Assembly (NCBI RefSeq): GCF_004121075.1
Contig: NZ_RHLN01000014.1
Location: forward strand, 1 to 64,000
Source of the DNA: Lutibacter sp. HS1-25
GTDB taxonomy: Bacteria; Bacteroidota; Bacteroidia; Flavobacteriales; Flavobacteriaceae
Reading direction: 5' to 3'
Length of the DNA: 64,000 nucleotides
Shown here: piece after piece, positions 1 through 64,000 of the stretch
Layout: each line of letters opens with the position of its first letter
Position numbering within the stretch: the stretch's first letter is position 1
The notes under the pieces: model-generated
Databases searched by the model: none
Seen by the model: only the letters and a program-made list of their open reading frames with translations
What the model was told of the DNA's origin: nothing
Translations under genes and position numbers: made by a program

Positions 1-492
1 TACAACACTTTTGATAAAGAACAAGGTATTTTAAAGTCAAAGCGAAAAAAGAAAAACGAGGACTTCAACAGGGATAAACTATATTACAACCAAGAGCAAG
101 ACCACTATATCTGTCCAATGGGTCAAACTATGAAAAAAATAGGTGAGCGAAAGAGAAAAACCAAATCAGGTTATGCACAAACCAGTAGTATATATAGCGC
201 ACAAAACTGTCAAGATTGTCAATTGCGAGGCGCTTGTTTTAAGGCAAAAGGAAATAGAATTGTAGAGCGGAATCACAAACTAGAGGCATACAAGGAAAAA
301 GCAAGAAGGAATTTGCTTAGCGAAATAGGTGAACTAAAACGCAAACAGCGTACTGCCGATGTAGAACCTGTTTTTGCACACATAAAATCCAATCGAAATT
401 TTAAACGATTTACCCATAAAGGAATAGAAAAAGCTGAATTAGAGTTCGGATTACACGCATTAGCGCATAATATAAGAAAGAAATGCGCCTAA
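1..492 (+). pseudogene. IS1182-family transposase, 3' part (runs off left edge)
   Basis: The reading frame is open from the first base of the window, so the gene begins outside it and only about the last 163 residues are seen. The visible part has the Cys-rich knuckle typical of IS1182-type DDE transposases (CQDCQLRGAC) followed by the block DVEPVFAHIK, which carries the last acidic catalytic residue, and the ending ALAHNIRKK usual for the family. Transposases of this group cut and paste their own element. Whether the element is intact cannot be judged because the 5' half and left inverted repeat are missing; I did not find a convincing right inverted repeat after the stop. An internal ATG at 118 is not the true start. 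Confidence 0.75.
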
Positions 493-558
493 TAAATGGC
501 AACTTCTTGCCAAAAATTAAAACCTCCTAAAATTATCGGTAGAAATTAAAAATAAAAA

Positions 559-597
559 AAACCGCCCCAATTTAATTTTGAGACGGCTTCTTTTATT
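559..597. terminator. Bidirectional hairpin between transposase and cysK
   Basis: An imperfect inverted repeat (aaccgcccc ... gagacggctt) is flanked by A-rich and T-rich runs on both sides, so it can end transcription of cysK on the minus strand and of the transposase on the plus strand. Two or three mismatches make it weaker than other terminators in the window. Confidence 0.5.
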
Positions 598-617
598 TTT
601 AAATTATATATACTAAA

Positions 618-1532
618 CTAGTTAGTTAAAAGCCCTTCAACAGAAAGATAACGCTCACCAGTATCATAATTAATTGTCAATATTGTCTCTTTAGCATTTA
701 AAGTCTGTAATTGTTTTCTAACTGCTGCCAAAGAAGCTCCTGTAGAAATACCAACTAAAATCCCTTCAATTTTAGCTAAATTTTGAACTTCCTTAAACGC
801 TTCTTCCTTTGTTATTTTAATAACACCATCTATAGAATTTCTATTAAAAACTTCTGGAAAAAATCCAGGTCCAATACCTTGTAAAGGATGCGGCCCAGGT
901 TCACCACCTGAGATTATTGGAGAATCATTAGGCTCAACTGCAATTACCTTTAAATTCGAGAATTTTTCCTTTAAAACTTCTGAAATACCTGTAATATGAC
1001 CGCCTGTACCAACACCTGTAATTAAATAATCAAAACCTTCAGGAAAATCTGCTGCAATTTCTAAAGCAGTTGTTTTGCGATGTATCTCTGGATTTGCCTG
1101 ATTTGTAAATTGTGAAGGCATCCACGCATTTTTATTATTTGCAACCATTTCATTTGCTTTGGCAATGGTACCTTTTAAACCCAATTCTTTAGGGGTTAGC
1201 ACAAGATTAGCACCGTAAGCTGCCATTAAAGCCCTTCTTTCAACAGACATAGATTCTGGCATTACCAATGTTAGCTTGTAATTTTTTATTGCAGCAACCA
1301 TTGCCAATCCAACACCTGTATTACCAGAAGTAGGCTCAATAATTTCAGTATCTTTGGTTAAAATGTTTCTTTTTTCAGCATCTTCAATCATTGCCAATGC
1401 AATTCTATCTTTAATACTTCCACCTGGATTTGCTTTTTCAAGTTTCATCCAAACATTTGCATCTGGAAATAATTTAGACAATCGAACAACAGGTGTATTA
1501 CCTATGCTTTCTAAAATGTTATTAATTTTCAT
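618..1532 (-). CDS. cysK: Cysteine synthase (O-acetylserine sulfhydrylase)
   Basis: This PLP enzyme makes L-cysteine from O-acetylserine and sulfide in the cytoplasm. The 304-residue protein has the PLP-binding lysine in PGGSIKDR (Lys41), the substrate loop TSGNTG (68-73), the PLP phosphate loop GTGGH (175-179) and the QGIGPGF block, all as in CysK/CysM. Length is normal for the short CysM/CysK form; [11 protein letters not shown] is more CysK-like, but the split between CysK and CysM cannot be settled here. It starts 49 bases downstream of the VIT transporter gene on the same strand, so the two may share a transcript. No serine acetyltransferase gene is adjacent. Confidence 0.93.
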
Positions 1533-1581
1533 TTTTTTTAATTTATGTAGTATTATTTATTTTTAAATATTGTTTATGATT

Positions 1582-2298
1582 TTATACAACATTGACATTG
1601 AAAAAATAACCAACAAGTGCTGTGAGCCCCATTGCAACAGTTCCCCAAAAAGTAATTCTAATTATAGCTTTTGCTATACTAGAACCTCCTGTTTTAGCTG
1701 CTAATGCCCCTAAAATAATTAGAAAAAATATTGCAAAACCGTAAAGTGAATATTCCATACTCTTTAAAGGCAGAAATAATGTCACTAAAAACGGAAGTAA
1801 TCCTCCAATTGTAAAGGCTGCACCAGAGGCAAAAGCCGCTTGCATTGGATTGGCTTGATTAATTTCATTAATTCCCAATTCATCTCTAATATGTGCACCT
1901 AATGCGTCGTGTTCTGTTAATTCTTTAGCCACCATTAAGGCAGTTTCCTTTTTAAGACCTCTTTTTTCATAAATTTGAGCAAGTCTTTGTAATTCAATTT
2001 CTGGCATATCTTCCAGCTCTTGCTTTTCGCGATCAATATCTGCTTTTTCTACATCTGTTTGAGAACTTACAGAAACATATTCTCCCGCGGCCATTGACAA
2101 AGCTCCTGCAACTAAACCTGCTAATGTAGCTAAAATCACAGGTGCACGCATATCGCTAGCAGCAGCAACTCCAATTGCAATACTCGCAGTTGATAAAATT
2201 CCATCATTAGCACCAAGAACTGAAGCCCTAAGCCAATTACTTCTGTTTATGTAATGAATATCTAAATAATTATCTAATTCATCTATTTTTTTGGTCAT
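1582..2298 (-). CDS. VIT1/CCC1-family iron/manganese transporter
   Basis: Membrane protein of 238 residues that fits the VIT family, which moves Fe2+ or Mn2+ out of the cytoplasm in exchange for protons. The N-terminal block RASVLGANDGILSTASI and the repeated GALSMAAGEYVSVSSQ motif are family hallmarks. About five membrane segments are visible: two near residues 25-70 and three between about 155 and 235. The cytoplasmic stretch at 80-150 is rich in Glu, which in this family forms the metal-binding domain. Metal choice cannot be read from sequence alone. It lies upstream of cysK on the same strand. Confidence 0.88.
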   Translation of the reverse strand: MTKKIDELDNYLDIHYINRSNWLRASVLGANDGILSTASIAIGVAAASDMRAPVILATLAGLVAGALSMAAGEYVSVSSQTDVEKADIDREKQELEDMPEIELQRLAQIYEKRGLKKETALMVAKELTEHDALGAHIRDELGINEINQANPMQAAFASGAAFTIGGLLPFLVTLFLPLKSMEYSLYGFAIFFLIILGALAAKTGGSSIAKAIIRITFWGTVAMGLTALVGYFFNVNVV

Positions 2299-2416
2299 CT
2301 ATTTATATTTCTTTAATTAAAGCGACTGCTACTTATAAAGTTTCTAAATTACAAATTATTTTTATCTGGTCATAAAATTAAATTTCACATTGCTATTTTA
2401 TCTAACTCTAAATGTA

Positions 2417-2456
2417 AAATGCTCTTTAAATTACTAAATTTAAAGAGCATTTTTTT
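2417..2456. terminator. Strong hairpin after the FGE-like lipoprotein gene
   Basis: A perfect stem (aatgctctttaaat / atttaaagagcatt) with a short loop is followed by T-runs on either strand. It lies just past the stop of the minus-strand lipoprotein gene and separates it from the VIT gene. Confidence 0.8.
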
Positions 2457-2475
2457 AATTATACAATATCTTAAA

Positions 2476-3378
2476 CTACTTAGCACACCTAAACCCCATA
2501 TTAAATAAAGATGTTTCAACAGAATTTTGACTTCTAAAAGTCGTTGTAAAACTATTTTCTCCAGCTTGGTCAAACATAAAAGAACCTCCACGCGTAGTAC
2601 GTATTTTTGAATCTTGTACCTCCTCAGCATTATTAACAGGATATTGTTTAAAGCTATTTTCACACCATTGCCAAACATTACCTCCCATATCTGTTAAACC
2701 AGCAGCTGTTTCACCAAAAGCACCAACAGGCGATGTGTACAAATAACCATCTAATATTTCTTTACTTTTAATTTCACCCTGCCATACATTGGCCATATAC
2801 TTTCCATTTACTTGCAATTCATTTCCCCAGGCATATTTATCATTCGTATTATTTCCACCTTTTGCTGCAAATTCCCACTCAAATTCTGTTGGCAATCGTT
2901 TACCTACCCAAGTTGCATACGCTTTGGCATCATTCCAGCTTACATGTGTTACCGGATGATCCCCTATAGCTTTTGCCTTATCACGCCCTAACGGATATTC
3001 CCAATTAGCACCTTTTAGCAAAGTCCAATTATTGGTTTCAAACAAATAAACACCCGAATCACCAAAATTGTCTGCTTCGGTCTTATATCCCGTGTTTTTT
3101 ATAAAATTGCTAAATTCATCAACCGTTACCAGATTTTTATCAATATAAAATGGTCCAATTTTCATTTCAAATACAGGTTTTTCATTTTCTTCACCATTAT
3201 CAGATCCAATTAAAATTGTACCTCCTTCAAAATAAACCATATTTGTGGTATCACTTTTAACAGTTACAATTTCTGTTGGCTTTTTAGCTGTAATAATAAC
3301 TGCATTATTGGGTTGTTTATTTTCTTTACAAGCTGTGAAAACAACTACACAAAAAATCGCAATTTTTAAAAATTTCAT
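2476..3378 (-). CDS. FGE/sulfatase-modifying-factor-like lipoprotein
   Basis: A 300-residue exported protein. Residues 1-17 are a lipoprotein signal with lipobox FTAC (lipidated Cys17). From about residue 45 to the end it follows the formylglycine-generating enzyme fold: GGTILIGSDNGEENEKP at the start, then HPVTHVSWNDAKAYA, GKRLPTEFEWE, GGNVWQWCENSF, TTRGGSFMF and the closing GFRCAK. In Bacteroidota such lipoproteins include the gliding proteins GldJ and GldK, but this one is shorter and stands alone. The active-site Cys pair of true FGE is not apparent, so sulfatase activation is unlikely. It sits 12 bases after pcm and is probably co-transcribed with it. Confidence 0.85.
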   Translation of the reverse strand: MKFLKIAIFCVVVFTACKENKQPNNAVIITAKKPTEIVTVKSDTTNMVYFEGGTILIGSDNGEENEKPVFEMKIGPFYIDKNLVTVDEFSNFIKNTGYKTEADNFGDSGVYLFETNNWTLLKGANWEYPLGRDKAKAIGDHPVTHVSWNDAKAYATWVGKRLPTEFEWEFAAKGGNNTNDKYAWGNELQVNGKYMANVWQGEIKSKEILDGYLYTSPVGAFGETAAGLTDMGGNVWQWCENSFKQYPVNNAEEVQDSKIRTTRGGSFMFDQAGENSFTTTFRSQNSVETSLFNMGFRCAK

Positions 3379-3390
3379 AAAATATATTTT

Positions 3391-4032
3391 TTAATTCCTC
3401 TCTTTAAGCATTGGTACAAATTTAAATTTACCCAATTCTTGTTTTTCAAAATCTATTTCAGATGTTCTTACAAATAAATTCATAGTTTGAACCTCATCAC
3501 CAACCGGAATAACAAGTCTGCCTCCTATTTTAAGTTGCGCCAATAAAGGCTTCGGAACAAATGGCGCCCCTGCAGTAACAATAATACTATCAAAAGGAGC
3601 TTCTTCTGGTAAGCCTATATAACCATCGCCAAAAACCATTTTTTTTGGTTTATAGCCCAATTTTGGTAAAAATAATTTTGTTTTTTTAAACAACTCTTGC
3701 TGACGCTCAATTGTATAAACTTTTGCGCCAACTTCAATTAAAACTGCAGTTTGATAACCCGAACCCGTACCAATTTCAAGTACCTTATGCCCAGGTTCTA
3801 CCTGTAAAACTTCTGTTTGAAAAGCAACTGTATAAGGTTGAGAAATAGTTTGTTCTGCTGCAATAGGAAACGCTTTATCCTGATAAGCAAAATCTGCAAA
3901 ACTTGAGTCCATAAACAAATGTCTTGGTACTTTTGCAATGGCATTTAATACACTTTTATTGGTAATTCCTTTTTCTGAAATTATCTTTACCAACTGATTT
4001 CTAAGTCCTTGATGTTTGAGTGTGTCTTTCAC
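3391..4032 (-). CDS. pcm: Protein-L-isoaspartate O-methyltransferase
   Basis: Repairs isoaspartyl residues in aged proteins by SAM-dependent methylation. The 213-residue protein has the family blocks VPRHLFM, the PIAAEQTISQPYTVA active-site loop, the SAM loop VLEIGTGSGYQTAVL (about 84-98) and GGRLVIPVGD. The length is standard. It is the first gene of a likely two-gene minus-strand operon with the FGE-like lipoprotein and is divergent from the oxidoreductase gene that starts at 4118. Confidence 0.93.
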   Translation of the reverse strand: MKDTLKHQGLRNQLVKIISEKGITNKSVLNAIAKVPRHLFMDSSFADFAYQDKAFPIAAEQTISQPYTVAFQTEVLQVEPGHKVLEIGTGSGYQTAVLIEVGAKVYTIERQQELFKKTKLFLPKLGYKPKKMVFGDGYIGLPEEAPFDSIIVTAGAPFVPKPLLAQLKIGGRLVIPVGDEVQTMNLFVRTSEIDFEKQELGKFKFVPMLKERN

Positions 4033-4084
4033 TAAAAATTTAAATTTGAATTGCTAAAAATAGGAATAAATGCCTAAAGATTGC

Positions 4085-4092
4085 TACTTTTG
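4085..4092 (+). promoter_or_regulatory. -7 box (TACTTTTG) of the Gfo/Idh operon
   Basis: Exact match to the Bacteroidota -7 consensus TAnnTTTG, 25 bases before the ATG at 4118. It falls inside the longer open frame that begins at 4070, which argues for the later start. No clear -33 TTTG is seen at the usual spacing. Confidence 0.6.
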
Positions 4093-4117
4093 TTTTACTA
4101 AAATTAAAAATATAATT

Positions 4118-5077
4118 ATGCTAAAAGTAGGAGTTTTAGGTGCTGGACATCTTGGTAAAATTCATTTAAGATTATTAAAACAATCCGAAAAGTATGATTT
4201 GGTAGGTTTTTTTGATCCAATAAAAGAAAATGCTGTAAAAGTTGAAAAAGAATTTGGTTATAAATCTTTTGATACTATTGAAGCTTTAATTGATGCCGTG
4301 GATGTTGTTGATATTGTTACTCCTACCCTGTCTCATTTTGATTGTGCCAAACAAGCTATTGAAAAAGGAAAACATATATTTATTGAAAAACCCATTACAA
4401 ATACAATTGAAGAAGCTCAAACTTTGGTTGAACTGATTAAAAAACACAACGTTAAGGGTCAGGTAGGTCATGTAGAGCGATTTAACCCTGCTTTTACTGC
4501 TGTAAAAGATTCTATTCACAATCCAATGTTTATTGAAACTCATCGTTTGGCCGAATTTAACCCAAGAGGAACAGATGTTCCTGTTGTACTGGATTTAATG
4601 ATTCATGACATTGATGTAATTTTAAGTGTGGTAAAATCAAAAGTAAAAAATATCAAATCTAGCGGGGTATCTGTAATTAGTGACACGCCAGATATTGCAA
4701 ACGCTCGCATTGAATTTGAAAATGGTTGTGTTGCCAATTTAACTGCAAGTCGTATTTCATTAAAAAACATGCGTAAATCTCGATTTTTTCAAAAAGATGC
4801 TTACATAGCTGTTGATTTTTTTGAAAAAGCTACTGAAGTTGTTAAAATGAAAGATGCGCCTGAAGTACCTGGTGATTTTGATATGATTTTACAAAATGCT
4901 GAAGGTATTAAAAAACAAATTTATTTTGAAAATCCAACTATTGAAGCCAACAATGCTATTTTAGATGAATTAGAAACTTTTGCTGATGCAATAAATAACA
5001 ATACAACCCCGGTTGTTACATTACAACAAGGAACAGAAGCGCTAATTGTAGCGCACGAAATTATCAATAATTTTTAA
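4118..5077 (+). CDS. Gfo/Idh/MocA-family NAD(P)-dependent oxidoreductase
   Basis: A 319-residue dehydrogenase, probably acting on a sugar or sugar-like substrate. The Rossmann loop GAGHLG is at residues 8-13 and the family EKP motif (IEKPITNT, Lys91) carries the likely catalytic lysine; HDIDV follows at about 170. An upstream ATG at 4070 is possible, but it would add 16 residues before the Rossmann strand and overlap a promoter box, so I chose 4118. It heads a forward run of three closely spaced genes with a fatty acid hydroxylase and a hydroxyacyl-CoA dehydrogenase. The substrate is unknown. Confidence 0.88.
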   Translation: MLKVGVLGAGHLGKIHLRLLKQSEKYDLVGFFDPIKENAVKVEKEFGYKSFDTIEALIDAVDVVDIVTPTLSHFDCAKQAIEKGKHIFIEKPITNTIEEAQTLVELIKKHNVKGQVGHVERFNPAFTAVKDSIHNPMFIETHRLAEFNPRGTDVPVVLDLMIHDIDVILSVVKSKVKNIKSSGVSVISDTPDIANARIEFENGCVANLTASRISLKNMRKSRFFQKDAYIAVDFFEKATEVVKMKDAPEVPGDFDMILQNAEGIKKQIYFENPTIEANNAILDELETFADAINNNTTPVVTLQQGTEALIVAHEIINNF

Positions 5078-5092
5078 TTTTATTTTAATGAA

Positions 5093-5728
5093 ATGAAACC
5101 AAAAGTTACAACTGAACATAACAAAGGAAATGCTACGATTTTTAAAAATCCATTTTTAGAAAGTCTAACTAAAACAACTTTGATATCTAATGTTATAATT
5201 TACGGAACGGTAGTTACACTACTTATTTACAACGCGTTATATATTAAAAAAATTGAATATCCAACTTTTTTAGCATTGTTTATTTTTGCTTTATTTTTTT
5301 GGACATTTGCAGAGTATATTTTACATCGTTTTGTTTTTCATTGGATAAATGACAGTAAAGCAGTACAACGCTTTCATTTTATTATGCACGGATCACACCA
5401 TTTATATCCAAAAGATACAGAGCGTTTACTAATGCCTCCTGTACCCGGAATTTTAATGGCTAGTATTTTATTTTGTGTTTTTTATGTGTTTTTTTACGTT
5501 ATGGGTTATCCAAATTATACCTGGGGATTTTTTCCTGGATTTTTCTTAGGATACCTTTTATATTCATTTTTACACAGAGCTACACATGTTGTAAAACCAC
5601 CTAAAAAATTAAAATTTTTGTGGAAACACCATAGTTTACATCATTATAAATATCCAAATAAAGCATTTGGAGTCTCAAATACTTTATGGGATCGTGTTTT
5701 TGGAACAATGCCTCCAAAAAATCAATAA
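5093..5728 (+). CDS. Fatty acid hydroxylase / sterol desaturase superfamily membrane protein
   Basis: A di-iron membrane oxygenase of 211 residues. Membrane segments are visible at about 30-50, 57-77 and 117-155. The iron-binding histidine clusters are present: HRFVFH (78-83), HGSHH (99-103), HRATH near 165 and HHSLHH near 181. This pattern matches fatty acid 2-hydroxylases, which hydroxylate acyl chains of membrane lipids; the exact substrate is not shown by the sequence. It starts 15 bases after the oxidoreductase stop and ends 18 bases before the next gene, so the three are likely one transcript. Confidence 0.85.
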   Translation: MKPKVTTEHNKGNATIFKNPFLESLTKTTLISNVIIYGTVVTLLIYNALYIKKIEYPTFLALFIFALFFWTFAEYILHRFVFHWINDSKAVQRFHFIMHGSHHLYPKDTERLLMPPVPGILMASILFCVFYVFFYVMGYPNYTWGFFPGFFLGYLLYSFLHRATHVVKPPKKLKFLWKHHSLHHYKYPNKAFGVSNTLWDRVFGTMPPKNQ

Positions 5729-5746
5729 ACTTAAAAATAATCTAAT

Positions 5747-6634
5747 ATGAAAAATGTAGCAGTAATTGGAGCAGGTACAATGGGAAACGGAATTGCGCAT
5801 GTTTTTGCCCAAAACAATTTCAATGTTCATTTAATAGATATTTCTCAAGATGCCATTGACAAAGGTTTAAAAACCATTACAAATAATTTAGACAGACTTG
5901 TAGCTAAAGAAAAAATAAGTGAAAGTGTTAAATCTCAAACATTAGCAAATATTTTAACTTTTACTGAAATAGCTAAAGGTGTAAAAAATTGTGATTTAAT
6001 TGTTGAAGCTGCTACCGAAAATATAGATTTAAAATTAAAAATTTTTAAGGAATTAGATAAAGAAGCGCCCCAAAAAGCCATTTTAGCATCTAATACCTCA
6101 TCAATCTCAATTACAAAAATTGCAGCAGTAACATCAAGACCTGAAAATGTTATAGGAATGCATTTTATGAATCCTGTACCAATTATGCAATTGGTTGAAA
6201 TTATTAAAGGCTATAACACTTCTGAAGAGGTTACAAATAGCATTGTTAAACTTTCTGAAAAATTAGGCAAAGTACCAGTTACTGTAAATGACTATCCTGG
6301 CTTTGTGGCAAACCGTATTTTAATGCCTATGCTAAATGAAGCTATTGAAACATTGTACAATGGCGTAGCTGGTGTTTATGAAATAGATACCGTAATGAAA
6401 TTGGGAATGGCACATCCTATGGGGCCATTACAATTAGCTGACTTTATTGGGTTAGATGTTTGTTTATCTATTTTAAATGTGTTGTATGATGGTTTTAAAA
6501 ATCCGAAATATGCCCCTTGTCCTTTGTTGGTTAATATGGTTCAGGCAGGTAAATTAGGCGTAAAATCTGGTGAAGGTTTTTATGATTATGCAACAAGTAA
6601 AAAAGCTGAAAAAATTGCAAAACAGTTTAGTTAG
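5747..6634 (+). CDS. hbd: 3-hydroxybutyryl-CoA (3-hydroxyacyl-CoA) dehydrogenase
   Basis: Oxidises (S)-3-hydroxyacyl-CoA to the 3-keto form with NAD+, in beta-oxidation or butanoate metabolism. The 295-residue single-function protein has the NAD loop GAGTMG (8-13), the catalytic block GMHFMNPVP, the linker NDYPGFVANRILMPMLNEA and the C-terminal domain motif GPLQLADFIGLD. Length matches Hbd/PaaH rather than the fused FadB type. It is the last gene of the forward operon and is followed by a strong terminator. Confidence 0.92.
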   Translation: MKNVAVIGAGTMGNGIAHVFAQNNFNVHLIDISQDAIDKGLKTITNNLDRLVAKEKISESVKSQTLANILTFTEIAKGVKNCDLIVEAATENIDLKLKIFKELDKEAPQKAILASNTSSISITKIAAVTSRPENVIGMHFMNPVPIMQLVEIIKGYNTSEEVTNSIVKLSEKLGKVPVTVNDYPGFVANRILMPMLNEAIETLYNGVAGVYEIDTVMKLGMAHPMGPLQLADFIGLDVCLSILNVLYDGFKNPKYAPCPLLVNMVQAGKLGVKSGEGFYDYATSKKAEKIAKQFS

Positions 6635-6653
6635 TTTTTAAAAACTAGTTATA

Positions 6654-6689
6654 AAAAAAGCGTCTAAAGTTATTTTAGACGCTTTTTTT
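6654..6689. terminator. Bidirectional terminator between convergent genes
   Basis: Perfect stem aaaaaagcgtctaaa / tttagacgctttttt with a 5-base loop. It lies between the end of the forward hbd operon and the end of the large minus-strand gene and can serve both. Confidence 0.88.
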
Positions 6690-6706
6690 ATTGAATTAAT
6701 TTACTC

Positions 6707-9700
6707 CTATTTTCTAAATAGTGGATCTGCTCCAATTGTACCCACCAAACTATCAATATATTTTTCAGAACTTACTTCTTCTAACAATTCTTTTACACGT
6801 TGTAAACGACTTTTTAAATTCATTTCAGCAACTATTAAAATATTATCAGCATTTGAAATAAAATCTTCTAAATATTTTATTTGATTATTAAAATAACTTA
6901 TATCCTTTTGTTGTTTTAACAACAACCTTTCTTTATACCAATCGCTATTAATTACATAATCCCTTTCAAAATAAGCTCTTAATTCTGGGTCATTCATTTC
7001 TTTACCTTCGTAATGACCGTAAGCCATCATATGCAATAATATTTTTAATGGCGGAATTGCACCTTCAACACTTCCGTCTTCAAAATAACGCAAAGCCACT
7101 TTTTGCTGAGCTTCAACAATATTTGCAATACCATCAACATAATCTTCAATACCTTGCAATTCTGGTTTTAACATTTTTTCGTTAAAAACAGCATCTGGTT
7201 CATCAAATAAACGGTTCAAACATCTTAAAGAAAATGTACTTGTTATGCGGTAACCCAATCTACTTGCCAACACTTTTTTACCTTCGTATTCAAAGTCTTC
7301 AATTTTTTCTAAAGAACCATTTGCAATTAAAGCTTTTGGATCACGATCTTCAGGTACCAAACGTGCCCAAATTTCAGGAATTAACAAACTAATATCGTGA
7401 TCAACTTTATTTTCAGCACCAACATAACCTGCAGCTGTACTAAACGCCTGAGATTCGGTTAAAATATGCGATAACAAGGCATTGTTTAAATCGGTTGTAG
7501 GTATCAACATATTAAAAGGTCCTTTTGTTAAGGCTCCTTCAGATCCGGCACCTGTTGTAGAAGGAGATTTACCTGTAAGACTACAAATAAAATCCATAAA
7601 CAATTCTGGTGTTTCCTGATAATGAATTGGACTATAAACTGCCAACGGACGAATACCTGCTTCTTTATCTACTGGGTTGTTTCTTCTACCTGGTAAAACG
7701 GCATTTACTACATTAATTACTGGGTCTTCAGATTTTATTTTTCTGAATAAACGCACACCAACTTCACTTAAATAACTCAATTCAGTTTCGTTGATAAAAA
7801 TATTTGGCTCTAAATAACGAGGGTTTTTGGTTGGTTCTCCATCAACAATTCTGGTGTGTGATGGCAACGCAAAATACGCTTCACTATTTGGACTATTTAC
7901 AATGCTTATAATTAAATCTTTAACTGGTTGTGTATATTTATCAAAATTAATGGTGTCTTCAAAAATTTCAATGGCATCTTTCTTTTTCAACAATTCGTAA
8001 TTTGTTAAAAATCTATTGTCAGATACTATATCAAGTTCGGCACCTTTATCATATCCTCTTATAATTGCCTCATCTGGTCTTTGAAATAAATGAGATTCAC
8101 AATTGGCTACAACTTTTAAACTCTTATTTGTAAATTCAGGATTTAAATTTTTGAAATTATTTCTTGGCAAAGTAATCGATGCTGAAATATCATCTTCAAT
8201 TTGAATTTTTTCACTTGGCGAAAAATCTGATCTTAGTTTATTAAGCAACCAAAGTCCTTTTTGATTAAATCCTATACGAACATAACTACCAACAACAGGC
8301 GTATTATTGTATAACAATCCTGTACCATTTTGACCATTAATAATGTCTACCGACATATATTCTTTCCAGTTTAAATCAACGTGATCCTGGCGGTATAATC
8401 TTTTTACAAATAATACAAGAGATCTAATATGTACCGGAATATTTCTTAAAAACTCATTAAACTCATCATTATTTTTATCAGATGGCGTTAATAATTTTAC
8501 TGCAGACCCTAATGTTCTTCCTTTACTTAAAAATGATCTTGATGGTTTTAAACTTGGATCGTAATTTTTCCATCTTGTAGAGTAATTATACTCAATAATT
8601 TCATCGGCTTTTTTAAAATCTTCATCAATATCTACAATGTTAAATGCACTATAGGTAATGGCATTTTGCATAGATTTAGAAATTTCAGACTTTCCTCCAC
8701 CAGAAACGGTACAAGGTTTATGACAAAAAACACCTTCAGGAGACGTGTTTACAATTCTCCACAAAGCTACGGTATTGTGTTTTTCTAATTTAAACTTATT
8801 ACCTGTTGGATGAACATAAACTTTAAGAGGAGATAAAATTAATTTTTGTTCCTCGTTGTTATGCATCCAAGTAATTGAATTTGTATTTGTGTTAATAAAC
8901 GCATTTTCAGGTACGTAAATTATATTTGGATATTTTTTATCAACAGCATAATTGGCTGGTTTTACTTCAATTCTATCGCCCAATAACGATTTAACTTCTT
9001 CAAAATTAAAATTGTTATTGTATTTTAAAGAAAATGCAGCACCATCAACAATATCACCCATAACACCTCTTGGAAATGCAATAGCACCACCTGCGTGTTC
9101 TTCTTCAACCAAACCAAATAAATTGGCCGAATAACTAATCTGTGTTTTTATTTCTTTTTTAGAATATCCATAGTAATTATCTGCAATAATAGTTACTACC
9201 ACACCTCTATCATCTCTACATGTAACTTTAAAAGCACCACCATCATTGTACAACTCATTTTCATCTTTCCAGCACATTTCATCAATTTTCTGACGCTCAG
9301 TAGCATCATTAAAATGAGGTAAACCTACTTGCTTTTTAGTCAAAGTTTTTAAATGTGGTGCTAAAATAATACAACCAGTATGACCCGTCCAATGTTCTGG
9401 ATCAAGCGCAGCATCATTTTGGGCTAAATTAGGATCTCCTGCGTTTCCAAAAATTGCTTCAACAAAATCAAGATTACTTACCAAACTACCTGGAGCAAAA
9501 AAACGTACTTCCAAGCTTTTTTTAGCAACAACACCTTTAACCTCTGGACAAACCATTGGACGCATTAAAAACGAAACCATAACTTTGGCTTTGTCTGGCT
9601 GGTTTGAAGTAAATGGCAGCGTATTTAATTCATCTGAAGGATTAAACGCGGCGTTTAAAAAATGAGCAAATGCAATTTTTGGAACTTCTTTTTTATCTAA

Positions 9701-10186
9701 CGGAACAGGTAAATCTCCTTCAACAATATGAAAAGTACCTTTGGTTGTTCTTTTATCGTTAATAGGGTTGTTTAATATTCCTTGTTTAATTCTATAGGAA
9801 GTAATGTCTTCACTAATAAAAACATTTCCATTTGGCGGCAAACTCACCTCTCTTGCATGACCTTTTTGAGTTAAAACAAGTGTATCATTTGGCAATGCAT
9901 AAGATTTCTCAAATTTTACATCTTTAAGATAATCATTTATAAAATTTTGAATTCTACCATCTACTGGAGAATAATGATGTGAAAGCAATCTGGATTTTTC
10001 TCTGAAGCTTTTAATCAATCCATTTGTTAAAGCCTGAAATTTAGGATTACAAAATTTATGTTCAGCATTTTCACTATCCTTATAAATTGGCTGACCTAAT
10101 GAAGCTAATTGTAGGTTAATATATTGAACAATTTCTTTTCTATTTTGTTTAACATCTTCTGAATTTGCATTAATTTCTTTAATCAT
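6707..10186 (-). CDS. Very large conserved protein, possibly PPi-type PEP carboxykinase-like
   Basis: A soluble-looking protein of 1159 residues with no signal peptide or membrane segment. A P-loop-like stretch SGGGKSEISKS is at about 495-505 (Lys499), preceded by a Cys/His-rich run FCHKPC. Another distinctive part is HTGCIILAPHLKTLT near residue 270 and the region NYYGYSKKEIKTQ around 340. The size (about 1150), the glycine-rich kinase-like loop and the lack of relation to ordinary PEPCK suggest the PPi-dependent PEP carboxykinases first identified in Entamoeba and Propionibacterium, which interconvert oxaloacetate and PEP using pyrophosphate. That assignment is from memory of the family size and motif, not from an alignment, and should be treated as a hypothesis. 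It is a single-gene unit, convergent with hbd. Confidence 0.45.
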   Translation of the reverse strand: MIKEINANSEDVKQNRKEIVQYINLQLASLGQPIYKDSENAEHKFCNPKFQALTNGLIKSFREKSRLLSHHYSPVDGRIQNFINDYLKDVKFEKSYALPNDTLVLTQKGHAREVSLPPNGNVFISEDITSYRIKQGILNNPINDKRTTKGTFHIVEGDLPVPLDKKEVPKIAFAHFLNAAFNPSDELNTLPFTSNQPDKAKVMVSFLMRPMVCPEVKGVVAKKSLEVRFFAPGSLVSNLDFVEAIFGNAGDPNLAQNDAALDPEHWTGHTGCIILAPHLKTLTKKQVGLPHFNDATERQKIDEMCWKDENELYNDGGAFKVTCRDDRGVVVTIIADNYYGYSKKEIKTQISYSANLFGLVEEEHAGGAIAFPRGVMGDIVDGAAFSLKYNNNFNFEEVKSLLGDRIEVKPANYAVDKKYPNIIYVPENAFINTNTNSITWMHNNEEQKLILSPLKVYVHPTGNKFKLEKHNTVALWRIVNTSPEGVFCHKPCTVSGGGKSEISKSMQNAITYSAFNIVDIDEDFKKADEIIEYNYSTRWKNYDPSLKPSRSFLSKGRTLGSAVKLLTPSDKNNDEFNEFLRNIPVHIRSLVLFVKRLYRQDHVDLNWKEYMSVDIINGQNGTGLLYNNTPVVGSYVRIGFNQKGLWLLNKLRSDFSPSEKIQIEDDISASITLPRNNFKNLNPEFTNKSLKVVANCESHLFQRPDEAIIRGYDKGAELDIVSDNRFLTNYELLKKKDAIEIFEDTINFDKYTQPVKDLIISIVNSPNSEAYFALPSHTRIVDGEPTKNPRYLEPNIFINETELSYLSEVGVRLFRKIKSEDPVINVVNAVLPGRRNNPVDKEAGIRPLAVYSPIHYQETPELFMDFICSLTGKSPSTTGAGSEGALTKGPFNMLIPTTDLNNALLSHILTESQAFSTAAGYVGAENKVDHDISLLIPEIWARLVPEDRDPKALIANGSLEKIEDFEYEGKKVLASRLGYRITSTFSLRCLNRLFDEPDAVFNEKMLKPELQGIEDYVDGIANIVEAQQKVALRYFEDGSVEGAIPPLKILLHMMAYGHYEGKEMNDPELRAYFERDYVINSDWYKERLLLKQQKDISYFNNQIKYLEDFISNADNILIVAEMNLKSRLQRVKELLEEVSSEKYIDSLVGTIGADPLFRK

Positions 10187-10495
10187 TTTTAAAAATTTAT
10201 ATCGATAAGATTTTTACATTAAAAATTAGCTATTTTGCTTTGTATCCTAACCAAATTATAGCCCAGTGCTATTAATTAGACAATTCAGTCTTAAATTCGC
10301 AAAACACCACAAAAATCAATAAAAATAACGACTTAAAAAAGTAAAAACTCATAATTTGGTTAACCAAATAACTACAAGGGTTTCTTAAAAAACATAAATT
10401 CTAATTTCGCTTTATTAAGACTTAAAAATCGACCCTTAAATGTTAAATTTTAAAAAAACAGCTATAAAAATAAAAATTTAACAACATCTTAATTT

Positions 10496-10590
10496 GGGCG
10501 TAACCTTACAGGTCGGGCTTTTCGCTATATCTTTTTTACAATTTCACTGCGTTACATTGTAAAAAAGGATGCCGCTGCAATCCCTTACGC
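10496..10590. repeat. Palindromic dispersed-repeat-like element (attC-like fold)
   Basis: The element is bounded by inverted GCGTAA (10499-10504) and TTACGC (10585-10590). Inside is a perfect 11-bp inverted repeat, ttttttacaat (10532-10542) and attgtaaaaaa (10556-10566), with an imperfect middle part (gtcgggcttttcgctatatc against ggatgccgctgcaatccc). It is clearly richer in GC than its surroundings. I recall similar sequences as repeats in other Flavobacteriia genomes; only one copy is in this window. The overall shape resembles integron attC sites, but no integrase is nearby. Confidence 0.55.
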
Positions 10591-10649
10591 ATCTTTAGTT
10601 TAGACATCTAATCAATGTATAAAACAATAAACGTATATTTTTAAACAAA

Positions 10650-10680
10650 AAAAACCGAAAAATTAATTTTCCGGCTTTTT
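10650..10680 (-). terminator. Terminator of guaB
   Basis: Minus strand reads aagccggaaaa-ttaa-tttttcggtttttttt, a stem with one wobble or mismatch followed by a T-run, 23 bases after the guaB stop. Confidence 0.75.
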
Positions 10681-10702
10681 CATATCTTATTAATTCCAAA
10701 TA

Positions 10703-12184
<1,482 letters not shown>

Positions 12185-12202
12185 TTAATAATTAATTGCG
12201 TG

Positions 12203-12210
12203 CAAATTTA
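12203..12210 (-). promoter_or_regulatory. -7 box (TAAATTTG) of guaB
   Basis: Exact TAnnTTTG match on the minus strand, 30 bases before the guaB ATG. Confidence 0.65.
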
Positions 12211-12234
12211 CATTTTTTAATTGAATAAACACTA

Positions 12235-12729
12235 TTAATTCTTATTTGAAACCAAAATTTGATATACTATTGACAATGTGGCTATTAAAAAACTTAAAGT
12301 CATAAATGTACCTGAAATCATGATAACATATTTAAACCATGTAATGCCAGACCACATTAAATAAATACCTCCAAAGGTAAAAACTATTGATAAAAAAGGT
12401 TCTACCATTAAAAAATACTTTAATTTTTTATTGATAGAAGTTGTTGTTAGGATTAGTGATAATAAAAAGAAAATAACCGATAAAGATAGGATATGACCGT
12501 GTACAAGTGTTAAAATTTCACGTTCGTTTTTTTTGAATTTCATAATTTCAGCATCCTCATCATCTTCATTTCCTAAATAATGAGTTTCAACACCTTTTGC
12601 ATTCATTGATGTTGTATTGTTTACAAAACTAATTCCGCCATAAAAACCAATACTTAATACTGAAATAAAAACCAAAATCAGTAATTTTAATTCTTTTGGA
12701 AATTGATGAATAAGTCCGTGTAGTTGCAT
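12235..12729 (-). CDS. Hypothetical four-helix membrane protein
   Basis: A 164-residue protein of unknown function with four clear membrane segments at about 16-36, 75-97, 104-125 and 132-158. Between helices one and two is a highly charged stretch (GNEDDEDAEIMKFKKNERE), and a conserved-looking LVHGHIL lies at the start of helix two, where His residues could bind metal or haem. Its start overlaps the stop of the FMN-binding gene by one base (TAATG), which implies coupled translation, so it probably works with that protein and perhaps with the porin further upstream. I do not recognise the family. Confidence 0.7.
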   Translation of the reverse strand: MQLHGLIHQFPKELKLLILVFISVLSIGFYGGISFVNNTTSMNAKGVETHYLGNEDDEDAEIMKFKKNEREILTLVHGHILSLSVIFFLLSLILTTTSINKKLKYFLMVEPFLSIVFTFGGIYLMWSGITWFKYVIMISGTFMTLSFLIATLSIVYQILVSNKN

Positions 12730-13250
12730 TATAATTGATTTTTAGTATTTAAAATATCGACCGTTTTTAATAGTTTATTCACTTCATTAGTCATCGATTT
12801 TACAGAAATTGTTGCTCCTGAAATTCCAACAATATCATTTTGATAAACCAGTGTTTTATTTGATGGTGTACCGCTAAATTGCTTCAACCATCGTTTACTC
12901 CCTACTTCACCACCGTGATCTTCTCTATAAACCAATACAGTAACTTTAGAAACTATTAAATCTGCGTCAAATATCACCAAAAAATCAAAATAATCAGCTT
13001 TACCATAGGCTTTACCAAGATAATAATATCCAAGTACTTTATTATTATCTATAATTTTAAATAAATTTTCATTGGTTATTTTTAAAGGCAAGCTTTCATT
13101 CATTTCAGAAGAAACCTTGATATTTTTTATTGAATAGCTCTCTATATTAAAAGTACTTTTAATTTCTTTTTTAATAAGCTCATCAATTCTATTTACCAAA
13201 GTAAAACCTGAGGTAATTAAAATAACTAAAATGAATATTATTTTTTTCAT
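12729..13250 (-). CDS. FMN-binding (flavinylated) domain protein
   Basis: A 173-residue exported protein with an N-terminal hydrophobic signal (about 2-18, KKIIFILVILITSGF) and an FMN_bind domain. The C-terminal block GISGATISVKSMTNEV contains the SGAT sequence to which ApbE attaches FMN through Thr in this family. Such domains carry electrons outside the cytoplasmic membrane. The frame is open back to 13280, but a -7 box at 13258-13265 lies inside that extension, so the ATG at 13250 is preferred. It is coupled to the four-helix membrane protein downstream. The electron donor and acceptor are not visible in this window. Confidence 0.82.
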   Translation of the reverse strand: MKKIIFILVILITSGFTLVNRIDELIKKEIKSTFNIESYSIKNIKVSSEMNESLPLKITNENLFKIIDNNKVLGYYYLGKAYGKADYFDFLVIFDADLIVSKVTVLVYREDHGGEVGSKRWLKQFSGTPSNKTLVYQNDIVGISGATISVKSMTNEVNKLLKTVDILNTKNQL

Positions 13251-13257
13251 ACACTTG

Positions 13258-13265
13258 CAAATATA
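13258..13265 (-). promoter_or_regulatory. -7 box (TATATTTG) of the FMN-binding gene
   Basis: Exact consensus only seven bases before the ATG at 13250, so the transcript would be leaderless or nearly so. The box overlaps the end of the T-run of the upstream porin terminator. Confidence 0.65.
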
Positions 13266-13321
13266 AAAAAGAGACTCCAATAAATAATTGGCTATTAAAA
13301 TTTGTTTTGGAGCCTCTTTAA
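13266..13321 (-). terminator. Terminator of the porin gene
   Basis: Minus strand: a 13-bp stem (aaagaggctccaa pairing with ttggagtctcttt, one mismatch) with a loop of about 26 bases, followed by a T-run that leads directly into the -7 box of the FMN-binding gene. Confidence 0.65.
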
Positions 13322-13331
13322 AATTTATTTT

Positions 13332-14525
13332 TTAGAACCAAACACCAACACCGGCATTGAATTGTTTTTTAGTATCACTATCAACAACAGCATTGCTAAA
13401 CAATTGGTAATCTACTTTAAACACAACTCCATTGGCTACTTTATAATCCAAACCAAAAGTTACATCATCTCTATCATACGCTTTATTTTTAGCTAAATCT
13501 CCAGCAGTTGAAGCATGTGTATTGTATTTTTCGTAACGTAAAAATGGCGTTAATTGCTGCTCTGCATTCAACGGGAAATTGTAAGCAACTTCTCCATAAG
13601 CACCATTCATTTGCGAACCAAGATCTTTGTTGTTAAATACATTATAAGCATTTGTATTAGACAAATCAGTATAAATATATTGTCCTCTCAATTCTAAATT
13701 TTTATACACATAACGTGCATCTAAACCTAACATAGAAACCCCTACAGTACTTTCTTCTATGCTAGTATCATCAGTTTGTGTTTTTCCAAAATAACCTGCC
13801 AAACCAAGTCTTAAACCTCTAACCCCATAATAATCAAATTTTGCAGAAAAATTAGCCGATGTAATTAAAGACTCCGCTCCTTTTTGACGACCTTTACGCA
13901 AACCATCTATACCTCTTAAAACTCCAGATCCATCTTTGTAAGATACAAATCCATTAAAAATATAAGCCTGGTATTTTAATGAAGCACTGTTAATATTTCC
14001 TGAAACCCCAATACCCAATTCTCTCCAAGTTGTTGGCACAATATAGCTATCAACATTTGGACGCTCAACACCATGATATGTTGTTGGCTCGTGAAATTCA
14101 TTGATAATTCCCATTGGAACCAACATTAAACCAGCCAATACATTTACAGATGGTGCTACTTTATATGAAACAAATGCTTGTTCTACATAAATTTCTTCAA
14201 CATGCTCTAATTCAATTTCAGTTAAAAAACTTACTTTATCACTAAATTTATAAGCAAATAGCAACACCAATCTATGTACATCTAATTTTCCTGGTGTTGA
14301 ACCATCTGGCTCATTGTAATCTATTTGACCGTAACCGCCCAATGTTATTCCTTTATCAATTGGAGTATTTAATAAGCGTTGACCAGAATTAAAATAACTG
14401 CTCCCATCTCTTTGTTGAGATTGAAATTGCTTTACTGAATCTTGTAATTGTACGTTTGAATTCTGTTGTGAATGTCCTAAAAAACCAACCAATAGTAAGG
14501 TTAGTATAAATCCTATTTTTTTCAT
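13332..14525 (-). CDS. Outer membrane porin (phosphate-selective porin-like)
   Basis: A 397-residue outer membrane beta-barrel. Residues 1-19 are a signal peptide ending at GHSQQ. The rest has alternating barrel strands, GGYGQIDYNEP near 65, a HRLVLLFAYKFSDKVSFLTEIELEHVEE hallmark region of OprO/OprP-like porins (shown in parts only), and ends in Phe (GVGVWF), as barrels do for assembly by BAM. It has its own promoter box and terminator, so it is a neighbour of, rather than clearly in an operon with, the FMN-binding gene. The substrate cannot be inferred. Confidence 0.82.
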   Translation of the reverse strand: MKKIGFILTLLLVGFLGHSQQNSNVQLQDSVKQFQSQQRDGSSYFNSGQRLLNTPIDKGITLGGYGQIDYNEPDGSTPGKLDVHRLVLLFAYKFSDKVSFLTEIELEHVEEIYVEQAFVSYKVAPSVNVLAGLMLVPMGIINEFHEPTTYHGVERPNVDSYIVPTTWRELGIGVSGNINSASLKYQAYIFNGFVSYKDGSGVLRGIDGLRKGRQKGAESLITSANFSAKFDYYGVRGLRLGLAGYFGKTQTDDTSIEESTVGVSMLGLDARYVYKNLELRGQYIYTDLSNTNAYNVFNNKDLGSQMNGAYGEVAYNFPLNAEQQLTPFLRYEKYNTHASTAGDLAKNKAYDRDDVTFGLDYKVANGVVFKVDYQLFSNAVVDSDTKKQFNAGVGVWF

Positions 14526-14575
14526 TTTTAATTAATTGTTTGTTATTCTTATTTAGACTTATTATAAATAGAGTG

Positions 14576-14583
14576 CAAACATA
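14576..14583 (-). promoter_or_regulatory. -7 box (TATGTTTG) of the porin gene
   Basis: Exact TAnnTTTG match on the minus strand, 50 bases before the porin ATG. Confidence 0.6.
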
Positions 14584-14692
14584 TGTAACTTTTGTCACAT
14601 TTTAAAGTCTTATTTAGATTATTTCTAAATAAGATGATAAATATCAGGAAGTTTAAAAAACAATAATAGTTAAACTATTGATTTTGTATATT

Positions 14693-15556
14693 TTAAATTA
14701 AATTGAAAATTTTTAAAGCTTCATTGTAGGCACTTTCAAAGCTCATTGCCTGAATATTTGTTGAAGCCTTTTGCTGATTAAAATAAGTAATTAATTTTTC
14801 GGTAGGCATATTACCTGTCAATTCTTCTTTTGCCATTGGGCAACCTCCAAAACCTTTTATAGCACCATCAAAACGATTGCAGCCTGCTTTATATGCAGCA
14901 TCAACTTTTTCGAACCAAGTATTTGGTGTTGTGTGTAAATGGGCTCCAAACTCTATGTTTGGATATAAGGGAATTAAATTTGAAAATAAATAAGATATTA
15001 TTTCAGGTGTTGAGCTACCAATGGTATCAGACAAAGACAATATTTTTACGCCCATTTTTGAAAGTTGCGCTGTCCATTCTGCAACTATATCAACATTCCA
15101 AGGATTTCCGTATGGATTTCCAAAACCCATTGATAAATAAGCAACAACTTCTTTATTTGATTTGACAGCAATATTTAAAATCTCATCTAAAATTAAAATT
15201 GATTCTGAAATGGTTTTACCCGTATTACGCATTTGAAAGTTTTCAGAAATAGAAAAAGGATAGCCCAAATAATTGATTTCTTCAAATTGTGAAGCTTCAT
15301 CAGCACCACGAACATTGGCAACAATAGCCAATAATTTACTTTCCGTTTTACTTAAATCTAACTTAGCCAAAACTTTTGCAGTGTCTTGCATTTGCGGAAT
15401 TGCCTTTGGAGAAACAAAACTTCCAAAATCAATGGTATCAAAACCTACTCTAAGTAAGGCATTTATGTATTGTGCTTTTGCTTTGGTAGGAATAAAATGC
15501 GACTTAACACCTTGCATGGCATCTCGCGGACATTCAATTATTTTTACTTGTTTCAT
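14693..15556 (-). CDS. mvaB: Hydroxymethylglutaryl-CoA lyase
   Basis: Splits HMG-CoA into acetoacetate and acetyl-CoA, the last step of leucine breakdown. The 287-residue protein has the DRE-TIM-like start IIECPRDAMQG, the metal-binding HLHTTP motif and the signature GFGGCPMAKEELTGN, whose Cys is catalytic in this family. An open extension back to 15622 would add 22 hydrophobic residues; a perfect -7 box at 15563-15570 lies in it, so the ATG at 15556 is taken as the start. Classical HMG-CoA lyases have a similar length. Confidence 0.93.
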   Translation of the reverse strand: MKQVKIIECPRDAMQGVKSHFIPTKAKAQYINALLRVGFDTIDFGSFVSPKAIPQMQDTAKVLAKLDLSKTESKLLAIVANVRGADEASQFEEINYLGYPFSISENFQMRNTGKTISESILILDEILNIAVKSNKEVVAYLSMGFGNPYGNPWNVDIVAEWTAQLSKMGVKILSLSDTIGSSTPEIISYLFSNLIPLYPNIEFGAHLHTTPNTWFEKVDAAYKAGCNRFDGAIKGFGGCPMAKEELTGNMPTEKLITYFNQQKASTNIQAMSFESAYNEALKIFNLI

Positions 15557-15562
15557 ACAAAT

Positions 15563-15570
15563 CAAATATA
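15563..15570 (-). promoter_or_regulatory. -7 box (TATATTTG) of mvaB
   Basis: Exact consensus six bases before the mvaB ATG and just after the lysE-type gene stop. This implies an almost leaderless mRNA. Confidence 0.65.
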
Positions 15571-15578
15571 CAATACAA

Positions 15579-16190
15579 TTATGAAAAAAGTATAAAAATT
15601 GCAATACCAACAAATACAACAATTTTAAACCATTTTATGTTGGTATTAAACTTTGGATGGGTTTTTAAATACTTAGCAAAATAGCCTGCAAGCATTGATA
15701 CTGTAACAAATACAAGTAAGGCTTGCAACATAAACAAACCGCCCAAAACATAAAATTGAACTACCGTGTTTTGCGTATTACTATATAAAAAACCTGGGAA
15801 AAAAGCTAAAAAGAAAATCGTAACCTTCGGATTTAAAACATTCATTATAAATCCCTGTTTAAATAATTTAAATAAATTTTCCTTTTTCACAGGTGTATTC
15901 AACAAAACTTCATCGGTAGATTTATAAGTTATAAAAGCCAAATAAATTAAATACAACGCTCCAAATAATTGAATGGTAAAAAAAATATTTTCAGATTGTT
16001 TAATTATTGCTGAAACTCCAAATGCAACTAAAGTAGTATGAATTAAGATTCCTGAAACCAAGCCTAACGAAGTAACAATACCAAATTTTTTACCATTGCT
16101 AATGCTCTGAACCAATACATAAATTATATCTGGACCAGGTAAAATGGTTAATAATAATGAAGCTCCAATAAATGAGATTAAGGTTTCCAA
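15579..16190 (-). CDS. LysE/RhtB-family amino acid exporter
   Basis: A 203-residue inner membrane protein with about six membrane segments. The N-terminal LLTILPGPDIIYVLVQSI and the following GLVSGILIHTT are typical of the LysE/RhtB family, which exports amino acids or related metabolites by proton antiport. The cargo is not predictable. The gene precedes mvaB on the same strand with a 22-base gap that holds mvaB's own promoter box. Confidence 0.88.
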   Translation of the reverse strand: METLISFIGASLLLTILPGPDIIYVLVQSISNGKKFGIVTSLGLVSGILIHTTLVAFGVSAIIKQSENIFFTIQLFGALYLIYLAFITYKSTDEVLLNTPVKKENLFKLFKQGFIMNVLNPKVTIFFLAFFPGFLYSNTQNTVVQFYVLGGLFMLQALLVFVTVSMLAGYFAKYLKTHPKFNTNIKWFKIVVFVGIAIFILFS

Positions 16191-16215
16191 TTTGGTTGTT
16201 GGTTGTTTGTTGTTA

Positions 16216-16350
16216 GCTTCGACTTCGGTCCTCTGACTTTAGACTTATTAACTTTAGACTTTAGACTTTAGACTTGCGATTTTAGGATTATTTAAGGCTT
16301 CGACTACGCTCAGCCACCAGTAATCTTCGGCTTCCCGACTTTAGACTTTA
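16216..16350. repeat. Spacer filled with short repeats, reaching into the pyrD 3' end
   Basis: The gap between pyrD and the lysE-type gene has a perfect 7-bp tandem (actttag at 16251-16271, three copies, with degenerate flanks), a dispersed repeat of the TTCGACTnCGCTCAGCCACCA type at 16296-16319, a related cttcgacttcggtc at 16218-16231, and another gactttagacttta run at 16337-16350. The last one includes the pyrD stop codon, so the repeat supplies the end of that gene. Confidence 0.7.
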
Positions 16351-17379
16351 AGACTTAACAATTGCCTTATTAATTTTTTTCACCAATGAAGGACCTTCAT
16401 ATATAAATCCGGTATAAATTTGAACCAAATCTGCTCCAGCATTTAATTTTTCTAAGGCATCTTCAGCGGCATGTATACCTCCAACTCCAATAATTGGAAA
16501 AGCTTTGTTTGAAGTTTTTGACAAATATTTTATCACATTGGTACTTCTATCTTTAATTGGTTTTCCGCTTAAACCTCCATTTCCTATAGCTTCTAATTGT
16601 TCTTTTGAAGCTATTAAACCTTCTCTGTTAACCGATGTATTTGAAGCAATAACACCATCAATCTTGGTTTCTGCAACAATTTCAATTACTTCATCTAATT
16701 GCACATTGTTTAAATCGGGTGCAATTTTTAATAGTATTGGTTTTTGAACTGAAAACTTATTATTGGCTTGTTGCACCTTGGTAATTAACTCAACTAAATA
16801 ATCTTTATCAGTTAATTTTGCGTGACTGCTAACATTTGGACAGCTAACATTTAACACAAAATAATCTACATATGGGTGAAGCGCATTAAAACATTCCAAA
16901 TAATCTTCGGTATAACCCTCAGGCATTGTAGCTGTATTTTTTCCAATATTTCCTCCAATAATAATTTTTCCTTTGTTGGTTTTTAAATTTTCAATTGCAG
17001 CTTCAATACCATTGTTATTAAAACCCATTCGGTTAATTAAACCATTGTCTGCTTTTAATCTAAAAATTCGTTTTTTAGGATTTCCTTCTTGTGCTTTTGG
17101 CGTTACCGTACCAATTTCAATAAAACCAAAACCAAAGTCGGCCAATTCATTAAATAAAACTGCGTTTTTATCAAAACCAGCAGCCAAACCAACAGGATTT
17201 TTAAAAGTAAGTCCGAAAAGTTTACGTTCTAATTTTGGGTTATTTACTTGAAAAAGACCTCTAAAAATAGCTGAAACACCAGGTATTTTAGCAAGAAATC
17301 TAATCAATGAAAATGTAAAATGGTGAATTTTTTCAGGATCGAAAAGAAAAAACAGAGGGCGAATTATAATTTTATACAT
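16348..17379 (-). CDS. pyrD: Dihydroorotate dehydrogenase (quinone), class 2
   Basis: Membrane-associated flavoenzyme that oxidises dihydroorotate to orotate with quinone in pyrimidine synthesis. The 343-residue protein has the class 2 N-terminal helix ([19 protein letters not shown]), then [13 protein letters not shown], the NVSCPN block with the catalytic Ser region, and [29 protein letters not shown] for FMN phosphate binding. The open frame continues to 17397, but that codon lies inside a -7 box, so the ATG at 17379 is preferred. The last three codons and stop are made from a spacer repeat. Confidence 0.95.
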
Positions 17380-17394
17380 AAAGTTATGTTTGTG

Positions 17395-17402
17395 CAAAAT
17401 TA
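17395..17402 (-). promoter_or_regulatory. -7 box (TAATTTTG) of pyrD
   Basis: Exact consensus 15 bases before the ATG at 17379. It is directly adjacent to the T-run of the pheT terminator. Confidence 0.6.
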
Positions 17403-17436
17403 AAAAAAAGCCCTTAGAAAATAATCTAAAGGCTTA
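17403..17436 (-). terminator. Terminator of pheT
   Basis: Minus strand: stem aagcctttaga / tctaagggctt with a short loop and an eight-base T-run, 20 bases after the pheT stop. The T-run continues into the pyrD -7 box. Confidence 0.8.
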
Positions 17437-17455
17437 ATTATTAAAAACTTTTTAT

Positions 17456-19882
17456 TTAACGTAAAGTTGCTCCAACATTTTTTTCAAATGTTTGTTGCAA
17501 TTTTTGCATTATTTTATCTATTTGAACATCGTTCAAGGTTTTGTTTTCATCTTGTAATAAAAAGCTAACCGCATACGATTTTTTACCATTTTCTAATTTA
17601 TCACCTTCATAAACATCAAACAAATCAACATCTTTTAATAAGTTTTTTTCTGCCTGAAAAGCCAAATTATAAATTTCGTTAAAAGTAACTTGCTCATCTA
17701 ACAACAAGGCGAAATCACGTTTTACAGAAGGAAATTTAGGTAATTCAGCAATTTTTATTTGTGATTTACCGCCTACTTTTAAAACATTTTCCCAATTAAA
17801 ATCGGCAAACAACACTTCTTGTTTAATACCAAATTCTTTTAAAATTGAACGTTTTACAACACCCAAATCAACCAATTTAATTTTGCCCAAACTCAATGTA
17901 ATTCCTTCAGAAAAAACATCATTTTTAGTTGGAGTTGTTTTTACATTTTGAATTCCCAATCGGTTTAACAAACTAACAACCGTTCCTTTTAAATAAAAGA
18001 AATCCGACGATTTTTGAGCAACATTCCAATTGTGTTTTGTTCTGTTTCCTGAAACAAATAAAGTTAAATGTTTTTGTTCGCTATAACCACTTTCAAATTT
18101 GTGATATGTTTTCCCAAATTCAAAAAGTTTTAAAGAACCGTTTTTTCTATTGATATTATAAATAACAGACTCTAAACCACTAAACAACAATGATTGGCGC
18201 ATGACACCTAGATCGTTGCTTAAAGGATTTAACATGGCTACATTTTGATCTTCATTTAACATTTCAGACAAAGAAACATAATCTGATTTTGTCAATGAAT
18301 TTGCCATAGTTTCATAAAAACCTTGAGAAACTAATTGGTTAGCAGCTACATTTTCAACCTTTACTATATCAAATTCTGAAAAAGAAATTGATGTGTTTAA
18401 TTTATGAGAAAATTCAACATTGTTATAACCATAAACTCTTAAAATTTCTTCAATTACATCAGCCTCACGAGTTACATCAACACGGTAAGAAGGAATGGTT
18501 AATCCTATTCCACTTTCTGTAACATTGTTAACTTTAATATCTAATGATGCTAAAATATTTTTAACAGTTTCTCTTGGAATTTCAGAACCAATTAAACGAT
18601 CCATTTTTTGAAACGATAAAAACACTTGAAAATCCTCAATTTTTGATGGATATAAATCTGTAATTTCTGAAGTTACTTTTCCACCTGCTACTTCTAAAAT
18701 TAAATTTGCAGCACGTTTTAAAGCATACTCTGTAATATTTGGATCTATTCCTCTTTCAAATCTAAAAGAAGCATCTGTATTTAAAGCATGACGTTTTGCT
18801 GTTTTTCTTACAGCAACAGGATTAAAATAAGCACTTTCTAAAAATATTGAAGTTGTATTGGCTGAAACACCTGAGTCTATTCCTCCAAAAACACCTGCAA
18901 TACACATTGGATCTTCATTGCCATTACAAATCATCAAATCTTCTTCGTGTAAACTACGTTCAACACCGTCTAAAGTTGTGAATTTTGTACCAGCTGGTAA
19001 TGTTTTAACAATAACTTTATTTCCTTTTACTTTTGAAGCGTCAAAAGCATGTAAAGGTTGCCCTAATTCATGTAAAACATAATTAGTAACATCAACTACA
19101 TTATTAATAGGACTTAAACCTATTGCTTTTAACCTGTTTTGTAACCAAGAAGGAGACTCTTTAACTGTTATATTTGAAATGGTTAAACCTGCATATCTAG
19201 GTGCTTTTTCAGCATCTTCAACAACAACATCAAACTTTAATGTTCTTTCATCAACATGAAAATCGCTAACTGAAGGTGAAATCAATTCTAAAGACACATT
19301 GTTTTGAATTAAACCAGCTCTTAAATCACGTGCAGTACCTAAGTGGCTCATTGCATCGGCTCTGTTTGGTGTTAAACCAATTTCAAAAACTTCATCTTTT
19401 TCAATATTAAAAACTTTTGAAACTGCGGTTCCGGCAACTAATTCATCATCTAAAATCATGATACCATCATGATTTGTTCCCAAACCAAGTTCGTCTTCGG
19501 CACAAATCATTCCAAAACTTTCTTCACCTCTAATTTTGCCTTTTTTAATAACAAAACTATTTCCCTTATCATCATATAAAGTTGTACCAATAGTAGCTAC
19601 AGGCACTGTTTGTCCAACAGCAACATTTGGCGCACCACAAACAATTTGTAAAATTTCAGTAGATCCAATATCAACTGTTGTAATCTTTAACTTATCTGCA
19701 TTTGGATGCTGAACGCAAGTTAAAACTTTACCAACAACAATTCCTTTTAAGCTTCCTTTAATAGACTCTACAGTTTCAATTCCTTCAACTTCTAGTCCTA
19801 AATCGGTCAGTAATTCTCCAATTTTTTCAGCTTCCCAATCAACCTTTAAAAATTGTTTCAACCAATTGTATGATATTTTCAT
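17456..19882 (-). CDS. pheT: Phenylalanine--tRNA ligase beta subunit
   Basis: The 808-residue beta subunit of the heterotetrameric PheRS, which charges tRNA-Phe. Domains in order: N-terminal MKISYNWLKQFL, a tRNA-binding OB fold at about 40-155, B3/B4 editing domain at about 205-380, B5 at about 400-475 and the C-terminal FDX-ACB anticodon-binding domain at about 715-808. Length is typical. pheS is not adjacent, as is common in this phylum. It has its own promoter box at 19906-19913 and terminator. Confidence 0.96.
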   Translation of the reverse strand: MKISYNWLKQFLKVDWEAEKIGELLTDLGLEVEGIETVESIKGSLKGIVVGKVLTCVQHPNADKLKITTVDIGSTEILQIVCGAPNVAVGQTVPVATIGTTLYDDKGNSFVIKKGKIRGEESFGMICAEDELGLGTNHDGIMILDDELVAGTAVSKVFNIEKDEVFEIGLTPNRADAMSHLGTARDLRAGLIQNNVSLELISPSVSDFHVDERTLKFDVVVEDAEKAPRYAGLTISNITVKESPSWLQNRLKAIGLSPINNVVDVTNYVLHELGQPLHAFDASKVKGNKVIVKTLPAGTKFTTLDGVERSLHEEDLMICNGNEDPMCIAGVFGGIDSGVSANTTSIFLESAYFNPVAVRKTAKRHALNTDASFRFERGIDPNITEYALKRAANLILEVAGGKVTSEITDLYPSKIEDFQVFLSFQKMDRLIGSEIPRETVKNILASLDIKVNNVTESGIGLTIPSYRVDVTREADVIEEILRVYGYNNVEFSHKLNTSISFSEFDIVKVENVAANQLVSQGFYETMANSLTKSDYVSLSEMLNEDQNVAMLNPLSNDLGVMRQSLLFSGLESVIYNINRKNGSLKLFEFGKTYHKFESGYSEQKHLTLFVSGNRTKHNWNVAQKSSDFFYLKGTVVSLLNRLGIQNVKTTPTKNDVFSEGITLSLGKIKLVDLGVVKRSILKEFGIKQEVLFADFNWENVLKVGGKSQIKIAELPKFPSVKRDFALLLDEQVTFNEIYNLAFQAEKNLLKDVDLFDVYEGDKLENGKKSYAVSFLLQDENKTLNDVQIDKIMQKLQQTFEKNVGATLR

Positions 19883-19905
19883 GTAGTTTTTATTTTAACA
19901 AGGTG

Positions 19906-19913
19906 CAAATATA
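19906..19913 (-). promoter_or_regulatory. -7 box (TATATTTG) of pheT
   Basis: Exact consensus on the minus strand, 23 bases before the pheT ATG. Confidence 0.65.
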
Positions 19914-20140
19914 AACAATACAACTTAAATGCTACCTAAGTTTAAACCTAAAAATTAGTCAACTCTAATGTTTAATAGTGAAATTAAATTCTTGTTTTTT
20001 ATATTTTTTTTATAGTTTTTTTAACATCTATATCGTTTTCGAAATTGTATAATTGTAAAACGAAAAAAGAAATAAAAAAACTTAAATTAAGTTTTAAAAA
20101 AATAGATTTTTTTTGATTGATTGTTATTCACTGGTTTTTG

Positions 20141-20193
20141 TGAAGTAAAATAAAAGTTGTTTTTTGTTCTTTACAACTTTTTATTTTACTTCA
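20141..20193. terminator. Long hairpin downstream of recG
   Basis: Arms tgaagtaaaataaaagttgt (20141-20160) and its complement (20173-20193) match over 20 bp with a single bulged base and a 12-base loop. It lies 14 bases past the recG stop. On the minus strand no good T-run follows, so it may act as an mRNA 3' stabiliser or a weak terminator. Confidence 0.55.
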
Positions 20194-20207
20194 TTTAAAC
20201 CTTTTTT

Positions 20208-22313
20208 TTAGCTTATATTTTGCCAAATAGTACTTTTTTTACTTATCTCTAGGTAAGCGGTTTTTATATATCTATTTTCTGGCAAACTTAACGACGGATC
20301 TTTTGTTAATAATTCAATTGCTAATATTCTGGCAGTTTTTAATATAACATTGTCTTTAATAATATCTGCAATTTTTAAATTTAACACGCCACTTTGCTGT
20401 GTACCCATTAAATTACCTGGACCGCGTAATTTCAAATCCACTTCTGCAATATAAAAACCATCGCTAGATTTTACCATGGTTTCCAATCTAATTTTAGCAT
20501 CGGCAGATAATTTAAAACTGGTCATTAAAATACAATAACTTTGCTCAGCGCCACGACCTACTCTACCTCGTAATTGATGTAATTGCGACAAGCCAAAACG
20601 CTCAGCACTTTCAATGACCATAACGCTGGCATTGGGTATGTTTACACCAACCTCAATAACGGTAGTTGCCACCATTATTTGAGTTTCGTTTTTAATAAAA
20701 CGTTGCATTTCGTACTCTTTATCTTCAGCCTTCATTTTACCATGTACAATACTAATTTGATATTTTGGTACAGGAAATTCACGTGAAATACTTTCGTAAC
20801 CATCCATCAAATCTTTATAATCCATTGCTTCAGACTCGTTGATTAACGGATAAACAATATAAACTTGTCTACCTTTAGCAATTTCATCTTTCAAAAATTT
20901 AAAAACAGACAAACGGTTAGAGTCGTATCTGTGCGCAGTAGCAATTTCTTTTCTTCCTGGCGGCAATTCATCAATTACAGAAATATCCAAATCGCCATAA
21001 GCGCTCATTGCCAAAGTACGTGGTATAGGTGTTGCTGTCATTACCAAAATATGTGGCGGTAAATCGTTTTTATGCCACATTTTAGATCGTTGTTCAACAC
21101 CAAATCTATGTTGTTCATCAATAATAGCAATGCCTAGATTTTTAAACTGAACTTTATCTTCAATCAAAGCATGTGTGCCAATTAAAATATGTAATTCACC
21201 CGATTCTAATTGCTGATGAATCAATTTTCGTTCTTTGGTTTTTACTGAACCTGTTAGCAATTTCACATTCAAATCCATTCCTACCAACAACTCTTTAATG
21301 GCATTAAAATGTTGTGTTGCCAAAATTTCGGTTGGCGCCATTAATGAAGCCTGAAAGCCATTATCTAAAGCTATCAAAATAGTTAACAATGCAACAATGG
21401 TTTTACCAGAACCCACATCACCTTGCAACAAACGGTTCATTTGGGCATTAGAACCAATGTCTTTTCTAATTTCTTTTAAAACCCTTTTTTGCGCATTTGT
21501 AAGATCAAATGGTAAATTATTTTTATAAAAATAATTGAAATAAGCACCTACTTTTTCAAAATTATAACCTTTGATTTTAGATTTTCTGATTAATTTTTTT
21601 CGAATTAATTGCAGCTGAATAAAAAATAATTCTTCAAATTTTAAGCGATTATGGGCTTTGGTTAACAAATCATGACTTTGCGGAAAATGAATATTTAGCA
21701 AGGCTTCACTTTTAGAGAGCAAGTGAAACTTTTGAATAATTTCATCCGATAAGGTTTCCGTAAATCTTCCTTCAACTTCTTCAAAAAGTGTTTGAATCAT
21801 TTTTGAAACAACCCTGTTTGTAATGCCTTTATTGGTTAATTTTTCGGTTGAAGGATAAACAGGTTGCATTGCTGTTCGAAGATTTTTTTTATAATCAACA
21901 AGCAATTCCATTTCGGGATGCGGCATAGAAAACAAACCGTTGAAATAGGTCAATTTTCCAAAAATAACATACGGTGTGTTTACCTTTAATGTGTCTTTAA
22001 TCCATTTTGCACCACGAAACCAAATCAATTCCATACTACCAGTCTCGTCAATAAAAGTAGCTACTAACCGACTCCCTTTTTTTTGGGCAACCGTTTTAAT
22101 ATGGGTAATTTTTCCAATAATTTGAATTTCAGCCGTATTTTGTTGCAACTGATTAATTTTAAAAAACTGGGTTCTGTCTATATATCTGTTCGGAAAAAAA
22201 TGCAACAAATCATTGAACGTGAAAATCCCCAATTCAGATTTCAACAAATCTGCTCTGCTAGGTCCTACGCCTTTTAAATATGATATAGAAGTGTTTAAAG
22301 TTGCTACCGACAT
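20208..22313 (-). CDS. recG: ATP-dependent DNA helicase RecG
   Basis: Branch-migrating helicase that processes stalled forks and Holliday junctions. The 701-residue protein has an N-terminal wedge/OB region (about 55-160), Walker A GDVGSGKT near 300, the DEQH box IIDEQHRFGVEQR near 400, TATPIPRTLAM, and the C-terminal helicase motifs ERFGLSQLHQLRGRVGRG. The longer frame begins with a TTG two codons upstream at 22319; the ATG at 22313 is the simpler start. It is divergent from the rsmB-like gene. Confidence 0.95.
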   Translation of the reverse strand: MSVATLNTSISYLKGVGPSRADLLKSELGIFTFNDLLHFFPNRYIDRTQFFKINQLQQNTAEIQIIGKITHIKTVAQKKGSRLVATFIDETGSMELIWFRGAKWIKDTLKVNTPYVIFGKLTYFNGLFSMPHPEMELLVDYKKNLRTAMQPVYPSTEKLTNKGITNRVVSKMIQTLFEEVEGRFTETLSDEIIQKFHLLSKSEALLNIHFPQSHDLLTKAHNRLKFEELFFIQLQLIRKKLIRKSKIKGYNFEKVGAYFNYFYKNNLPFDLTNAQKRVLKEIRKDIGSNAQMNRLLQGDVGSGKTIVALLTILIALDNGFQASLMAPTEILATQHFNAIKELLVGMDLNVKLLTGSVKTKERKLIHQQLESGELHILIGTHALIEDKVQFKNLGIAIIDEQHRFGVEQRSKMWHKNDLPPHILVMTATPIPRTLAMSAYGDLDISVIDELPPGRKEIATAHRYDSNRLSVFKFLKDEIAKGRQVYIVYPLINESEAMDYKDLMDGYESISREFPVPKYQISIVHGKMKAEDKEYEMQRFIKNETQIMVATTVIEVGVNIPNASVMVIESAERFGLSQLHQLRGRVGRGAEQSYCILMTSFKLSADAKIRLETMVKSSDGFYIAEVDLKLRGPGNLMGTQQSGVLNLKIADIIKDNVILKTARILAIELLTKDPSLSLPENRYIKTAYLEISKKSTIWQNIS

Positions 22314-22387
22314 TGACAAAATACAAAGTACGAAGGTAATAATTCAAAGAGCAATAAACAATTACATTTTTAAATGAACAAAATGCG

Positions 22388-22395
22388 TATCTTTG
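22388..22395 (+). promoter_or_regulatory. -7 box (TATCTTTG) of the rsmB-like gene
   Basis: Exact consensus 18 bases before the ATG at 22414. It includes the TTG that could otherwise be taken as an upstream start at 22393. Confidence 0.65.
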
Positions 22396-22413
22396 CCACC
22401 ACAATTTTTTAAT

Positions 22414-23622
22414 ATGAGATTACACAGAAACCTAGTATTTACAGTTATTGACTCCATAAAACTTGTTTTTAATGAAGGGGAATATGCCGATAAAGTCGTT
22501 CAAAAAGCATTAAAACGTGATGCCCGTTGGGGAGCAAGAGACCGTAAATTTGTTGCCGAAACAATTTATGAAATGGTACGTTGGAAACGTTTGTACAACG
22601 AAATTGCTGGAACTAAATATCATTACACTACTGAAAATGTTTGGAAAAACTTTGCTGTTTTCGCCATTTTAAAAGGTTATAAATTACCAGATTGGAACCA
22701 ATTACAAGATGTTCCTGAAAGACGAATTAAAGGTAAATTTGACGAATTACAAAGTCAACGTGTTTTTAAAGAATCTATTCCAGATTGGTTAGATGAATTG
22801 GGTGTAAAAGAATTAGGTGAAAAGCATTGGAGTAAAGAAATTGAGGCTTTAAATATGCAAGCTGAAGTTATTTTAAGAACCAACACACTTAGAACCAATA
22901 AAGTGTCATTAAAAAACAAATTGGCTGAAGAAGGCATTGAAACTACTTTTATTGAAGGTTATCCAGATGCATTGCGCTTAATTGAACGTGCAAATGTATT
23001 TACTACGGCTTGTTTTAAAGATGGTTTGTTTGAAGTGCAAGATGCTTCATCTCAATTAGTTGCAGCCTATTTAGACGTTCAACCAGGTATGCGTGTTATT
23101 GATACATGTGCTGGTGCTGGTGGAAAAACATTACACTTGGCAGCTTTAATGGAAAACAAAGGTCAGATTATTGCTACAGATATTTACGAAAGTAAATTGA
23201 AAAAATTAAAAATCAGAACTCGTAGAGCTGGTGTTTTTAATGTTACAACCAAAGAAATTGATTCTTTAAAAGTAATTAAAAAAATGAAAGGAACTGCAGA
23301 TCGCGTTTTAATTGATGCGCCTTGTAGTGGTATTGGTGTTTTAAGAAGAAATCCTGATAGCAAGTGGAAATTACAACCTGAATTTGTTGAAAATATAATT
23401 AAAACACAGGCCGAAATTTTAGAAAACTACTCGCAATTGGTTAAAGTTGGTGGAAAAATGGTCTATGCAACTTGTTCTATTTTACCTTCGGAAAACGAAA
23501 AACAAGTAAAACATTTCTTAAAAAACAACGAAAATTGGATAATTACTAAAGACCATAAAGTATCTCCTTTTAAAACAGGTTACGACGGTTTTTATATGGC
23601 TTTACTTGAAAGAAAAAGTTAA
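22414..23622 (+). CDS. RsmB/NOP-family rRNA (cytosine-C5) methyltransferase
   Basis: SAM-dependent RNA m5C methyltransferase of 402 residues. The N-terminal NusB-like part spans about 1-140. The SAM loop DTCAGAGGKTLHLA, the PC motif DAPCSGIGVLRRNPD and the TC motif ATCSILPSENE with its catalytic Cys are all present. E. coli RsmB methylates C967 of 16S rRNA; which base is modified here is unknown. A TTG at 22393 lies within the promoter box, so the ATG at 22414 is chosen. Confidence 0.92.
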   Translation: MRLHRNLVFTVIDSIKLVFNEGEYADKVVQKALKRDARWGARDRKFVAETIYEMVRWKRLYNEIAGTKYHYTTENVWKNFAVFAILKGYKLPDWNQLQDVPERRIKGKFDELQSQRVFKESIPDWLDELGVKELGEKHWSKEIEALNMQAEVILRTNTLRTNKVSLKNKLAEEGIETTFIEGYPDALRLIERANVFTTACFKDGLFEVQDASSQLVAAYLDVQPGMRVIDTCAGAGGKTLHLAALMENKGQIIATDIYESKLKKLKIRTRRAGVFNVTTKEIDSLKVIKKMKGTADRVLIDAPCSGIGVLRRNPDSKWKLQPEFVENIIKTQAEILENYSQLVKVGGKMVYATCSILPSENEKQVKHFLKNNENWIITKDHKVSPFKTGYDGFYMALLERKS

Positions 23623-23724
23623 ATTAACCTAGATTTAATACAAGTCAGTTCTAATTAATGTTAAATTAATACTTAAAACTAGTTTTTTCATAAATTCGTG
23701 CTTTAAAAATTTAAACACATTTTT

Positions 23725-25800
23725 ATGAAAAAACTTTTACTTTTATGTTACTTAATTTCATTAACAACTTACGGTCAAATTCCGAGTGGTTATTATGATA
23801 GTGCAACAGGAACAGGCTATACCCTAAAATCACAATTAAATTCCATCATTTCAAATGGTCATATAGACAATGGCTATACAGCATTATATACAGGTTACCA
23901 AACCACAGATAATGATAGCTATTATGAAAATGATGGTACTGTTTTAGACATGTATTCTGAAAATCCTTTAGGAAATGATCCTTACAACTACAATCATGGC
24001 TCAAATAATTGTGGTAATTACAGTTCTGAAAGTGATTGTTACAATAGAGAACATTTATTTCCTCAAGGTATTTTTGGAAGTGCTTCACCTATGAAAAACG
24101 ACATTCATCATGTGGTTCCTTCAGATGGTAAAGTAAACGGACAAAGAAATAATTACCCTTTTGGAGAAGTTACAAACCCAACTTGGACTTCTTTAAATGG
24201 CTCTAAATTAGGAGCTAATTCAACTCTAGGATATAACGGTACTGTATTTGAGCCAATTGATGAATTTAAAGGAGATATAGCTCGTTGTTTGTTATATTTT
24301 GCAACTCGTTATGAAACTCAAATTGATAGTTGGTCGCACGATATGATTAATGGTACTAAAGATCAAGTTTACGAAGATTGGTTTATTACTTTATTGGTAA
24401 AATGGCATACTAACGACCCTGTTAGCACACGTGAAATTGACCGAAATAATGCTGCGTACGCTTACCAAGGAAATAGAAACCCATATATAGATCATCCTGA
24501 ATATGTAAATGTTATTTGGAGTGCTTTTACAACAACTCCAGATACCGAAAAACCTTCAACTCCAACAAATTTAGTTGCTTCAAACATTACAAATACCACT
24601 GTAGACTTAGCTTGGACTGCTTCAACCGACAATATCGGTGTTACAAAATATGAAATTTTTGTTGATGGTAATTTATACACAACCTCAACAACAAACACAA
24701 AAACAGTAACTGGTTTAACTAAAAATACAGCATACAATTTTACTGTTTACGCTAAAGATGCAGCTGGAAATATTTCAACAGTAAGCAATACAGAAACGGC
24801 TACAACTGATAATTTTATTGATACAGAGAAACCTTCAACAATTACTGATTTAATTGCTTCAAATATATCAAGCTCATCTGTTGATTTAACTTGGACAACA
24901 TCAACAGATAATGTAGAAGTAACTTTTTATGAAGTTTTTAAAAATGGCTTATTTTTAGAATCTATTAATACAAATTCTTATACAGCTACTAATTTAACAC
25001 CTGAAACTACTTATACCTTTACGGTTTATGCAAAAGACGCTGCTAATAATACTTCAGTTGTTAGTAATACAGAAACAACTACAACTTTAGCTGCTAGTTC
25101 ATTTTGTGGCACTGAAACTTTTACCAATGCAACTAACACCCCTACAGGTAGTTATGGAGATGGGTCATTTATTGGGGATAACGCTATAACCTGGACTTAC
25201 ACACATGCTAGAGCTAATGATGGGTTTGTAATAGATGGAACGGGTATTATGTTAAGAAGACAAACAAGCAACAGTAAAGTTGTATCTTCTACAATTTCTG
25301 GTGGAATTGGAGATTTTACGTGTAGTTTAAAGAAAGCTTTTACAGGTGGTGGAGACAGACAGGTTGAATTATTAATTAATGATATTTCAAAAGGAACATC
25401 AATTGCTTGGGACAATACAGATACGCAAACTTTTACCGTTAGCGGAATAAATATCTCTGGAAATGTGAAAATTGAAATTAGAAATATTACCGAAAAACAA
25501 TTAATTGTAGATGATATTACTTGGACTTGTTACAACACACTTTCAAATGAAGATTTAGAACAAAATCTATTCAATGTTTATCCTAATCCTTCAAAAAACA
25601 ATACTATAACCATAAGTTTATCTAATAACAATATAACTTCTATACAATTATATGCTATTACTGGTCAGCTTATAAAAAGTATAAAAAATCCCTCATCAAA
25701 AGATCATAAAGTGATGATTGATTACATTCCAACTGGGGTTTATCTATTAAAAGTAAAAAGCAATGAAGCTGTTGCTACAAAAAGAATTATTATAGAATAG
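23725..25800 (+). CDS. Secreted endonuclease I with two Fn3 domains and T9SS tail
   Basis: A 691-residue extracellular nuclease. Residues 1-17 are a signal peptide (ending TTYGQ). The endonuclease I domain (about 20-265) has NREHLFPQG and DIHHVVPSDGKVNGQRNNYPFG, the family's metal and catalytic His region. Two fibronectin type III repeats follow at about 275-360 and 368-455, with closely similar wording (LVASNITNTTVDLAWTAS and LIASNISSSSVDLTWTTS). A further beta domain covers about 460-600. The C-terminus (VYPNPS ... GVYLLKVKS) is a type IX secretion sorting domain. It probably degrades environmental DNA for nutrients. Confidence 0.93.
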   Translation: MKKLLLLCYLISLTTYGQIPSGYYDSATGTGYTLKSQLNSIISNGHIDNGYTALYTGYQTTDNDSYYENDGTVLDMYSENPLGNDPYNYNHGSNNCGNYSSESDCYNREHLFPQGIFGSASPMKNDIHHVVPSDGKVNGQRNNYPFGEVTNPTWTSLNGSKLGANSTLGYNGTVFEPIDEFKGDIARCLLYFATRYETQIDSWSHDMINGTKDQVYEDWFITLLVKWHTNDPVSTREIDRNNAAYAYQGNRNPYIDHPEYVNVIWSAFTTTPDTEKPSTPTNLVASNITNTTVDLAWTASTDNIGVTKYEIFVDGNLYTTSTTNTKTVTGLTKNTAYNFTVYAKDAAGNISTVSNTETATTDNFIDTEKPSTITDLIASNISSSSVDLTWTTSTDNVEVTFYEVFKNGLFLESINTNSYTATNLTPETTYTFTVYAKDAANNTSVVSNTETTTTLAASSFCGTETFTNATNTPTGSYGDGSFIGDNAITWTYTHARANDGFVIDGTGIMLRRQTSNSKVVSSTISGGIGDFTCSLKKAFTGGGDRQVELLINDISKGTSIAWDNTDTQTFTVSGINISGNVKIEIRNITEKQLIVDDITWTCYNTLSNEDLEQNLFNVYPNPSKNNTITISLSNNNITSIQLYAITGQLIKSIKNPSSKDHKVMIDYIPTGVYLLKVKSNEAVATKRIIIE

Positions 25801-25828
25801 TATATTTTTAGCTATTTTAAATAAGTAA

Positions 25829-25866
25829 AGGCTGTATAAAAAGTAAACTTTTTATACAGCCTCTTA
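25829..25866. terminator. Bidirectional terminator between endonuclease and DUF2461 genes
   Basis: Perfect stem aggctgtataaaaag / ctttttatacagcct with a 4-base loop between two convergent genes, with A/T-rich flanks on both sides. Confidence 0.85.
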
Positions 25867-25868
25867 TT

Positions 25869-26543
25869 TTATGCTATAATTGAAACACCATTTAAATCGG
25901 TTGTTAGCACATCACTCATATAATCAAAATAAGGACGCATTGCTTTGTATGAATTTGTAACTTCTTCTAAAAAATTAGGACTTAAGATTTCCTCATCCGT
26001 AAAATTACGAATTACAATAAATTGTTTCATTCGTATCAAATCCATATCAGGATGTTCTTTATCAAAGCCACGTGGTGCAGTTTTTAAAGCATCACCTTTT
26101 AAAGTTCCAAAATACTTTACAAATGTTGGATTGGTGATTATTTGTCGTATTTCAGAAGCATCCATTTCAAATTCTTTTCTAATTCGCAATAAATCTTCTT
26201 TATTTGGTTCCCAAAAACCACCAGCTAAAAAACTTTCTCCTGGTCTAATTCGCAAATAATAACCGCCCCTTAACTTATTGGTAGCTCTTGAAAAACTTCC
26301 TGCAAAATGAGGTTTGTAAGGTGTTTTGTCTAAAGAAAAACGCACATCACGATAAATGCGAAACAATTTAAATTGATCAATATCATCATGCAACTTTAAC
26401 TGTTCTAAAATGGCATTGTAAAACTCTTTGGCCTTCTTTTGCTCTTTTTGAAATTCGGTTTTATGATCGTTAAACCAATCTCGATTGTTATTTTCTTTTA
26501 AAGAAGAAAGGAAATCGAGTGTGGTTTTTGATATTGAAGCCAT
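25869..26543 (-). CDS. DUF2461 (TIGR02453) family protein
   Basis: A soluble 224-residue protein of the DUF2461 family, whose function is unknown. The hallmarks are the NNNRDWFNDHKTEF start, FRIYRDVRFSLDKTPYKPH near 62-80, GGYYLRIRPGESFLAGGFWEP and the late TAPRGFDKEHPD. Length is standard. It is convergent with the endonuclease gene and separated from the his operon end by a repeat-filled spacer. Confidence 0.88.
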   Translation of the reverse strand: MASISKTTLDFLSSLKENNNRDWFNDHKTEFQKEQKKAKEFYNAILEQLKLHDDIDQFKLFRIYRDVRFSLDKTPYKPHFAGSFSRATNKLRGGYYLRIRPGESFLAGGFWEPNKEDLLRIRKEFEMDASEIRQIITNPTFVKYFGTLKGDALKTAPRGFDKEHPDMDLIRMKQFIVIRNFTDEEILSPNFLEEVTNSYKAMRPYFDYMSDVLTTDLNGVSIIA

Positions 26544-26550
26544 GTTGAAT

Positions 26551-26730
26551 GTTAGATTTTAAAGTTTAGAAATTAGAAGTTAAATATACGATATTAATTA
26601 AAATTAGTAACTAGCTTTCAAATTATACATTTTCTATCAATTATGGCTTCGACTTCGCTCAGCCACCATTAAACGTCCGATTTTAAACTTTAGAAGTTAG
26701 AAATACAATATTAGAAGTTAATTCTAAAAA
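26551..26730. repeat. Repeat-filled spacer downstream of the his operon
   Basis: The spacer between hisIE and the DUF2461 gene has several copies of the short word ttagaagtta (about 26574, 26691, 26711) and gttagattttaaagttta, one dispersed TTCGACTTCGCTCAGCCACCA copy at 26645-26668, and a doubled attcgtaattcgtaa near 26730. The same words recur in the spacers between the his genes. Confidence 0.7.
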
Positions 26731-26745
26731 TTCGTAATTCGTAAT

Positions 26746-27345
26746 TTATTTATGTCTTCCTTGCAAAACAGCTACAATATCTTTTAAAGTATAACCTTTA
26801 GCTTGTAGTAAAATTAAGTAATGAAACAACAAATCTGCTCCTTCATTTAAAAATAACGCTTCATTATCATCTTTTGCTTCAATAACAATTTCAACAGCCT
26901 CTTCACCTACTTTTTGAGCAATTTTATTGATACCTGCTTCAAACAAAGAAGCTACATAACTCTTTTTTGAATTGGCATCTTCTCTCCTACTTTTTATTAC
27001 ATCTTCTAATTCTGATAAAAATCCAAAAGACTGCTCGTTTGTTTCTTCCCAACAAGTATCTGTTCCTTTGTGGCAAGTTGGTCCAACAGGATTTACTTTA
27101 ATCAACAAAGTATCTTGATCACAATCGTTTTTTATAGAAACCAAATTTAAAAAGTTTCCACTTTCTTCACCTTTGGTCCACAATCTGTTTTTTGTTCGAC
27201 TATAAAAAGTCACTTTACCCGTTTCAATAGTTTTGGCATAAGCTTCTTGATTCATATACCCAAGCATTAACACTTTTTTTGTTATTGCATCTTGAATAAT
27301 TGCCGGTACTAAACCATCGTTGTTTTTATTAAAATCTATATTCAT
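26746..27345 (-). CDS. hisI: Bifunctional phosphoribosyl-AMP cyclohydrolase / phosphoribosyl-ATP pyrophosphatase
   Basis: Carries out steps two and three of histidine synthesis. The 199-residue HisIE fusion has the cyclohydrolase part at 1-105 with the zinc/metal site DCDQDTLLIKVNPVGPTCHKG, and the pyrophosphatase part at about 110-199 with EEAVEIVIEAKD and EGADLLFHYLILL. It is the last gene of the his operon. Confidence 0.96.
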   Translation of the reverse strand: MNIDFNKNNDGLVPAIIQDAITKKVLMLGYMNQEAYAKTIETGKVTFYSRTKNRLWTKGEESGNFLNLVSIKNDCDQDTLLIKVNPVGPTCHKGTDTCWEETNEQSFGFLSELEDVIKSRREDANSKKSYVASLFEAGINKIAQKVGEEAVEIVIEAKDDNEALFLNEGADLLFHYLILLQAKGYTLKDIVAVLQGRHK

Positions 27346-27360
27346 AATTGTATGTTTTAT

Positions 27361-27424
27361 GGTGATTGAGCTTAGTCGAAATCACAATTTATAGTTGTTT
27401 CTGATTTGCTCAACTACCAGTAAA
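27361..27424. repeat. Repeat between hisF and hisIE
   Basis: Contains gtgattgagcttagtcgaaa (27362-27381), a diverged inverted copy of the TTCGACTnnGCTCA repeat with its own gtgatt/aatcac ends, and gctcaactaccagt at 27410-27423, which resembles the end of the other copies. Confidence 0.6.
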
Positions 27425-27425
27425 A

Positions 27426-28181
27426 TTATAATCTTACCGGAATATTATTCCTTTTTAATTCGTTTTTTAAATCTATAATTTCAATTTCTTTAAAATGAAA
27501 AACACTTGCTGCCAAAGCTGCATCGGCTTTTCCTTCAATAAAAGTATCGGTAAAATGTTGCATATTTCCTGCGCCACCCGAAGCAATTATTGGTATATTA
27601 ACCAACTCACTTAAATAAGCCAAGGCTTTATTTGCAAATCCGTTTTTTGTACCATCGTGATCCATTGAGGTAAATAAAATTTCACCTGCCCCACGTTGTT
27701 CAACTTCTTTTGCCCAATCAAATAATTTGATATCTGTTGGCACTTTTCCACCAACCAAATGCACCATCCATTCTCCATTAATCTGTTTGGCATCAATAGC
27801 AACAACCACACACTGACTTCCAAATTTTGCGGCCAAATCGTTGATTAATTGCGGATTTTTTACTGCGGAAGAATTGATTGAAACTTTATCAGCTCCAGAA
27901 TTTAGTAAAATTTCAACATCCTCAACTGATGAAATTCCACCACCAACAGTAAATGGAATATTCACCTTTTCAGCCACGTGCATCACCAGTTCAGCCAACG
28001 TTTTTCTGCGTTGTTCAGTTGCTGTAATATCTAAAAACACCAATTCATCGGCACCTTCATTTGCATAAATTTCAGCCAATTCAACAGGATCACCAGCATC
28101 GCGTAAATCTACAAAATTCACCCCTTTTACAGTTCTTCCGTTTTTAATATCAAGGCAAGGTATTATTCTTTTTGTTAACAT
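27426..28181 (-). CDS. hisF: Imidazole glycerol phosphate synthase, cyclase subunit
   Basis: With HisH it converts PRFAR and glutamine-derived ammonia to imidazole glycerol phosphate and AICAR. The 251-residue TIM barrel starts [20 protein letters not shown] with catalytic Asp11 in the CLDIK motif, and has the second catalytic Asp in [11 protein letters not shown]. Phosphate loops VGGGI and ASGGAG are present. Confidence 0.97.
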
Positions 28182-28206
28182 TTTTTAAAGTTTGATATTA
28201 AATATT

Positions 28207-28253
28207 AAATATTAGAAGTATTCATTTTAGAATGCTTTTTTACTTCTAATATC
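28207..28253. repeat. Palindromic repeat between hisA and hisF
   Basis: atattagaagta (28209-28220) and tacttctaatat (28241-28252) form a perfect 12-bp inverted repeat with a 20-base loop. The same ATATTAGAAGT word occurs in the other his spacers. Confidence 0.7.
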
Positions 28254-28259
28254 GTATAT

Positions 28260-29009
28260 CTAACCTTGTAATATAAATTGTTCTATTTGTTTCATACTAA
28301 TTTTATGCTCGTAAATTGCTTTACCAACAATGGTTCCTTCGCAACCCATTTCAGCCAAACGCGGTAATTCATCGTATGTTGAAATTCCTCCTGAGGCAAT
28401 TAGCTTAATCTTCTCGACTGCGCTCGAACTAACAAAATTGGTTTGATCTAATATTTTTTGATACAAAGCAAAAGACGGACCTTGTAACATACCATCTTTT
28501 GCAATATCGGTACAAATTACGTAGCGCACACCTTCTCTCATATAATTTTGAATAAATGGTATCAATTCCTCTTTACTTTCTTCTAACCAACCACTTACAG
28601 CAACTTTTTCGTCCATTGCATCGGCACCTAAAATAATTTTATTTGCTCCAAATTTTTGCAACCAACTTTTAAATGTATCAGGATTTTTAACAGCGATACT
28701 TCCACCAGTAATTTGATTTGCACCACTTTCAAAAGCAATACGCAAATCGTCATCAGATTTTAATCCACCACCAAAATCAATACTTAAATTTGTGTTTGAA
28801 GCGATACTTTCCAATACTTTATGATTTACAATATGACTTGCTTTTGCACCATCTAAATCTACCAAATGTAAATGTTTTACACCGTGTGCTTCAAACATTT
28901 TAGCTACCTCTAACGGATTTTCGTTATAAATTTTTTGTGTTGCGTAATCGCCTTTTGAAAGACGTACACATTTTCCGTTGATGATATCTATTGCTGGAAT
29001 TATTCTCAT
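28260..29009 (-). CDS. hisA: ProFAR isomerase (phosphoribosylformimino-AICAR-P isomerase)
   Basis: Isomerises ProFAR to PRFAR. The 249-residue TIM barrel begins [22 protein letters not shown] with catalytic Asp8, has [10 protein letters not shown] and [13 protein letters not shown] with the second Asp, and ends in the ASGGIST and VGKAIYE phosphate sites. It is some eight residues longer than usual: the stretch FVSSSAVEK just before IKLIASGG is encoded by a copy of a dispersed repeat (28411-28430) that was taken into the reading frame. The active-site motifs are all intact, so the enzyme is probably functional. Confidence 0.95.
28411..28430. repeat. Dispersed repeat copy inside hisA
   Basis: The plus strand ttctcgactgcgctcgaact has the core of the TTCGACTnCGCTCA repeats seen in the spacers at 16296, 26645 and 33623, but here it sits within the hisA frame and encodes SSSAVE in the loop before beta strand seven or so. 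Confidence 0.65.
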
Positions 29010-29042
29010 TTTTTAATATATGATTTACGATATTAGATTTAC

Positions 29043-29100
29043 GATATTTGATATAAGAAGTTTAAACTTTTAATATCAAATATTTAACTTCTAATATTCC
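29043..29100. repeat. Palindromic repeat between the S23 remnant and hisA
   Basis: gatatttgatataagaagtt is followed by its near-complement aacttttaatatcaaatatt, an almost perfect palindrome of about 20 bp per arm (29043-29083), then another aacttctaatatt copy up to 29098. Confidence 0.7.
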
Positions 29101-29107
29101 TCTTCTT

Positions 29108-29299
29108 TTATTTACTATTTCTTCTTGCTGTATTTATTGAAGCTACTGTAATAGCCAACAGCTCATTTCCTTCTTTTTTTAACTGTTGAATTTCATCTAA
29201 ATTATCAGTCATTATTTCTTCAAAAATTTCTAACCAATAAACACTTTCATCAATTTCTTCTTCAACTATTTTCAATTTATTGATAAAATCGGCTGTTGA
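29108..29299 (-). pseudogene. S23-type four-helix-bundle protein, C-terminal remnant
   Basis: Between hisH and hisA the minus strand encodes about 63 residues ending in a stop, with the wording ADFINKLKIVEEEIDESVYW and, at the end, GNELLAITVASINTARR. This matches the C-terminal half of the four-helix-bundle family first seen as proteins encoded in 23S rRNA intervening sequences. The N-terminal half (usually about 55 residues) is absent: upstream the frame runs into the ttagaagttcaa repeat and the hisH 3' end without a start codon. It is therefore a truncated copy, not a working gene, and its cut coincides with the repeat. Confidence 0.7.
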
Positions 29300-29331
29300 A
29301 CTTCTAATATCTAATATTGAACTTCTAACTT
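29300..29331. repeat. Repeat forming the hisH 3' end and the edge of the S23 remnant
   Basis: On the minus strand ttagaagttcaatattag is followed at once by atattagaagttcaa. The first copy encodes the last residues of HisH (LEVQY) and its stop; the second joins the S23 remnant. Confidence 0.6.
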
Positions 29332-29904
29332 TAAAAAATTCTCAAGAATTTTAGCTCCTGCTTTGCTGCTTTTTTCGGGGTGAAATTGTACACCGTAAAA
29401 GTTTTTTTCTTGTAAAGCTGAGGCGTATGTAATTCCGTATTGGGTTGTTGCAATAGCTTCATTGTTTAACGAAACATAGTAACTATGCACCAAATACATA
29501 TATTCTTTCTCGTTAATGCCTTCAAAAATAGCTGATTTCAAGTTTTCAATTTGATTCCACCCAATTTGAGGTACTTTTTCAGTAGCATCAAATTTTAACA
29601 CGTCACAATCAAAAATACCCAAACCTTTTGTATCACCTTCTTCACAATACCTGCACATCAATTGCATTCCTAAACAAATTCCTAAAACAGGTTGTTTTAA
29701 TGTTGGAATTACTTTGTCTAATCCGGTTGCTTTTAGCATTTCCATAGCACTGCTTGCTTCACCCACACCTGGAAAAATTACTTTATCGGCATTTCTAATT
29801 TCTTCTTCATCGTGCGATAAAACTGCTTCATAACCCAAACGCTGAATCGCAAATTTGATAGATTGAATATTTCCTGCACCGTAATTTATGATAACTATTT
29901 TCAA
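29311..29904 (-). CDS. hisH: Imidazole glycerol phosphate synthase, glutaminase subunit
   Basis: Class I glutamine amidotransferase that feeds ammonia to HisF. The 197-residue protein starts MKIVIINYGAGNIQSIKFA, has the nucleophile Cys in LGICLGMQLMC (near 80) and the His-Glu pair in GVQFHPEKS near 180. The five C-terminal residues and stop are derived from the spacer repeat, while all catalytic parts precede it. Confidence 0.96.
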   Translation of the reverse strand: MKIVIINYGAGNIQSIKFAIQRLGYEAVLSHDEEEIRNADKVIFPGVGEASSAMEMLKATGLDKVIPTLKQPVLGICLGMQLMCRYCEEGDTKGLGIFDCDVLKFDATEKVPQIGWNQIENLKSAIFEGINEKEYMYLVHSYYVSLNNEAIATTQYGITYASALQEKNFYGVQFHPEKSSKAGAKILENFLKLEVQY

Positions 29905-29924
29905 TTTTTTAATTTTAAAAGTTA

Positions 29925-29969
29925 GATATTAGAAGTTAAAAGTTTAACTAACTTCATACTTCTAATATT
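29925..29969. repeat. Palindromic repeat between hisB and hisH
   Basis: gatattagaagt (29925-29936) faces acttctaatat (29958-29968), an inverted pair that can form a hairpin. It is the same word family as in the other his spacers. Confidence 0.7.
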
Positions 29970-29981
29970 TAATATTTCACC

Positions 29982-31115
29982 TTATAAAAGTCCTTTTGTA
30001 CTTGGTAAAATCATTTTTTCAGGATCGCGTTTTACAGCAACCTTTATGGCCTTTGCAAATGCTTTAAAAATACCTTCAATTTTATGGTGTTCATTGGTGC
30101 CTTCAGCCTTAATATTAAGGTTACAACGTGCACCATCAGTAAACGATTTAAACAAATGATAAAACATTTCAGTTGGCATTTCACCAATTTTTTCTCGTTT
30201 AAAATCTGCATCCCAAACCAACCAGTTTCTACCACCAAAATCAATAGCTACTTGCGCTAAACAATCGTCCATTGGCAAACAAAAACCATAGCGTTCTATT
30301 CCTAATTTATTTCCTAAAGCCTTTGAAAATACTTCGCCCAAAGCAATCATAGTATCTTCAATAGTATGATGTTCATCTACTTCTAAATCGCCCTGAACCT
30401 GAATTGTTAAGTCCATACTTCCGTGACGCGCAATTTGATCTAGCATATGGTCAAAAAATGCAATTCCTGTTGAAATGTCGCTTTTACCAGTACCATCTAA
30501 ATTTAATTTGATGTAAATTTTTGTTTCGTTGGTATTACGCGTTAATTCAGCAGTACGGTTTTTTAATTTTAAAAACTCGTAAATTTCTTGCCAATCGTTG
30601 CTTTCTAGTGCAATAAATGAATCCAAATCATTTCTTTTTACTGAAATTTCATTGATACCTAAATGGGTATTGTCATTTATAAAAATAGCTTTTGCATCTA
30701 AATTTTTTGCCAATTCAACATCGGTCAAACGATCTCCAATTACAAAAGAATTTTTCAAATCATATGCTTCTGTAAAATATTTGGTTAACAAACCTGTTTT
30801 TGGTTTTCGGGTATTGGCATTTTCGTGTGGAAAAGTTTTGTCAATAAACACATCTTGAAACACAACGCCTTCATTTTCAAAAGTATTCATAATAAAATTA
30901 TGAACAGGCCAAAAAGTATCTTCAGGATACACATCAGTTCCTAAACCATCTTGATTGGTAATCATAGCCAATTCAAAATCCAATTCTTTGGCAATTTTAC
31001 TTAAATAAGTAAATACTTTTGGATAAAAAACCAATTTTTCAAACGAGTCAATTTGCTCATCAGCTGGTTCTTTAATCATCGTTCCGTCACGGTCAATAAA
31101 TAGTACTTTCTTCAT
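29982..31115 (-). CDS. hisB: Bifunctional histidinol-phosphatase / imidazoleglycerol-phosphate dehydratase
   Basis: The 377-residue fusion holds two histidine pathway steps. The N-terminal HAD phosphatase part (about 1-165) begins [11 protein letters not shown] with the nucleophile Asp and has the Cys/His zinc area near 90-105 in reduced form. The dehydratase part (about 190-377) has HHTIEDT and EHHKIEG manganese sites. Its ATG overlaps the hisC stop by one base (TAATG), so translation is likely coupled. Confidence 0.95.
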
Positions 31116-32155
31116 TATTTTGCAATATCTCTTAATGCCTTAATTAACACTTTATTTTCATTTTTAGTACCTACTGTTAACCTCAACGTGTTTTCGCACA
31201 ACGGTTGCGTGGTTCTATTTCTAATCACAATTCCTTTTTCTAACAGCTGATTGTATCTTTTAACAGCATCATCAACCTTTACCAAAATAAAATTTGCATC
31301 AGTTGGGTAAATTTTTTCGATATAAGAAACGGTGTTTAATCTTAACAATAACTTTTTACGTTCTTCTAATAAAATATCAATTTCTTCCTGAACTTTTTGC
31401 TGAGTTAACAAACGTCTTACAGCCTTTTGCTGTGTTAATTCGTTTACGTTATAAGGCGGTTTTATTTTGTTTAAAATTGAAATAATTTCTGTTGAAGCAT
31501 AACAAATACCCAACCTTATACCTGCTAAACCATAAGCTTTAGATAAAGTTTGAGTGATTATTAAATTAGGAAATTCATTCAACCTTTTTAACCAACTTTT
31601 TTTAGATGAAAAATCGATATAAGCCTCATCTATTACTACCAAACCTGGAAATGAACTAAGTAAAACCTCTACAGCTTCATTTGAAAACGAATTCCCCGTT
31701 GGATTGTTTGGAGAGCATAAAAACAAAATTTTTGAATTTTCGTCTATTGCCTTTAAAATTTGAGCAATATTTGGTTCAAAACAAGGCGTTAATTGTACTG
31801 TTCTTTCTTCAACATTATTGATATTTGCCAACACATTATACATCCCGTAGGTTGGCGGTAATGTAATTACATTGTCTTGTTTTGGTTCACAAAAAGCCCT
31901 AAAAATCAAATCCAACACCTCATCACTTCCATTACCTAATAAAATTTGATCTACAGGAACACTTTTTAATTTAGATAATTCTATTTTAACATTTGTTTGT
32001 TGAGGATCTGGATACCTATTTACACCATTTATAAATGGATTTTCATTGGCATCTAAAAAAATCATATCTTTTTTAAACTCCTTATACTCATCTCTTGCCG
32101 ATGAATAAGGTTTTAATTTTTTGATATTATCTCTAACTAATTTTTCAATTTTCAT
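31115..32155 (-). CDS. hisC: Histidinol-phosphate aminotransferase
   Basis: PLP transaminase that makes histidinol phosphate from imidazole acetol phosphate. The 346-residue protein has LDANENP near the start, [16 protein letters not shown] and the PLP lysine in [16 protein letters not shown]. The frame is open to a TTG at 32179, but [11 protein letters not shown] at 32155 is the normal HisC start. It is coupled to hisB by a one-base overlap. Confidence 0.95.
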
Positions 32156-32238
32156 ATTTTCATTTGTTATAGCAAGCAAACTTTATATTTTGTGTAACAA
32201 CTAAATTGCTATTTAGCTTTTGCTTATTAAAATGACAT

Positions 32239-33522
32239 TTATTTTAAACTATTTAAACGCAAAGTTACAGCATTTTTATGAGCATCTAACCCTTCTTCAC
32301 CTGCCAATACTTCAATTGTTTTCCCTATATTTTGAATTCCTTTTTCTGAAATTTTTTGAAATGAAATCGCTTTTAAAAACGAATCTAAATTAACCCCAGA
32401 ATATGCTTTTGTATAGCCATTTGTTGGCAATGTATGATTGGTGCCCGATGCATAATCACCTGCACTTTCAGGTGTATAATCACCTATAAAAACCGAACCC
32501 GCATTTTCAATACCATCAACATAAAAATCGTTTGTTTGAGTACAAACAATAAAATGCTCAGGACCGTACTCGTTAATCATGTTTAAAGCAATTTCTTTAC
32601 TTTCAACATAAATTAATTTTGAATTTTCTATGGCTTTAATTGCTATTTCTTTTCTTGATAAAGCTTGTAATTGAGATTCTATTTCTTGCTCAACCTCAAT
32701 TATTTTTTCTTTTGAAGTTGAAACTAATATCACCTGACTATCGGTTCCGTGTTCAGCCTGACTCAATAAATCGGAAGCTACAAAACTCGCATTGGCACTA
32801 TCATCCGCAACTACCAATAACTCACTTGGACCTGCAGGCATATCAATAGCCACTCCAAATTTGGTTGCCAATTGTTTTGCAACAGTTACAAACTGGTTGC
32901 CTGGTCCAAATATTTTATAAACCTGCGGAATACTTTCCGTTCCAAAAGTCATTGCTGCAATAGCCTGAATACCACCTACTTTTAAAATTTTAGTAACACC
33001 ACATTGTTGTGCAGCATAAATAATTGCTGGGTGAATTTTACCTTGTTTATTTGGTGGTGATGCCAATAAAATTTCTTTACAACCTGCAATATTAGCAGGT
33101 GTTGCCAACATTAACACCGTTGAAAAAAGTGGTGCCGTTCCTCCTGGAATATACAAACCAACTTTTTGAATTGGTCTTTTTTCTTGCCAACAAGCAACAC
33201 CTTCAGTAGTTTCAATAGCTACTTTTGCTGTTTTTTGAGCTGCGTGAAATGCTGTTATATTTGTTTTTGCAACACAAATAGCCTCTTTCAGTTCATCAGA
33301 AACCAATTGTTCTGCTTCTATTATTTCTTCAGCTGAAACAAATAAATCTTCCAATTCAACTTTATCAAACATCGTAGTATATTGCCTTACAGCTTTATCT
33401 CCGTTTTGTTTAACATCGTTAAAAATTGCAATTACCTTTTCTTCAATAGCTTCAACAGTTTGAGTTGATCTTTCTAACAACTTTAACCATTCACTTTTTG
33501 GCGGATTTATTACTTTTTTCAT
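32239..33522 (-). CDS. hisD: Histidinol dehydrogenase
   Basis: Performs the last two oxidations of histidine synthesis with NAD+ and zinc. The 427-residue protein has GLYIPGGTAPLFSTVLM, the family signature region KIFGPGNQFVTVAKQ followed by IDMPAGPSELLVVADDSAN, and the zinc ligand GTNHTLPT. Length is standard. It lies second in the operon after hisG. Confidence 0.96.
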   Translation of the reverse strand: MKKVINPPKSEWLKLLERSTQTVEAIEEKVIAIFNDVKQNGDKAVRQYTTMFDKVELEDLFVSAEEIIEAEQLVSDELKEAICVAKTNITAFHAAQKTAKVAIETTEGVACWQEKRPIQKVGLYIPGGTAPLFSTVLMLATPANIAGCKEILLASPPNKQGKIHPAIIYAAQQCGVTKILKVGGIQAIAAMTFGTESIPQVYKIFGPGNQFVTVAKQLATKFGVAIDMPAGPSELLVVADDSANASFVASDLLSQAEHGTDSQVILVSTSKEKIIEVEQEIESQLQALSRKEIAIKAIENSKLIYVESKEIALNMINEYGPEHFIVCTQTNDFYVDGIENAGSVFIGDYTPESAGDYASGTNHTLPTNGYTKAYSGVNLDSFLKAISFQKISEKGIQNIGKTIEVLAGEEGLDAHKNAVTLRLNSLK

Positions 33523-33540
33523 TTTTTTTATTTATTTCCT

Positions 33541-33718
33541 ATCCCCAACCCTTTCCAAACGAAAGGGAGTTGTTTTTATAGTTTCGACTTCGGTCTTTCA
33601 AATTAGCTTTAACAACTATAATGGTTTCGACTACGCTCAACCACCAATTTACTTCGGTCTTCGGTCTTCCGACTTTCAGACTTTTCACCTTTTATCCCCT
33701 TAGGAGGCTAGGGGGATT
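33541..33718. repeat. Mosaic of short repeats between hisG and hisD
   Basis: The spacer contains the inverted pair ccctttccaaacgaaaggg (33549-33567), gtttcgacttcggtc (33581-33595), a TTTCGACTACGCTCAACCACCA copy (33624-33646), tcggtcttcggtcttcc, and tatccccttaggaggctagg (33692-33711), itself partly self-complementary. This last one ends directly at the hisG stop. Confidence 0.7.
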
Positions 33719-34576
33719 TTATAATACCATTTTTTCAATAGGCACAACCAACAAACCTTCAGCACCATTTTCTTTTAGCTGGTCTACAACTTCCCAAAAA
33801 GAGTCTTTATCAACAACGGTGTGTATAGAGCTCCAACCTGCTTCTGCCAAAGGCACTACAGTAGGACTTCTCATTCCTGGCAATATTTTTATAATGCTTT
33901 CAACTTTGTCGTTTGGCGCATTCATCAAAACATATTTTGATTTTCTTCCCTTTAAAACAGATTGAATTCTAAATAGTAATTTATTTAGTATTTGTTGATT
34001 TTCTTCAGAAATGTTTGGTGAAACAGCTAAAACAGCTTCACTAGTTAACATTTTTTCAACTTCTTTTAAATTGTTTTTAAACAAAGTACTACCACTCGAA
34101 ACAATATCACAAATAGCATCGGCCAAACCAATACTTGGCGCAATTTCAACAGAACCATTGATTAGGTGAATATCTGGCGTAACATCAAACTTTTTAAAAT
34201 AAGCTTTTACAGTATTTGGATAAGATGTTGCAATACGCATACCATCTAAATCTTTAATTCCTTTGTATTTTACACCTTTTGGAACAGCTATTGAAACTCT
34301 ACATTTTGAAAAACCTAAACGCTCAGCAATAATGATATCATCTCCTTTTTCAATCAATACATTTTCGCCAATAATAGCAATATCAACTACGCCATCTCTT
34401 AAATACTGAGGAATATCTCCGTTTCGTAAATACAAAACTTCCATAGGAAAGTTACTTGCTGAAGCTTTTAATTGGTCTTTTCCATTGTCGATTGAAATAC
34501 CACATTCTTTTAATAACTGAAGAGAATCTTCATTCAATCTACCTGCTTTTTGAACTGCAATTTTAATTTTGTTCAT
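33719..34576 (-). CDS. hisG: ATP phosphoribosyltransferase (long form)
   Basis: First and committed enzyme of histidine synthesis, joining ATP and PRPP. The 285-residue length is that of the long, histidine-inhibited HisG: the catalytic part (about 1-210) has GDIPQYLRDGVVDIAIIGEN, RIATSYPNT and the PRPP loop IVSSGSTLFKNNL, and a C-terminal regulatory domain (about 212-285, with MRSPTVVPLAEAGW) follows. So the pathway is likely controlled both by feedback and by the attenuator upstream. Confidence 0.96.
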   Translation of the reverse strand: MNKIKIAVQKAGRLNEDSLQLLKECGISIDNGKDQLKASASNFPMEVLYLRNGDIPQYLRDGVVDIAIIGENVLIEKGDDIIIAERLGFSKCRVSIAVPKGVKYKGIKDLDGMRIATSYPNTVKAYFKKFDVTPDIHLINGSVEIAPSIGLADAICDIVSSGSTLFKNNLKEVEKMLTSEAVLAVSPNISEENQQILNKLLFRIQSVLKGRKSKYVLMNAPNDKVESIIKILPGMRSPTVVPLAEAGWSSIHTVVDKDSFWEVVDQLKENGAEGLLVVPIEKMVL

Positions 34577-34629
34577 TCTTTTTGTTTTTATGTTTGAGTA
34601 TTCAACATTTTTTAAGGTATATAAATAAC

Positions 34630-34660
34630 AAACCCGCTTGAATTACTCAAACGGGTTTAT
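34630..34660 (-). promoter_or_regulatory. his attenuator terminator hairpin
   Basis: Minus strand: aaacccgtttga (arm 1) pairs with tcaagcgggttt (arm 2) around a 5-base loop. It lies between the His leader peptide and hisG. Arm 2's 7-base core TCAAGCG (34635-34641) is repeated exactly at 34697-34703 within the leader, where it can pair instead with arm 1 and so prevent the terminator. Confidence 0.8.
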
Positions 34661-34690
34661 AAATATATTTTGAATTTATTCAATACATTT

Positions 34691-34747
34691 TTAGCTCGCT
34701 TGATTGCCAGTATAAAAATGATGATGATGTAATTGAATAAAATTCAT
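34691..34747 (-). CDS. hisL: his operon leader peptide
   Basis: An 18-residue ORF, MNFIQLHHHHFYTGNQAS, with four consecutive CAT His codons (34718-34729). It lies 21 bases downstream of a perfect -7 box and upstream of a terminator hairpin and hisG, the classic layout of ribosome-mediated attenuation. When charged tRNA-His is scarce the ribosome would stall on the His run, leaving the TCAAGCG segment 14 bases further on free to pair with terminator arm 1. The reading is direct from the sequence; the mechanism is inferred. Confidence 0.85.
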   Translation of the reverse strand: MNFIQLHHHHFYTGNQAS

Positions 34748-34768
34748 TGTTTTTATTATTTTAAAGCA

Positions 34769-34776
34769 CAAATATA
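34769..34776 (-). promoter_or_regulatory. -7 box (TATATTTG) of the his operon
   Basis: Exact consensus, 21 bases before the leader peptide ATG. It would start transcription of leader and the eight his genes. Confidence 0.7.
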
Positions 34777-34869
34777 AATAAATGTTGAAAACATGTAAAG
34801 ATTAAAATTAAAAAATTTACACATATTATTAAATCGTTAATTAATTAACATTAAAAATTATTATTTTTT

Positions 34870-36102
34870 TTAAAAAGCATACATAAAACCAAAACTTAAA
34901 CGCATCGCATCTCTATTTTGATAATCATCTATAAATTGATTATTTACACTTCCGTCAAAAGAAAGTTTTTTATTTCCATAGTCTACTTCTACTCCAATAG
35001 TCATTCTTTCTATAGGATCATACATTAAATTTACAATTCCGTAATAGTGATAGTTTTCAACATTACCATTAATTAAAAATTCTGAAAAATCATTACTTTC
35101 TGAAAAAATTATACGATTTACATTGTCTAATTTAAAATTTGTATACCCTAACACAAAAGTGCTATGTATTTTTGGTGTATAAAATAATTCATACGATGCC
35201 CACCCTCCAAAAGCAGGAGTTGCATTTAATTGATTGTTAATATTTGGATAACCATCATAACCATACCCCTGAACACTTGTAATATATGCTGAAACACCTT
35301 TCCCTCCTGTTAATTGAAATTGAAAATTATTCAAATTATGTAAATAAATACCTGACAATGAAAATCCATACCCAATAAAATTATTTTGATGATCGTCATA
35401 TATATAGTTCACATTTCTTAAAATTGACGAAAACCTAAGATGTCCCCAATTGTTTTCATATTTTAAAGCAGCACTAAAATCGGGTGTTGTTTGATAGGCT
35501 TCTTCAAGCAATGGTTCAATTTCTCCATATTTTTCATAATCTATAATGGGTGCATTAAAAGACAATACATATTTCCAATTTTTATTTCTAAACGAATTAA
35601 AATAACTCAACTGAGGTGCTCTTACCCAAATTCCAGAAGGTGGACCTTCCCATTCCATAATATTTGGCCAAAGTTCATCATCACCATATTGAACCCAAGA
35701 TTGTCCAATTAACCAATGGTCAGTGGCCACATAAGCTTTTCTTAATCTCATTTTACCATTTCCTCCCCAAAAATCAAATTCAACAACACCATTTACTTGC
35801 TTTCCTTTTTTGGTCATAACCAAAGACTCAAACTTTATTTGAGTTTGGTATAAATCTACCTTAAAACTCCCCGAATCATCGGTTCCAAAAACGTTGATAT
35901 TGCCTACATTAAAAGTTTCACTGTCTTGCAAACCTCCAAAAAAATCAAAATAACCGTTCATTTTTAAACTTACGCCTATACTTCCTTTTACTTTAGATTG
36001 CCCATTTATACTGTCTTTTGAAGCATAATTTATAAACTTTTCTTGTGAAAAACTTATCGCACAAAAAATAAAACCCATAAAAATTGTAAGTGTTTTTTTC
36101 AT
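34870..36102 (-). CDS. DcaP-like outer membrane porin
   Basis: A 410-residue outer membrane protein with signal peptide (1-19, ending SFSQE), beta-strand pattern throughout and a C-terminal aromatic residue (FGFMYAF). The segment QTQIKFESLVMTKKGKQV, GQSWVQYGDDELWPN and the fold resemble the DcaP family of trimeric porins for small organic acids. The match is moderate and no substrate can be named. It lies upstream of the his promoter on the same strand with no clear terminator between. Confidence 0.7.
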   Translation of the reverse strand: MKKTLTIFMGFIFCAISFSQEKFINYASKDSINGQSKVKGSIGVSLKMNGYFDFFGGLQDSETFNVGNINVFGTDDSGSFKVDLYQTQIKFESLVMTKKGKQVNGVVEFDFWGGNGKMRLRKAYVATDHWLIGQSWVQYGDDELWPNIMEWEGPPSGIWVRAPQLSYFNSFRNKNWKYVLSFNAPIIDYEKYGEIEPLLEEAYQTTPDFSAALKYENNWGHLRFSSILRNVNYIYDDHQNNFIGYGFSLSGIYLHNLNNFQFQLTGGKGVSAYITSVQGYGYDGYPNINNQLNATPAFGGWASYELFYTPKIHSTFVLGYTNFKLDNVNRIIFSESNDFSEFLINGNVENYHYYGIVNLMYDPIERMTIGVEVDYGNKKLSFDGSVNNQFIDDYQNRDAMRLSFGFMYAF

Positions 36103-36354
36103 TTTATATCAATTTATATGAATCAATATTACAAAATATCCAGATTTATTTATATTATTAAACCTATAAATAATTTAAGCATTCTTAATATTTTTAAATT
36201 TACTTATGCATAATTTAAAACACTTAAAGATTAAATGTTAAAAACTACTTAATAAGTGCTTTAATTCTATAAAAACTAAATTATCTATTTCTAATATACA
36301 CTCTACTAAGTCAAGCTATTTTTAAAATCACATTAACACAGTCTAAACTTACTG

Positions 36355-36945
36355 CTATAATTTACCTTTAATAACTGCCATAATTTTGTCTACAGCTGCT
36401 TGTGGCGAATCTAATGGTGTTTTTATTTCTACAGTAGGATTTATTGGTGCTTCGTAAGCAGAGCTAATTCCTGTGAAGTTTTTAATTTCTCCTCTTCTGG
36501 CCTTTTTATACAAGCCTTTTACGTCTCGTTGTTCACAAATTTCTAAAGCAGTATTTACATAAACTTCAACATAATTATCGGCGCCAACAATTTCTTTTAT
36601 TTCTTCGCGTGTTTTAATATAAGGCGAAATAAATGCTGCTATTACAACAACTCCTGCATCTATAAAAAGTTTTGCAACTTCAGCCGTTCTACGTAAATTT
36701 TCATTTCTATCTTCTTTTGAAAAAGCCAAATTTTTATTTAAACCCCTACGTAAATTATCACCATCTAATGAATAAGTATGAATATTTAGTTGGTGTAAAC
36801 GCTTTTCCAATAAATTGGCAATGGTAGATTTTCCTGAACCCGACAAACCAGTAAACCACACCAAAAATGAATGATGTTTGTTTATTTTTTCACGATCTTG
36901 CCTGTTAATTGTGTATTCCTGCTTAACTATGTTGTTTGTGCTCAT
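36355..36945 (-). CDS. cysC: Adenylylsulfate kinase
   Basis: Phosphorylates APS to PAPS, the universal sulfate donor. The 196-residue protein has the Walker A GLSGSGKST at about 33-41, the DGDNLRRGLN APS site and the FISPY and DVKGLYKKAR family blocks. Its ATG overlaps the cysQ stop by four bases (ATGA). The ATP sulfurylase genes cysD and cysN are not here; the nearest companions are cysQ and a sugar epimerase, which suggests use of PAPS for sulfating a polysaccharide rather than only for assimilation. Confidence 0.95.
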   Translation of the reverse strand: MSTNNIVKQEYTINRQDREKINKHHSFLVWFTGLSGSGKSTIANLLEKRLHQLNIHTYSLDGDNLRRGLNKNLAFSKEDRNENLRRTAEVAKLFIDAGVVVIAAFISPYIKTREEIKEIVGADNYVEVYVNTALEICEQRDVKGLYKKARRGEIKNFTGISSAYEAPINPTVEIKTPLDSPQAAVDKIMAVIKGKL

Positions 36946-37736
36946 TTTTCAACTATAAAAAAAGGGTTCAACAAATTTTCTTTATTGTAATATAACTCAT
37001 TTTCTTTTGTATCCTGCCAAACTTTCAATCCAACTGCATTGCAAATTGCGTGACCAGCAGCTGTATCCCACTCCATTGTTGGCGCAAATCTTGGATATAC
37101 TGTTGCTTCACCTTCAGCAACCAAACAAAATTTTAACGAACTACCTTTTGAAACAATTTCAACCTGCTTACCTTGATTCTCTATACTTTGAATGAATGCT
37201 TCCGTTTCAGCACTTTTATGTGATCGACTTCCAACAACCTTGATTATTTGCTGATTAATATCCAAAGGTTTTATTTCATCTTTTGAAGAAAACAATCCTT
37301 CAACTGTAAATTTATGAGCATTTAAAACAGTTTTATAAGCCTTTAAATCATCAACTATTCCGTAATATAAAGTTTTGGTTACAGGTACATAAATAACACC
37401 TAAAACAGGCTTGTTATTTTTAATCAATGCAATATTTACTGTAAATTCTCCATTTCGTTTTACAAATTCTTTGGTACCATCTAATGGATCAACCATCCAA
37501 CAAATGTCCCATTTTTTACGTTCCGAAAAATCTGTTTGCTTGTTTTCTTCACTAATAATTGGAATAGCCGTTTTTATTAAAAATGAATTGATAACCTTAT
37601 TGGCATTTTGATCTGCCATAGTTAAAGGCGAATTGTCTGATTTTATTTCTACTTTAAAATCTTCAGCATAGATTTTCATGATTTCTAAACCTGCCTCTAT
37701 TGCTGCTTCAATTGCAATTTTTAATAATTTTCTCAT
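36942..37736 (-). CDS. cysQ: 3'(2'),5'-bisphosphate nucleotidase
   Basis: Removes the 3' phosphate of PAP, the product of sulfotransferases and PAPS reductase. The 264-residue protein belongs to the inositol monophosphatase superfamily: ISEENK metal Glu near 72, DPLDGTKEF metal-binding block near 95 and late WDTAAGHAI. It overlaps cysC by four bases, so the two are translated together. Confidence 0.94.
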   Translation of the reverse strand: MRKLLKIAIEAAIEAGLEIMKIYAEDFKVEIKSDNSPLTMADQNANKVINSFLIKTAIPIISEENKQTDFSERKKWDICWMVDPLDGTKEFVKRNGEFTVNIALIKNNKPVLGVIYVPVTKTLYYGIVDDLKAYKTVLNAHKFTVEGLFSSKDEIKPLDINQQIIKVVGSRSHKSAETEAFIQSIENQGKQVEIVSKGSSLKFCLVAEGEATVYPRFAPTMEWDTAAGHAICNAVGLKVWQDTKENELYYNKENLLNPFFIVEK

Positions 37737-37787
37737 GTGTTTTGGTACACTTTTCAGGTAATAAATCTGTTATATTGAAAAATTTTA

Positions 37788-38852
37788 TTACTTATTTTTC
37801 AAACTTTCCAACTCTAAATATTTAGTTACAAAAGCTTTCACCCCTTCTTCTAAATTAGTAGTTGGTTTAAAATTTATATACTCAAATAAACTTTCTACAT
37901 TGGCATAAGTAGATTGTACATCACCAGGCTGCATTGGTTTAAAAATTACTTTACCTTTTTTACCCAAAGCTTTTTCAACAGCCTTTACAAAATCCATTAG
38001 TGCAACAGGACTATTATTTCCTATGTTAAATATTTGATATGCTTTTGAACTTTTTGAAGGTGTTGGTTTTTTAGGATTGAAATCTGGATTGTTTTCTTTA
38101 GGAGCTAAAGGAATCAATCTTTTTATACTTTCAACAATATCAGCTACATACGTAAAATCTCGACTCATATCTCCGTTGTTAAAAACCTCAAATTCTCTGT
38201 CATTAACCATGGCTTCTGTAAATAAATGCAATGCCATATCTGGTCGTCCCCAAGGACCATAAACTGTAAAGAAACGCAATCCGGTACACGGAATTTGATA
38301 TAAATTAGCATAAGAATGCGCCATCATTTCATTGGCTTTTTTACTTGCTGCATAAATTGCCAACGGATGATCTGTACAATTATCTTCCTGAAAAGGAATT
38401 TCTTCACTTAAACCATAAACCGAACTTGACGATGCAAAAATCAAATGCTCTACAGGATACGCTCTACAACTTTCTAAAATATTTAAAAAACCTGTAATAT
38501 TACTGTCAACATACGAATGCGGATTTTTTAATGAATACCTTACACCTGCTTGTGCTGCCAAATTAACAACATAATTAAATTGTTGTGTTTTAAATAGTTC
38601 TTTTATATTTTCAAGATCTGTTAAATCTAATTTCACAAACGAAATTTGATCTATTACAAGCAACTTATTGTATTCTATTTCAGCAGTATCAAAACCCAAA
38701 TCTGTTAATCTTGCCAACTTTAAATTAGGATCGTAATAATTGTTTATATTGTCTAAACCTACTACATCATAACCAGATTGAACCAATAATTTTGTAAGAT
38801 GATGACCTATAAATCCAGCCATTCCTGTAACCAATACCTTTTTATTTTTCAT
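37788..38852 (-). CDS. NAD-dependent epimerase, UDP-glucuronate 4-epimerase-like
   Basis: Extended SDR sugar-nucleotide epimerase of 354 residues. The NAD loop GMAGFIGHH is at about 10-18, then LDNINNYYDPNLKLARL, the catalytic Ser in SSSSVYG and the YAASKKANE Tyr-X3-Lys pair, and FFTVYGPWGRPDMA, which is typical of UDP-glucuronate 4-epimerases making UDP-galacturonate. It is upstream of cysQ-cysC with a 51-base gap, so the three may form one transcript for a modified surface polysaccharide. Confidence 0.88.
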   Translation of the reverse strand: MKNKKVLVTGMAGFIGHHLTKLLVQSGYDVVGLDNINNYYDPNLKLARLTDLGFDTAEIEYNKLLVIDQISFVKLDLTDLENIKELFKTQQFNYVVNLAAQAGVRYSLKNPHSYVDSNITGFLNILESCRAYPVEHLIFASSSSVYGLSEEIPFQEDNCTDHPLAIYAASKKANEMMAHSYANLYQIPCTGLRFFTVYGPWGRPDMALHLFTEAMVNDREFEVFNNGDMSRDFTYVADIVESIKRLIPLAPKENNPDFNPKKPTPSKSSKAYQIFNIGNNSPVALMDFVKAVEKALGKKGKVIFKPMQPGDVQSTYANVESLFEYINFKPTTNLEEGVKAFVTKYLELESLKNK

Positions 38853-39031
38853 TGTATTTATTTTATTACTTCGGAAACTTTTACCAAGATGTTTATTTAA
38901 AAAAAATCTTTATTTAAGTTTTTATTTTATAACTTTTTCTCTTTCAACAAAAATAGAATTAATAACCAAAATTAGGTAACATATCCTTTATTTATTTTGA
39001 AATAGTATCATTTTAAGTGGATAAAACTATT

Positions 39032-39039
39032 TAAATTTG
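39032..39039 (+). promoter_or_regulatory. -7 box (TAAATTTG) of ftcD
   Basis: Exact consensus 20 bases before the ftcD ATG. Confidence 0.65.
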
Positions 39040-39059
39040 AATATTAAATTATTATTAAA

Positions 39060-40748
39060 ATGAATAAACAATTGATAGAATGCGTTCCAAATATTAGTGA
39101 AGGACGCGATACTGCTAAAATAAATGCCATTGCCGCTGTTGTAGAGACTGTTGATGGGGTTAGATTATTAGAAATTGATCCAGGTAAAGCAACAAACAGA
39201 ACTGTAATTACTTTTGTTGGTGAACCAAATCAAGTTATTGAAGCTGCTTTTCTATTGATTAAAAAAGCTTCGGAGTTGATTGATATGCGCAAACACAAAG
39301 GCGAACATCCTCGTTTTGGCGCCACCGATGTTTGTCCGTTGATTCCTATTTCAGGAATTACCTTAGATGAAACCGCTGTTTATGCACATAAATTGGGCGA
39401 ACGTGTGGGAAAAGAATTAGAAATTTCGGGTTATTTTTATGAAAATGCAGCTACAGAACCAAAACGAAAAAATTTAGCTAGTTGTCGTGCTGGTGAATAC
39501 GAAGGCTTGAAAGAAAAAGTTGCAAAACCAGATTGGAAACCAGATTTTGGACCTACTGAATACAACGAACAAATGGCAAAATCGGGCTGTACAGCCATAT
39601 CTGCACGAGATTTTTTAATTGCATATAACATTAATTTAAATACCACTTCAACCCGAAGAGCAAATGCCATAGCTTTTGATATTCGTGAAGCTGGAAGGGT
39701 TCAATATGAAAATGGTGTTTCAGGAAAAATTGCACTGGATAAAAATGGAGAACCAATTCGCATACCCGGAAAATTAAAAGCCGTAAAAGGTATTGGTTGG
39801 TATATTGAAGAGTATGGAATTGCACAAATTTCGTACAATTTAACAAATATCAATATTACACCATTACACATTGCATTTGACGAAACTGTAAAAGCAGCTA
39901 CCGAACGAGGTTTGCGTGTAACTGGTTCAGAGTTAATAGGTTTAATTCCTTTAAAAGCAATGTTAGCTGCTAGTGATTATTTTTTAACAAAACAAAATAG
40001 GTCTTTAGGAATTTCAGAAGAAGAAAAAATTAAAATCGCTGTAAAATCTTTAGGGTTAGACGATTTAAAACCTTTTAACCCTCAAGAAAAAATAATTGAA
40101 TATTTACTTAAAGACAACTCTAAAAAATTGGTTGATTTAACCATCAGTAATTTTGCCGAAGAAACTGCTGGAGAGTCTATGGCTCCAGGTGGAGGTTCAA
40201 TTGCTGCTTATGTTGGTGCGCTTGGTGTTTCGCTTGGTACGATGGTTGCAAACTTATCGGCTCACAAAGCTGGTTGGGACGAAAAATGGGAATATTACTC
40301 AAATTGGGCGGTAAAAGGACAAGCATATAAAAATAAATTATTGTATTTGGTTGATGAAGATACCAATGCTTTTAACAAAATTATTGAAGGTTTTAGAATG
40401 CCTAAAACAACTTCTGAAGAAATTGAAAATCGCAAATTAGCTATAGAAAATGCCACTAAATATGCAACTGAAATTCCTTTTGAAGTGATGGAAACAGCTT
40501 TTAATTCTATTGAAGTTATGCAGGCTATGTTAAAAGAAGGCTTGCAAAGTTCTTTGTCTGATGCTGCTGTTGGTGTATTGTGCGCCAAAACAGCGGTTGT
40601 AGGTGCTTATTTTAATGTTAGAATCAATGCAAAAGATATAAAAGACCGTGTTTTTGCCAACGATATTTTAAAACGTGCTCAAATAATTTACGAAAAAACA
40701 ATGAAAGCTGAACAAGAGGTTATTGCCTTAGTAGACAGTAAAATGTAA
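39060..40748 (+). CDS. ftcD: Bifunctional glutamate formimidoyltransferase / formimidotetrahydrofolate cyclodeaminase
   Basis: Transfers the formimino group from formiminoglutamate (histidine breakdown) to tetrahydrofolate and then deaminates it to methenyl-THF. The 562-residue protein has the transferase at about 1-325, starting LIECVPNISEGRD with HPRFGATDVCPLIP, and the cyclodeaminase at about 350-562 with MAPGGGSIAAYVGALG. This is the fused animal-type form, common in Bacteroidota. No other hut genes are in the window. It stands alone between its -7 box and a strong terminator. Confidence 0.95.
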   Translation: MNKQLIECVPNISEGRDTAKINAIAAVVETVDGVRLLEIDPGKATNRTVITFVGEPNQVIEAAFLLIKKASELIDMRKHKGEHPRFGATDVCPLIPISGITLDETAVYAHKLGERVGKELEISGYFYENAATEPKRKNLASCRAGEYEGLKEKVAKPDWKPDFGPTEYNEQMAKSGCTAISARDFLIAYNINLNTTSTRRANAIAFDIREAGRVQYENGVSGKIALDKNGEPIRIPGKLKAVKGIGWYIEEYGIAQISYNLTNINITPLHIAFDETVKAATERGLRVTGSELIGLIPLKAMLAASDYFLTKQNRSLGISEEEKIKIAVKSLGLDDLKPFNPQEKIIEYLLKDNSKKLVDLTISNFAEETAGESMAPGGGSIAAYVGALGVSLGTMVANLSAHKAGWDEKWEYYSNWAVKGQAYKNKLLYLVDEDTNAFNKIIEGFRMPKTTSEEIENRKLAIENATKYATEIPFEVMETAFNSIEVMQAMLKEGLQSSLSDAAVGVLCAKTAVVGAYFNVRINAKDIKDRVFANDILKRAQIIYEKTMKAEQEVIALVDSKM

Positions 40749-40762
40749 TTGAGAATTGAGCA

Positions 40763-40804
40763 TAAAAAAACCGTCTAAAAATTTATTTCTAGACGGTTTT
40801 TTTA
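40763..40804. terminator. Bidirectional terminator, ftcD / outer membrane barrel gene
   Basis: Stem aaaaaaaccgtcta / tagacggttttttt with a loop of about 12 bases between the convergent genes, with long T-runs on both strands. Confidence 0.88.
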
Positions 40805-40813
40805 TGGTAAATA

Positions 40814-41455
40814 TTAATTAAAATAGTATCCAATTGTTAATTGAAAAACACTATTACTTTTTCCATAATCGTAATACCAGTATCCTGGTGGTGGACTTTT
40901 AACATACCCTTTCCAAACGTTTGTTAATCCACCAATATAACGTGCATTCACATTAAAACCATTGTCAAATTTATATCCTAAACCAACTATAAAATCAAAA
41001 GATGCAGTTGTTAAGTTGTCTTTTAAATTAACAAACTCTTTTTCTGAACCATCGGCAGTTTTGGCTGATAATAAAAAACCTACTTGAGGACCAATTTCAA
41101 AAGAAGCGCCTTCACTATAATAATATTTAAAAACAAGAGGAATATTTAAATAGTCAAATTTATAATTGTCTTCAGCCAACGTAATAAAATTACCATTTGA
41201 ATCCCTAAATGTTCCACCATTGTAATGAAATCCTTGACCTGAATACATAATTTCTGGCTGTACTGATGTTACAGGTGATGTTTCAATTTCAGCAACTAAA
41301 CCTACATTAAAAGAAGTTCTGTAACGAATTCCGTTGATATTGTCTCCCATTATTGAAGGAAAATTCACACCTCCCTTAATACCAAAAGAAGCTTGAGCTT
41401 TTACACCTGTAGTACCAAGCAAAGCAATAAACACAATTGCAATAATTTTTTTCAT
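40814..41455 (-). CDS. PorT-family outer membrane beta-barrel protein
   Basis: A 213-residue protein with a signal peptide (1-20, ending VKAQA) and a small barrel typical of the Bacteroidota outer_beta_barrel/PorT group: SFGIKGGVNFPSI at the start, VQPEIMYSGQGF, IPLVFKYYYSEG with FEIGPQVGFLLSA, and a terminal beta strand (FQLTIGYYFN). Function is unknown; relatives range from T9SS parts to structural barrels. A -7 box lies 29 bases upstream. Confidence 0.83.
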   Translation of the reverse strand: MKKIIAIVFIALLGTTGVKAQASFGIKGGVNFPSIMGDNINGIRYRTSFNVGLVAEIETSPVTSVQPEIMYSGQGFHYNGGTFRDSNGNFITLAEDNYKFDYLNIPLVFKYYYSEGASFEIGPQVGFLLSAKTADGSEKEFVNLKDNLTTASFDFIVGLGYKFDNGFNVNARYIGGLTNVWKGYVKSPPPGYWYYDYGKSNSVFQLTIGYYFN

Positions 41456-41484
41456 AATAAATATTTTTGATTTAAATTTTTAAA

Positions 41485-41492
41485 CAAATATA
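41485..41492 (-). promoter_or_regulatory. -7 box (TATATTTG) of the barrel gene
   Basis: Exact consensus on the minus strand, 29 bases before the ATG. Confidence 0.65.
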
Positions 41493-41537
41493 TCATTTTT
41501 ATTTTGGGAGATAAACTATAAAATGTAATTTCAACAA

Positions 41538-42434
41538 ATGAAATGGAACTCGGCGCTTAACGACTATCAGCTATTTTTAAAAATAGAAAAAGGGTTGGCA
41601 AAAAACTCAATAGACAGCTATTCTTTAGATGTAAAAAAATTGATTTCTTTTTTAGAAGAAAATGAAATCAAGGTATCTCCTATTACAATTACTTTAGAAA
41701 ACATTCAAGAGTTTATTTATCACGTTTCCAAAGATTTAAATGCGCGTTCACAAGCACGTTTAATTTCTGGACTTCGTAATTTTTTTGATTATTTAATTTT
41801 TGAAGATTACCGCAAAGACAATCCGACAGAATTGTTAGAATCACCAAAAATTGGACGAAAATTACCCGATACATTGGCTATTGAAGAAATAGATAAAATT
41901 ATAAACACCATAGACTTATGCACTCCACACGGAGAACGCAACAGAACTATTTTAGAAACTTTGTATAGTTGTGGCCTGCGCGTTTCTGAATTGATAGACT
42001 TACAAATTTCTGATTTGTTTTTTGATGAAGGCTTTATACGAGTTATTGGAAAAGGAAACAAACAACGATTTGTACCTATTAATACACATACTCAAAAGTA
42101 CATTAATTTATACCTTCAACACAACAGACGCCTTATAAAAGCTCAAAAAGGTTTTGAAGATACTGTTTTTTTAAACAGACGAGGTAAAAAGTTAACCCGT
42201 GTTATGATTTTTACCATTATTAAAGATCTAACCATTGAAGCTGGTATTGATAAAAAAATTAGTCCGCATACATTTAGACATTCTTTTGCAACTCATTTAC
42301 TAGAACGCGGCGCCGATTTAAGAGCAATACAACAAATGCTTGGTCACGAAAGCATTACAACAACCGAAATTTACATGCACGTAGATAAAAGCTTTTTAAA
42401 ACAGGTAATGCAAAATTTTCATCCAAGAAAATAA
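41538..42434 (+). CDS. xerD: Site-specific tyrosine recombinase XerD
   Basis: Resolves chromosome dimers at dif with XerC. The 298-residue protein has the N-terminal SAM-like core-binding domain (about 1-90) and the catalytic domain with Arg in LYSCGLRVSELI, Lys in VIGKGNKQR, HTFRHSFATHLLERGADLRA (His-X2-Arg), LGHESITTTEIY with the nucleophile Tyr. It is the chromosomal XerD type by length and wording, not a mobile-element integrase. Confidence 0.93.
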   Translation: MKWNSALNDYQLFLKIEKGLAKNSIDSYSLDVKKLISFLEENEIKVSPITITLENIQEFIYHVSKDLNARSQARLISGLRNFFDYLIFEDYRKDNPTELLESPKIGRKLPDTLAIEEIDKIINTIDLCTPHGERNRTILETLYSCGLRVSELIDLQISDLFFDEGFIRVIGKGNKQRFVPINTHTQKYINLYLQHNRRLIKAQKGFEDTVFLNRRGKKLTRVMIFTIIKDLTIEAGIDKKISPHTFRHSFATHLLERGADLRAIQQMLGHESITTTEIYMHVDKSFLKQVMQNFHPRK

Positions 42435-42445
42435 TTTACAAAAAC

Positions 42446-42535
42446 AAAAAAACCATCTAAAAAAGTTTTAAAATACGTCATTCTTAATTTATTTCAGGTT
42501 GACGACAGTTTTTTTTTAGACAGCTTTTTTTGAAA
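42446..42535. terminator. Imperfect terminator between xerD and rocD
   Basis: aaaaaccatctaaaaaa (about 42448) faces ttttttttagacagctttttt (about 42511-42531) across a long loop of some 50 bases. The arms share the TCTAAA/TTTAGA core of other terminators here but pair less well. Confidence 0.4.
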
Positions 42536-42564
42536 TTTTTTAATCATTAAACTCTCAGTAAAAA

Positions 42565-43806
42565 CTAAGATTTAAATGCTAAAATTGTTTTTTTAATAAT
42601 TGAAACACAATCCAATAATTGTTCTTCATTCATAACCAAAGGTGGCGCAAAACGAATAATATTTCCGTGTGTTGGTTTTGCTAACAATCCGTTATCACGC
42701 AGTTTTAAACAAATATCCCAAGCAGTTGAGCTATCTTCAGTATCATTAATTACAATGGCATTTAACAAACCTTTACCCCTAACTAATTTAATTAAAGTAT
42801 TGGTTTCAATAAATTTTTGAAGTTCACTTCTAAAAAGTTGACCTAATTTTTCAGCGTTTTCAGCCAATTGTTCGTCTTTTACAACTTCTAACGCCGCAAT
42901 TGCAACGGCACAAGCCAAAGGATTACCTCCAAAAGTAGAACCATGTTGACCAGGTTTTATAACATTCATAATTTCACTACTCGAAAAAACTGCAGAAACA
43001 GGGTAAACTCCACCACTCATTGCTTTTCCTAAAATTAAAATATCTGGCTGAACATTTTCGTGGTTTACTGCCAATAATTTTCCGGTTCTGGCAACTCCCG
43101 TTTGAACTTCATCTGCAATAAATAATACACCGTATTTTTCACACAATGCTTTTGCTTTAGACAAATAACCTTCAGATGGAACATAAACTCCTGCTTCACC
43201 TTGTATAGGTTCAACTAAAAAACCTGCAATATTTTTACGCGATTTTAAAGTAGTTTCTAATGCTTCAAGATTGTTGTATTCAATTTTTATAAAACCTGCT
43301 GTAAAAGGACCAAAGTTTTTACGCGCATCTTCATCATTAGAAAATGAAATAATGGTAGTTGTTCTTCCGTGAAAATTATTTTTACAAACAATAATTTCTG
43401 CCTCATTTTCAGGAATTCCCTTTTTTTCATAAGCGTATTTTCTACATAATTTTATTGCCGTTTCTACAGCTTCAGCCCCAGTATTCATTGGCAATACTTT
43501 TTCAAAACCAAAATATGTAGTAACATATTGCTCGTATTTTCCAAGCACATCATTATAAAAAGCGCGAGATGTTAGTGTTAATTTAGCAGCCTGTTTAGTT
43601 AAAGCATTTATAATTTTAGGGTGACAATGCCCTTGATTAACAGCTGAATATGCCGATAAAAAGTCGTAATAACGTTTACCCTCAACATCCCAAACGTACA
43701 CACCTTCACCCCTACTTAAAACCACTGGCAGCGGATGGTAATTATGAGCTCCGTATTTATCTTCTAAATCAATTGCTTGTTGTGATGCATTTTTTTCTGA
43801 AACCAT
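42565..43806 (-). CDS. rocD: Ornithine--oxo-acid aminotransferase
   Basis: PLP enzyme that converts ornithine and 2-oxoglutarate to glutamate semialdehyde and glutamate, linking arginine and proline metabolism. The 413-residue protein starts with [21 protein letters not shown], has [28 protein letters not shown], the [10 protein letters not shown] Asp and the PLP lysine in [17 protein letters not shown]. The NYHPLPVV and [10 protein letters not shown] wording is specific to ornithine aminotransferase rather than ArgD. Confidence 0.94.
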
Positions 43807-44000
43807 CGTAATAAAAAAGTTTAAAATTGAAAAATATCAATTCCTGCTTTTGGAGAGAAATCATCCTATTTAATTGGCAAATTACAAAATATTCAACATA
43901 AAATAGAATGTTCAAAACAAATTAATTAACAATTAGAATTTCCATAAAAAACAACTAAAAAAATTGTGATTAATATTACATAAAACAATATATTTTTAAC

Positions 44001-44008
44001 TAAATTTG
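44001..44008 (+). promoter_or_regulatory. -7 box (TAAATTTG) of the cytochrome c gene
   Basis: Exact consensus, 25 bases before the ATG at 44034. Confidence 0.65.
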
Positions 44009-44033
44009 TTAACGTATTTAAAAATATTAAAAA

Positions 44034-44459
44034 ATGAAAAAAACCGTATTTATTGTTGCAATGGCTGCTCTTTTTTTAACTAGTTGTGGTGAAAAAAAGC
44101 AAGAAAAAGAAGTTGAAGTAATTGAAACTCCAGAAGTAGAAACTGTTGAGGAAACTGTTAGTGCTGCTGTAATTGTTGGAGATCTTGAATTAGGAAAAAA
44201 ATTATTTACCGATAAAACTTGTGCTACTTGTCACCAAGCAGATGCTAAACTTATTGGTCCTTCTATAAAAGATATTAATAAAGTGTATACTGAGCAAAAT
44301 GCTGATATTGTTACATTTTTAACTGGTAACTCAGCTCCTATTGTAGATACTGACCCAGGTATGGTTGCTATTATGAAAGCAAATTTAGATGGTTTTGTAA
44401 AAGACTTATCTGCTGAAGAATTGGCTTCTATAGCATTGTACATGCAAAGCATCAAATAA
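44034..44459 (+). CDS. Cytochrome c lipoprotein
   Basis: A 141-residue class I c-type cytochrome anchored by lipid. Signal with lipobox LTSC gives lipidated Cys18; a Glu-rich linker (21-43) follows, then the haem site CATCH (63-67) and a candidate axial Met in the segment VAIMKANLDGF near 115-120. The end ELASIALYMQSIK is typical of c552/c551-like domains. It would carry electrons in the periplasm for a terminal oxidase or similar. It is a single-gene unit with promoter box and terminator. Confidence 0.9.
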   Translation: MKKTVFIVAMAALFLTSCGEKKQEKEVEVIETPEVETVEETVSAAVIVGDLELGKKLFTDKTCATCHQADAKLIGPSIKDINKVYTEQNADIVTFLTGNSAPIVDTDPGMVAIMKANLDGFVKDLSAEELASIALYMQSIK

Positions 44460-44478
44460 TTTTATATTAAAGAAATTT

Positions 44479-44508
44479 AAAAGCATCTCTTTCGAGATGC
44501 TTTTTTTA
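44479..44508 (+). terminator. Terminator of the cytochrome c gene
   Basis: Stem aaaagcatctc / gagatgctttt with a 4-base loop and a seven-base T-run, 20 bases past the stop. Confidence 0.88.
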
Positions 44509-44519
44509 TGCCAATTTGT

Positions 44520-44527
44520 TACATTTG
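44520..44527 (+). promoter_or_regulatory. -7 box (TACATTTG) of rlmD
   Basis: Exact consensus ending only four bases before the ATG at 44532, so transcription would begin at or very near the start codon. Confidence 0.6.
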
Positions 44528-44531
44528 CACC

Positions 44532-45941
44532 ATGGCAAGAAGAAAAACACCAATTATATTTGAGAACATTGAAGTTTTAGATGCTGGGGCACGTGGAAAA
44601 ACCATTGCTAAAGCACCAGACGGACGTGTAATATTTTTATCAAATACTGTTCCTGGCGATATTGTAGATATACGTACCGGAAAGCAAAAAAAAGCTTACT
44701 TTGAGGGTACTGCTATAAAATTTCATAAACTATCAACCAAAAGAACCGAACCCGTTTGTCAGCATTTTGAACATTGCGGTGGTTGTAAGTGGCAAAATAT
44801 GGCTTACGAACATCAGATAGCCTATAAAGAAAAAGAAGTTACCAATAATTTAAAGCGAATTGGCCATTTAGATTTACCTGAAATTACACCAATTTTGGGT
44901 TGCGAAAACATATATTATTATCGTAATAAAATGGAATATTCGTTTTCTAACAGTCGTTGGTTAACTTTAGATGAAATCAATTCTAAAGAAGAAGTTGACA
45001 ACAAAAATGCCTGTGGTTTTCATATTTCAGGAATGTGGGATAAAATTTTAGACATTGAAAAATGTCATCTACAAGAAGAACCTTCAAACCAAATTCGCAA
45101 CTTTATCAAAAAATACGGTATTGAAAACGAATTGGATTTTTTCAACCCAAGAGAACAATCGGGATTGTTGCGTACCATTATGCTTCGAATTGCATCAACA
45201 GGTGAAATTATGGTTGTTATTCAGTTTTTTAAAGAAGAAACCGCAAAAAGAGAAGGTTTATTAAATGCCCTTTCTGAAGAATTTCCTCAAATTACTTCAC
45301 TTCAATATGTAATTAACGGTAAAGGTAACGATACCATTTACGATCAGGACATCCTGCTTTTTAAAGGTAGAGATCATATTTTTGAAGAAATGGAAGGCTT
45401 AAAATTTAAAATTGGTCCAAAATCATTTTACCAAACAAACTCTGTTCAAGCATACGAATTGTATAAAATTACAAGAGATTTTGCCAATCTTTCTGGAGAT
45501 GAAGTTGTTTACGATTTTTATACAGGAACAGGAACCATTGCACAATTTGTTGCAAAAAATGCAAAAAAAGTAATTGGAGTTGAATCTGTTCCAGATGCCA
45601 TTGCCGATGCAAAATTAAATGCCGAATTTAACAATATTAAAAATGTTGAATTTTATGCAGGTGATATGAAAGATGTTTTTAATGATGCTTTTATTAAAAA
45701 ACACGGTCAGCCAGATGTTATAATTACAGACCCTCCTCGTGATGGAATGCACAAAAATGTGGTTGCTAAAATTTTGGAAATTTCGCCAAAAAGAATTGTA
45801 TATGTAAGTTGCAATTCTGCTACACAAGCACGTGATTTAGAATTGATGAAAGCGCAATACAATATTGTAAAAACACAGGCTGTAGATATGTTTCCGCAAA
45901 CTTTTCATGTAGAAAACGTGGTACTTTTAGAATTAAAATAA
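44532..45941 (+). CDS. rlmD: 23S rRNA (uracil-C5)-methyltransferase RlmD-like
   Basis: SAM-dependent methyltransferase for 23S rRNA U1939 or a related uracil. The 469-residue protein has an N-terminal TRAM domain (about 8-65), the iron-sulfur Cys cluster CQHFEHCGGCKWQ, the SAM motif YDFYTGTGTIAQF and the catalytic Cys in VYVSCNSATQARDL with the DPPRDGMH motif before it. An open extension back to 44508 spans the promoter box, so the ATG at 44532 is used. It begins a group with the DUF6452 and DUF6048 genes. Confidence 0.92.
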   Translation: MARRKTPIIFENIEVLDAGARGKTIAKAPDGRVIFLSNTVPGDIVDIRTGKQKKAYFEGTAIKFHKLSTKRTEPVCQHFEHCGGCKWQNMAYEHQIAYKEKEVTNNLKRIGHLDLPEITPILGCENIYYYRNKMEYSFSNSRWLTLDEINSKEEVDNKNACGFHISGMWDKILDIEKCHLQEEPSNQIRNFIKKYGIENELDFFNPREQSGLLRTIMLRIASTGEIMVVIQFFKEETAKREGLLNALSEEFPQITSLQYVINGKGNDTIYDQDILLFKGRDHIFEEMEGLKFKIGPKSFYQTNSVQAYELYKITRDFANLSGDEVVYDFYTGTGTIAQFVAKNAKKVIGVESVPDAIADAKLNAEFNNIKNVEFYAGDMKDVFNDAFIKKHGQPDVIITDPPRDGMHKNVVAKILEISPKRIVYVSCNSATQARDLELMKAQYNIVKTQAVDMFPQTFHVENVVLLELK

Positions 45942-45946
45942 CAAAA

Positions 45947-46399
45947 ATGAAAAAGTATATTCTACTAATTTTAACTGCAATAATAGCGCTAAGTAGTTGC
46001 GAACAAGATAATATTTGTGTTGAAGCCACTACGCCAAACCTAAGTATTCGGTTTTACGATTATACAAACCCAACTAGCTTAAAAGATGTAACAGAATTAA
46101 CCGTTTGGGCCGCTGGAAAAGATTCGTTATACATAAAAAATACAACCGACTCAATTTCAATGCCTTTAGATGTCAATAAAAATTTCACCTATTATATTTT
46201 AGCGACTGAAAAAAATATTGATACTATAAAATTCTCTTACAATAGAAATGATATTTATGTAAGTCGCTCATGTGGTTACAAAACTATATTTGAAGAATTT
46301 ACAGCTGAAATAAACACCAGCACTTGGATAAAACAAATTGAAATAATTAATACCATTATAAATAATGATACAGCTGCGCAAGTTAACATTTATCATTAG
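45947..46399 (+). CDS. DUF6452-family lipoprotein
   Basis: A 150-residue exported lipoprotein with lipobox LSSC (Cys18) followed by EQDNICVEATTPNLSIRFYD, the recognisable DUF6452 start. Two Cys (23 and another in SRSCGYKTIF near 119) may form a disulfide. Function unknown. It begins 5 bases after rlmD and its 3' end overlaps the DUF6048 gene by 35 bases, so the three are surely co-transcribed. Confidence 0.8.
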   Translation: MKKYILLILTAIIALSSCEQDNICVEATTPNLSIRFYDYTNPTSLKDVTELTVWAAGKDSLYIKNTTDSISMPLDVNKNFTYYILATEKNIDTIKFSYNRNDIYVSRSCGYKTIFEEFTAEINTSTWIKQIEIINTIINNDTAAQVNIYH

Positions 46400-47054
46400 T
46401 ATCTTATTTACTTTTGGTACTGTAAATGCTCAACAGGAAAAAGATACCACCCATGTAGAACAAGTCTATGGAATTAGATTTGGAGCAGATATTAGTGTGC
46501 CTATTATTTCTTTTATTAAAGAAGGTTATAGTGGTTATGAAATTGTTGCTGACGCACGTGTTTATAAAAATATTTATGCAGCCGTTGAATTTGGACATAA
46601 TGATGCAACAACTGTTGAAGATTTTATGAATTTTACCACAAAAGGAGATTACTTTAAAATTGGGGCAAACTACAATGCCTACGAAAACTGGGAAGGTATG
46701 ACCAACGAAATTTACGTTGGTTTTAGATACGGATTTAGCAAATTTAGCCAAACGTTAAACAGCTACACCCCAAATGTTTACGGAACTTACCTTACACCCG
46801 AAATTATTGAAGTAAATGAGCTTCATCCAGATTTAAATGCACATTGGCTAGAGTTTATTTTAGGTATTAGAGCCGAAACTTTTAAAAACTTTTATATGGG
46901 TTTTAGTGTAGGTTTTAAAGCAATGTTAAGTACTAAAGAGCCTGAAAATTTCCAAAATTTATATGTTCCTGGGTTTTACAAAGTTTCGTTAAACAATCTT
47001 GGTTTTGGCTTTAATTACACTTTAACTTATCTTATTCCATACGCTAGAAAGTAA
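46365..47054 (+). CDS. DUF6048-family outer membrane protein
   Basis: A 229-residue protein with signal peptide (1-22, ending VNAQQ) and a beta-rich body: YGIRFGADISVPIISF, VEFGHNDATTVED, YVGFRYGFSKF and a closing barrel-like strand. It matches what I recall of DUF6048, which follows DUF6452 and rlmD in many Flavobacteriia. The start lies within the previous gene by 35 bases in another frame; the intact signal peptide supports that start. The two proteins may act together at the outer membrane; the role is unknown. Confidence 0.78.
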   Translation: MIQLRKLTFIISILFTFGTVNAQQEKDTTHVEQVYGIRFGADISVPIISFIKEGYSGYEIVADARVYKNIYAAVEFGHNDATTVEDFMNFTTKGDYFKIGANYNAYENWEGMTNEIYVGFRYGFSKFSQTLNSYTPNVYGTYLTPEIIEVNELHPDLNAHWLEFILGIRAETFKNFYMGFSVGFKAMLSTKEPENFQNLYVPGFYKVSLNNLGFGFNYTLTYLIPYARK

Positions 47055-47215
47055 TTATTTTTTGTACTTTTAGTCAAATTTAATTTCAGTTTCATGGTAT
47101 TAATTCTAAATATGGATTTAGTTGATTTCATTTCAAAAAAAATCTAAAAGTTAAAATTACATTTAAACTGTAACTAATTTAAAAACAAACATTTAAACGC
47201 ATTAGACTTGTTAAA

Positions 47216-47392
47216 ATGATTTCTAAAAAAGTAATATCCTTGTTTACCTTTGGTGTGTTTTTGCTAATTGCAGGCGCAATTTCAAAACTTTTTAATGCTG
47301 CTCAGGCCAATATAATTATGGCTACAGGGTTATTATTTGAGTTATTGGCAGGTTTGCTATTTATTTGGAATAAAATTAAAAGTAATGAGTAA
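47216..47392 (+). CDS. Small two-helix membrane protein
   Basis: A 58-residue ORF starting MISKKVISLFTFGVFLLIAG with a second hydrophobic segment ANIIMATGLLFELLAGLLFI and ending KIKSNE. The pattern of two helices joined by a short SKLFNAAQ linker resembles the membrane part of GldL-like gliding proteins in miniature, but I would not name it. Its stop overlaps the SUI1 start by eight bases, which supports it being translated. Confidence 0.65.
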   Translation: MISKKVISLFTFGVFLLIAGAISKLFNAAQANIIMATGLLFELLAGLLFIWNKIKSNE

Positions 47393-47735
47393 AAAAAAAT
47401 TAAGTAGTTTAGAAGATTTAGGTGGATTTGTATTTTCAACAAATAATAGTTTTGAGTTTGAAAATGAAGAAAGTGAAGAAACCTTAGTTCCTAACAAACA
47501 ATATTTAGAAGCACATTTTTCAAACAAAGGAAGAGGTGGTAAAACAGTCACTATTATTTCAGGATTTGTAGGCAAAGAAGACGATTTAAAATCTTTGGGG
47601 AAATTATTAAAAACAAAATGTGGTGTTGGTGGAAGTGTGAAGGATAATGAAATTGTGATTCAAGGAAATTATCGGGATAAAATAATGGAAATTCTTAAAA
47701 AAGAAGGATATAACGTAAAACGTGTAGGAGGATAA
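47385..47735 (+). CDS. SUI1/eIF1-family translation initiation factor
   Basis: A 116-residue protein whose C-terminal two thirds is a SUI1 domain: GRGGKTVTIISGF, the KLLKTKCGVGGSVKDNEIVIQG core and a final KRVGG. Bacterial members (YciH type) are thought to affect start-codon fidelity, though their role is poorly known. The frame is open from 47337, but the ATG at 47385 (MSKKKLSSLEDLGGFVFST) gives the standard N-terminus and overlaps the preceding small gene. Confidence 0.9.
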   Translation: MSKKKLSSLEDLGGFVFSTNNSFEFENEESEETLVPNKQYLEAHFSNKGRGGKTVTIISGFVGKEDDLKSLGKLLKTKCGVGGSVKDNEIVIQGNYRDKIMEILKKEGYNVKRVGG

Positions 47736-47737
47736 TT

Positions 47738-48610
47738 ATGAAAAAAATAGCAGCTTCAGAATTAATTTTAAATCCAGATGGTAGTGTTTATCATTTAAAT
47801 TTAAAACCCGAAAATATTGCAACAAATATCATTTTTGTTGGCGATCAAAATAGAGTATCTAAAATTACAGCTCATTTTGATGAAATTGAATTTGAAACTC
47901 AAAAAAGAGAATTTAAAACTGCTACCGGTAGTTATAAAGGTACTAGAATAAGTGTGATTTCAACAGGAATTGGACCCGACAATATTGATATTGTTATGAA
48001 CGAGCTCGACGCTTTGTTTAATATTGATCTTGAAACTCGTACTATAAAACCAAAACATACGGCCTTAAATATTGTAAGAATTGGAACTTCAGGATCTTTA
48101 CAAAATGATATTCCGGTTGATAGTTTTGTTTTAGCAAAATACGGTTTGGGCTTTGATGGTGTATTGCATTCCTACGATTGCGAACACATTTTAGATGCTG
48201 ATTTTGAAAATGCTTTTATCAAACACACCCAATGGAATAGCCGAAAAGCAAGACCTTACATTGTTAAAAACAGTGCAGTTTTAGAAAAAAAATTATCAAG
48301 TAATCAGGTTTTTTTAGGCGTAACTGCAACTGCTGTTGGTTTTTATGGACCTCAGGGACGCGTGCTTCGTTTAGCGCTTGAAGATCCTCAGCTAAATAAC
48401 AAAATTGACAGCTTTGAATATAATGGACTTAGAATTACAAATCTGGAAATGGAAACATCAGCCATTTACGGTTTATCTAAATTATTAGGACACCATGCCT
48501 GTTCTATGAATGCGATTATTGCCAATCGTGCAAATGGTACTTTTAGTAAAGATCCTTATAAACCTGTAAATGATCTTATTGTTTACACCTTAAATAAATT
48601 AAGCGAATAA
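47738..48610 (+). CDS. Nucleoside phosphorylase (uridine phosphorylase-like)
   Basis: A 290-residue enzyme of the PNP/UDP phosphorylase family, which cleaves nucleosides with phosphate for salvage. The motifs are FVGDQNRVSKI, VISTGIGPDNIDIV phosphate site, VRIGTSGSLQNDI, FYGPQGR and NLEMETSAIYGLSKLLGHHA, the family's substrate Met-Glu block. It follows SUI1 by two bases. Uridine is the most likely base type, not certain. Confidence 0.88.
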   Translation: MKKIAASELILNPDGSVYHLNLKPENIATNIIFVGDQNRVSKITAHFDEIEFETQKREFKTATGSYKGTRISVISTGIGPDNIDIVMNELDALFNIDLETRTIKPKHTALNIVRIGTSGSLQNDIPVDSFVLAKYGLGFDGVLHSYDCEHILDADFENAFIKHTQWNSRKARPYIVKNSAVLEKKLSSNQVFLGVTATAVGFYGPQGRVLRLALEDPQLNNKIDSFEYNGLRITNLEMETSAIYGLSKLLGHHACSMNAIIANRANGTFSKDPYKPVNDLIVYTLNKLSE

Positions 48611-48659
48611 AAAATAAATTGTATATTTCAGCGTTAAAATTATAATAAATACCATCAGA

Positions 48660-48815
48660 ATGAAAAAAACTGCTTTATATATCATAGGAATTACTTTAAT
48701 AAGTTTAACTTTAATTAATTGTGGGTCTACCAAAAAAGGGTGTGGATTAAGTAGTGATGCAACTAAAATTGAACAAGTACCTACAGCACAAGCTTCATTG
48801 ATTGCTGAAAAGTAA
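48660..48815 (+). CDS. Small lipoprotein
   Basis: A 51-residue ORF with a clear lipoprotein signal, MKKTALYIIGITLISLTLIN followed by Cys21, then a short tail GSTKKGCGLSSDATKIEQV. A further Cys at 28. It is followed by its own terminator at 48843-48870, which supports expression. Function unknown. Confidence 0.7.
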   Translation: MKKTALYIIGITLISLTLINCGSTKKGCGLSSDATKIEQVPTAQASLIAEK

Positions 48816-48842
48816 TATTAAATAACATATTATAACAAAATT

Positions 48843-48872
48843 AAAAAACCGCTTAAAAACGGTTTTTTTTTG
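48843..48872 (+). terminator. Terminator after small lipoprotein gene
   Basis: Stem aaaaaccg / cggttttt with an 8-base loop and an eight-base T-run. Confidence 0.8.
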
Positions 48873-49013
48873 CAATTAATCATGTAATTTTGAATTCACC
48901 CCTACAGTACTAATTTCGTAATTCGTTGTTTAATTAATTCAAACAGCCATTACCATAAAAACATTTTTACTTTGTAAATATGCCTTCAAAAAAAACTAGA
49001 AAAAGAAACACTT

Positions 49014-50069
49014 ATGAATGAAAAATTTATTTCAACTGCAAAAAAAATAAAAAATAAAATTTCGAGTTTAAGATTTGATCTTTACCACAAATACAGTGCA
49101 ATAGATAGTTTAAAAGATGTTGTAGCAATTAAAGGAAAAACAGATCCTAAATTAATTAAGCTATCTAATGAATATGCTATTGATGTTTTAGGCTGGAAAG
49201 GCTATGCTCCCTGGCTTATTGTTTACAGCGCTTTTGCAGAAACTTTTAAAGAAGGTTGGATACCTGACAACTATTACGGTAAAATTGTTATTCCAAAAAT
49301 TCAAGGCGATTACGGAAAGTTATCTTTCTTAAAATCTATCACATATAAAATTTTTGATACTGATGTATTTCCTGATATCGGTTACTTTGCCAATGGATTA
49401 TTTTATAAAAATAACTTTGAAATTATTCAATCTATCGAAATTGTCGACTTTTTATTTAAAAAATCAAATAAAATTGTTTTTAAACTAGACCATTCAATGC
49501 AAGGTTTAGGGGTTTACTTTTTTGAAAAAGATTCATTTGACATTCATAAAATTAGCTCTTTAGGAAATGGTGTATTTCAAGAATTTATAGAACAACATGC
49601 TATTTTTAATGAGTTTATGCCTTCATCGGTAGCCACTATTAGAATAACAACCGTAATTGACAATCAGGGAGAACCTTCAGTAAGAGCTTGTTTTTTACGT
49701 CTTGGTCAAAAAAATGATACACACGTAAATAGCGTTTCGGATCTTGGAATTCCAATAGACCTTAAAACTGGTGAATTTGATGCGTTTGGATATGACAATT
49801 ACTGGGGGCCAATGATTAAACACCCTGATACTCAAGTATTATTTGCCAATAAAATAATTCCGCAATTTGATAAATGTCTATCAACTGCATTAGAACTTCA
49901 AAAATCTATGCCTTTGGTTAGATGTATTGGCTGGGATATGATTGTAGACAAAAATGAAAAAATAAAGGTCATGGAATGGAATGGTTATGATACTGATATC
50001 AAGTTTTCTGAAGCTACACAAGGCCCTTGTTTTAAAGACTTAGGTTGGGAAAATTTGTGGAAAAAATAA
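49014..50069 (+). CDS. Sugar-transfer-associated ATP-grasp protein
   Basis: A 351-residue soluble protein that resembles the ATPgrasp_ST family, whose members occur in polysaccharide gene sets and probably ligate amino acids or similar groups to a sugar or lipid carrier. Visible parts are the Lys-rich HSMQGLGVYFFE nucleotide loop near 165, VFQEFIEQH, SVATIRITTVID, and the metal-binding end RCIGWDMIVDKNEKIKVMEWNG. Nine bases separate its stop from the DUF1361 gene. Confidence 0.75.
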   Translation: MNEKFISTAKKIKNKISSLRFDLYHKYSAIDSLKDVVAIKGKTDPKLIKLSNEYAIDVLGWKGYAPWLIVYSAFAETFKEGWIPDNYYGKIVIPKIQGDYGKLSFLKSITYKIFDTDVFPDIGYFANGLFYKNNFEIIQSIEIVDFLFKKSNKIVFKLDHSMQGLGVYFFEKDSFDIHKISSLGNGVFQEFIEQHAIFNEFMPSSVATIRITTVIDNQGEPSVRACFLRLGQKNDTHVNSVSDLGIPIDLKTGEFDAFGYDNYWGPMIKHPDTQVLFANKIIPQFDKCLSTALELQKSMPLVRCIGWDMIVDKNEKIKVMEWNGYDTDIKFSEATQGPCFKDLGWENLWKK

Positions 50070-50077
50070 ATCGAGTG

Positions 50078-50749
50078 ATGATAGAATTATTAAAAAAAAC
50101 AAATCGATTTTACGAAACATTAAGTTTGGGTTTATTAACCTTTTTATGTTTTTCATTTTCAGTATTTAGACTCTATTTTTCTGAAGATCCTGAAGTTATA
50201 CCTCGTTTAAACTGGAATTTATTTTTAGCTTTTATTCCTTGGTTTTTGACAAGTTTTTTAATGATCAATTCAAAATATAAAAAGAATAAAATTGTTATAG
50301 GAACCTTGCTGTTTTTTTGGCTGTTGTTTTTTCCAAATGCACCTTATATTCTTACAGATTTGATTCATTTAGAAGGCAAACAAAGTGTACAATTATGGTT
50401 TGATTTAATTTTGATTTTATCCTTTGCCTGGACTGGTTTGTTATTTGGGATACTGAGTTTAATGGATATCGAAAAATTATTAAACCAAGTAATGTCTAAA
50501 AAACGAGTCAATTTTATCATTGTTATCCTATTATTTATTGGCAGTTTTGGTGTTTATTTAGGTCGTTTTTTACGTTGGAATAGTTGGGATATTATAAGCA
50601 ATCCTTTTGGTTTGATTTCTGATATTGGTCTCAGAATTATCAATCCGTTTGAGTTTGCAAAAACTTGGGGAATGACTATTTTTATGGGACTTTTTCTAAA
50701 TATGGTTTATTGGTCTTTAAAAATTATTCAACATAAAAATAATAACTAA
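50078..50749 (+). CDS. DUF1361 membrane protein
   Basis: A 223-residue membrane protein with about six hydrophobic segments. The signature FFPNAPYILTDLIHL and the later GVYLGRFLRWNSWDI are those of DUF1361. Function unknown. The frame reaches back into the ATP-grasp gene; the ATG at 50078, just after that stop, is preferred. Its pairing with the ATP-grasp gene suggests a joint role at the envelope. Confidence 0.82.
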   Translation: MIELLKKTNRFYETLSLGLLTFLCFSFSVFRLYFSEDPEVIPRLNWNLFLAFIPWFLTSFLMINSKYKKNKIVIGTLLFFWLLFFPNAPYILTDLIHLEGKQSVQLWFDLILILSFAWTGLLFGILSLMDIEKLLNQVMSKKRVNFIIVILLFIGSFGVYLGRFLRWNSWDIISNPFGLISDIGLRIINPFEFAKTWGMTIFMGLFLNMVYWSLKIIQHKNNN

Positions 50750-50791
50750 TTATTTTAAGAAGTGTTATTTTTATCTAAAACCAATTAAATT

Positions 50792-51010
50792 ATGAGTTTA
50801 ATTACCATAAAGACATCGCATTTTGAAACAGAACTTATCATACTTCGTAGTCGATTAGAATCTGAAGGTATCAAATGCTATTTAAAAAATGAATTTACAA
50901 CCCAAATTATGAATCATATGGCAACTTTTGAAGTAGAGCTTCAAGTGTCTGATTTGGATGTTGAGAAAGCCAAAAAAATATTGTCAGCTATTGAAAATAG
51001 CTCAATTTAA
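50792..51010 (+). CDS. DUF2007-family small protein
   Basis: A 72-residue cytoplasmic protein with the DUF2007 layout: an N-terminal strand, then TELIILRSRLESEGIKCYL, and the closing VELQVSDLDVEKAKKILS. Annotated members are called putative signal-transducing proteins without firm data. It lies 42 bases after the DUF1361 gene. Confidence 0.8.
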   Translation: MSLITIKTSHFETELIILRSRLESEGIKCYLKNEFTTQIMNHMATFEVELQVSDLDVEKAKKILSAIENSSI

Positions 51011-51047
51011 TTCCTATTTCAAATACATTTAGCTAAGAAAAAACAAT

Positions 51048-51088
51048 AAAAAAACCCGTTTAAAAAGATTCTTTAAACTGGTTTTTTA
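51048..51088. terminator. Bidirectional terminator, DUF2007 / prohibitin genes
   Basis: Stem aaaaacccgtttaaa / tttaaactggttttt (one mismatch) with T-runs on both strands between the convergent genes. Confidence 0.8.
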
Positions 51089-51103
51089 ATTAAATATTGA
51101 ATA

Positions 51104-51937
51104 TTATTGATTTCCTAAAATTATTGGTAAACCATCTTTACCACTTCCAATAACAATTACTTTACTGTTTGGAGAATTAGACAACTGCATTGTAGCTTCT
51201 ATTCCTTTATCTTGTAAAATTTTATCGGTTAAAGAAGCACTTAAAATTTTATTTGCATCAGCTTTACCTTGTGCCTCAATAATTTGTTTTTCAGCTTCTT
51301 TGGCTGCAGTTACCAATCTAAATTCGTATTCTAACGATTCTTGCTCTTGTTTTAATTTACTTTCAATAGCGGTTTTAATGGTAGTTGGTAATGCAACATC
51401 TCTAACTAAAATCGAATTTAATTGAATAAATTGTGGTTCTACAATTTTTTTAGTTTCTTCATAAATTTCTGCCTGAATAGCATCTCTTTTTGTAGAATAT
51501 AATTGCTCTGGCGTATAACGTCCAACTACACTTCTGGTTGCCGATCTTACTGCTGGAACAATAACACTGTTTAAATAATCTGTTCCTCTTGTTTGATGTA
51601 ATAATCCAACTGTTACAGCTGTAGGCTGATATAATACAGAAGCATCTAATTTAATTTCAAGACCATTTGAAGAAAGTACAGACATATCCTTTTCTAATAA
51701 TTCCTGTTGTCTTACGTTATAAACATATACTTTATTCCAAGGAGCCACAATGTGAAAACCTTCACCTAAAGGAGCTTCTTTTGTTACTACACCGCCATCA
51801 AAAGTTTTGTAAAGTACACCTACTTCACCTGAACCAATTGTAACTGCAGATTTAAATAAAAATATAATTACTATAAAACCTACTATTATTATAGGAATCA
51901 ATGTTTTTGGAAATTGTAATTGTGCGTTATTGTTCAT
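51104..51937 (-). CDS. Prohibitin-family SPFH protein
   Basis: A 277-residue membrane-anchored protein: one N-terminal membrane helix at about 12-32, then an SPFH/Band 7 domain with GSGEVGVLYKTFDGGVV and RSVVGRYTPEQLYSTKRD, and a C-terminal coiled coil (about 190-240) rich in KEAEKQIIEAQGKADA. Such proteins form large rings in the membrane and often guard proteases such as FtsH. A -7 box is 26 bases upstream. Confidence 0.92.
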   Translation of the reverse strand: MNNNAQLQFPKTLIPIIIVGFIVIIFLFKSAVTIGSGEVGVLYKTFDGGVVTKEAPLGEGFHIVAPWNKVYVYNVRQQELLEKDMSVLSSNGLEIKLDASVLYQPTAVTVGLLHQTRGTDYLNSVIVPAVRSATRSVVGRYTPEQLYSTKRDAIQAEIYEETKKIVEPQFIQLNSILVRDVALPTTIKTAIESKLKQEQESLEYEFRLVTAAKEAEKQIIEAQGKADANKILSASLTDKILQDKGIEATMQLSNSPNSKVIVIGSGKDGLPIILGNQ

Positions 51938-51963
51938 TTTTGTATTTAATTTGTTAATTTATT

Positions 51964-51971
51964 CAAAAATA
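51964..51971 (-). promoter_or_regulatory. -7 box (TATTTTTG) of the prohibitin gene
   Basis: Exact TAnnTTTG on the minus strand, 26 bases before the ATG. Confidence 0.55.
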
Positions 51972-52016
51972 CGAAACTATGTGCATTAAAATTACTTTTA
52001 GCTGTTTTTATTGATG

Positions 52017-53171
52017 CTATTCATCACTACCCGCTTCAACAGGAATAAAAGCTCCTTTTATTAAAATATCTTTATCTTTTAAAGTGGCTTCGGCATCTAA
52101 AATCTCAGTCCATTCTTCATCTTTTAAACCTATTTTAACCAACATTTTCTCAAAATAATAATTTTTTTCATCACTTTTATTTAACACCAAAATATAATAT
52201 TGACCATTTTCTTCCAAAGCAGCTTGAGAAGGTATTGCTATTTTTTCAATTTCATCAGTCACAATTTCGGCTTCAACAAACATACCCACCAAAAACGATT
52301 CATTTTCTTGTTCTAAATGTCCGTGAACTTTTACTGTTCTGTTTGTTTCATCAATTGCTTTACCTATTAAATGCACTTCACCGGTAAACGTTTCAGCAGA
52401 ATTTTCGGGTAAATTAAATATTATTTTCTGCCCTTCTTTTACTTTTAAAACATCCTTTTCAAAGATAACCAACTCAATATGTTTGTGTTCATCATTAATA
52501 ATTTCAAGCAATACATCGCTTTCATTCATAAATTTCCCAACACTGGTATTTACTTTACTTATTGTACCATTAATAGGCGCATAAATAGCAATGGTACTGC
52601 TAAACTTGCCATCTTTAACTGTTGAAGGATTGATATTTAACATTCGTAATTTATGTTCCAATCCATTGTATTTAGCCAAAGCTGTTTTATAGTCACTTTC
52701 TGCTTTTAGATAATTTTTTTCTGAAGTAATTTTTTCATCAAATAAGGTTTTCTGACGCGTATATTCACTTTTTAGATAATTTAAAGATACTTGAATTTCT
52801 AAAAAGTTTTGCTGAATTTCAATAAAATCTGGGTTTTCTAAAGTTAAAAGCAATTGTCCTTTATCAACTTTATCGCCAATAAGTAAATTTGAAACCTTTA
52901 CATAACCACCAATAACATTACTTACCATTGCTTTATTACTTGGAGGCACATCTATAAAACCATTGGTTTTTATACCTTTTGTAAAATTATGCGCACTTAT
53001 TTTTCCCAATTCCATATGCATATATTTAAATTGTTCTGCTGAAATGGTGATTGAATTAGAAACTACTTCATTAATTTCTTTATTTTCGTTTGATTTTTTT
53101 GATGAATCACAAGCTGTAAAAACAGTTGCAATTAATGTAAAAAACAAGATTTTAAATATATATTTTTTCAT
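52017..53171 (-). CDS. RND efflux periplasmic adaptor (CusB/CzcB type), lipoprotein
   Basis: Membrane fusion protein that joins the inner membrane RND pump to the outer membrane channel. The 384-residue protein has lipobox FTAC (Cys21), a split lipoyl/barrel-sandwich domain (VIGGYVKVSNLLIGDKVDKGQ and TIAIYAPINGTISKVNTSVG), a helical hairpin between about 105 and 175, then beta-barrel domains. It follows the fused pump gene by two bases in the same transcript. Confidence 0.9.
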   Translation of the reverse strand: MKKYIFKILFFTLIATVFTACDSSKKSNENKEINEVVSNSITISAEQFKYMHMELGKISAHNFTKGIKTNGFIDVPPSNKAMVSNVIGGYVKVSNLLIGDKVDKGQLLLTLENPDFIEIQQNFLEIQVSLNYLKSEYTRQKTLFDEKITSEKNYLKAESDYKTALAKYNGLEHKLRMLNINPSTVKDGKFSSTIAIYAPINGTISKVNTSVGKFMNESDVLLEIINDEHKHIELVIFEKDVLKVKEGQKIIFNLPENSAETFTGEVHLIGKAIDETNRTVKVHGHLEQENESFLVGMFVEAEIVTDEIEKIAIPSQAALEENGQYYILVLNKSDEKNYYFEKMLVKIGLKDEEWTEILDAEATLKDKDILIKGAFIPVEAGSDE

Positions 53172-53173
53172 TT

Positions 53174-56100
53174 TTATAAGTTTAAATAATTGATATCCAA
53201 TACTATTTGATTGTGTAAGTTTAAATTTGTTAAATAATCGATATTGATTTTGTTAGCAGTTTCTATGCTTTGTATGTATTGAAAAAAATCTATTTCACCA
53301 TTTTTATAACTTTGCGTGGCAGTTTTTAAAATTTCTAAAGACAATTTTTTTCCACTTTCATTATAATAAGATAGCTCTGCCTTACTTCGCTCTAATTTTT
53401 GCAATAAATTATAATACACAGTCTGTAATTCAATATCAATAGCCAATGCAGTTTCTTGCGCAATATCCTCTTCAATTTTAGCTGCTGAAATTTTTGATGA
53501 ATTTCCGAAGAAAAACAAAGGAACACTTATACCCGCCTGAAAACTATTGACCGAATTATTTAAATTTAAATTTCTGCTGTTGAAATAATTAAAATCTAAA
53601 TCGGGTAACAACTGCTGATTTTCAACTCCTTTTTTTGCCTTTAACAATTGACTATTTTCTGCATAATACTGGTTTATTAAATGTGAACTTAACTCAACTT
53701 CCTGAACATCAAGCTTGTTTAATTTTTGATCCAAAACAACAAACTTTTCTTCACTTTGAATTAAAGTGTAAAAATCTTGATAAGCAATATTGATATCGTT
53801 TTTAAGCTGACTCAATTGTGTTGCATACTCTTTGTATTTAGATTGAGCAGTAATCATTTCTAAATAATTTGTTTCGCCCAATTCAAATTTTCTTTTACTG
53901 GCATTTGAAAAATTTTGATATAAACTATCTATTAATTTTATATAATTCAGTTTTTCATTTAAATAAACAACATGGTAATAAGCTTTAGAAATATCTTTTA
54001 TCAGGTTGTTTTTAGAAATTTCAAAAGCAATTCCCTCCATATTGGTTTTAATAATGTTCGTTTTTTTACGAGCAAAATAAACCGAAGGAAACTCAATACT
54101 TTGCGAAACACCAAAAGTTTTATAAGGTTCACCGCCAAAGGTTAAATTTGTTTTATCGTCTAAATAATAAACTTGGGTTTTATTGATATTAAAAGCACTG
54201 TTTTTTAATTTATCGCTTTTTTCAACCTCTAACTTCGCTATATTTAATTGTTTATTATTTTCAATACCCATTTTAATAGCTTCATTTAAGTCAATAAATT
54301 TTGCTTGAGAAAAACCAACAACAGGCATTAAAAACAGCAATAATATCAAGGTTTTTGGACTTCCTTTTCTACTCAGTTTTATTTTTTTTGTTTCAAACAA
54401 AGCATACAAAACTGGTAAAACAACTAAGGTTAAAACTGTTGCTGTAATTAAACCTCCAATTACAACCGTGGCCAAAGGCCTTTGAACTTCAGCACCTGCA
54501 TTGGTTGATATTGCCATTGGCAAAAATCCCAAAGCCGCAGCAGCAGCCGTTAGTATCACTGGTCGTAAACGCTCTTTAGTACCTTTTAAAATTCGTTCGT
54601 AAACATTATCCATACCATGTGCTTTTAATTCTTTTAAATGTTCAATTAATACAATACCATTTAATACCGCAATACCAAATAAGGCAATAAAACCAACCCC
54701 TGCTGAAATACTAAAAGGCAAACCTCTTAACCATAAAAACAATACACCACCCACTGCTGATAAAGGAATTGCTGAAAAAATCATCACCGCATCTTTTATA
54801 GAGTTAAAAGCAAAATGAAGCATGATAAAAATTAAAAACAATGCAATAGGAACAGCCAATTTTAAACGGGCTTTGGCACTGTTTAAATTTTCAAACTGTC
54901 CGCCATATGAAACCGTATAACCAACAGGTAATTTAACACTGCTATTAATAATTTTTTGTACATCTTCAACAACAGATTGCATATCTCTGTTTCTAACATT
55001 GATACCTATCACAATACGTCTTTTAGTTTGATCTCTTGAGATTTTTGCAGGACCTTTGGTATAGGCAATATTGGCGACTTCGTTTAAAGGAACTTTTGTA
55101 CCAATTGGAGTATCTACATACAGATTTTTAAGGTTTTCAATATTTTTTCTATAATCAGCATCTAACCTAACAACCAAATCAAATCTGCGTTCACCTTCAA
55201 ACACATTTCCAATAGTTTGTCCGGCAAAAGCCATTTGCACAACCTGATTCAAATCTTGAATATTTAATCCGTAACGCGCTACTTTTTCACGATTGTAAGT
55301 AACTGTCATTTGTGGCAAACCATCAATTTTTTCGACAATAATATCTGAAGCCCCTTCAACATTTGAAATTTTTCCTTTAATTTCATCGGCCAATGCAGCT
55401 AAAACACCTAAATCTTCACCAAAAATTTTCACAGCAACATCTGCCCTTACACCTGTAATAAGCTCGTTAAAACGCATTTCAATTGGTTGGGTAAATTCAT
55501 AATCAATTCCAGGAATAATGGCTAATTTTTCTTTGAATTTATCGGCCAATTCATCTTTTGAATCAGCAGAAACCCATTCAGATTTTGGTTTCAATTTTAT
55601 AATAATATCACTTTCTTCCATAGACATAGGGTCTGTAGGAACTTCAGCGGCACCAATTCTTGAAACTACTTGGTCTACTTCGGGAAAATTTGCCAATAAA
55701 ATTTGTTCAATTTGCGTAGTTATTTCAACAGTTTTACTTAATGAAGTTCCTGTTTTTAATACAGGTTGAATCACAAAATCACCTTCATCTAAAGTTGGAA
55801 TAAACTCACCACCCATTCTGCTAAACAAAATTACTGTTGAAACCAATAAAACCATAGCTGCTGTTATCACGAATTTTTTATGATACAAAGCCCATTTAAT
55901 TGTAGGTTCGTATAACTTATAAAAGAAATTCATAAGTCGTTTAGAAACATTGTTTTTAGTTTGTTTTTCGGGTTTTAAAAAGATAGAAGAAATTACCGGA
56001 ACGTAGGTAAAACACAAAAACATGGCGCCAATTAAAGCAAAACTAAATGCCATAGCCATTGGTTTAAACATTTTACCCTCAACACCACTTAGCGAAAGAA

Positions 56101-57499
56101 TTGGAATAAAAACGATTAAAATAATTAACTGTCCAAAAATTGCAGAAGTCATCATTTTAGAACTACTTTGATATGTAATTTTATCAATATTTTCTTGCCT
56201 TTCTTGTGAAGATAACAACATCAATTCATTTCTATTATTGGTAATTTTATAGGCAATATATTCTACAATAATTACAGCTCCATCAATTATAATCCCAAAG
56301 TCAATAGCACCTAAACTCATTAAATTGGCGTCAATACCAAAAATGTACATCATAGACAATGTAAAAAGTAAAGACAAAGGAATAACGGATGCCACTACCA
56401 AACCAGATCGCAAACTGCCCAATAATAAAATAACCACAAAAATTACAATAATAATACCTATAATTAAGTTTTCAGAAATTGTAAATGTTGTTTTTTCAAT
56501 CAGTTCACTACGTTCTAAAAAACCGTTGATAAAAACACCTTCTGGCAATGTTTTTTGAATTTCGGCTACACGCTGTTTAACAGCTTCAATAACTTTGTTT
56601 GAATCGCCATCTTTTAACATCATTACCTGCCCTAAAACCTTCTCACCTTCTCCATTACCTGTAATTGCACCAAAACGGTTGGCATACCCGTATTTTACTT
56701 CGGCAACATCTTTAATTAAAACAGGAACACCTTCAACATTTTTAATTACAATGTTTTGAATATCTTCAACAGATTTTATCAAACCTCCACCACGAACAAA
56801 AAAACTTTCACTGGTTTTTTCAATATATCCGCCACCAGAAACACTGTTGTTTTTTTCCAAAGCGTCTAAAATTTGAACTGAAGCAATGCTCATAGATTTT
56901 AACTTTTCAGGATTTAAAGCAACTTCATATTGCTTTAAAAATCCACCCCATGTATTTACTTCTACAACACCTGGTATGCCTGAAAGTTGTCTTTTAACAA
57001 CCCAATCCTGAATTGTTCTTAGCTCCATAGGCGTGTATTTGTCTTTATACCCAGGCTTTGTGTCTAGAATATATTGATAAATTTCACCCAAACCCGTAGT
57101 AATTGGCCCCATTTCAGGTGCTCCAAAACCATCTGGTATTTTTTCGGCAGCCGATTTAATTTTTTCAGCAATAAGTTGCCTTGGTAAATACGTACCCAAA
57201 TTATCATCAAAAACAATGGTTACAACCGATAGTCCAAATTTTGAAACCGATCGTATTTCTTGTACACCTGGTAAATTAGCCATTTCTAATTCTACCGGAT
57301 AGGTAATAAATTGCTCAACATCTTGGGTTGATAAGTTTCTGGAAGTTGTTATTACCTGAACCTGATTATTTGTAATATCTGGCACAGCGCCAATTGGAAT
57401 TTGAGTAATAGAAAACAGACCAAACCCAACAATGGCAGTAGTAATTAAGATAACAATAAGCTTGTTATCAATGCTTAGTTTAATAATTTTTGTTAACAT
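53174..57499 (-). CDS. CusA/CzcA heavy-metal RND pump fused to a TolC-like outer membrane component
   Basis: A 1441-residue fusion. Residues 1 to about 1040 are an HME-type RND pump (start MLTKIIKLSIDNKLIVIL; PIGAVPDITNNQVQV; MGGEFIPTLDEGDF near 590; twelve membrane helices). From about 1044 there is a signal-peptide-like segment LILLLFLMPVVGFSQA, then to the end a TolC/OEP-type helical domain (FIDLNEAIKMGIENNKQL). So the inner pump and the outer channel are made as one chain, perhaps then cut. Fusions of this type are known in Bacteroidota. The likely cargo is Cu, Zn, Co or similar. A longer frame to 57538 would only add 13 residues; the ATG at 57499 fits the family. Confidence 0.92.
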   Translation of the reverse strand: MLTKIIKLSIDNKLIVILITTAIVGFGLFSITQIPIGAVPDITNNQVQVITTSRNLSTQDVEQFITYPVELEMANLPGVQEIRSVSKFGLSVVTIVFDDNLGTYLPRQLIAEKIKSAAEKIPDGFGAPEMGPITTGLGEIYQYILDTKPGYKDKYTPMELRTIQDWVVKRQLSGIPGVVEVNTWGGFLKQYEVALNPEKLKSMSIASVQILDALEKNNSVSGGGYIEKTSESFFVRGGGLIKSVEDIQNIVIKNVEGVPVLIKDVAEVKYGYANRFGAITGNGEGEKVLGQVMMLKDGDSNKVIEAVKQRVAEIQKTLPEGVFINGFLERSELIEKTTFTISENLIIGIIIVIFVVILLLGSLRSGLVVASVIPLSLLFTLSMMYIFGIDANLMSLGAIDFGIIIDGAVIIVEYIAYKITNNRNELMLLSSQERQENIDKITYQSSSKMMTSAIFGQLIILIVFIPILSLSGVEGKMFKPMAMAFSFALIGAMFLCFTYVPVISSIFLKPEKQTKNNVSKRLMNFFYKLYEPTIKWALYHKKFVITAAMVLLVSTVILFSRMGGEFIPTLDEGDFVIQPVLKTGTSLSKTVEITTQIEQILLANFPEVDQVVSRIGAAEVPTDPMSMEESDIIIKLKPKSEWVSADSKDELADKFKEKLAIIPGIDYEFTQPIEMRFNELITGVRADVAVKIFGEDLGVLAALADEIKGKISNVEGASDIIVEKIDGLPQMTVTYNREKVARYGLNIQDLNQVVQMAFAGQTIGNVFEGERRFDLVVRLDADYRKNIENLKNLYVDTPIGTKVPLNEVANIAYTKGPAKISRDQTKRRIVIGINVRNRDMQSVVEDVQKIINSSVKLPVGYTVSYGGQFENLNSAKARLKLAVPIALFLIFIMLHFAFNSIKDAVMIFSAIPLSAVGGVLFLWLRGLPFSISAGVGFIALFGIAVLNGIVLIEHLKELKAHGMDNVYERILKGTKERLRPVILTAAAAALGFLPMAISTNAGAEVQRPLATVVIGGLITATVLTLVVLPVLYALFETKKIKLSRKGSPKTLILLLFLMPVVGFSQAKFIDLNEAIKMGIENNKQLNIAKLEVEKSDKLKNSAFNINKTQVYYLDDKTNLTFGGEPYKTFGVSQSIEFPSVYFARKKTNIIKTNMEGIAFEISKNNLIKDISKAYYHVVYLNEKLNYIKLIDSLYQNFSNASKRKFELGETNYLEMITAQSKYKEYATQLSQLKNDINIAYQDFYTLIQSEEKFVVLDQKLNKLDVQEVELSSHLINQYYAENSQLLKAKKGVENQQLLPDLDFNYFNSRNLNLNNSVNSFQAGISVPLFFFGNSSKISAAKIEEDIAQETALAIDIELQTVYYNLLQKLERSKAELSYYNESGKKLSLEILKTATQSYKNGEIDFFQYIQSIETANKINIDYLTNLNLHNQIVLDINYLNL

Positions 57500-57580
57500 A
57501 ATTGATTTAATTAGCAATAATAGGATACTGATAACCAATATTTTGGTTATCTAATTTATTAATAAAAAAATAGAACTATG

Positions 57581-57961
57581 TTACTTTTGTGGTGGTTGAA
57601 AAAAACGAGTCGTATAACTGTTTATAAATGTTTTTAGGTAGTGAAAATTTCTATCTTCAAATATTTTTGTTGAAGACATTATTTCTAAATTACTAAAATT
57701 TAACACATAAACAGGGTGAAAATGGGAATCACAACATTGATGTTTAAAAGGAAGTTGTTTGTGTTGATTGTGCTTGTTTTTATGAATTTCAACACGACTT
57801 CCATAGTGTAAATCCATAAAACTCGCTAAATTATCTCCCTCTTCTATATGACAAGAAATGTGTTTTATTAAAGTTGGAAATTTAGCAATATCATTAAACT
57901 CTATTCCAAAACTTTGAAAAAGAATTGTAAACGATAACAATATTGCACTTAATTTACCCAT
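57581..57961 (-). CDS. Small exported His/Cys-rich protein upstream of the metal pump
   Basis: From the ATG at 57961 (MGKLSAILLSFTILFQSFG) it is a 126-residue exported protein; the longer frame to 58051 adds another hydrophobic stretch and looks less natural. It is rich in His and Cys: HISCHIEEGD and HKNKHNQHKQLPFKHQCCDS with HFHP. That and its place directly before the RND pump genes suggest metal binding in the periplasm. I do not know its family with certainty; similar small proteins precede CusA genes in other Bacteroidota. Confidence 0.7.
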   Translation of the reverse strand: MGKLSAILLSFTILFQSFGIEFNDIAKFPTLIKHISCHIEEGDNLASFMDLHYGSRVEIHKNKHNQHKQLPFKHQCCDSHFHPVYVLNFSNLEIMSSTKIFEDRNFHYLKTFINSYTTRFFQPPQK

Positions 57962-58078
57962 TAATAAATTTAGAAAATTAAATGTAAATTTGATTAAAAA
58001 TACAACTATTAAACAAGTGCTTATAATAGTTATTTTATATATGGCTATCAATTTTAATGATAGTAGTAAAAATAAACC

Positions 58079-60106
58079 CTAAATTTTACCTACATATTTA
58101 CGTGTAAACCACTCTAAACTTAAGCAAAATACAATAAAACCCAATAGCCATTTCCAATTTATTAAAGGTGTTTTTAGTGTACTAGATTTTTGAATACTTT
58201 TAAAACGTTTATCCTTTACTAAATCATTTATAAAAACAGTTTGATCTGCATCATAATAAACTTTTCCATTAGTTGTTGAAGCCAGTAATTTTAAATCTGC
58301 ATCATTAGACTGTGTAAATTGTTGTTCAATTTCATAAGGTAAAACCTTAAAAGCTCCTGAAATTGTTTCATCGTGATTTTCGACAGAAACGCTATACAAA
58401 TATTCACCTGAGGCAATATTAGACAATTGTGCAACAAACCCATTATTTACAAGAGCAAACGGAATTTTAGTTTGCTTTTTATCTTCCTTATTGGTAATTG
58501 TTAGCCAAATTTTAGCACGGTTGTCTAAATTTAAATTTTCATCTAAATAGTTTGCTGAAATTTGAATTGTTTCATTTGAAAAATAAATAGGATTAACCGA
58601 TGCATTTAACCTGTTATTATTATTGTTTGAAGCTAAATATTGCATTAAGTTAGCTATAAATCCATCAAAATATTCAAAGGTTTTGCTTTCACTAAAACTA
58701 CCCATTCTCCAGCGCCAAATATTTTCGCCAAATAAAACAGCTCCTTTTTGATTGTTATTTTCAAACGTTGCAAGTAATGGTTCCTCTGTTTGTACGCTTC
58801 CTATTTTTTGAAAAAGCAACGTTTGATAAGGAACCGAAAAAGTAATTGACCCAAAACGATCTTCTAATGGCGCGAAAGTAGAAAATCCTATATCCGAATT
58901 TAGAAAACTACTGTAGGAATTGTTAAAAACAGCATTGTAATTTTCACTTGAAGAAATGACTTTTTTAGTGAAATTAGATTGTGCTAAATTTAAAAAATTC
59001 CAGTCTGTACTTAAACCTGAAACTATAAAATAGTTCATTTTTTTTGTTTGAATCTCATTCAACACATTCTTAAACTTATTATTTGGTTGGTATAATATAA
59101 TCAACTGGTATTTAGCTGATTCTGACTTATATTTATCAATATTTAAAATAGTTACAGAACGTTGTTTATTACTCTCAATCGCCTTTTTAAACATTCCTAA
59201 ATCTGGATGTAATACAGCTGTCAAAATCAATATTTTTGAAGTATCTTCAATAACATTAATACTAAATTCTTTGGAATTATTGATGGTATTTTGCTCGTTT
59301 ATAAGTTCGTCTATTTGAACAGTATAGTAATTAATTCCCTTATTTTTTGAGGTTAAAAACAACGATTCTGTATAAACATTTTGAGTTTTTGAGAAGTTTA
59401 TTTTCTTAGAAAACACCATTTTCCCATTGTTAAAAACACTTAAATTTTTACTGATATTTTGATTTCCTGTGTAATTCACAAAAACTTCAACAGGAAACTG
59501 ATTGTTTACAAACGTATTTTCGTTTACGTTTAATTGCTGAATAAAAATATCTTCAACAGTAGTTGTGTCTCCAACAACAAACGAATATACTGGACTTTTA
59601 TAATTTGAAAAAGCAATAGAATTTCCGGCAGTTTGATTGCCATCTGTAATTAAAACCAACGGATTTATACCGTTATTAAAAACTTTTGACAGCTTATTTA
59701 AAGGGTCAAATAAGTTGGTATATTGCTCATTAAAATTAAGTGAATCTAGCGGTTTTAGCTTTGTACCAAAGCTAAAATATTCAATATTAAATTTTGAATT
59801 TAGTTCAGCATCATTTTTAATTGTTTCAACTAAATTCTGAATATTCTCAGCTTTTGATTTGAATTTAATGGATGAAGAATTATCAACAGCTACCACCAAA
59901 TTTGGTTTAATAATTTGGCTCGTTTCTTTTTTTATGGAAGGGTTTATAAGCAATAAAAATATGCTGAATAAACTTAGAAATCTTAAAAAAGAAAGCCAAT
60001 AATTAAATTGGCTTTTCTCTTTATTTTGAAAAATATATTGGAAAATTGATAAAAATAAAGCTACAAAAACAGCAATAATAATGTATAATAAATTGGCTGT
60101 TTCCAT
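58079..60106 (-). CDS. Membrane protein with von Willebrand factor A domain
   Basis: A 675-residue protein with two N-terminal membrane helices (about 5-25 and 37-55), a VWA domain at about 69-200 with the MIDAS metal motif DNSSS (Asp75, Ser77, Ser79) and TDGNQT, a long beta-rich region facing the periplasm, and a C-terminal membrane helix near 650-667. It resembles the BatA/BatB-like or glutamine-amidotransferase-fold membrane proteins of Bacteroidota, but no sure match is claimed. Neighbours give no clue. Confidence 0.82.
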   Translation of the reverse strand: METANLLYIIIAVFVALFLSIFQYIFQNKEKSQFNYWLSFLRFLSLFSIFLLLINPSIKKETSQIIKPNLVVAVDNSSSIKFKSKAENIQNLVETIKNDAELNSKFNIEYFSFGTKLKPLDSLNFNEQYTNLFDPLNKLSKVFNNGINPLVLITDGNQTAGNSIAFSNYKSPVYSFVVGDTTTVEDIFIQQLNVNENTFVNNQFPVEVFVNYTGNQNISKNLSVFNNGKMVFSKKINFSKTQNVYTESLFLTSKNKGINYYTVQIDELINEQNTINNSKEFSINVIEDTSKILILTAVLHPDLGMFKKAIESNKQRSVTILNIDKYKSESAKYQLIILYQPNNKFKNVLNEIQTKKMNYFIVSGLSTDWNFLNLAQSNFTKKVISSSENYNAVFNNSYSSFLNSDIGFSTFAPLEDRFGSITFSVPYQTLLFQKIGSVQTEEPLLATFENNNQKGAVLFGENIWRWRMGSFSESKTFEYFDGFIANLMQYLASNNNNNRLNASVNPIYFSNETIQISANYLDENLNLDNRAKIWLTITNKEDKKQTKIPFALVNNGFVAQLSNIASGEYLYSVSVENHDETISGAFKVLPYEIEQQFTQSNDADLKLLASTTNGKVYYDADQTVFINDLVKDKRFKSIQKSSTLKTPLINWKWLLGFIVFCLSLEWFTRKYVGKI

Positions 60107-60186
60107 TGTAGTTTTTAGATTGTTAGATTAAACTTCATAAGAAAAAATAATCCAAATAATTTCCAACTTTTAAATTTTAACTAATT

Positions 60187-60933
60187 TTAGGTTAACATTC
60201 CACCGTCAACACTTAGTGTTTGACCTGTAATGTAAGCACTCATATCAGAAGCTAAAAACACACAAGCATTAGCAACATCTTCAGCAGTACCACCACGTTT
60301 TAAAGGAATTGAATCTCTCCAACCCTGAACAACTTCAGGATTTAATTTTTCTGTCATTTCAGTTTCAATAAAACCTGGCGCAATGGTATTACAACGAATA
60401 TTTCTTGAACCCAATTCTAAAGCTACCGACTTGGTAAACCCTAAAATACCAGCTTTTGATGCAGCATAATTTGCCTGACCAGCATTTCCTTTTAAACCAA
60501 CTACAGAACTCATATTGATAATAGATCCGCCACGTTGTTTCATCATTGGTCTAATTACAGCTTTTGTTAAGTTGAAAACAGATTTTAAGTTTACTTCAAT
60601 TACAGAATCAAAATCTTCCTCAGAAATACGCATTAATAAATTATCTTTTGTAATTCCTGCGTTGTTTATTAGCACGTCAATAGAACCAAATTCTTTTAAA
60701 ACATCAGCAGCTAATTGTTGTGCAGCATCGTAATTAGCAGCATTAGACTGATATCCTTTAGCTTTTATACCATAAGCTTCCAATTCTTTTTCAAGCGCTT
60801 GAGCAGCTTCCACAGATGCGTTATAGGTAAATGCTATATTTGCACCTTGTTTAGCAAAAGAAGTTGCTATACCTCTACCAATTCCTCTTGAAGCTCCTGT
60901 AATTAAAGCTGTTTTATTTTCTAAAAGTTTCAT
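60187..60933 (-). CDS. fabG: 3-oxoacyl-[acyl-carrier-protein] reductase
   Basis: NADPH-dependent reductase of fatty acid elongation. The 248-residue SDR protein has the cofactor loop TGASRGIGRGIA, NNAGIT, the catalytic Ser in NMSSVVG and YAASKAG (Tyr-X3-Lys), and closes VFLASDMSAYITGQTLSVDGGM, the FabG signature. A -7 box is 40 bases upstream. Confidence 0.95.
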   Translation of the reverse strand: MKLLENKTALITGASRGIGRGIATSFAKQGANIAFTYNASVEAAQALEKELEAYGIKAKGYQSNAANYDAAQQLAADVLKEFGSIDVLINNAGITKDNLLMRISEEDFDSVIEVNLKSVFNLTKAVIRPMMKQRGGSIINMSSVVGLKGNAGQANYAASKAGILGFTKSVALELGSRNIRCNTIAPGFIETEMTEKLNPEVVQGWRDSIPLKRGGTAEDVANACVFLASDMSAYITGQTLSVDGGMLT

Positions 60934-60973
60934 ATGATTAATTATATTCTTTAATTTATTTATTTTGAAAAAT

Positions 60974-60981
60974 CAAATATA
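60974..60981 (-). promoter_or_regulatory. -7 box (TATATTTG) of fabG
   Basis: Exact consensus on the minus strand, 40 bases before the ATG and about 10 bases after the T-run of the sucD terminator. Confidence 0.65.
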
Positions 60982-60989
60982 CACAATTT

Positions 60990-61019
60990 ATAAAAAAAGC
61001 CTCCAAAAAGGAAGCTTTT
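60990..61019 (-). terminator. Terminator of sucD
   Basis: Minus strand: aaaagcttcc-ttttt-ggaggctttttt, a stem with one U-G wobble and a T-run, about 20 bases after the sucD stop. Confidence 0.8.
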
Positions 61020-61039
61020 CAACTTGTTTTGTTATTTTT

Positions 61040-61912
61040 TTAGCCTAAAATCTCAGCGACTTTTGCACCAATTTTAGCTGGAGAATCCACAACGTGAATA
61101 CCATTTTCTTTTAAAATTGCCATTTTAGCTTGAGCAGTATCATCTGCACCACCAACAATAGCACCTGCGTGCCCCATTGTTCTTCCTTTTGGAGCTGTTT
61201 GACCAGCAATAAAACCTACAACTGGTTTTCTATTACCATCAGCTTTCACCCAACGTGCAGCTTCAGCCTCTAATTGTCCGCCAATTTCACCAATCATTAC
61301 AATACATTCAGTCTCAGGATCGTTCATTAACAATTCTACAGCTTCTTTTGTAGTAGTTCCAATAATTGGGTCACCACCAATACCAATTGCAGTAGTAATA
61401 CCATAGCCTTGTTTTACAACTTGATCTGCAGCTTCATAAGTTAAAGTTCCGGATTTAGAAACAATACCAACGTTTCCTTTTCTAAATATAAAACCTGGCA
61501 TAATTCCAACTTTTGCTTCTTCAGGAGTAATAACACCTGGGCAATTTGGACCTACCAACCTACAATCTTTATTTTCAATATAAGCTTTAACTTTAACCAT
61601 ATCTGCAACAGGAATACCTTCAGTAATACAAATAATTACTTTAATTCCGGCAGCAGCAGCCTCCATAATTGCATCTGCAGCAAATGCTGGTGGCACAAAA
61701 ATAATTGAAGTATCGGCACCTACTTTGTCAACAGCATCTTGAACAGTATTAAAAACTGGTTTATCTAAATGCAATTGTCCTCCTTTACCAGGAGTAACAC
61801 CACCTACAACGTTTGTACCATATTCTATCATTTGGGTTGCGTGAAAAGTACCTTCACCACCAGTAAAACCTTGTACAATTATTTTTGAATTTTTATTGAC
61901 TAAAACGCTCAT
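61040..61912 (-). CDS. sucD: Succinate--CoA ligase alpha subunit
   Basis: TCA-cycle enzyme that makes succinate and ATP or GTP from succinyl-CoA. The 290-residue alpha subunit has the CoA site [37 protein letters not shown], the CoA-binding KSGTLTYEA and the phosphorylated His in [10 protein letters not shown]. sucC is not adjacent; in Flavobacteriia sucD commonly sits next to lpxD and efp, as here. Confidence 0.96.
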
Positions 61913-61939
61913 TAAATTTTTATTTATTAGTTAGTATTA

Positions 61940-61947
61940 CAAATATA
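61940..61947 (-). promoter_or_regulatory. -7 box (TATATTTG) of sucD
   Basis: Exact consensus, 27 bases before the sucD ATG. Confidence 0.65.
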
Positions 61948-61975
61948 ATTTTAAAAATGTTTTTAATGTCTAAAA

Positions 61976-62902
61976 CTATGCTTTATTTTGATATTTTAAT
62001 AACATTGAAAGTTTTGCTAATTCTTGCATCTTTTTTCGAGCTTCAGAAGCAGGAGTTCCAAAATAGGTTTTTCCACCTTCCAAAGATTTAGCTGCAGCAC
62101 TTTGTCCAAGTAATACAGCTCCTTTTCCAATAGTTATTCCGCTTATCAATGCAGATTGACCCCACATTGTTACATTGTCTTCAATAACACAACAACCTGC
62201 TATACCAACTTGCGCTGCCATTAAACAATTTTCTCCAATAATAGTATCATGTCCAACCTGAACCTGATTGTCTAATTTAGTTCCTTTTTTAATTGTTGTA
62301 TCTCCAGAAACACCTCTATCTATGGTACAAAGCGAGCCAATATCAACATTATCTTCAATTACAACACTTCCACTTGATATTAATTTATCGTAACCTTCAG
62401 GTCTTCTTTTATAATAAAAAGCATCAGCACCAATAGTTGTACCTGCGTGAATTGTAACATTGTTACCAATTTTACAATTATCGTAAATAACAACATTTGG
62501 ATGAATTAAACAATTATCACCAATAGATACATTATTACCAATAAATACATTTGGTTGAATAATAGTATTTACCCCTATTTTTGAAGTTTTAGCAGTTGAT
62601 TCAACCGCTTTTTGAAAGGGATTAAAATATTTTGATAATTTATTAAAATCTCTAAATGGATCATCTGAAATTAAAAGTGCTTTTCCTTCAGGACAAACGA
62701 CTTCTTTATTTATTAAAACGATGGTTGCATTAGATTTTAACGCTTTATCGTAATATTTTGGATGATCTACAAAAACAATATCACCTTTTTCTACAACATG
62801 AATTTCATTAAATCCTGTTACAGGAAAATCTTCAGAACCAACAAAAGTAGTTCCTATTATTTCAGCAATTTCTTTTAAAGTATAAATACGAGGTAATTTC
62901 AT
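61976..62902 (-). CDS. lpxD: LpxD-like N-acyltransferase (hexapeptide repeat)
   Basis: Left-handed beta-helix acyltransferase of lipid A synthesis that adds the N-linked acyl chain to UDP-3-O-acylglucosamine. The 308-residue protein has the N-terminal uridine-binding domain (about 1-95) and hexapeptide repeats from about 110 to 260, including TIHAGTTIGADAFYYKR with the catalytic region, then IDNVDIGSL-like repeats, and a C-terminal helix. Bacteroidota often carry two LpxD-like genes; this may be the second, so its exact substrate is not certain. It starts 13 bases after efp. Confidence 0.85.
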   Translation of the reverse strand: MKLPRIYTLKEIAEIIGTTFVGSEDFPVTGFNEIHVVEKGDIVFVDHPKYYDKALKSNATIVLINKEVVCPEGKALLISDDPFRDFNKLSKYFNPFQKAVESTAKTSKIGVNTIIQPNVFIGNNVSIGDNCLIHPNVVIYDNCKIGNNVTIHAGTTIGADAFYYKRRPEGYDKLISSGSVVIEDNVDIGSLCTIDRGVSGDTTIKKGTKLDNQVQVGHDTIIGENCLMAAQVGIAGCCVIEDNVTMWGQSALISGITIGKGAVLLGQSAAAKSLEGGKTYFGTPASEARKKMQELAKLSMLLKYQNKA

Positions 62903-62915
62903 TCAGCTAAATGTA

Positions 62916-63482
62916 TTATTCTTTAACTCGCTCTAAGTAAGCACCTTTAGCTGTATCTATTTTAACTTTATCACCTTCATTTATAAATAAAGGAACATTG
63001 ATATTTGCACCAGTTTCAACAGTTGCAGGTTTAGTAGCATTTGTTGCTGTATTTCCTTTAACACCTGGTTCTGTATGTGTAATTTCTAAAATAACACTTG
63101 CAGGCATATCTACAGAAAGTGGCATATTATCTTCAGTATTAAAAATAACCGTTACTATTTCTCCTTCTTTTAACAAATCTGGAGCATCTAACGTTTCTTT
63201 TGCCAAAGTAATTTGGTTGTAATCATCAGTATTCATAAAATGATAAGTATCTCCTTCAGGATATAAAAACTGATATTTTCTAGTTTCAACTCTAATATCT
63301 TCAATTTTTCTACCTGCTGGAAAAGTATTTTCCAATACTTTACCTGATGAAAGACTTTTTAATTTTGTACGAACAAATGCTGGTCCTTTTCCAGGCTTAA
63401 CGTGTAAAAACTCTATAATTTTATAAATATCATTATTATATCTTAAACATAATCCGTTTCTAATATCTGATGTAGTTGCCAT
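62916..63482 (-). CDS. efp: Elongation factor P
   Basis: Helps the ribosome through polyproline stretches. The 188-residue protein has the three-domain layout: N-terminal KOW-like domain with GKGPAFVRTKLKSL carrying the modifiable lysine loop (KPGKGPAF, Lys near 32-34), a middle OB domain and a C-terminal OB domain ending INEGDKVKIDTAKGAYLERV. Length is normal. Confidence 0.96.
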   Translation of the reverse strand: MATTSDIRNGLCLRYNNDIYKIIEFLHVKPGKGPAFVRTKLKSLSSGKVLENTFPAGRKIEDIRVETRKYQFLYPEGDTYHFMNTDDYNQITLAKETLDAPDLLKEGEIVTVIFNTEDNMPLSVDMPASVILEITHTEPGVKGNTATNATKPATVETGANINVPLFINEGDKVKIDTAKGAYLERVKE

Positions 63483-63551
63483 TTTATATGTGCTTTTTTA
63501 AATTTTAATTTATTGACTCTATTATTTATGCTAATAATTTGTACTTAAGAA

Positions 63552-64000
63552 TTAACTACCTGTATATCCTTTCATAATTCCACGTTGGGAATTTTTAATG
63601 AACAAAATAATTTGATCTCTTTCTTTTGTTGCTTCCATTTCGGCTTCAATTTTTTCTGTAGCCTGAGAATTATTGTAGTTTTTTTGATATAATATTCTAT
63701 ATATATCCTGAATTTCTCTAATTTTTTCAGTAGTAAATCCTCTTCTTCTTAAACCAATTGAATTAATTCCAACATAAGACAAAGGCTCTTTACCTGCTTT
63801 TGTATATGGTGGCACATCTTTTCTAACCAAAGAACCTCCTGAAACTAAAGAATGTTCTCCAATATGAATAAATTGATGTACGGCTACCAATCCACTTAAA
63901 ATTGCATAATCACCTACCGTAACATGACCTGCAATAACAGATCCATTTGCCAAAATACAATTATTACCAATAACACAATCGTGTGCTATATGAGATGAAG
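63552..64000 (-). CDS. lpxA: UDP-N-acetylglucosamine acyltransferase, C-terminal part (runs off right edge)
   Basis: First enzyme of lipid A synthesis, moving an acyl chain from ACP to UDP-GlcNAc. Only the last 148 or so residues are in the window. The frame is open to base 64000; the visible start is SSHIAHDCVIGNNCILANGS, where HIAHD holds the catalytic His of LpxA, followed by hexapeptide repeats AGHVTVGDYAILSGLVAVHQF, then YTKAGKEPLSYVGINSIGLRRRGF and a helical C-terminus. An apparent start at 63953 is a TTG inside the gene and not the true one. Confidence 0.94.
   Translation of the reverse strand, partial: SSHIAHDCVIGNNCILANGSVIAGHVTVGDYAILSGLVAVHQFIHIGEHSLVSGGSLVRKDVPPYTKAGKEPLSYVGINSIGLRRRGFTTEKIREIQDIYRILYQKNYNNSQATEKIEAEMEATKERDQIILFIKNSQRGIMKGYTGS

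Follow-up and report, generated by a model that had tools for sequence, protein, structure and literature searches.

A probable histidine-sensing transcription attenuator and an additional conserved pairing element upstream of hisG in Lutibacter sp. HS1-25 and its family

The window, a stretch of 64,000 nucleotides from Lutibacter sp. HS1-25 (contig NZ_RHLN01000014.1), carries a his operon on its minus strand. The genes of the operon were assigned by the cut-offs of curated NCBIfam models and, together with the gene on the other side of the leader, are located as follows.

34870-36102, minus strand: gene upstream of the leader, in the same direction as hisG
33719..34576, minus strand: hisG, first gene of the operon (TIGR00070, 184.7 bits, cut-off 75.75)
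32239..33522, minus strand: hisD (TIGR00069, above cut-off)
31115..32179, minus strand: hisC ORF, start putative (TIGR01141, above cut-off for 31118-32149)
29982..31115, minus strand: hisB, bifunctional (NF003937, above cut-off)
29311..29904, minus strand: hisH (TIGR01855, above cut-off)
28260..29009, minus strand: hisA (TIGR00007, above cut-off)
27426..28181, minus strand: hisF (TIGR00735, above cut-off)
26746..27345, minus strand: hisIE (NF002747, above cut-off)

The leader precedes hisG, and its coordinates were read directly on the minus strand of the window.

34769..34776, minus strand: TAnnTTTG −7 box TATATTTG, a putative promoter by consensus match only (direct reading)
34691..34747, minus strand: leader peptide ORF MNFIQLHHHHFYTGNQAS plus stop codon, ATG at 34747 (direct reading)
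34727..34738, minus strand: segment 1 ATTCAATTACAT, partner of segment 2 in the protector hairpin
34718..34729, minus strand: four consecutive CAT (His) codons, the regulatory codons (direct reading; alignment A1)
34697..34703, minus strand: TCAAGCG, the antiterminator arm and terminator mimic, on the final leader codons
34678..34688, minus strand: segment 2 ATGTATTGAAT, which pairs with segment 1 in the protector hairpin (folds)
34647..34657, minus strand: terminator 5′ arm AACCCGTTTGA, with the proximal arm CGTTTGA at 34653-34647
34631..34641, minus strand: terminator 3′ arm TCAAGCGGGTT; an imperfect T-tract runs on from it to about 34622
34592..34603, minus strand: element 5 GAATACTCAAAC, complementary to 34652-34641 (terminator loop with the apical half of the 5′ arm)

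The mimic (34703-34697) is identical to 34641-34635 in the terminator. A sequence-only reading of the window had already placed the −7 box, the ORF with its four CAT codons, both TCAAGCG copies, the proximal arm and the hisG ATG at 34576, all of them correctly on rereading. The −7 box fits the TAnnTTTG promoter consensus given in PMC9723704 and recurs 16-21 nt 5′ of the leader ATG in 22 of 24 close Bacteroidota relatives; a scan of 34000-35500 for sigma-70-like sites found 10 against 10.9 in shuffles. The leader ATG has no Shine-Dalgarno-like sequence and carries an A at −3, a positive determinant reported for F. johnsoniae (PMC6847099). The terminator, whose T-tract is imperfect (TTTGTTATTT), was also found independently by a scan, as one of two terminator-like sites in 34000-35500 (shuffles 0.4 ± 0.6). 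At this locus, then, a short leader ORF carries consecutive codons for the amino acid that the operon produces and, judged by sequence and structure, an intrinsic terminator separates that ORF from the first structural gene.

No Rfam family fell within the his leader at gathering scores in a scan of the whole window, and a permissive scan of 34500-34850 (E ≤ 5) returned just four unrelated sub-threshold matches. Neither scan matched His_leader (the proteobacterial hisL model), the T-box covariance model or Bacteroid-trp (RF01692). Elsewhere in the window, a Flavo-1 RNA (RF01705) scores 57.2 bits at 10507-10605 on the minus strand.

A HisG search gave 28 loci, 24 from Bacteroidota (12 of them named Lutibacter) and 4 from other phyla. 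At every Bacteroidota locus (24/24) a leader ORF in which His codons cluster lies about 140-180 nt 5′ of hisG, and 23 of the 24 ORFs have at least two adjacent His codons, the exception (L024) reading H-R-H-F-H; the same search found no such leader at the 4 loci from other phyla. For the phylum as a whole, 158 genomes were drawn, hisG was present at E ≤ 1e-30 in 113, and 450 nt upstream were taken for 100 of the 112 hisG genomes besides the window, the 12 omitted all having a distant HisG; being anchored on hisG, this survey is less biased than a covariance-model search. An ORF of at most 45 residues with at least 3 His within 7 residues occurs in 74 of 101 regions (window included), compared with 4 of 101 antisense regions and 79 of 2020 shuffles, and because these controls also give matches some of the 74 may be chance matches, with G072 doubtful. 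All 74 belong to the 82 genomes with HisG at E ≤ 1e-68, and none to the 19 with a more distant HisG. Within this sample the window's own family has a His-run leader in 16/16 genomes, window included. A second sample took nearly one genome per genus of that family, with hisG present in 81 of 90 and 79 new ones fetched: a strict His-run leader is present in 77 of these 79 further genera and on the antisense strand in none of the 79, and the two misses (G219, G172) contain, by eye, His-containing ORFs below the criterion. Since the leader is kept in 16/16 and 77/79 samples of the family, a chance origin is excluded, and the conservation of the His codons in relatives, on which the sequence-only reading had staked its case, is borne out.

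Leaders of other families have features of their own. In family f21 (for example L095, L101, L102, L088) a His-rich leader is present in 19/19 genomes, 14 of them with a GTG start that in most lies a few nucleotides past a −7-like box, and the leader mRNA is possibly leaderless. The hairpin search found no f21 terminator at or below −9 kcal, and the 95 nt 5′ of hisG have a mean C minus G of 14.3 (1.06, s.d. 7.1, in 153 control regions), which together suggest Rho-dependent attenuation in that family. Family f14 (for example L069, L070, L073) has a His leader and a terminator, and many of its hisG genes have, by eye, an AAAGGAG-like Shine-Dalgarno sequence; in f3 (for example L071, L076, L077) His leaders are present in 5/5 and the hairpin search found weak terminators or none.

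Alignment A1 comprises the window and the 24 Bacteroidota loci (25 leaders). In it the mimic and the terminator 5′ arm pair in 96% of cells, compared with 25-56% for slid versions; column shuffles average 93.2% and 1 of 500 reaches as high. Changes on both sides are seen in 2 of 7 mimic-terminator pairs, matched by 54 of 500 shuffles. The two terminator arms pair in 95.6% of cells and the protector hairpin of segments 1 and 2 in 74.8% (31-43% when slid, 42.6% at most), with protector covariation no better than in shuffles. At L016-L018 the aligned pairing is one base out of register, and by eye the mimic TCGGG of these leaders fits their own terminator arm CCTGA, which is a different one. Across families, terminator and mimic both differ: CCCGTTTGA is found with TCAAGCG in f1, GGCTTACC with GGTAAGC in f4 (G033), CTTGCC with GGCAG in f8 (G049) and CCCCGGC with GCCGG in f14 (G070).

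We exchanged terminators between families for the 44 leaders with a hairpin at or below −9 kcal. Own pairings averaged −14.0 kcal and swapped ones −8.4 kcal, and none of 20000 random assignments of terminator family did as well over nine families. Taken singly, 28 of the 44 leaders fall in the best tenth in both directions. The window leader is not among them, its own pairing (−8.6 kcal) being matched by 21% and 50% of swapped pairings; against shuffles its mimic pairing stands out (2.5%). The mimic test is weak when it takes in every phylum leader that has a hairpin candidate of any kind, 72 in all (31/72 at p ≤ 0.05), a figure that predates the setting apart of families without a good terminator. 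Across the set of leaders an antiterminator that excludes the terminator is kept by compensatory change; for the window leader taken by itself, the swap test does not decide the matter. The repeated TCAAGCG noticed in the window thus proved both conserved and compensated, in the 25-leader pairing and in the nine-family exchange.

Folding with the ribosome at different positions gave three states for the window. In the ribosome-free fold the region of segments 1 and 2 is paired and the terminator is made; with a ribosome on the last His codon and the RNA extending to the terminator loop, the fold is that of the antiterminator (−11.1 kcal), segment 2 joining its inner helix once segment 1 is covered; with the ribosome at the stop codon, the terminator is unobstructed. 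Over the 25 leaders, at least 4 pairs between the terminator 5′ arm and the stop-codon segment form in 25 with a stalled ribosome, in 0 with a ribosome at the stop and in 3 that are ribosome-free; at least 5 form in 25/25 when stalled, compared with 32% when the intervening stretch is shuffled. In the family sample the antiterminator appears in 65/69 stalled leaders, in 0 at the stop, in 23 with no ribosome and in 33% of shuffles. Four of these 69 leaders fail the stalled-ribosome fold; 8 of 77 family leaders have no terminator by the search pattern, and two regions are without a strict leader. With no ribosome the antiterminator is absent from 22/25 close leaders and 46/69 family leaders, and covariation in the protector is weak. 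In silico, then, it is ribosome position that decides between the hairpins, and the switch that the sequence-only reading expected from folding the leader appears (25/25 stalled, 0/25 at stop).

In 59/65 family leaders the run's last His codon is followed after 14 nt by the mimic, a fold cut 12 nt past the run having left shorter spacings unable to appear; in 60/65 the mimic starts 13 nt before the stop codon ends. Going by ribosome footprint sizes, a ribosome whose A site holds that last His codon should end just short of the mimic and leave it free, and one at the stop codon should cover it. The earlier attenuator reading is supported with one correction, namely that the antiterminator arm sits on the last codons of the leader, so that a terminating ribosome would cover it. 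As the antiterminator (−9.6 to −11.1 kcal) is weaker at equilibrium than the terminator (−15.6 kcal), the switch must be kinetic and act through co-transcriptional folding.

Further leaders are present in the same genome. Upstream of a trpE-like gene (L131, G000:C137, about 4860; the genome's best TIGR00564 match at 413 bits, below the cut-off of 517.7) are a leader MKNNKLNINWWWNSLTN (WWW) and a terminator, with a mimic GCGAGA immediately 3′ of the stop codon. A prephenate dehydratase gene (PF00800; pheA-like) has a leader MKTINTYNSFYFYFYFSNKR (FYFYFYF) and a terminator at L002:1574-1706 (G000:C159); its mimic GAGGCTTT begins within the stop codon, and the leader would sense Phe, perhaps Tyr. 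Both fold into the antiterminator when stalled and not at the stop, the pheA-like switch holding when the ribosome stalls midway through the FYF run and not when it stalls on the last Phe. An aspartate kinase gene, presumably thrA (an open frame of 827 codons; L135, G000:C5), is preceded by a leader VKKTSVYKLLQNAILLHNLTIVTTTTTTTTL with, by eye, no clear terminator downstream, and inspection of ilvD in the same genome found no cognate leader or terminator. The cognate leaders at the trpE-like, pheA-like and aspartate kinase genes make the his switch one of a set.

We conclude that the leader is very probably a ribosome-mediated transcription attenuator that senses charged His-tRNA and controls hisG-D-C-B-H-A-F-IE, through steps of leader translation, stalling, termination and read-through that we infer to run as follows. 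When His-tRNA is scarce, a ribosome would stall on the CAT run, covering segment 1 and halting short of the mimic, which begins 14 nt past the last His codon; the free mimic would then pair with the terminator 5′ arm, segment 2 would supply the inner helix, and RNA polymerase would read through. When His-tRNA is plentiful, the ribosome would reach the stop codon and mask the mimic, and the terminator would form. If no ribosome is present, segments 1 and 2 would pair, with the terminator as the default in most close leaders.

Because the gene at 34870-36102 is codirectional, a terminator after it would be ordinary, and the hairpin is indeed strong at equilibrium; the leader could then be a fixed, constitutive terminator of that gene beside a chance His-rich ORF, with no switch at all. 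This is highly improbable, given that a −7 box and the leader ORF separate the gene from the hairpin and that the ORF is kept in 77/79 further genera, with last codons that co-vary with the terminator. Control might instead be translational or linked to Rho, leader translation mattering and intrinsic termination not being the main output, as one could suppose from f21, where the 19/19 His-rich leaders have no terminator at or below −9 kcal found downstream and a C-rich, G-poor stretch precedes hisG, or from element 5, which in the window's family adjoins the hisG start. A strong terminator is nevertheless present in the window and its family, with the mimic as the alternative partner of its 5′ arm, and we consider such control improbable, if slightly less so than a fixed terminator.

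T-boxes account for some structured leaders of amino-acid genes in other phyla, and here too a sensor other than the ribosome (a T-box, or a histidine-binding RNA or protein) might work the hairpins, the ORF being incidental. Against it stand the Rfam result, with no family at gathering score in the leader and only the four unrelated sub-threshold matches, and the fact that the amino acid of the ORF suits the gene at his, trpE-like, pheA-like and aspartate kinase loci of this one genome; we give this reading the least weight of all.

Element 5, a fifth segment between the terminator and the hisG start, is apparently new, and we know of no counterpart in textbook attenuators. In the window it makes 9 Watson-Crick pairs in a row, lies 16-27 nt 5′ of the hisG ATG and has a complementarity that 0 of 300 shuffles match. 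Tested against dinucleotide shuffles in a first sample (the window, the 24 named loci and 20 from f1, f2 and f32), it is present at p ≤ 0.05 in 34/40, the remaining 5 of 45 being without a pattern terminator. A second sample of family genera gave 46 of 67 testable at p ≤ 0.05 and 42 at p ≤ 0.01, after exclusion of 4 gaps that were too short and 8 leaders without a pattern terminator. When 12-mers of the leader were scanned against the same region in the 67 genera, mean z was −3.15 at the element-5 partner segment (45/67) and −2.28 at an overlapping segment 6 nt on (38/67), compared with −0.86 to 0.36 elsewhere in the leader; the reversed segment, a control for composition, gave z −0.60, with 13/67 at p ≤ 0.05 against 3 expected. 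Loop positions pair at 4.59/5 with a leader's own element 5 and at 3.03/5 when it is swapped between species with different loops.

Deviations in element 5 favour changes compatible with G-U pairing. In the second sample, transitions opposite G/T, which make G-U, number 48/299 and those opposite A/C 2/146 (Fisher 3e-7, uncorrected for relatedness), and in the first sample 24/213 and 2/105 (Fisher 0.004). The transition-to-transversion ratio alone does not differ in the first sample (p 0.39), and a Watson-Crick-only register there has a modest G-U excess, with 30 G-U and 30 other mismatches opposite G/T (2547 and 6317 in shuffles). In 30/46, element 5 has its 3′ end 14-17 nt 5′ of the hisG ATG. 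It was not found in the sampled leaders of f4, f5, f8, f14, f22 and f27, apart from a borderline case in G085 (p 0.013); in G033 the gap is too short for the test. Within f32 it is present in G152 and not in G156 and G148.

A stable simple hairpin between element 5 and the terminator arm was rejected: nested folds favour the terminator, with a pairing probability of at least 0.79 in 33/34 (exception L019), and giving up the terminator 3′ arm costs a median of 12.3 kcal in the family sample, so that such a hairpin would be short-lived. If the lower stem is kept in a pseudoknot, a crude sum of lower stem and element-5 duplex, which leaves out loop geometry, comes to about the stability of the terminator. 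This sum lies below the terminator hairpin in 30/46 leaders with element 5 and 0/21 without it; as duplex energy was what defined the two groups, part of that separation follows from the choice. Taken together, the element-5 results lead us to call the pairing real, with high confidence.

The best of several guesses is a pseudoknot that damps hisG translation. Set out in full, though we think it rather unlikely in this form, element 5 would provide a second output by invading the terminator loop and apical 5′ arm on read-through RNA, the pseudoknot would damp hisG translation, and the antiterminator would prevent this during starvation. Were that true, transcription and translation would both be under a single RNA arm, which would stop the leak that an imperfect terminator allows. 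Action in trans of the terminated leader RNA on element 5, of the kind known for S. meliloti rnTrpL, was ranked below the cis pseudoknot because the same hairpin would have to open and the cis copy would compete. A DNA operator as the source of the inverted repeat was ranked low because the deviations favour G-U compatible changes.

The his leader resembles hisL of Escherichia coli and Salmonella in its run of His codons, its protector, antiterminator and terminator and its position upstream of hisG; it differs in having four consecutive His codons where hisL has seven in a row, in giving no Rfam match, in carrying the antiterminator arm on the last leader codons and in the extra element 5. 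The Bacteroid-trp motif, interpreted as a Trp leader at tryptophan genes, has no match in the window. It is likewise a candidate cis-regulatory RNA of Bacteroidetes (RF01692, PMC2864571). For the same gene in the same family, PMC9723704 lists a structured element 5′ of hisG in Flavobacterium psychrophilum that is conserved in Flavobacteriaceae; we found there, for hisG, no leader peptide sequence, no mimic or pairing, no wider distribution and no element 5. In view of that listing, the earlier remark that such control is much less described in Bacteroidota is overstated. We found no published anatomy.

Leader peptides with His codons are reported at hisZ/hisS* of bacilli, other genes in another phylum, in a survey of premature terminators whose authors in 2010 knew no leader-peptide system outside Proteobacteria and Actinobacteria (PMC2965389). 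In an account of the his genes of the superphylum (PMC8305728), the word 'leader' is absent from the main text and 'attenuat' occurs once, for S. enterica and E. coli. Small ORFs reminiscent of leader peptides are described in B. thetaiotaomicron (PMC7366714), and Bacteroidota may be covered by a 2010 survey of Lopatovskaya et al., cited in PMC4833913. A literature search covering mainly openly accessible journals found no published account of the mimic, the distribution or element 5.

The kind of attenuator is known, and its hisG member here had, as far as could be seen, not been dissected before. Element 5 adds a strongly conserved RNA part to the attenuator design. Classic attenuation requires a ribosome close behind RNA polymerase. 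For a phylum described as being without Shine-Dalgarno sequences (PMC6847099), a conserved and compensated His attenuator in nearly all sampled genera of one of its families is comparative evidence that ribosome and polymerase are coupled tightly enough there, and it offers a ready reporter for measuring that coupling.
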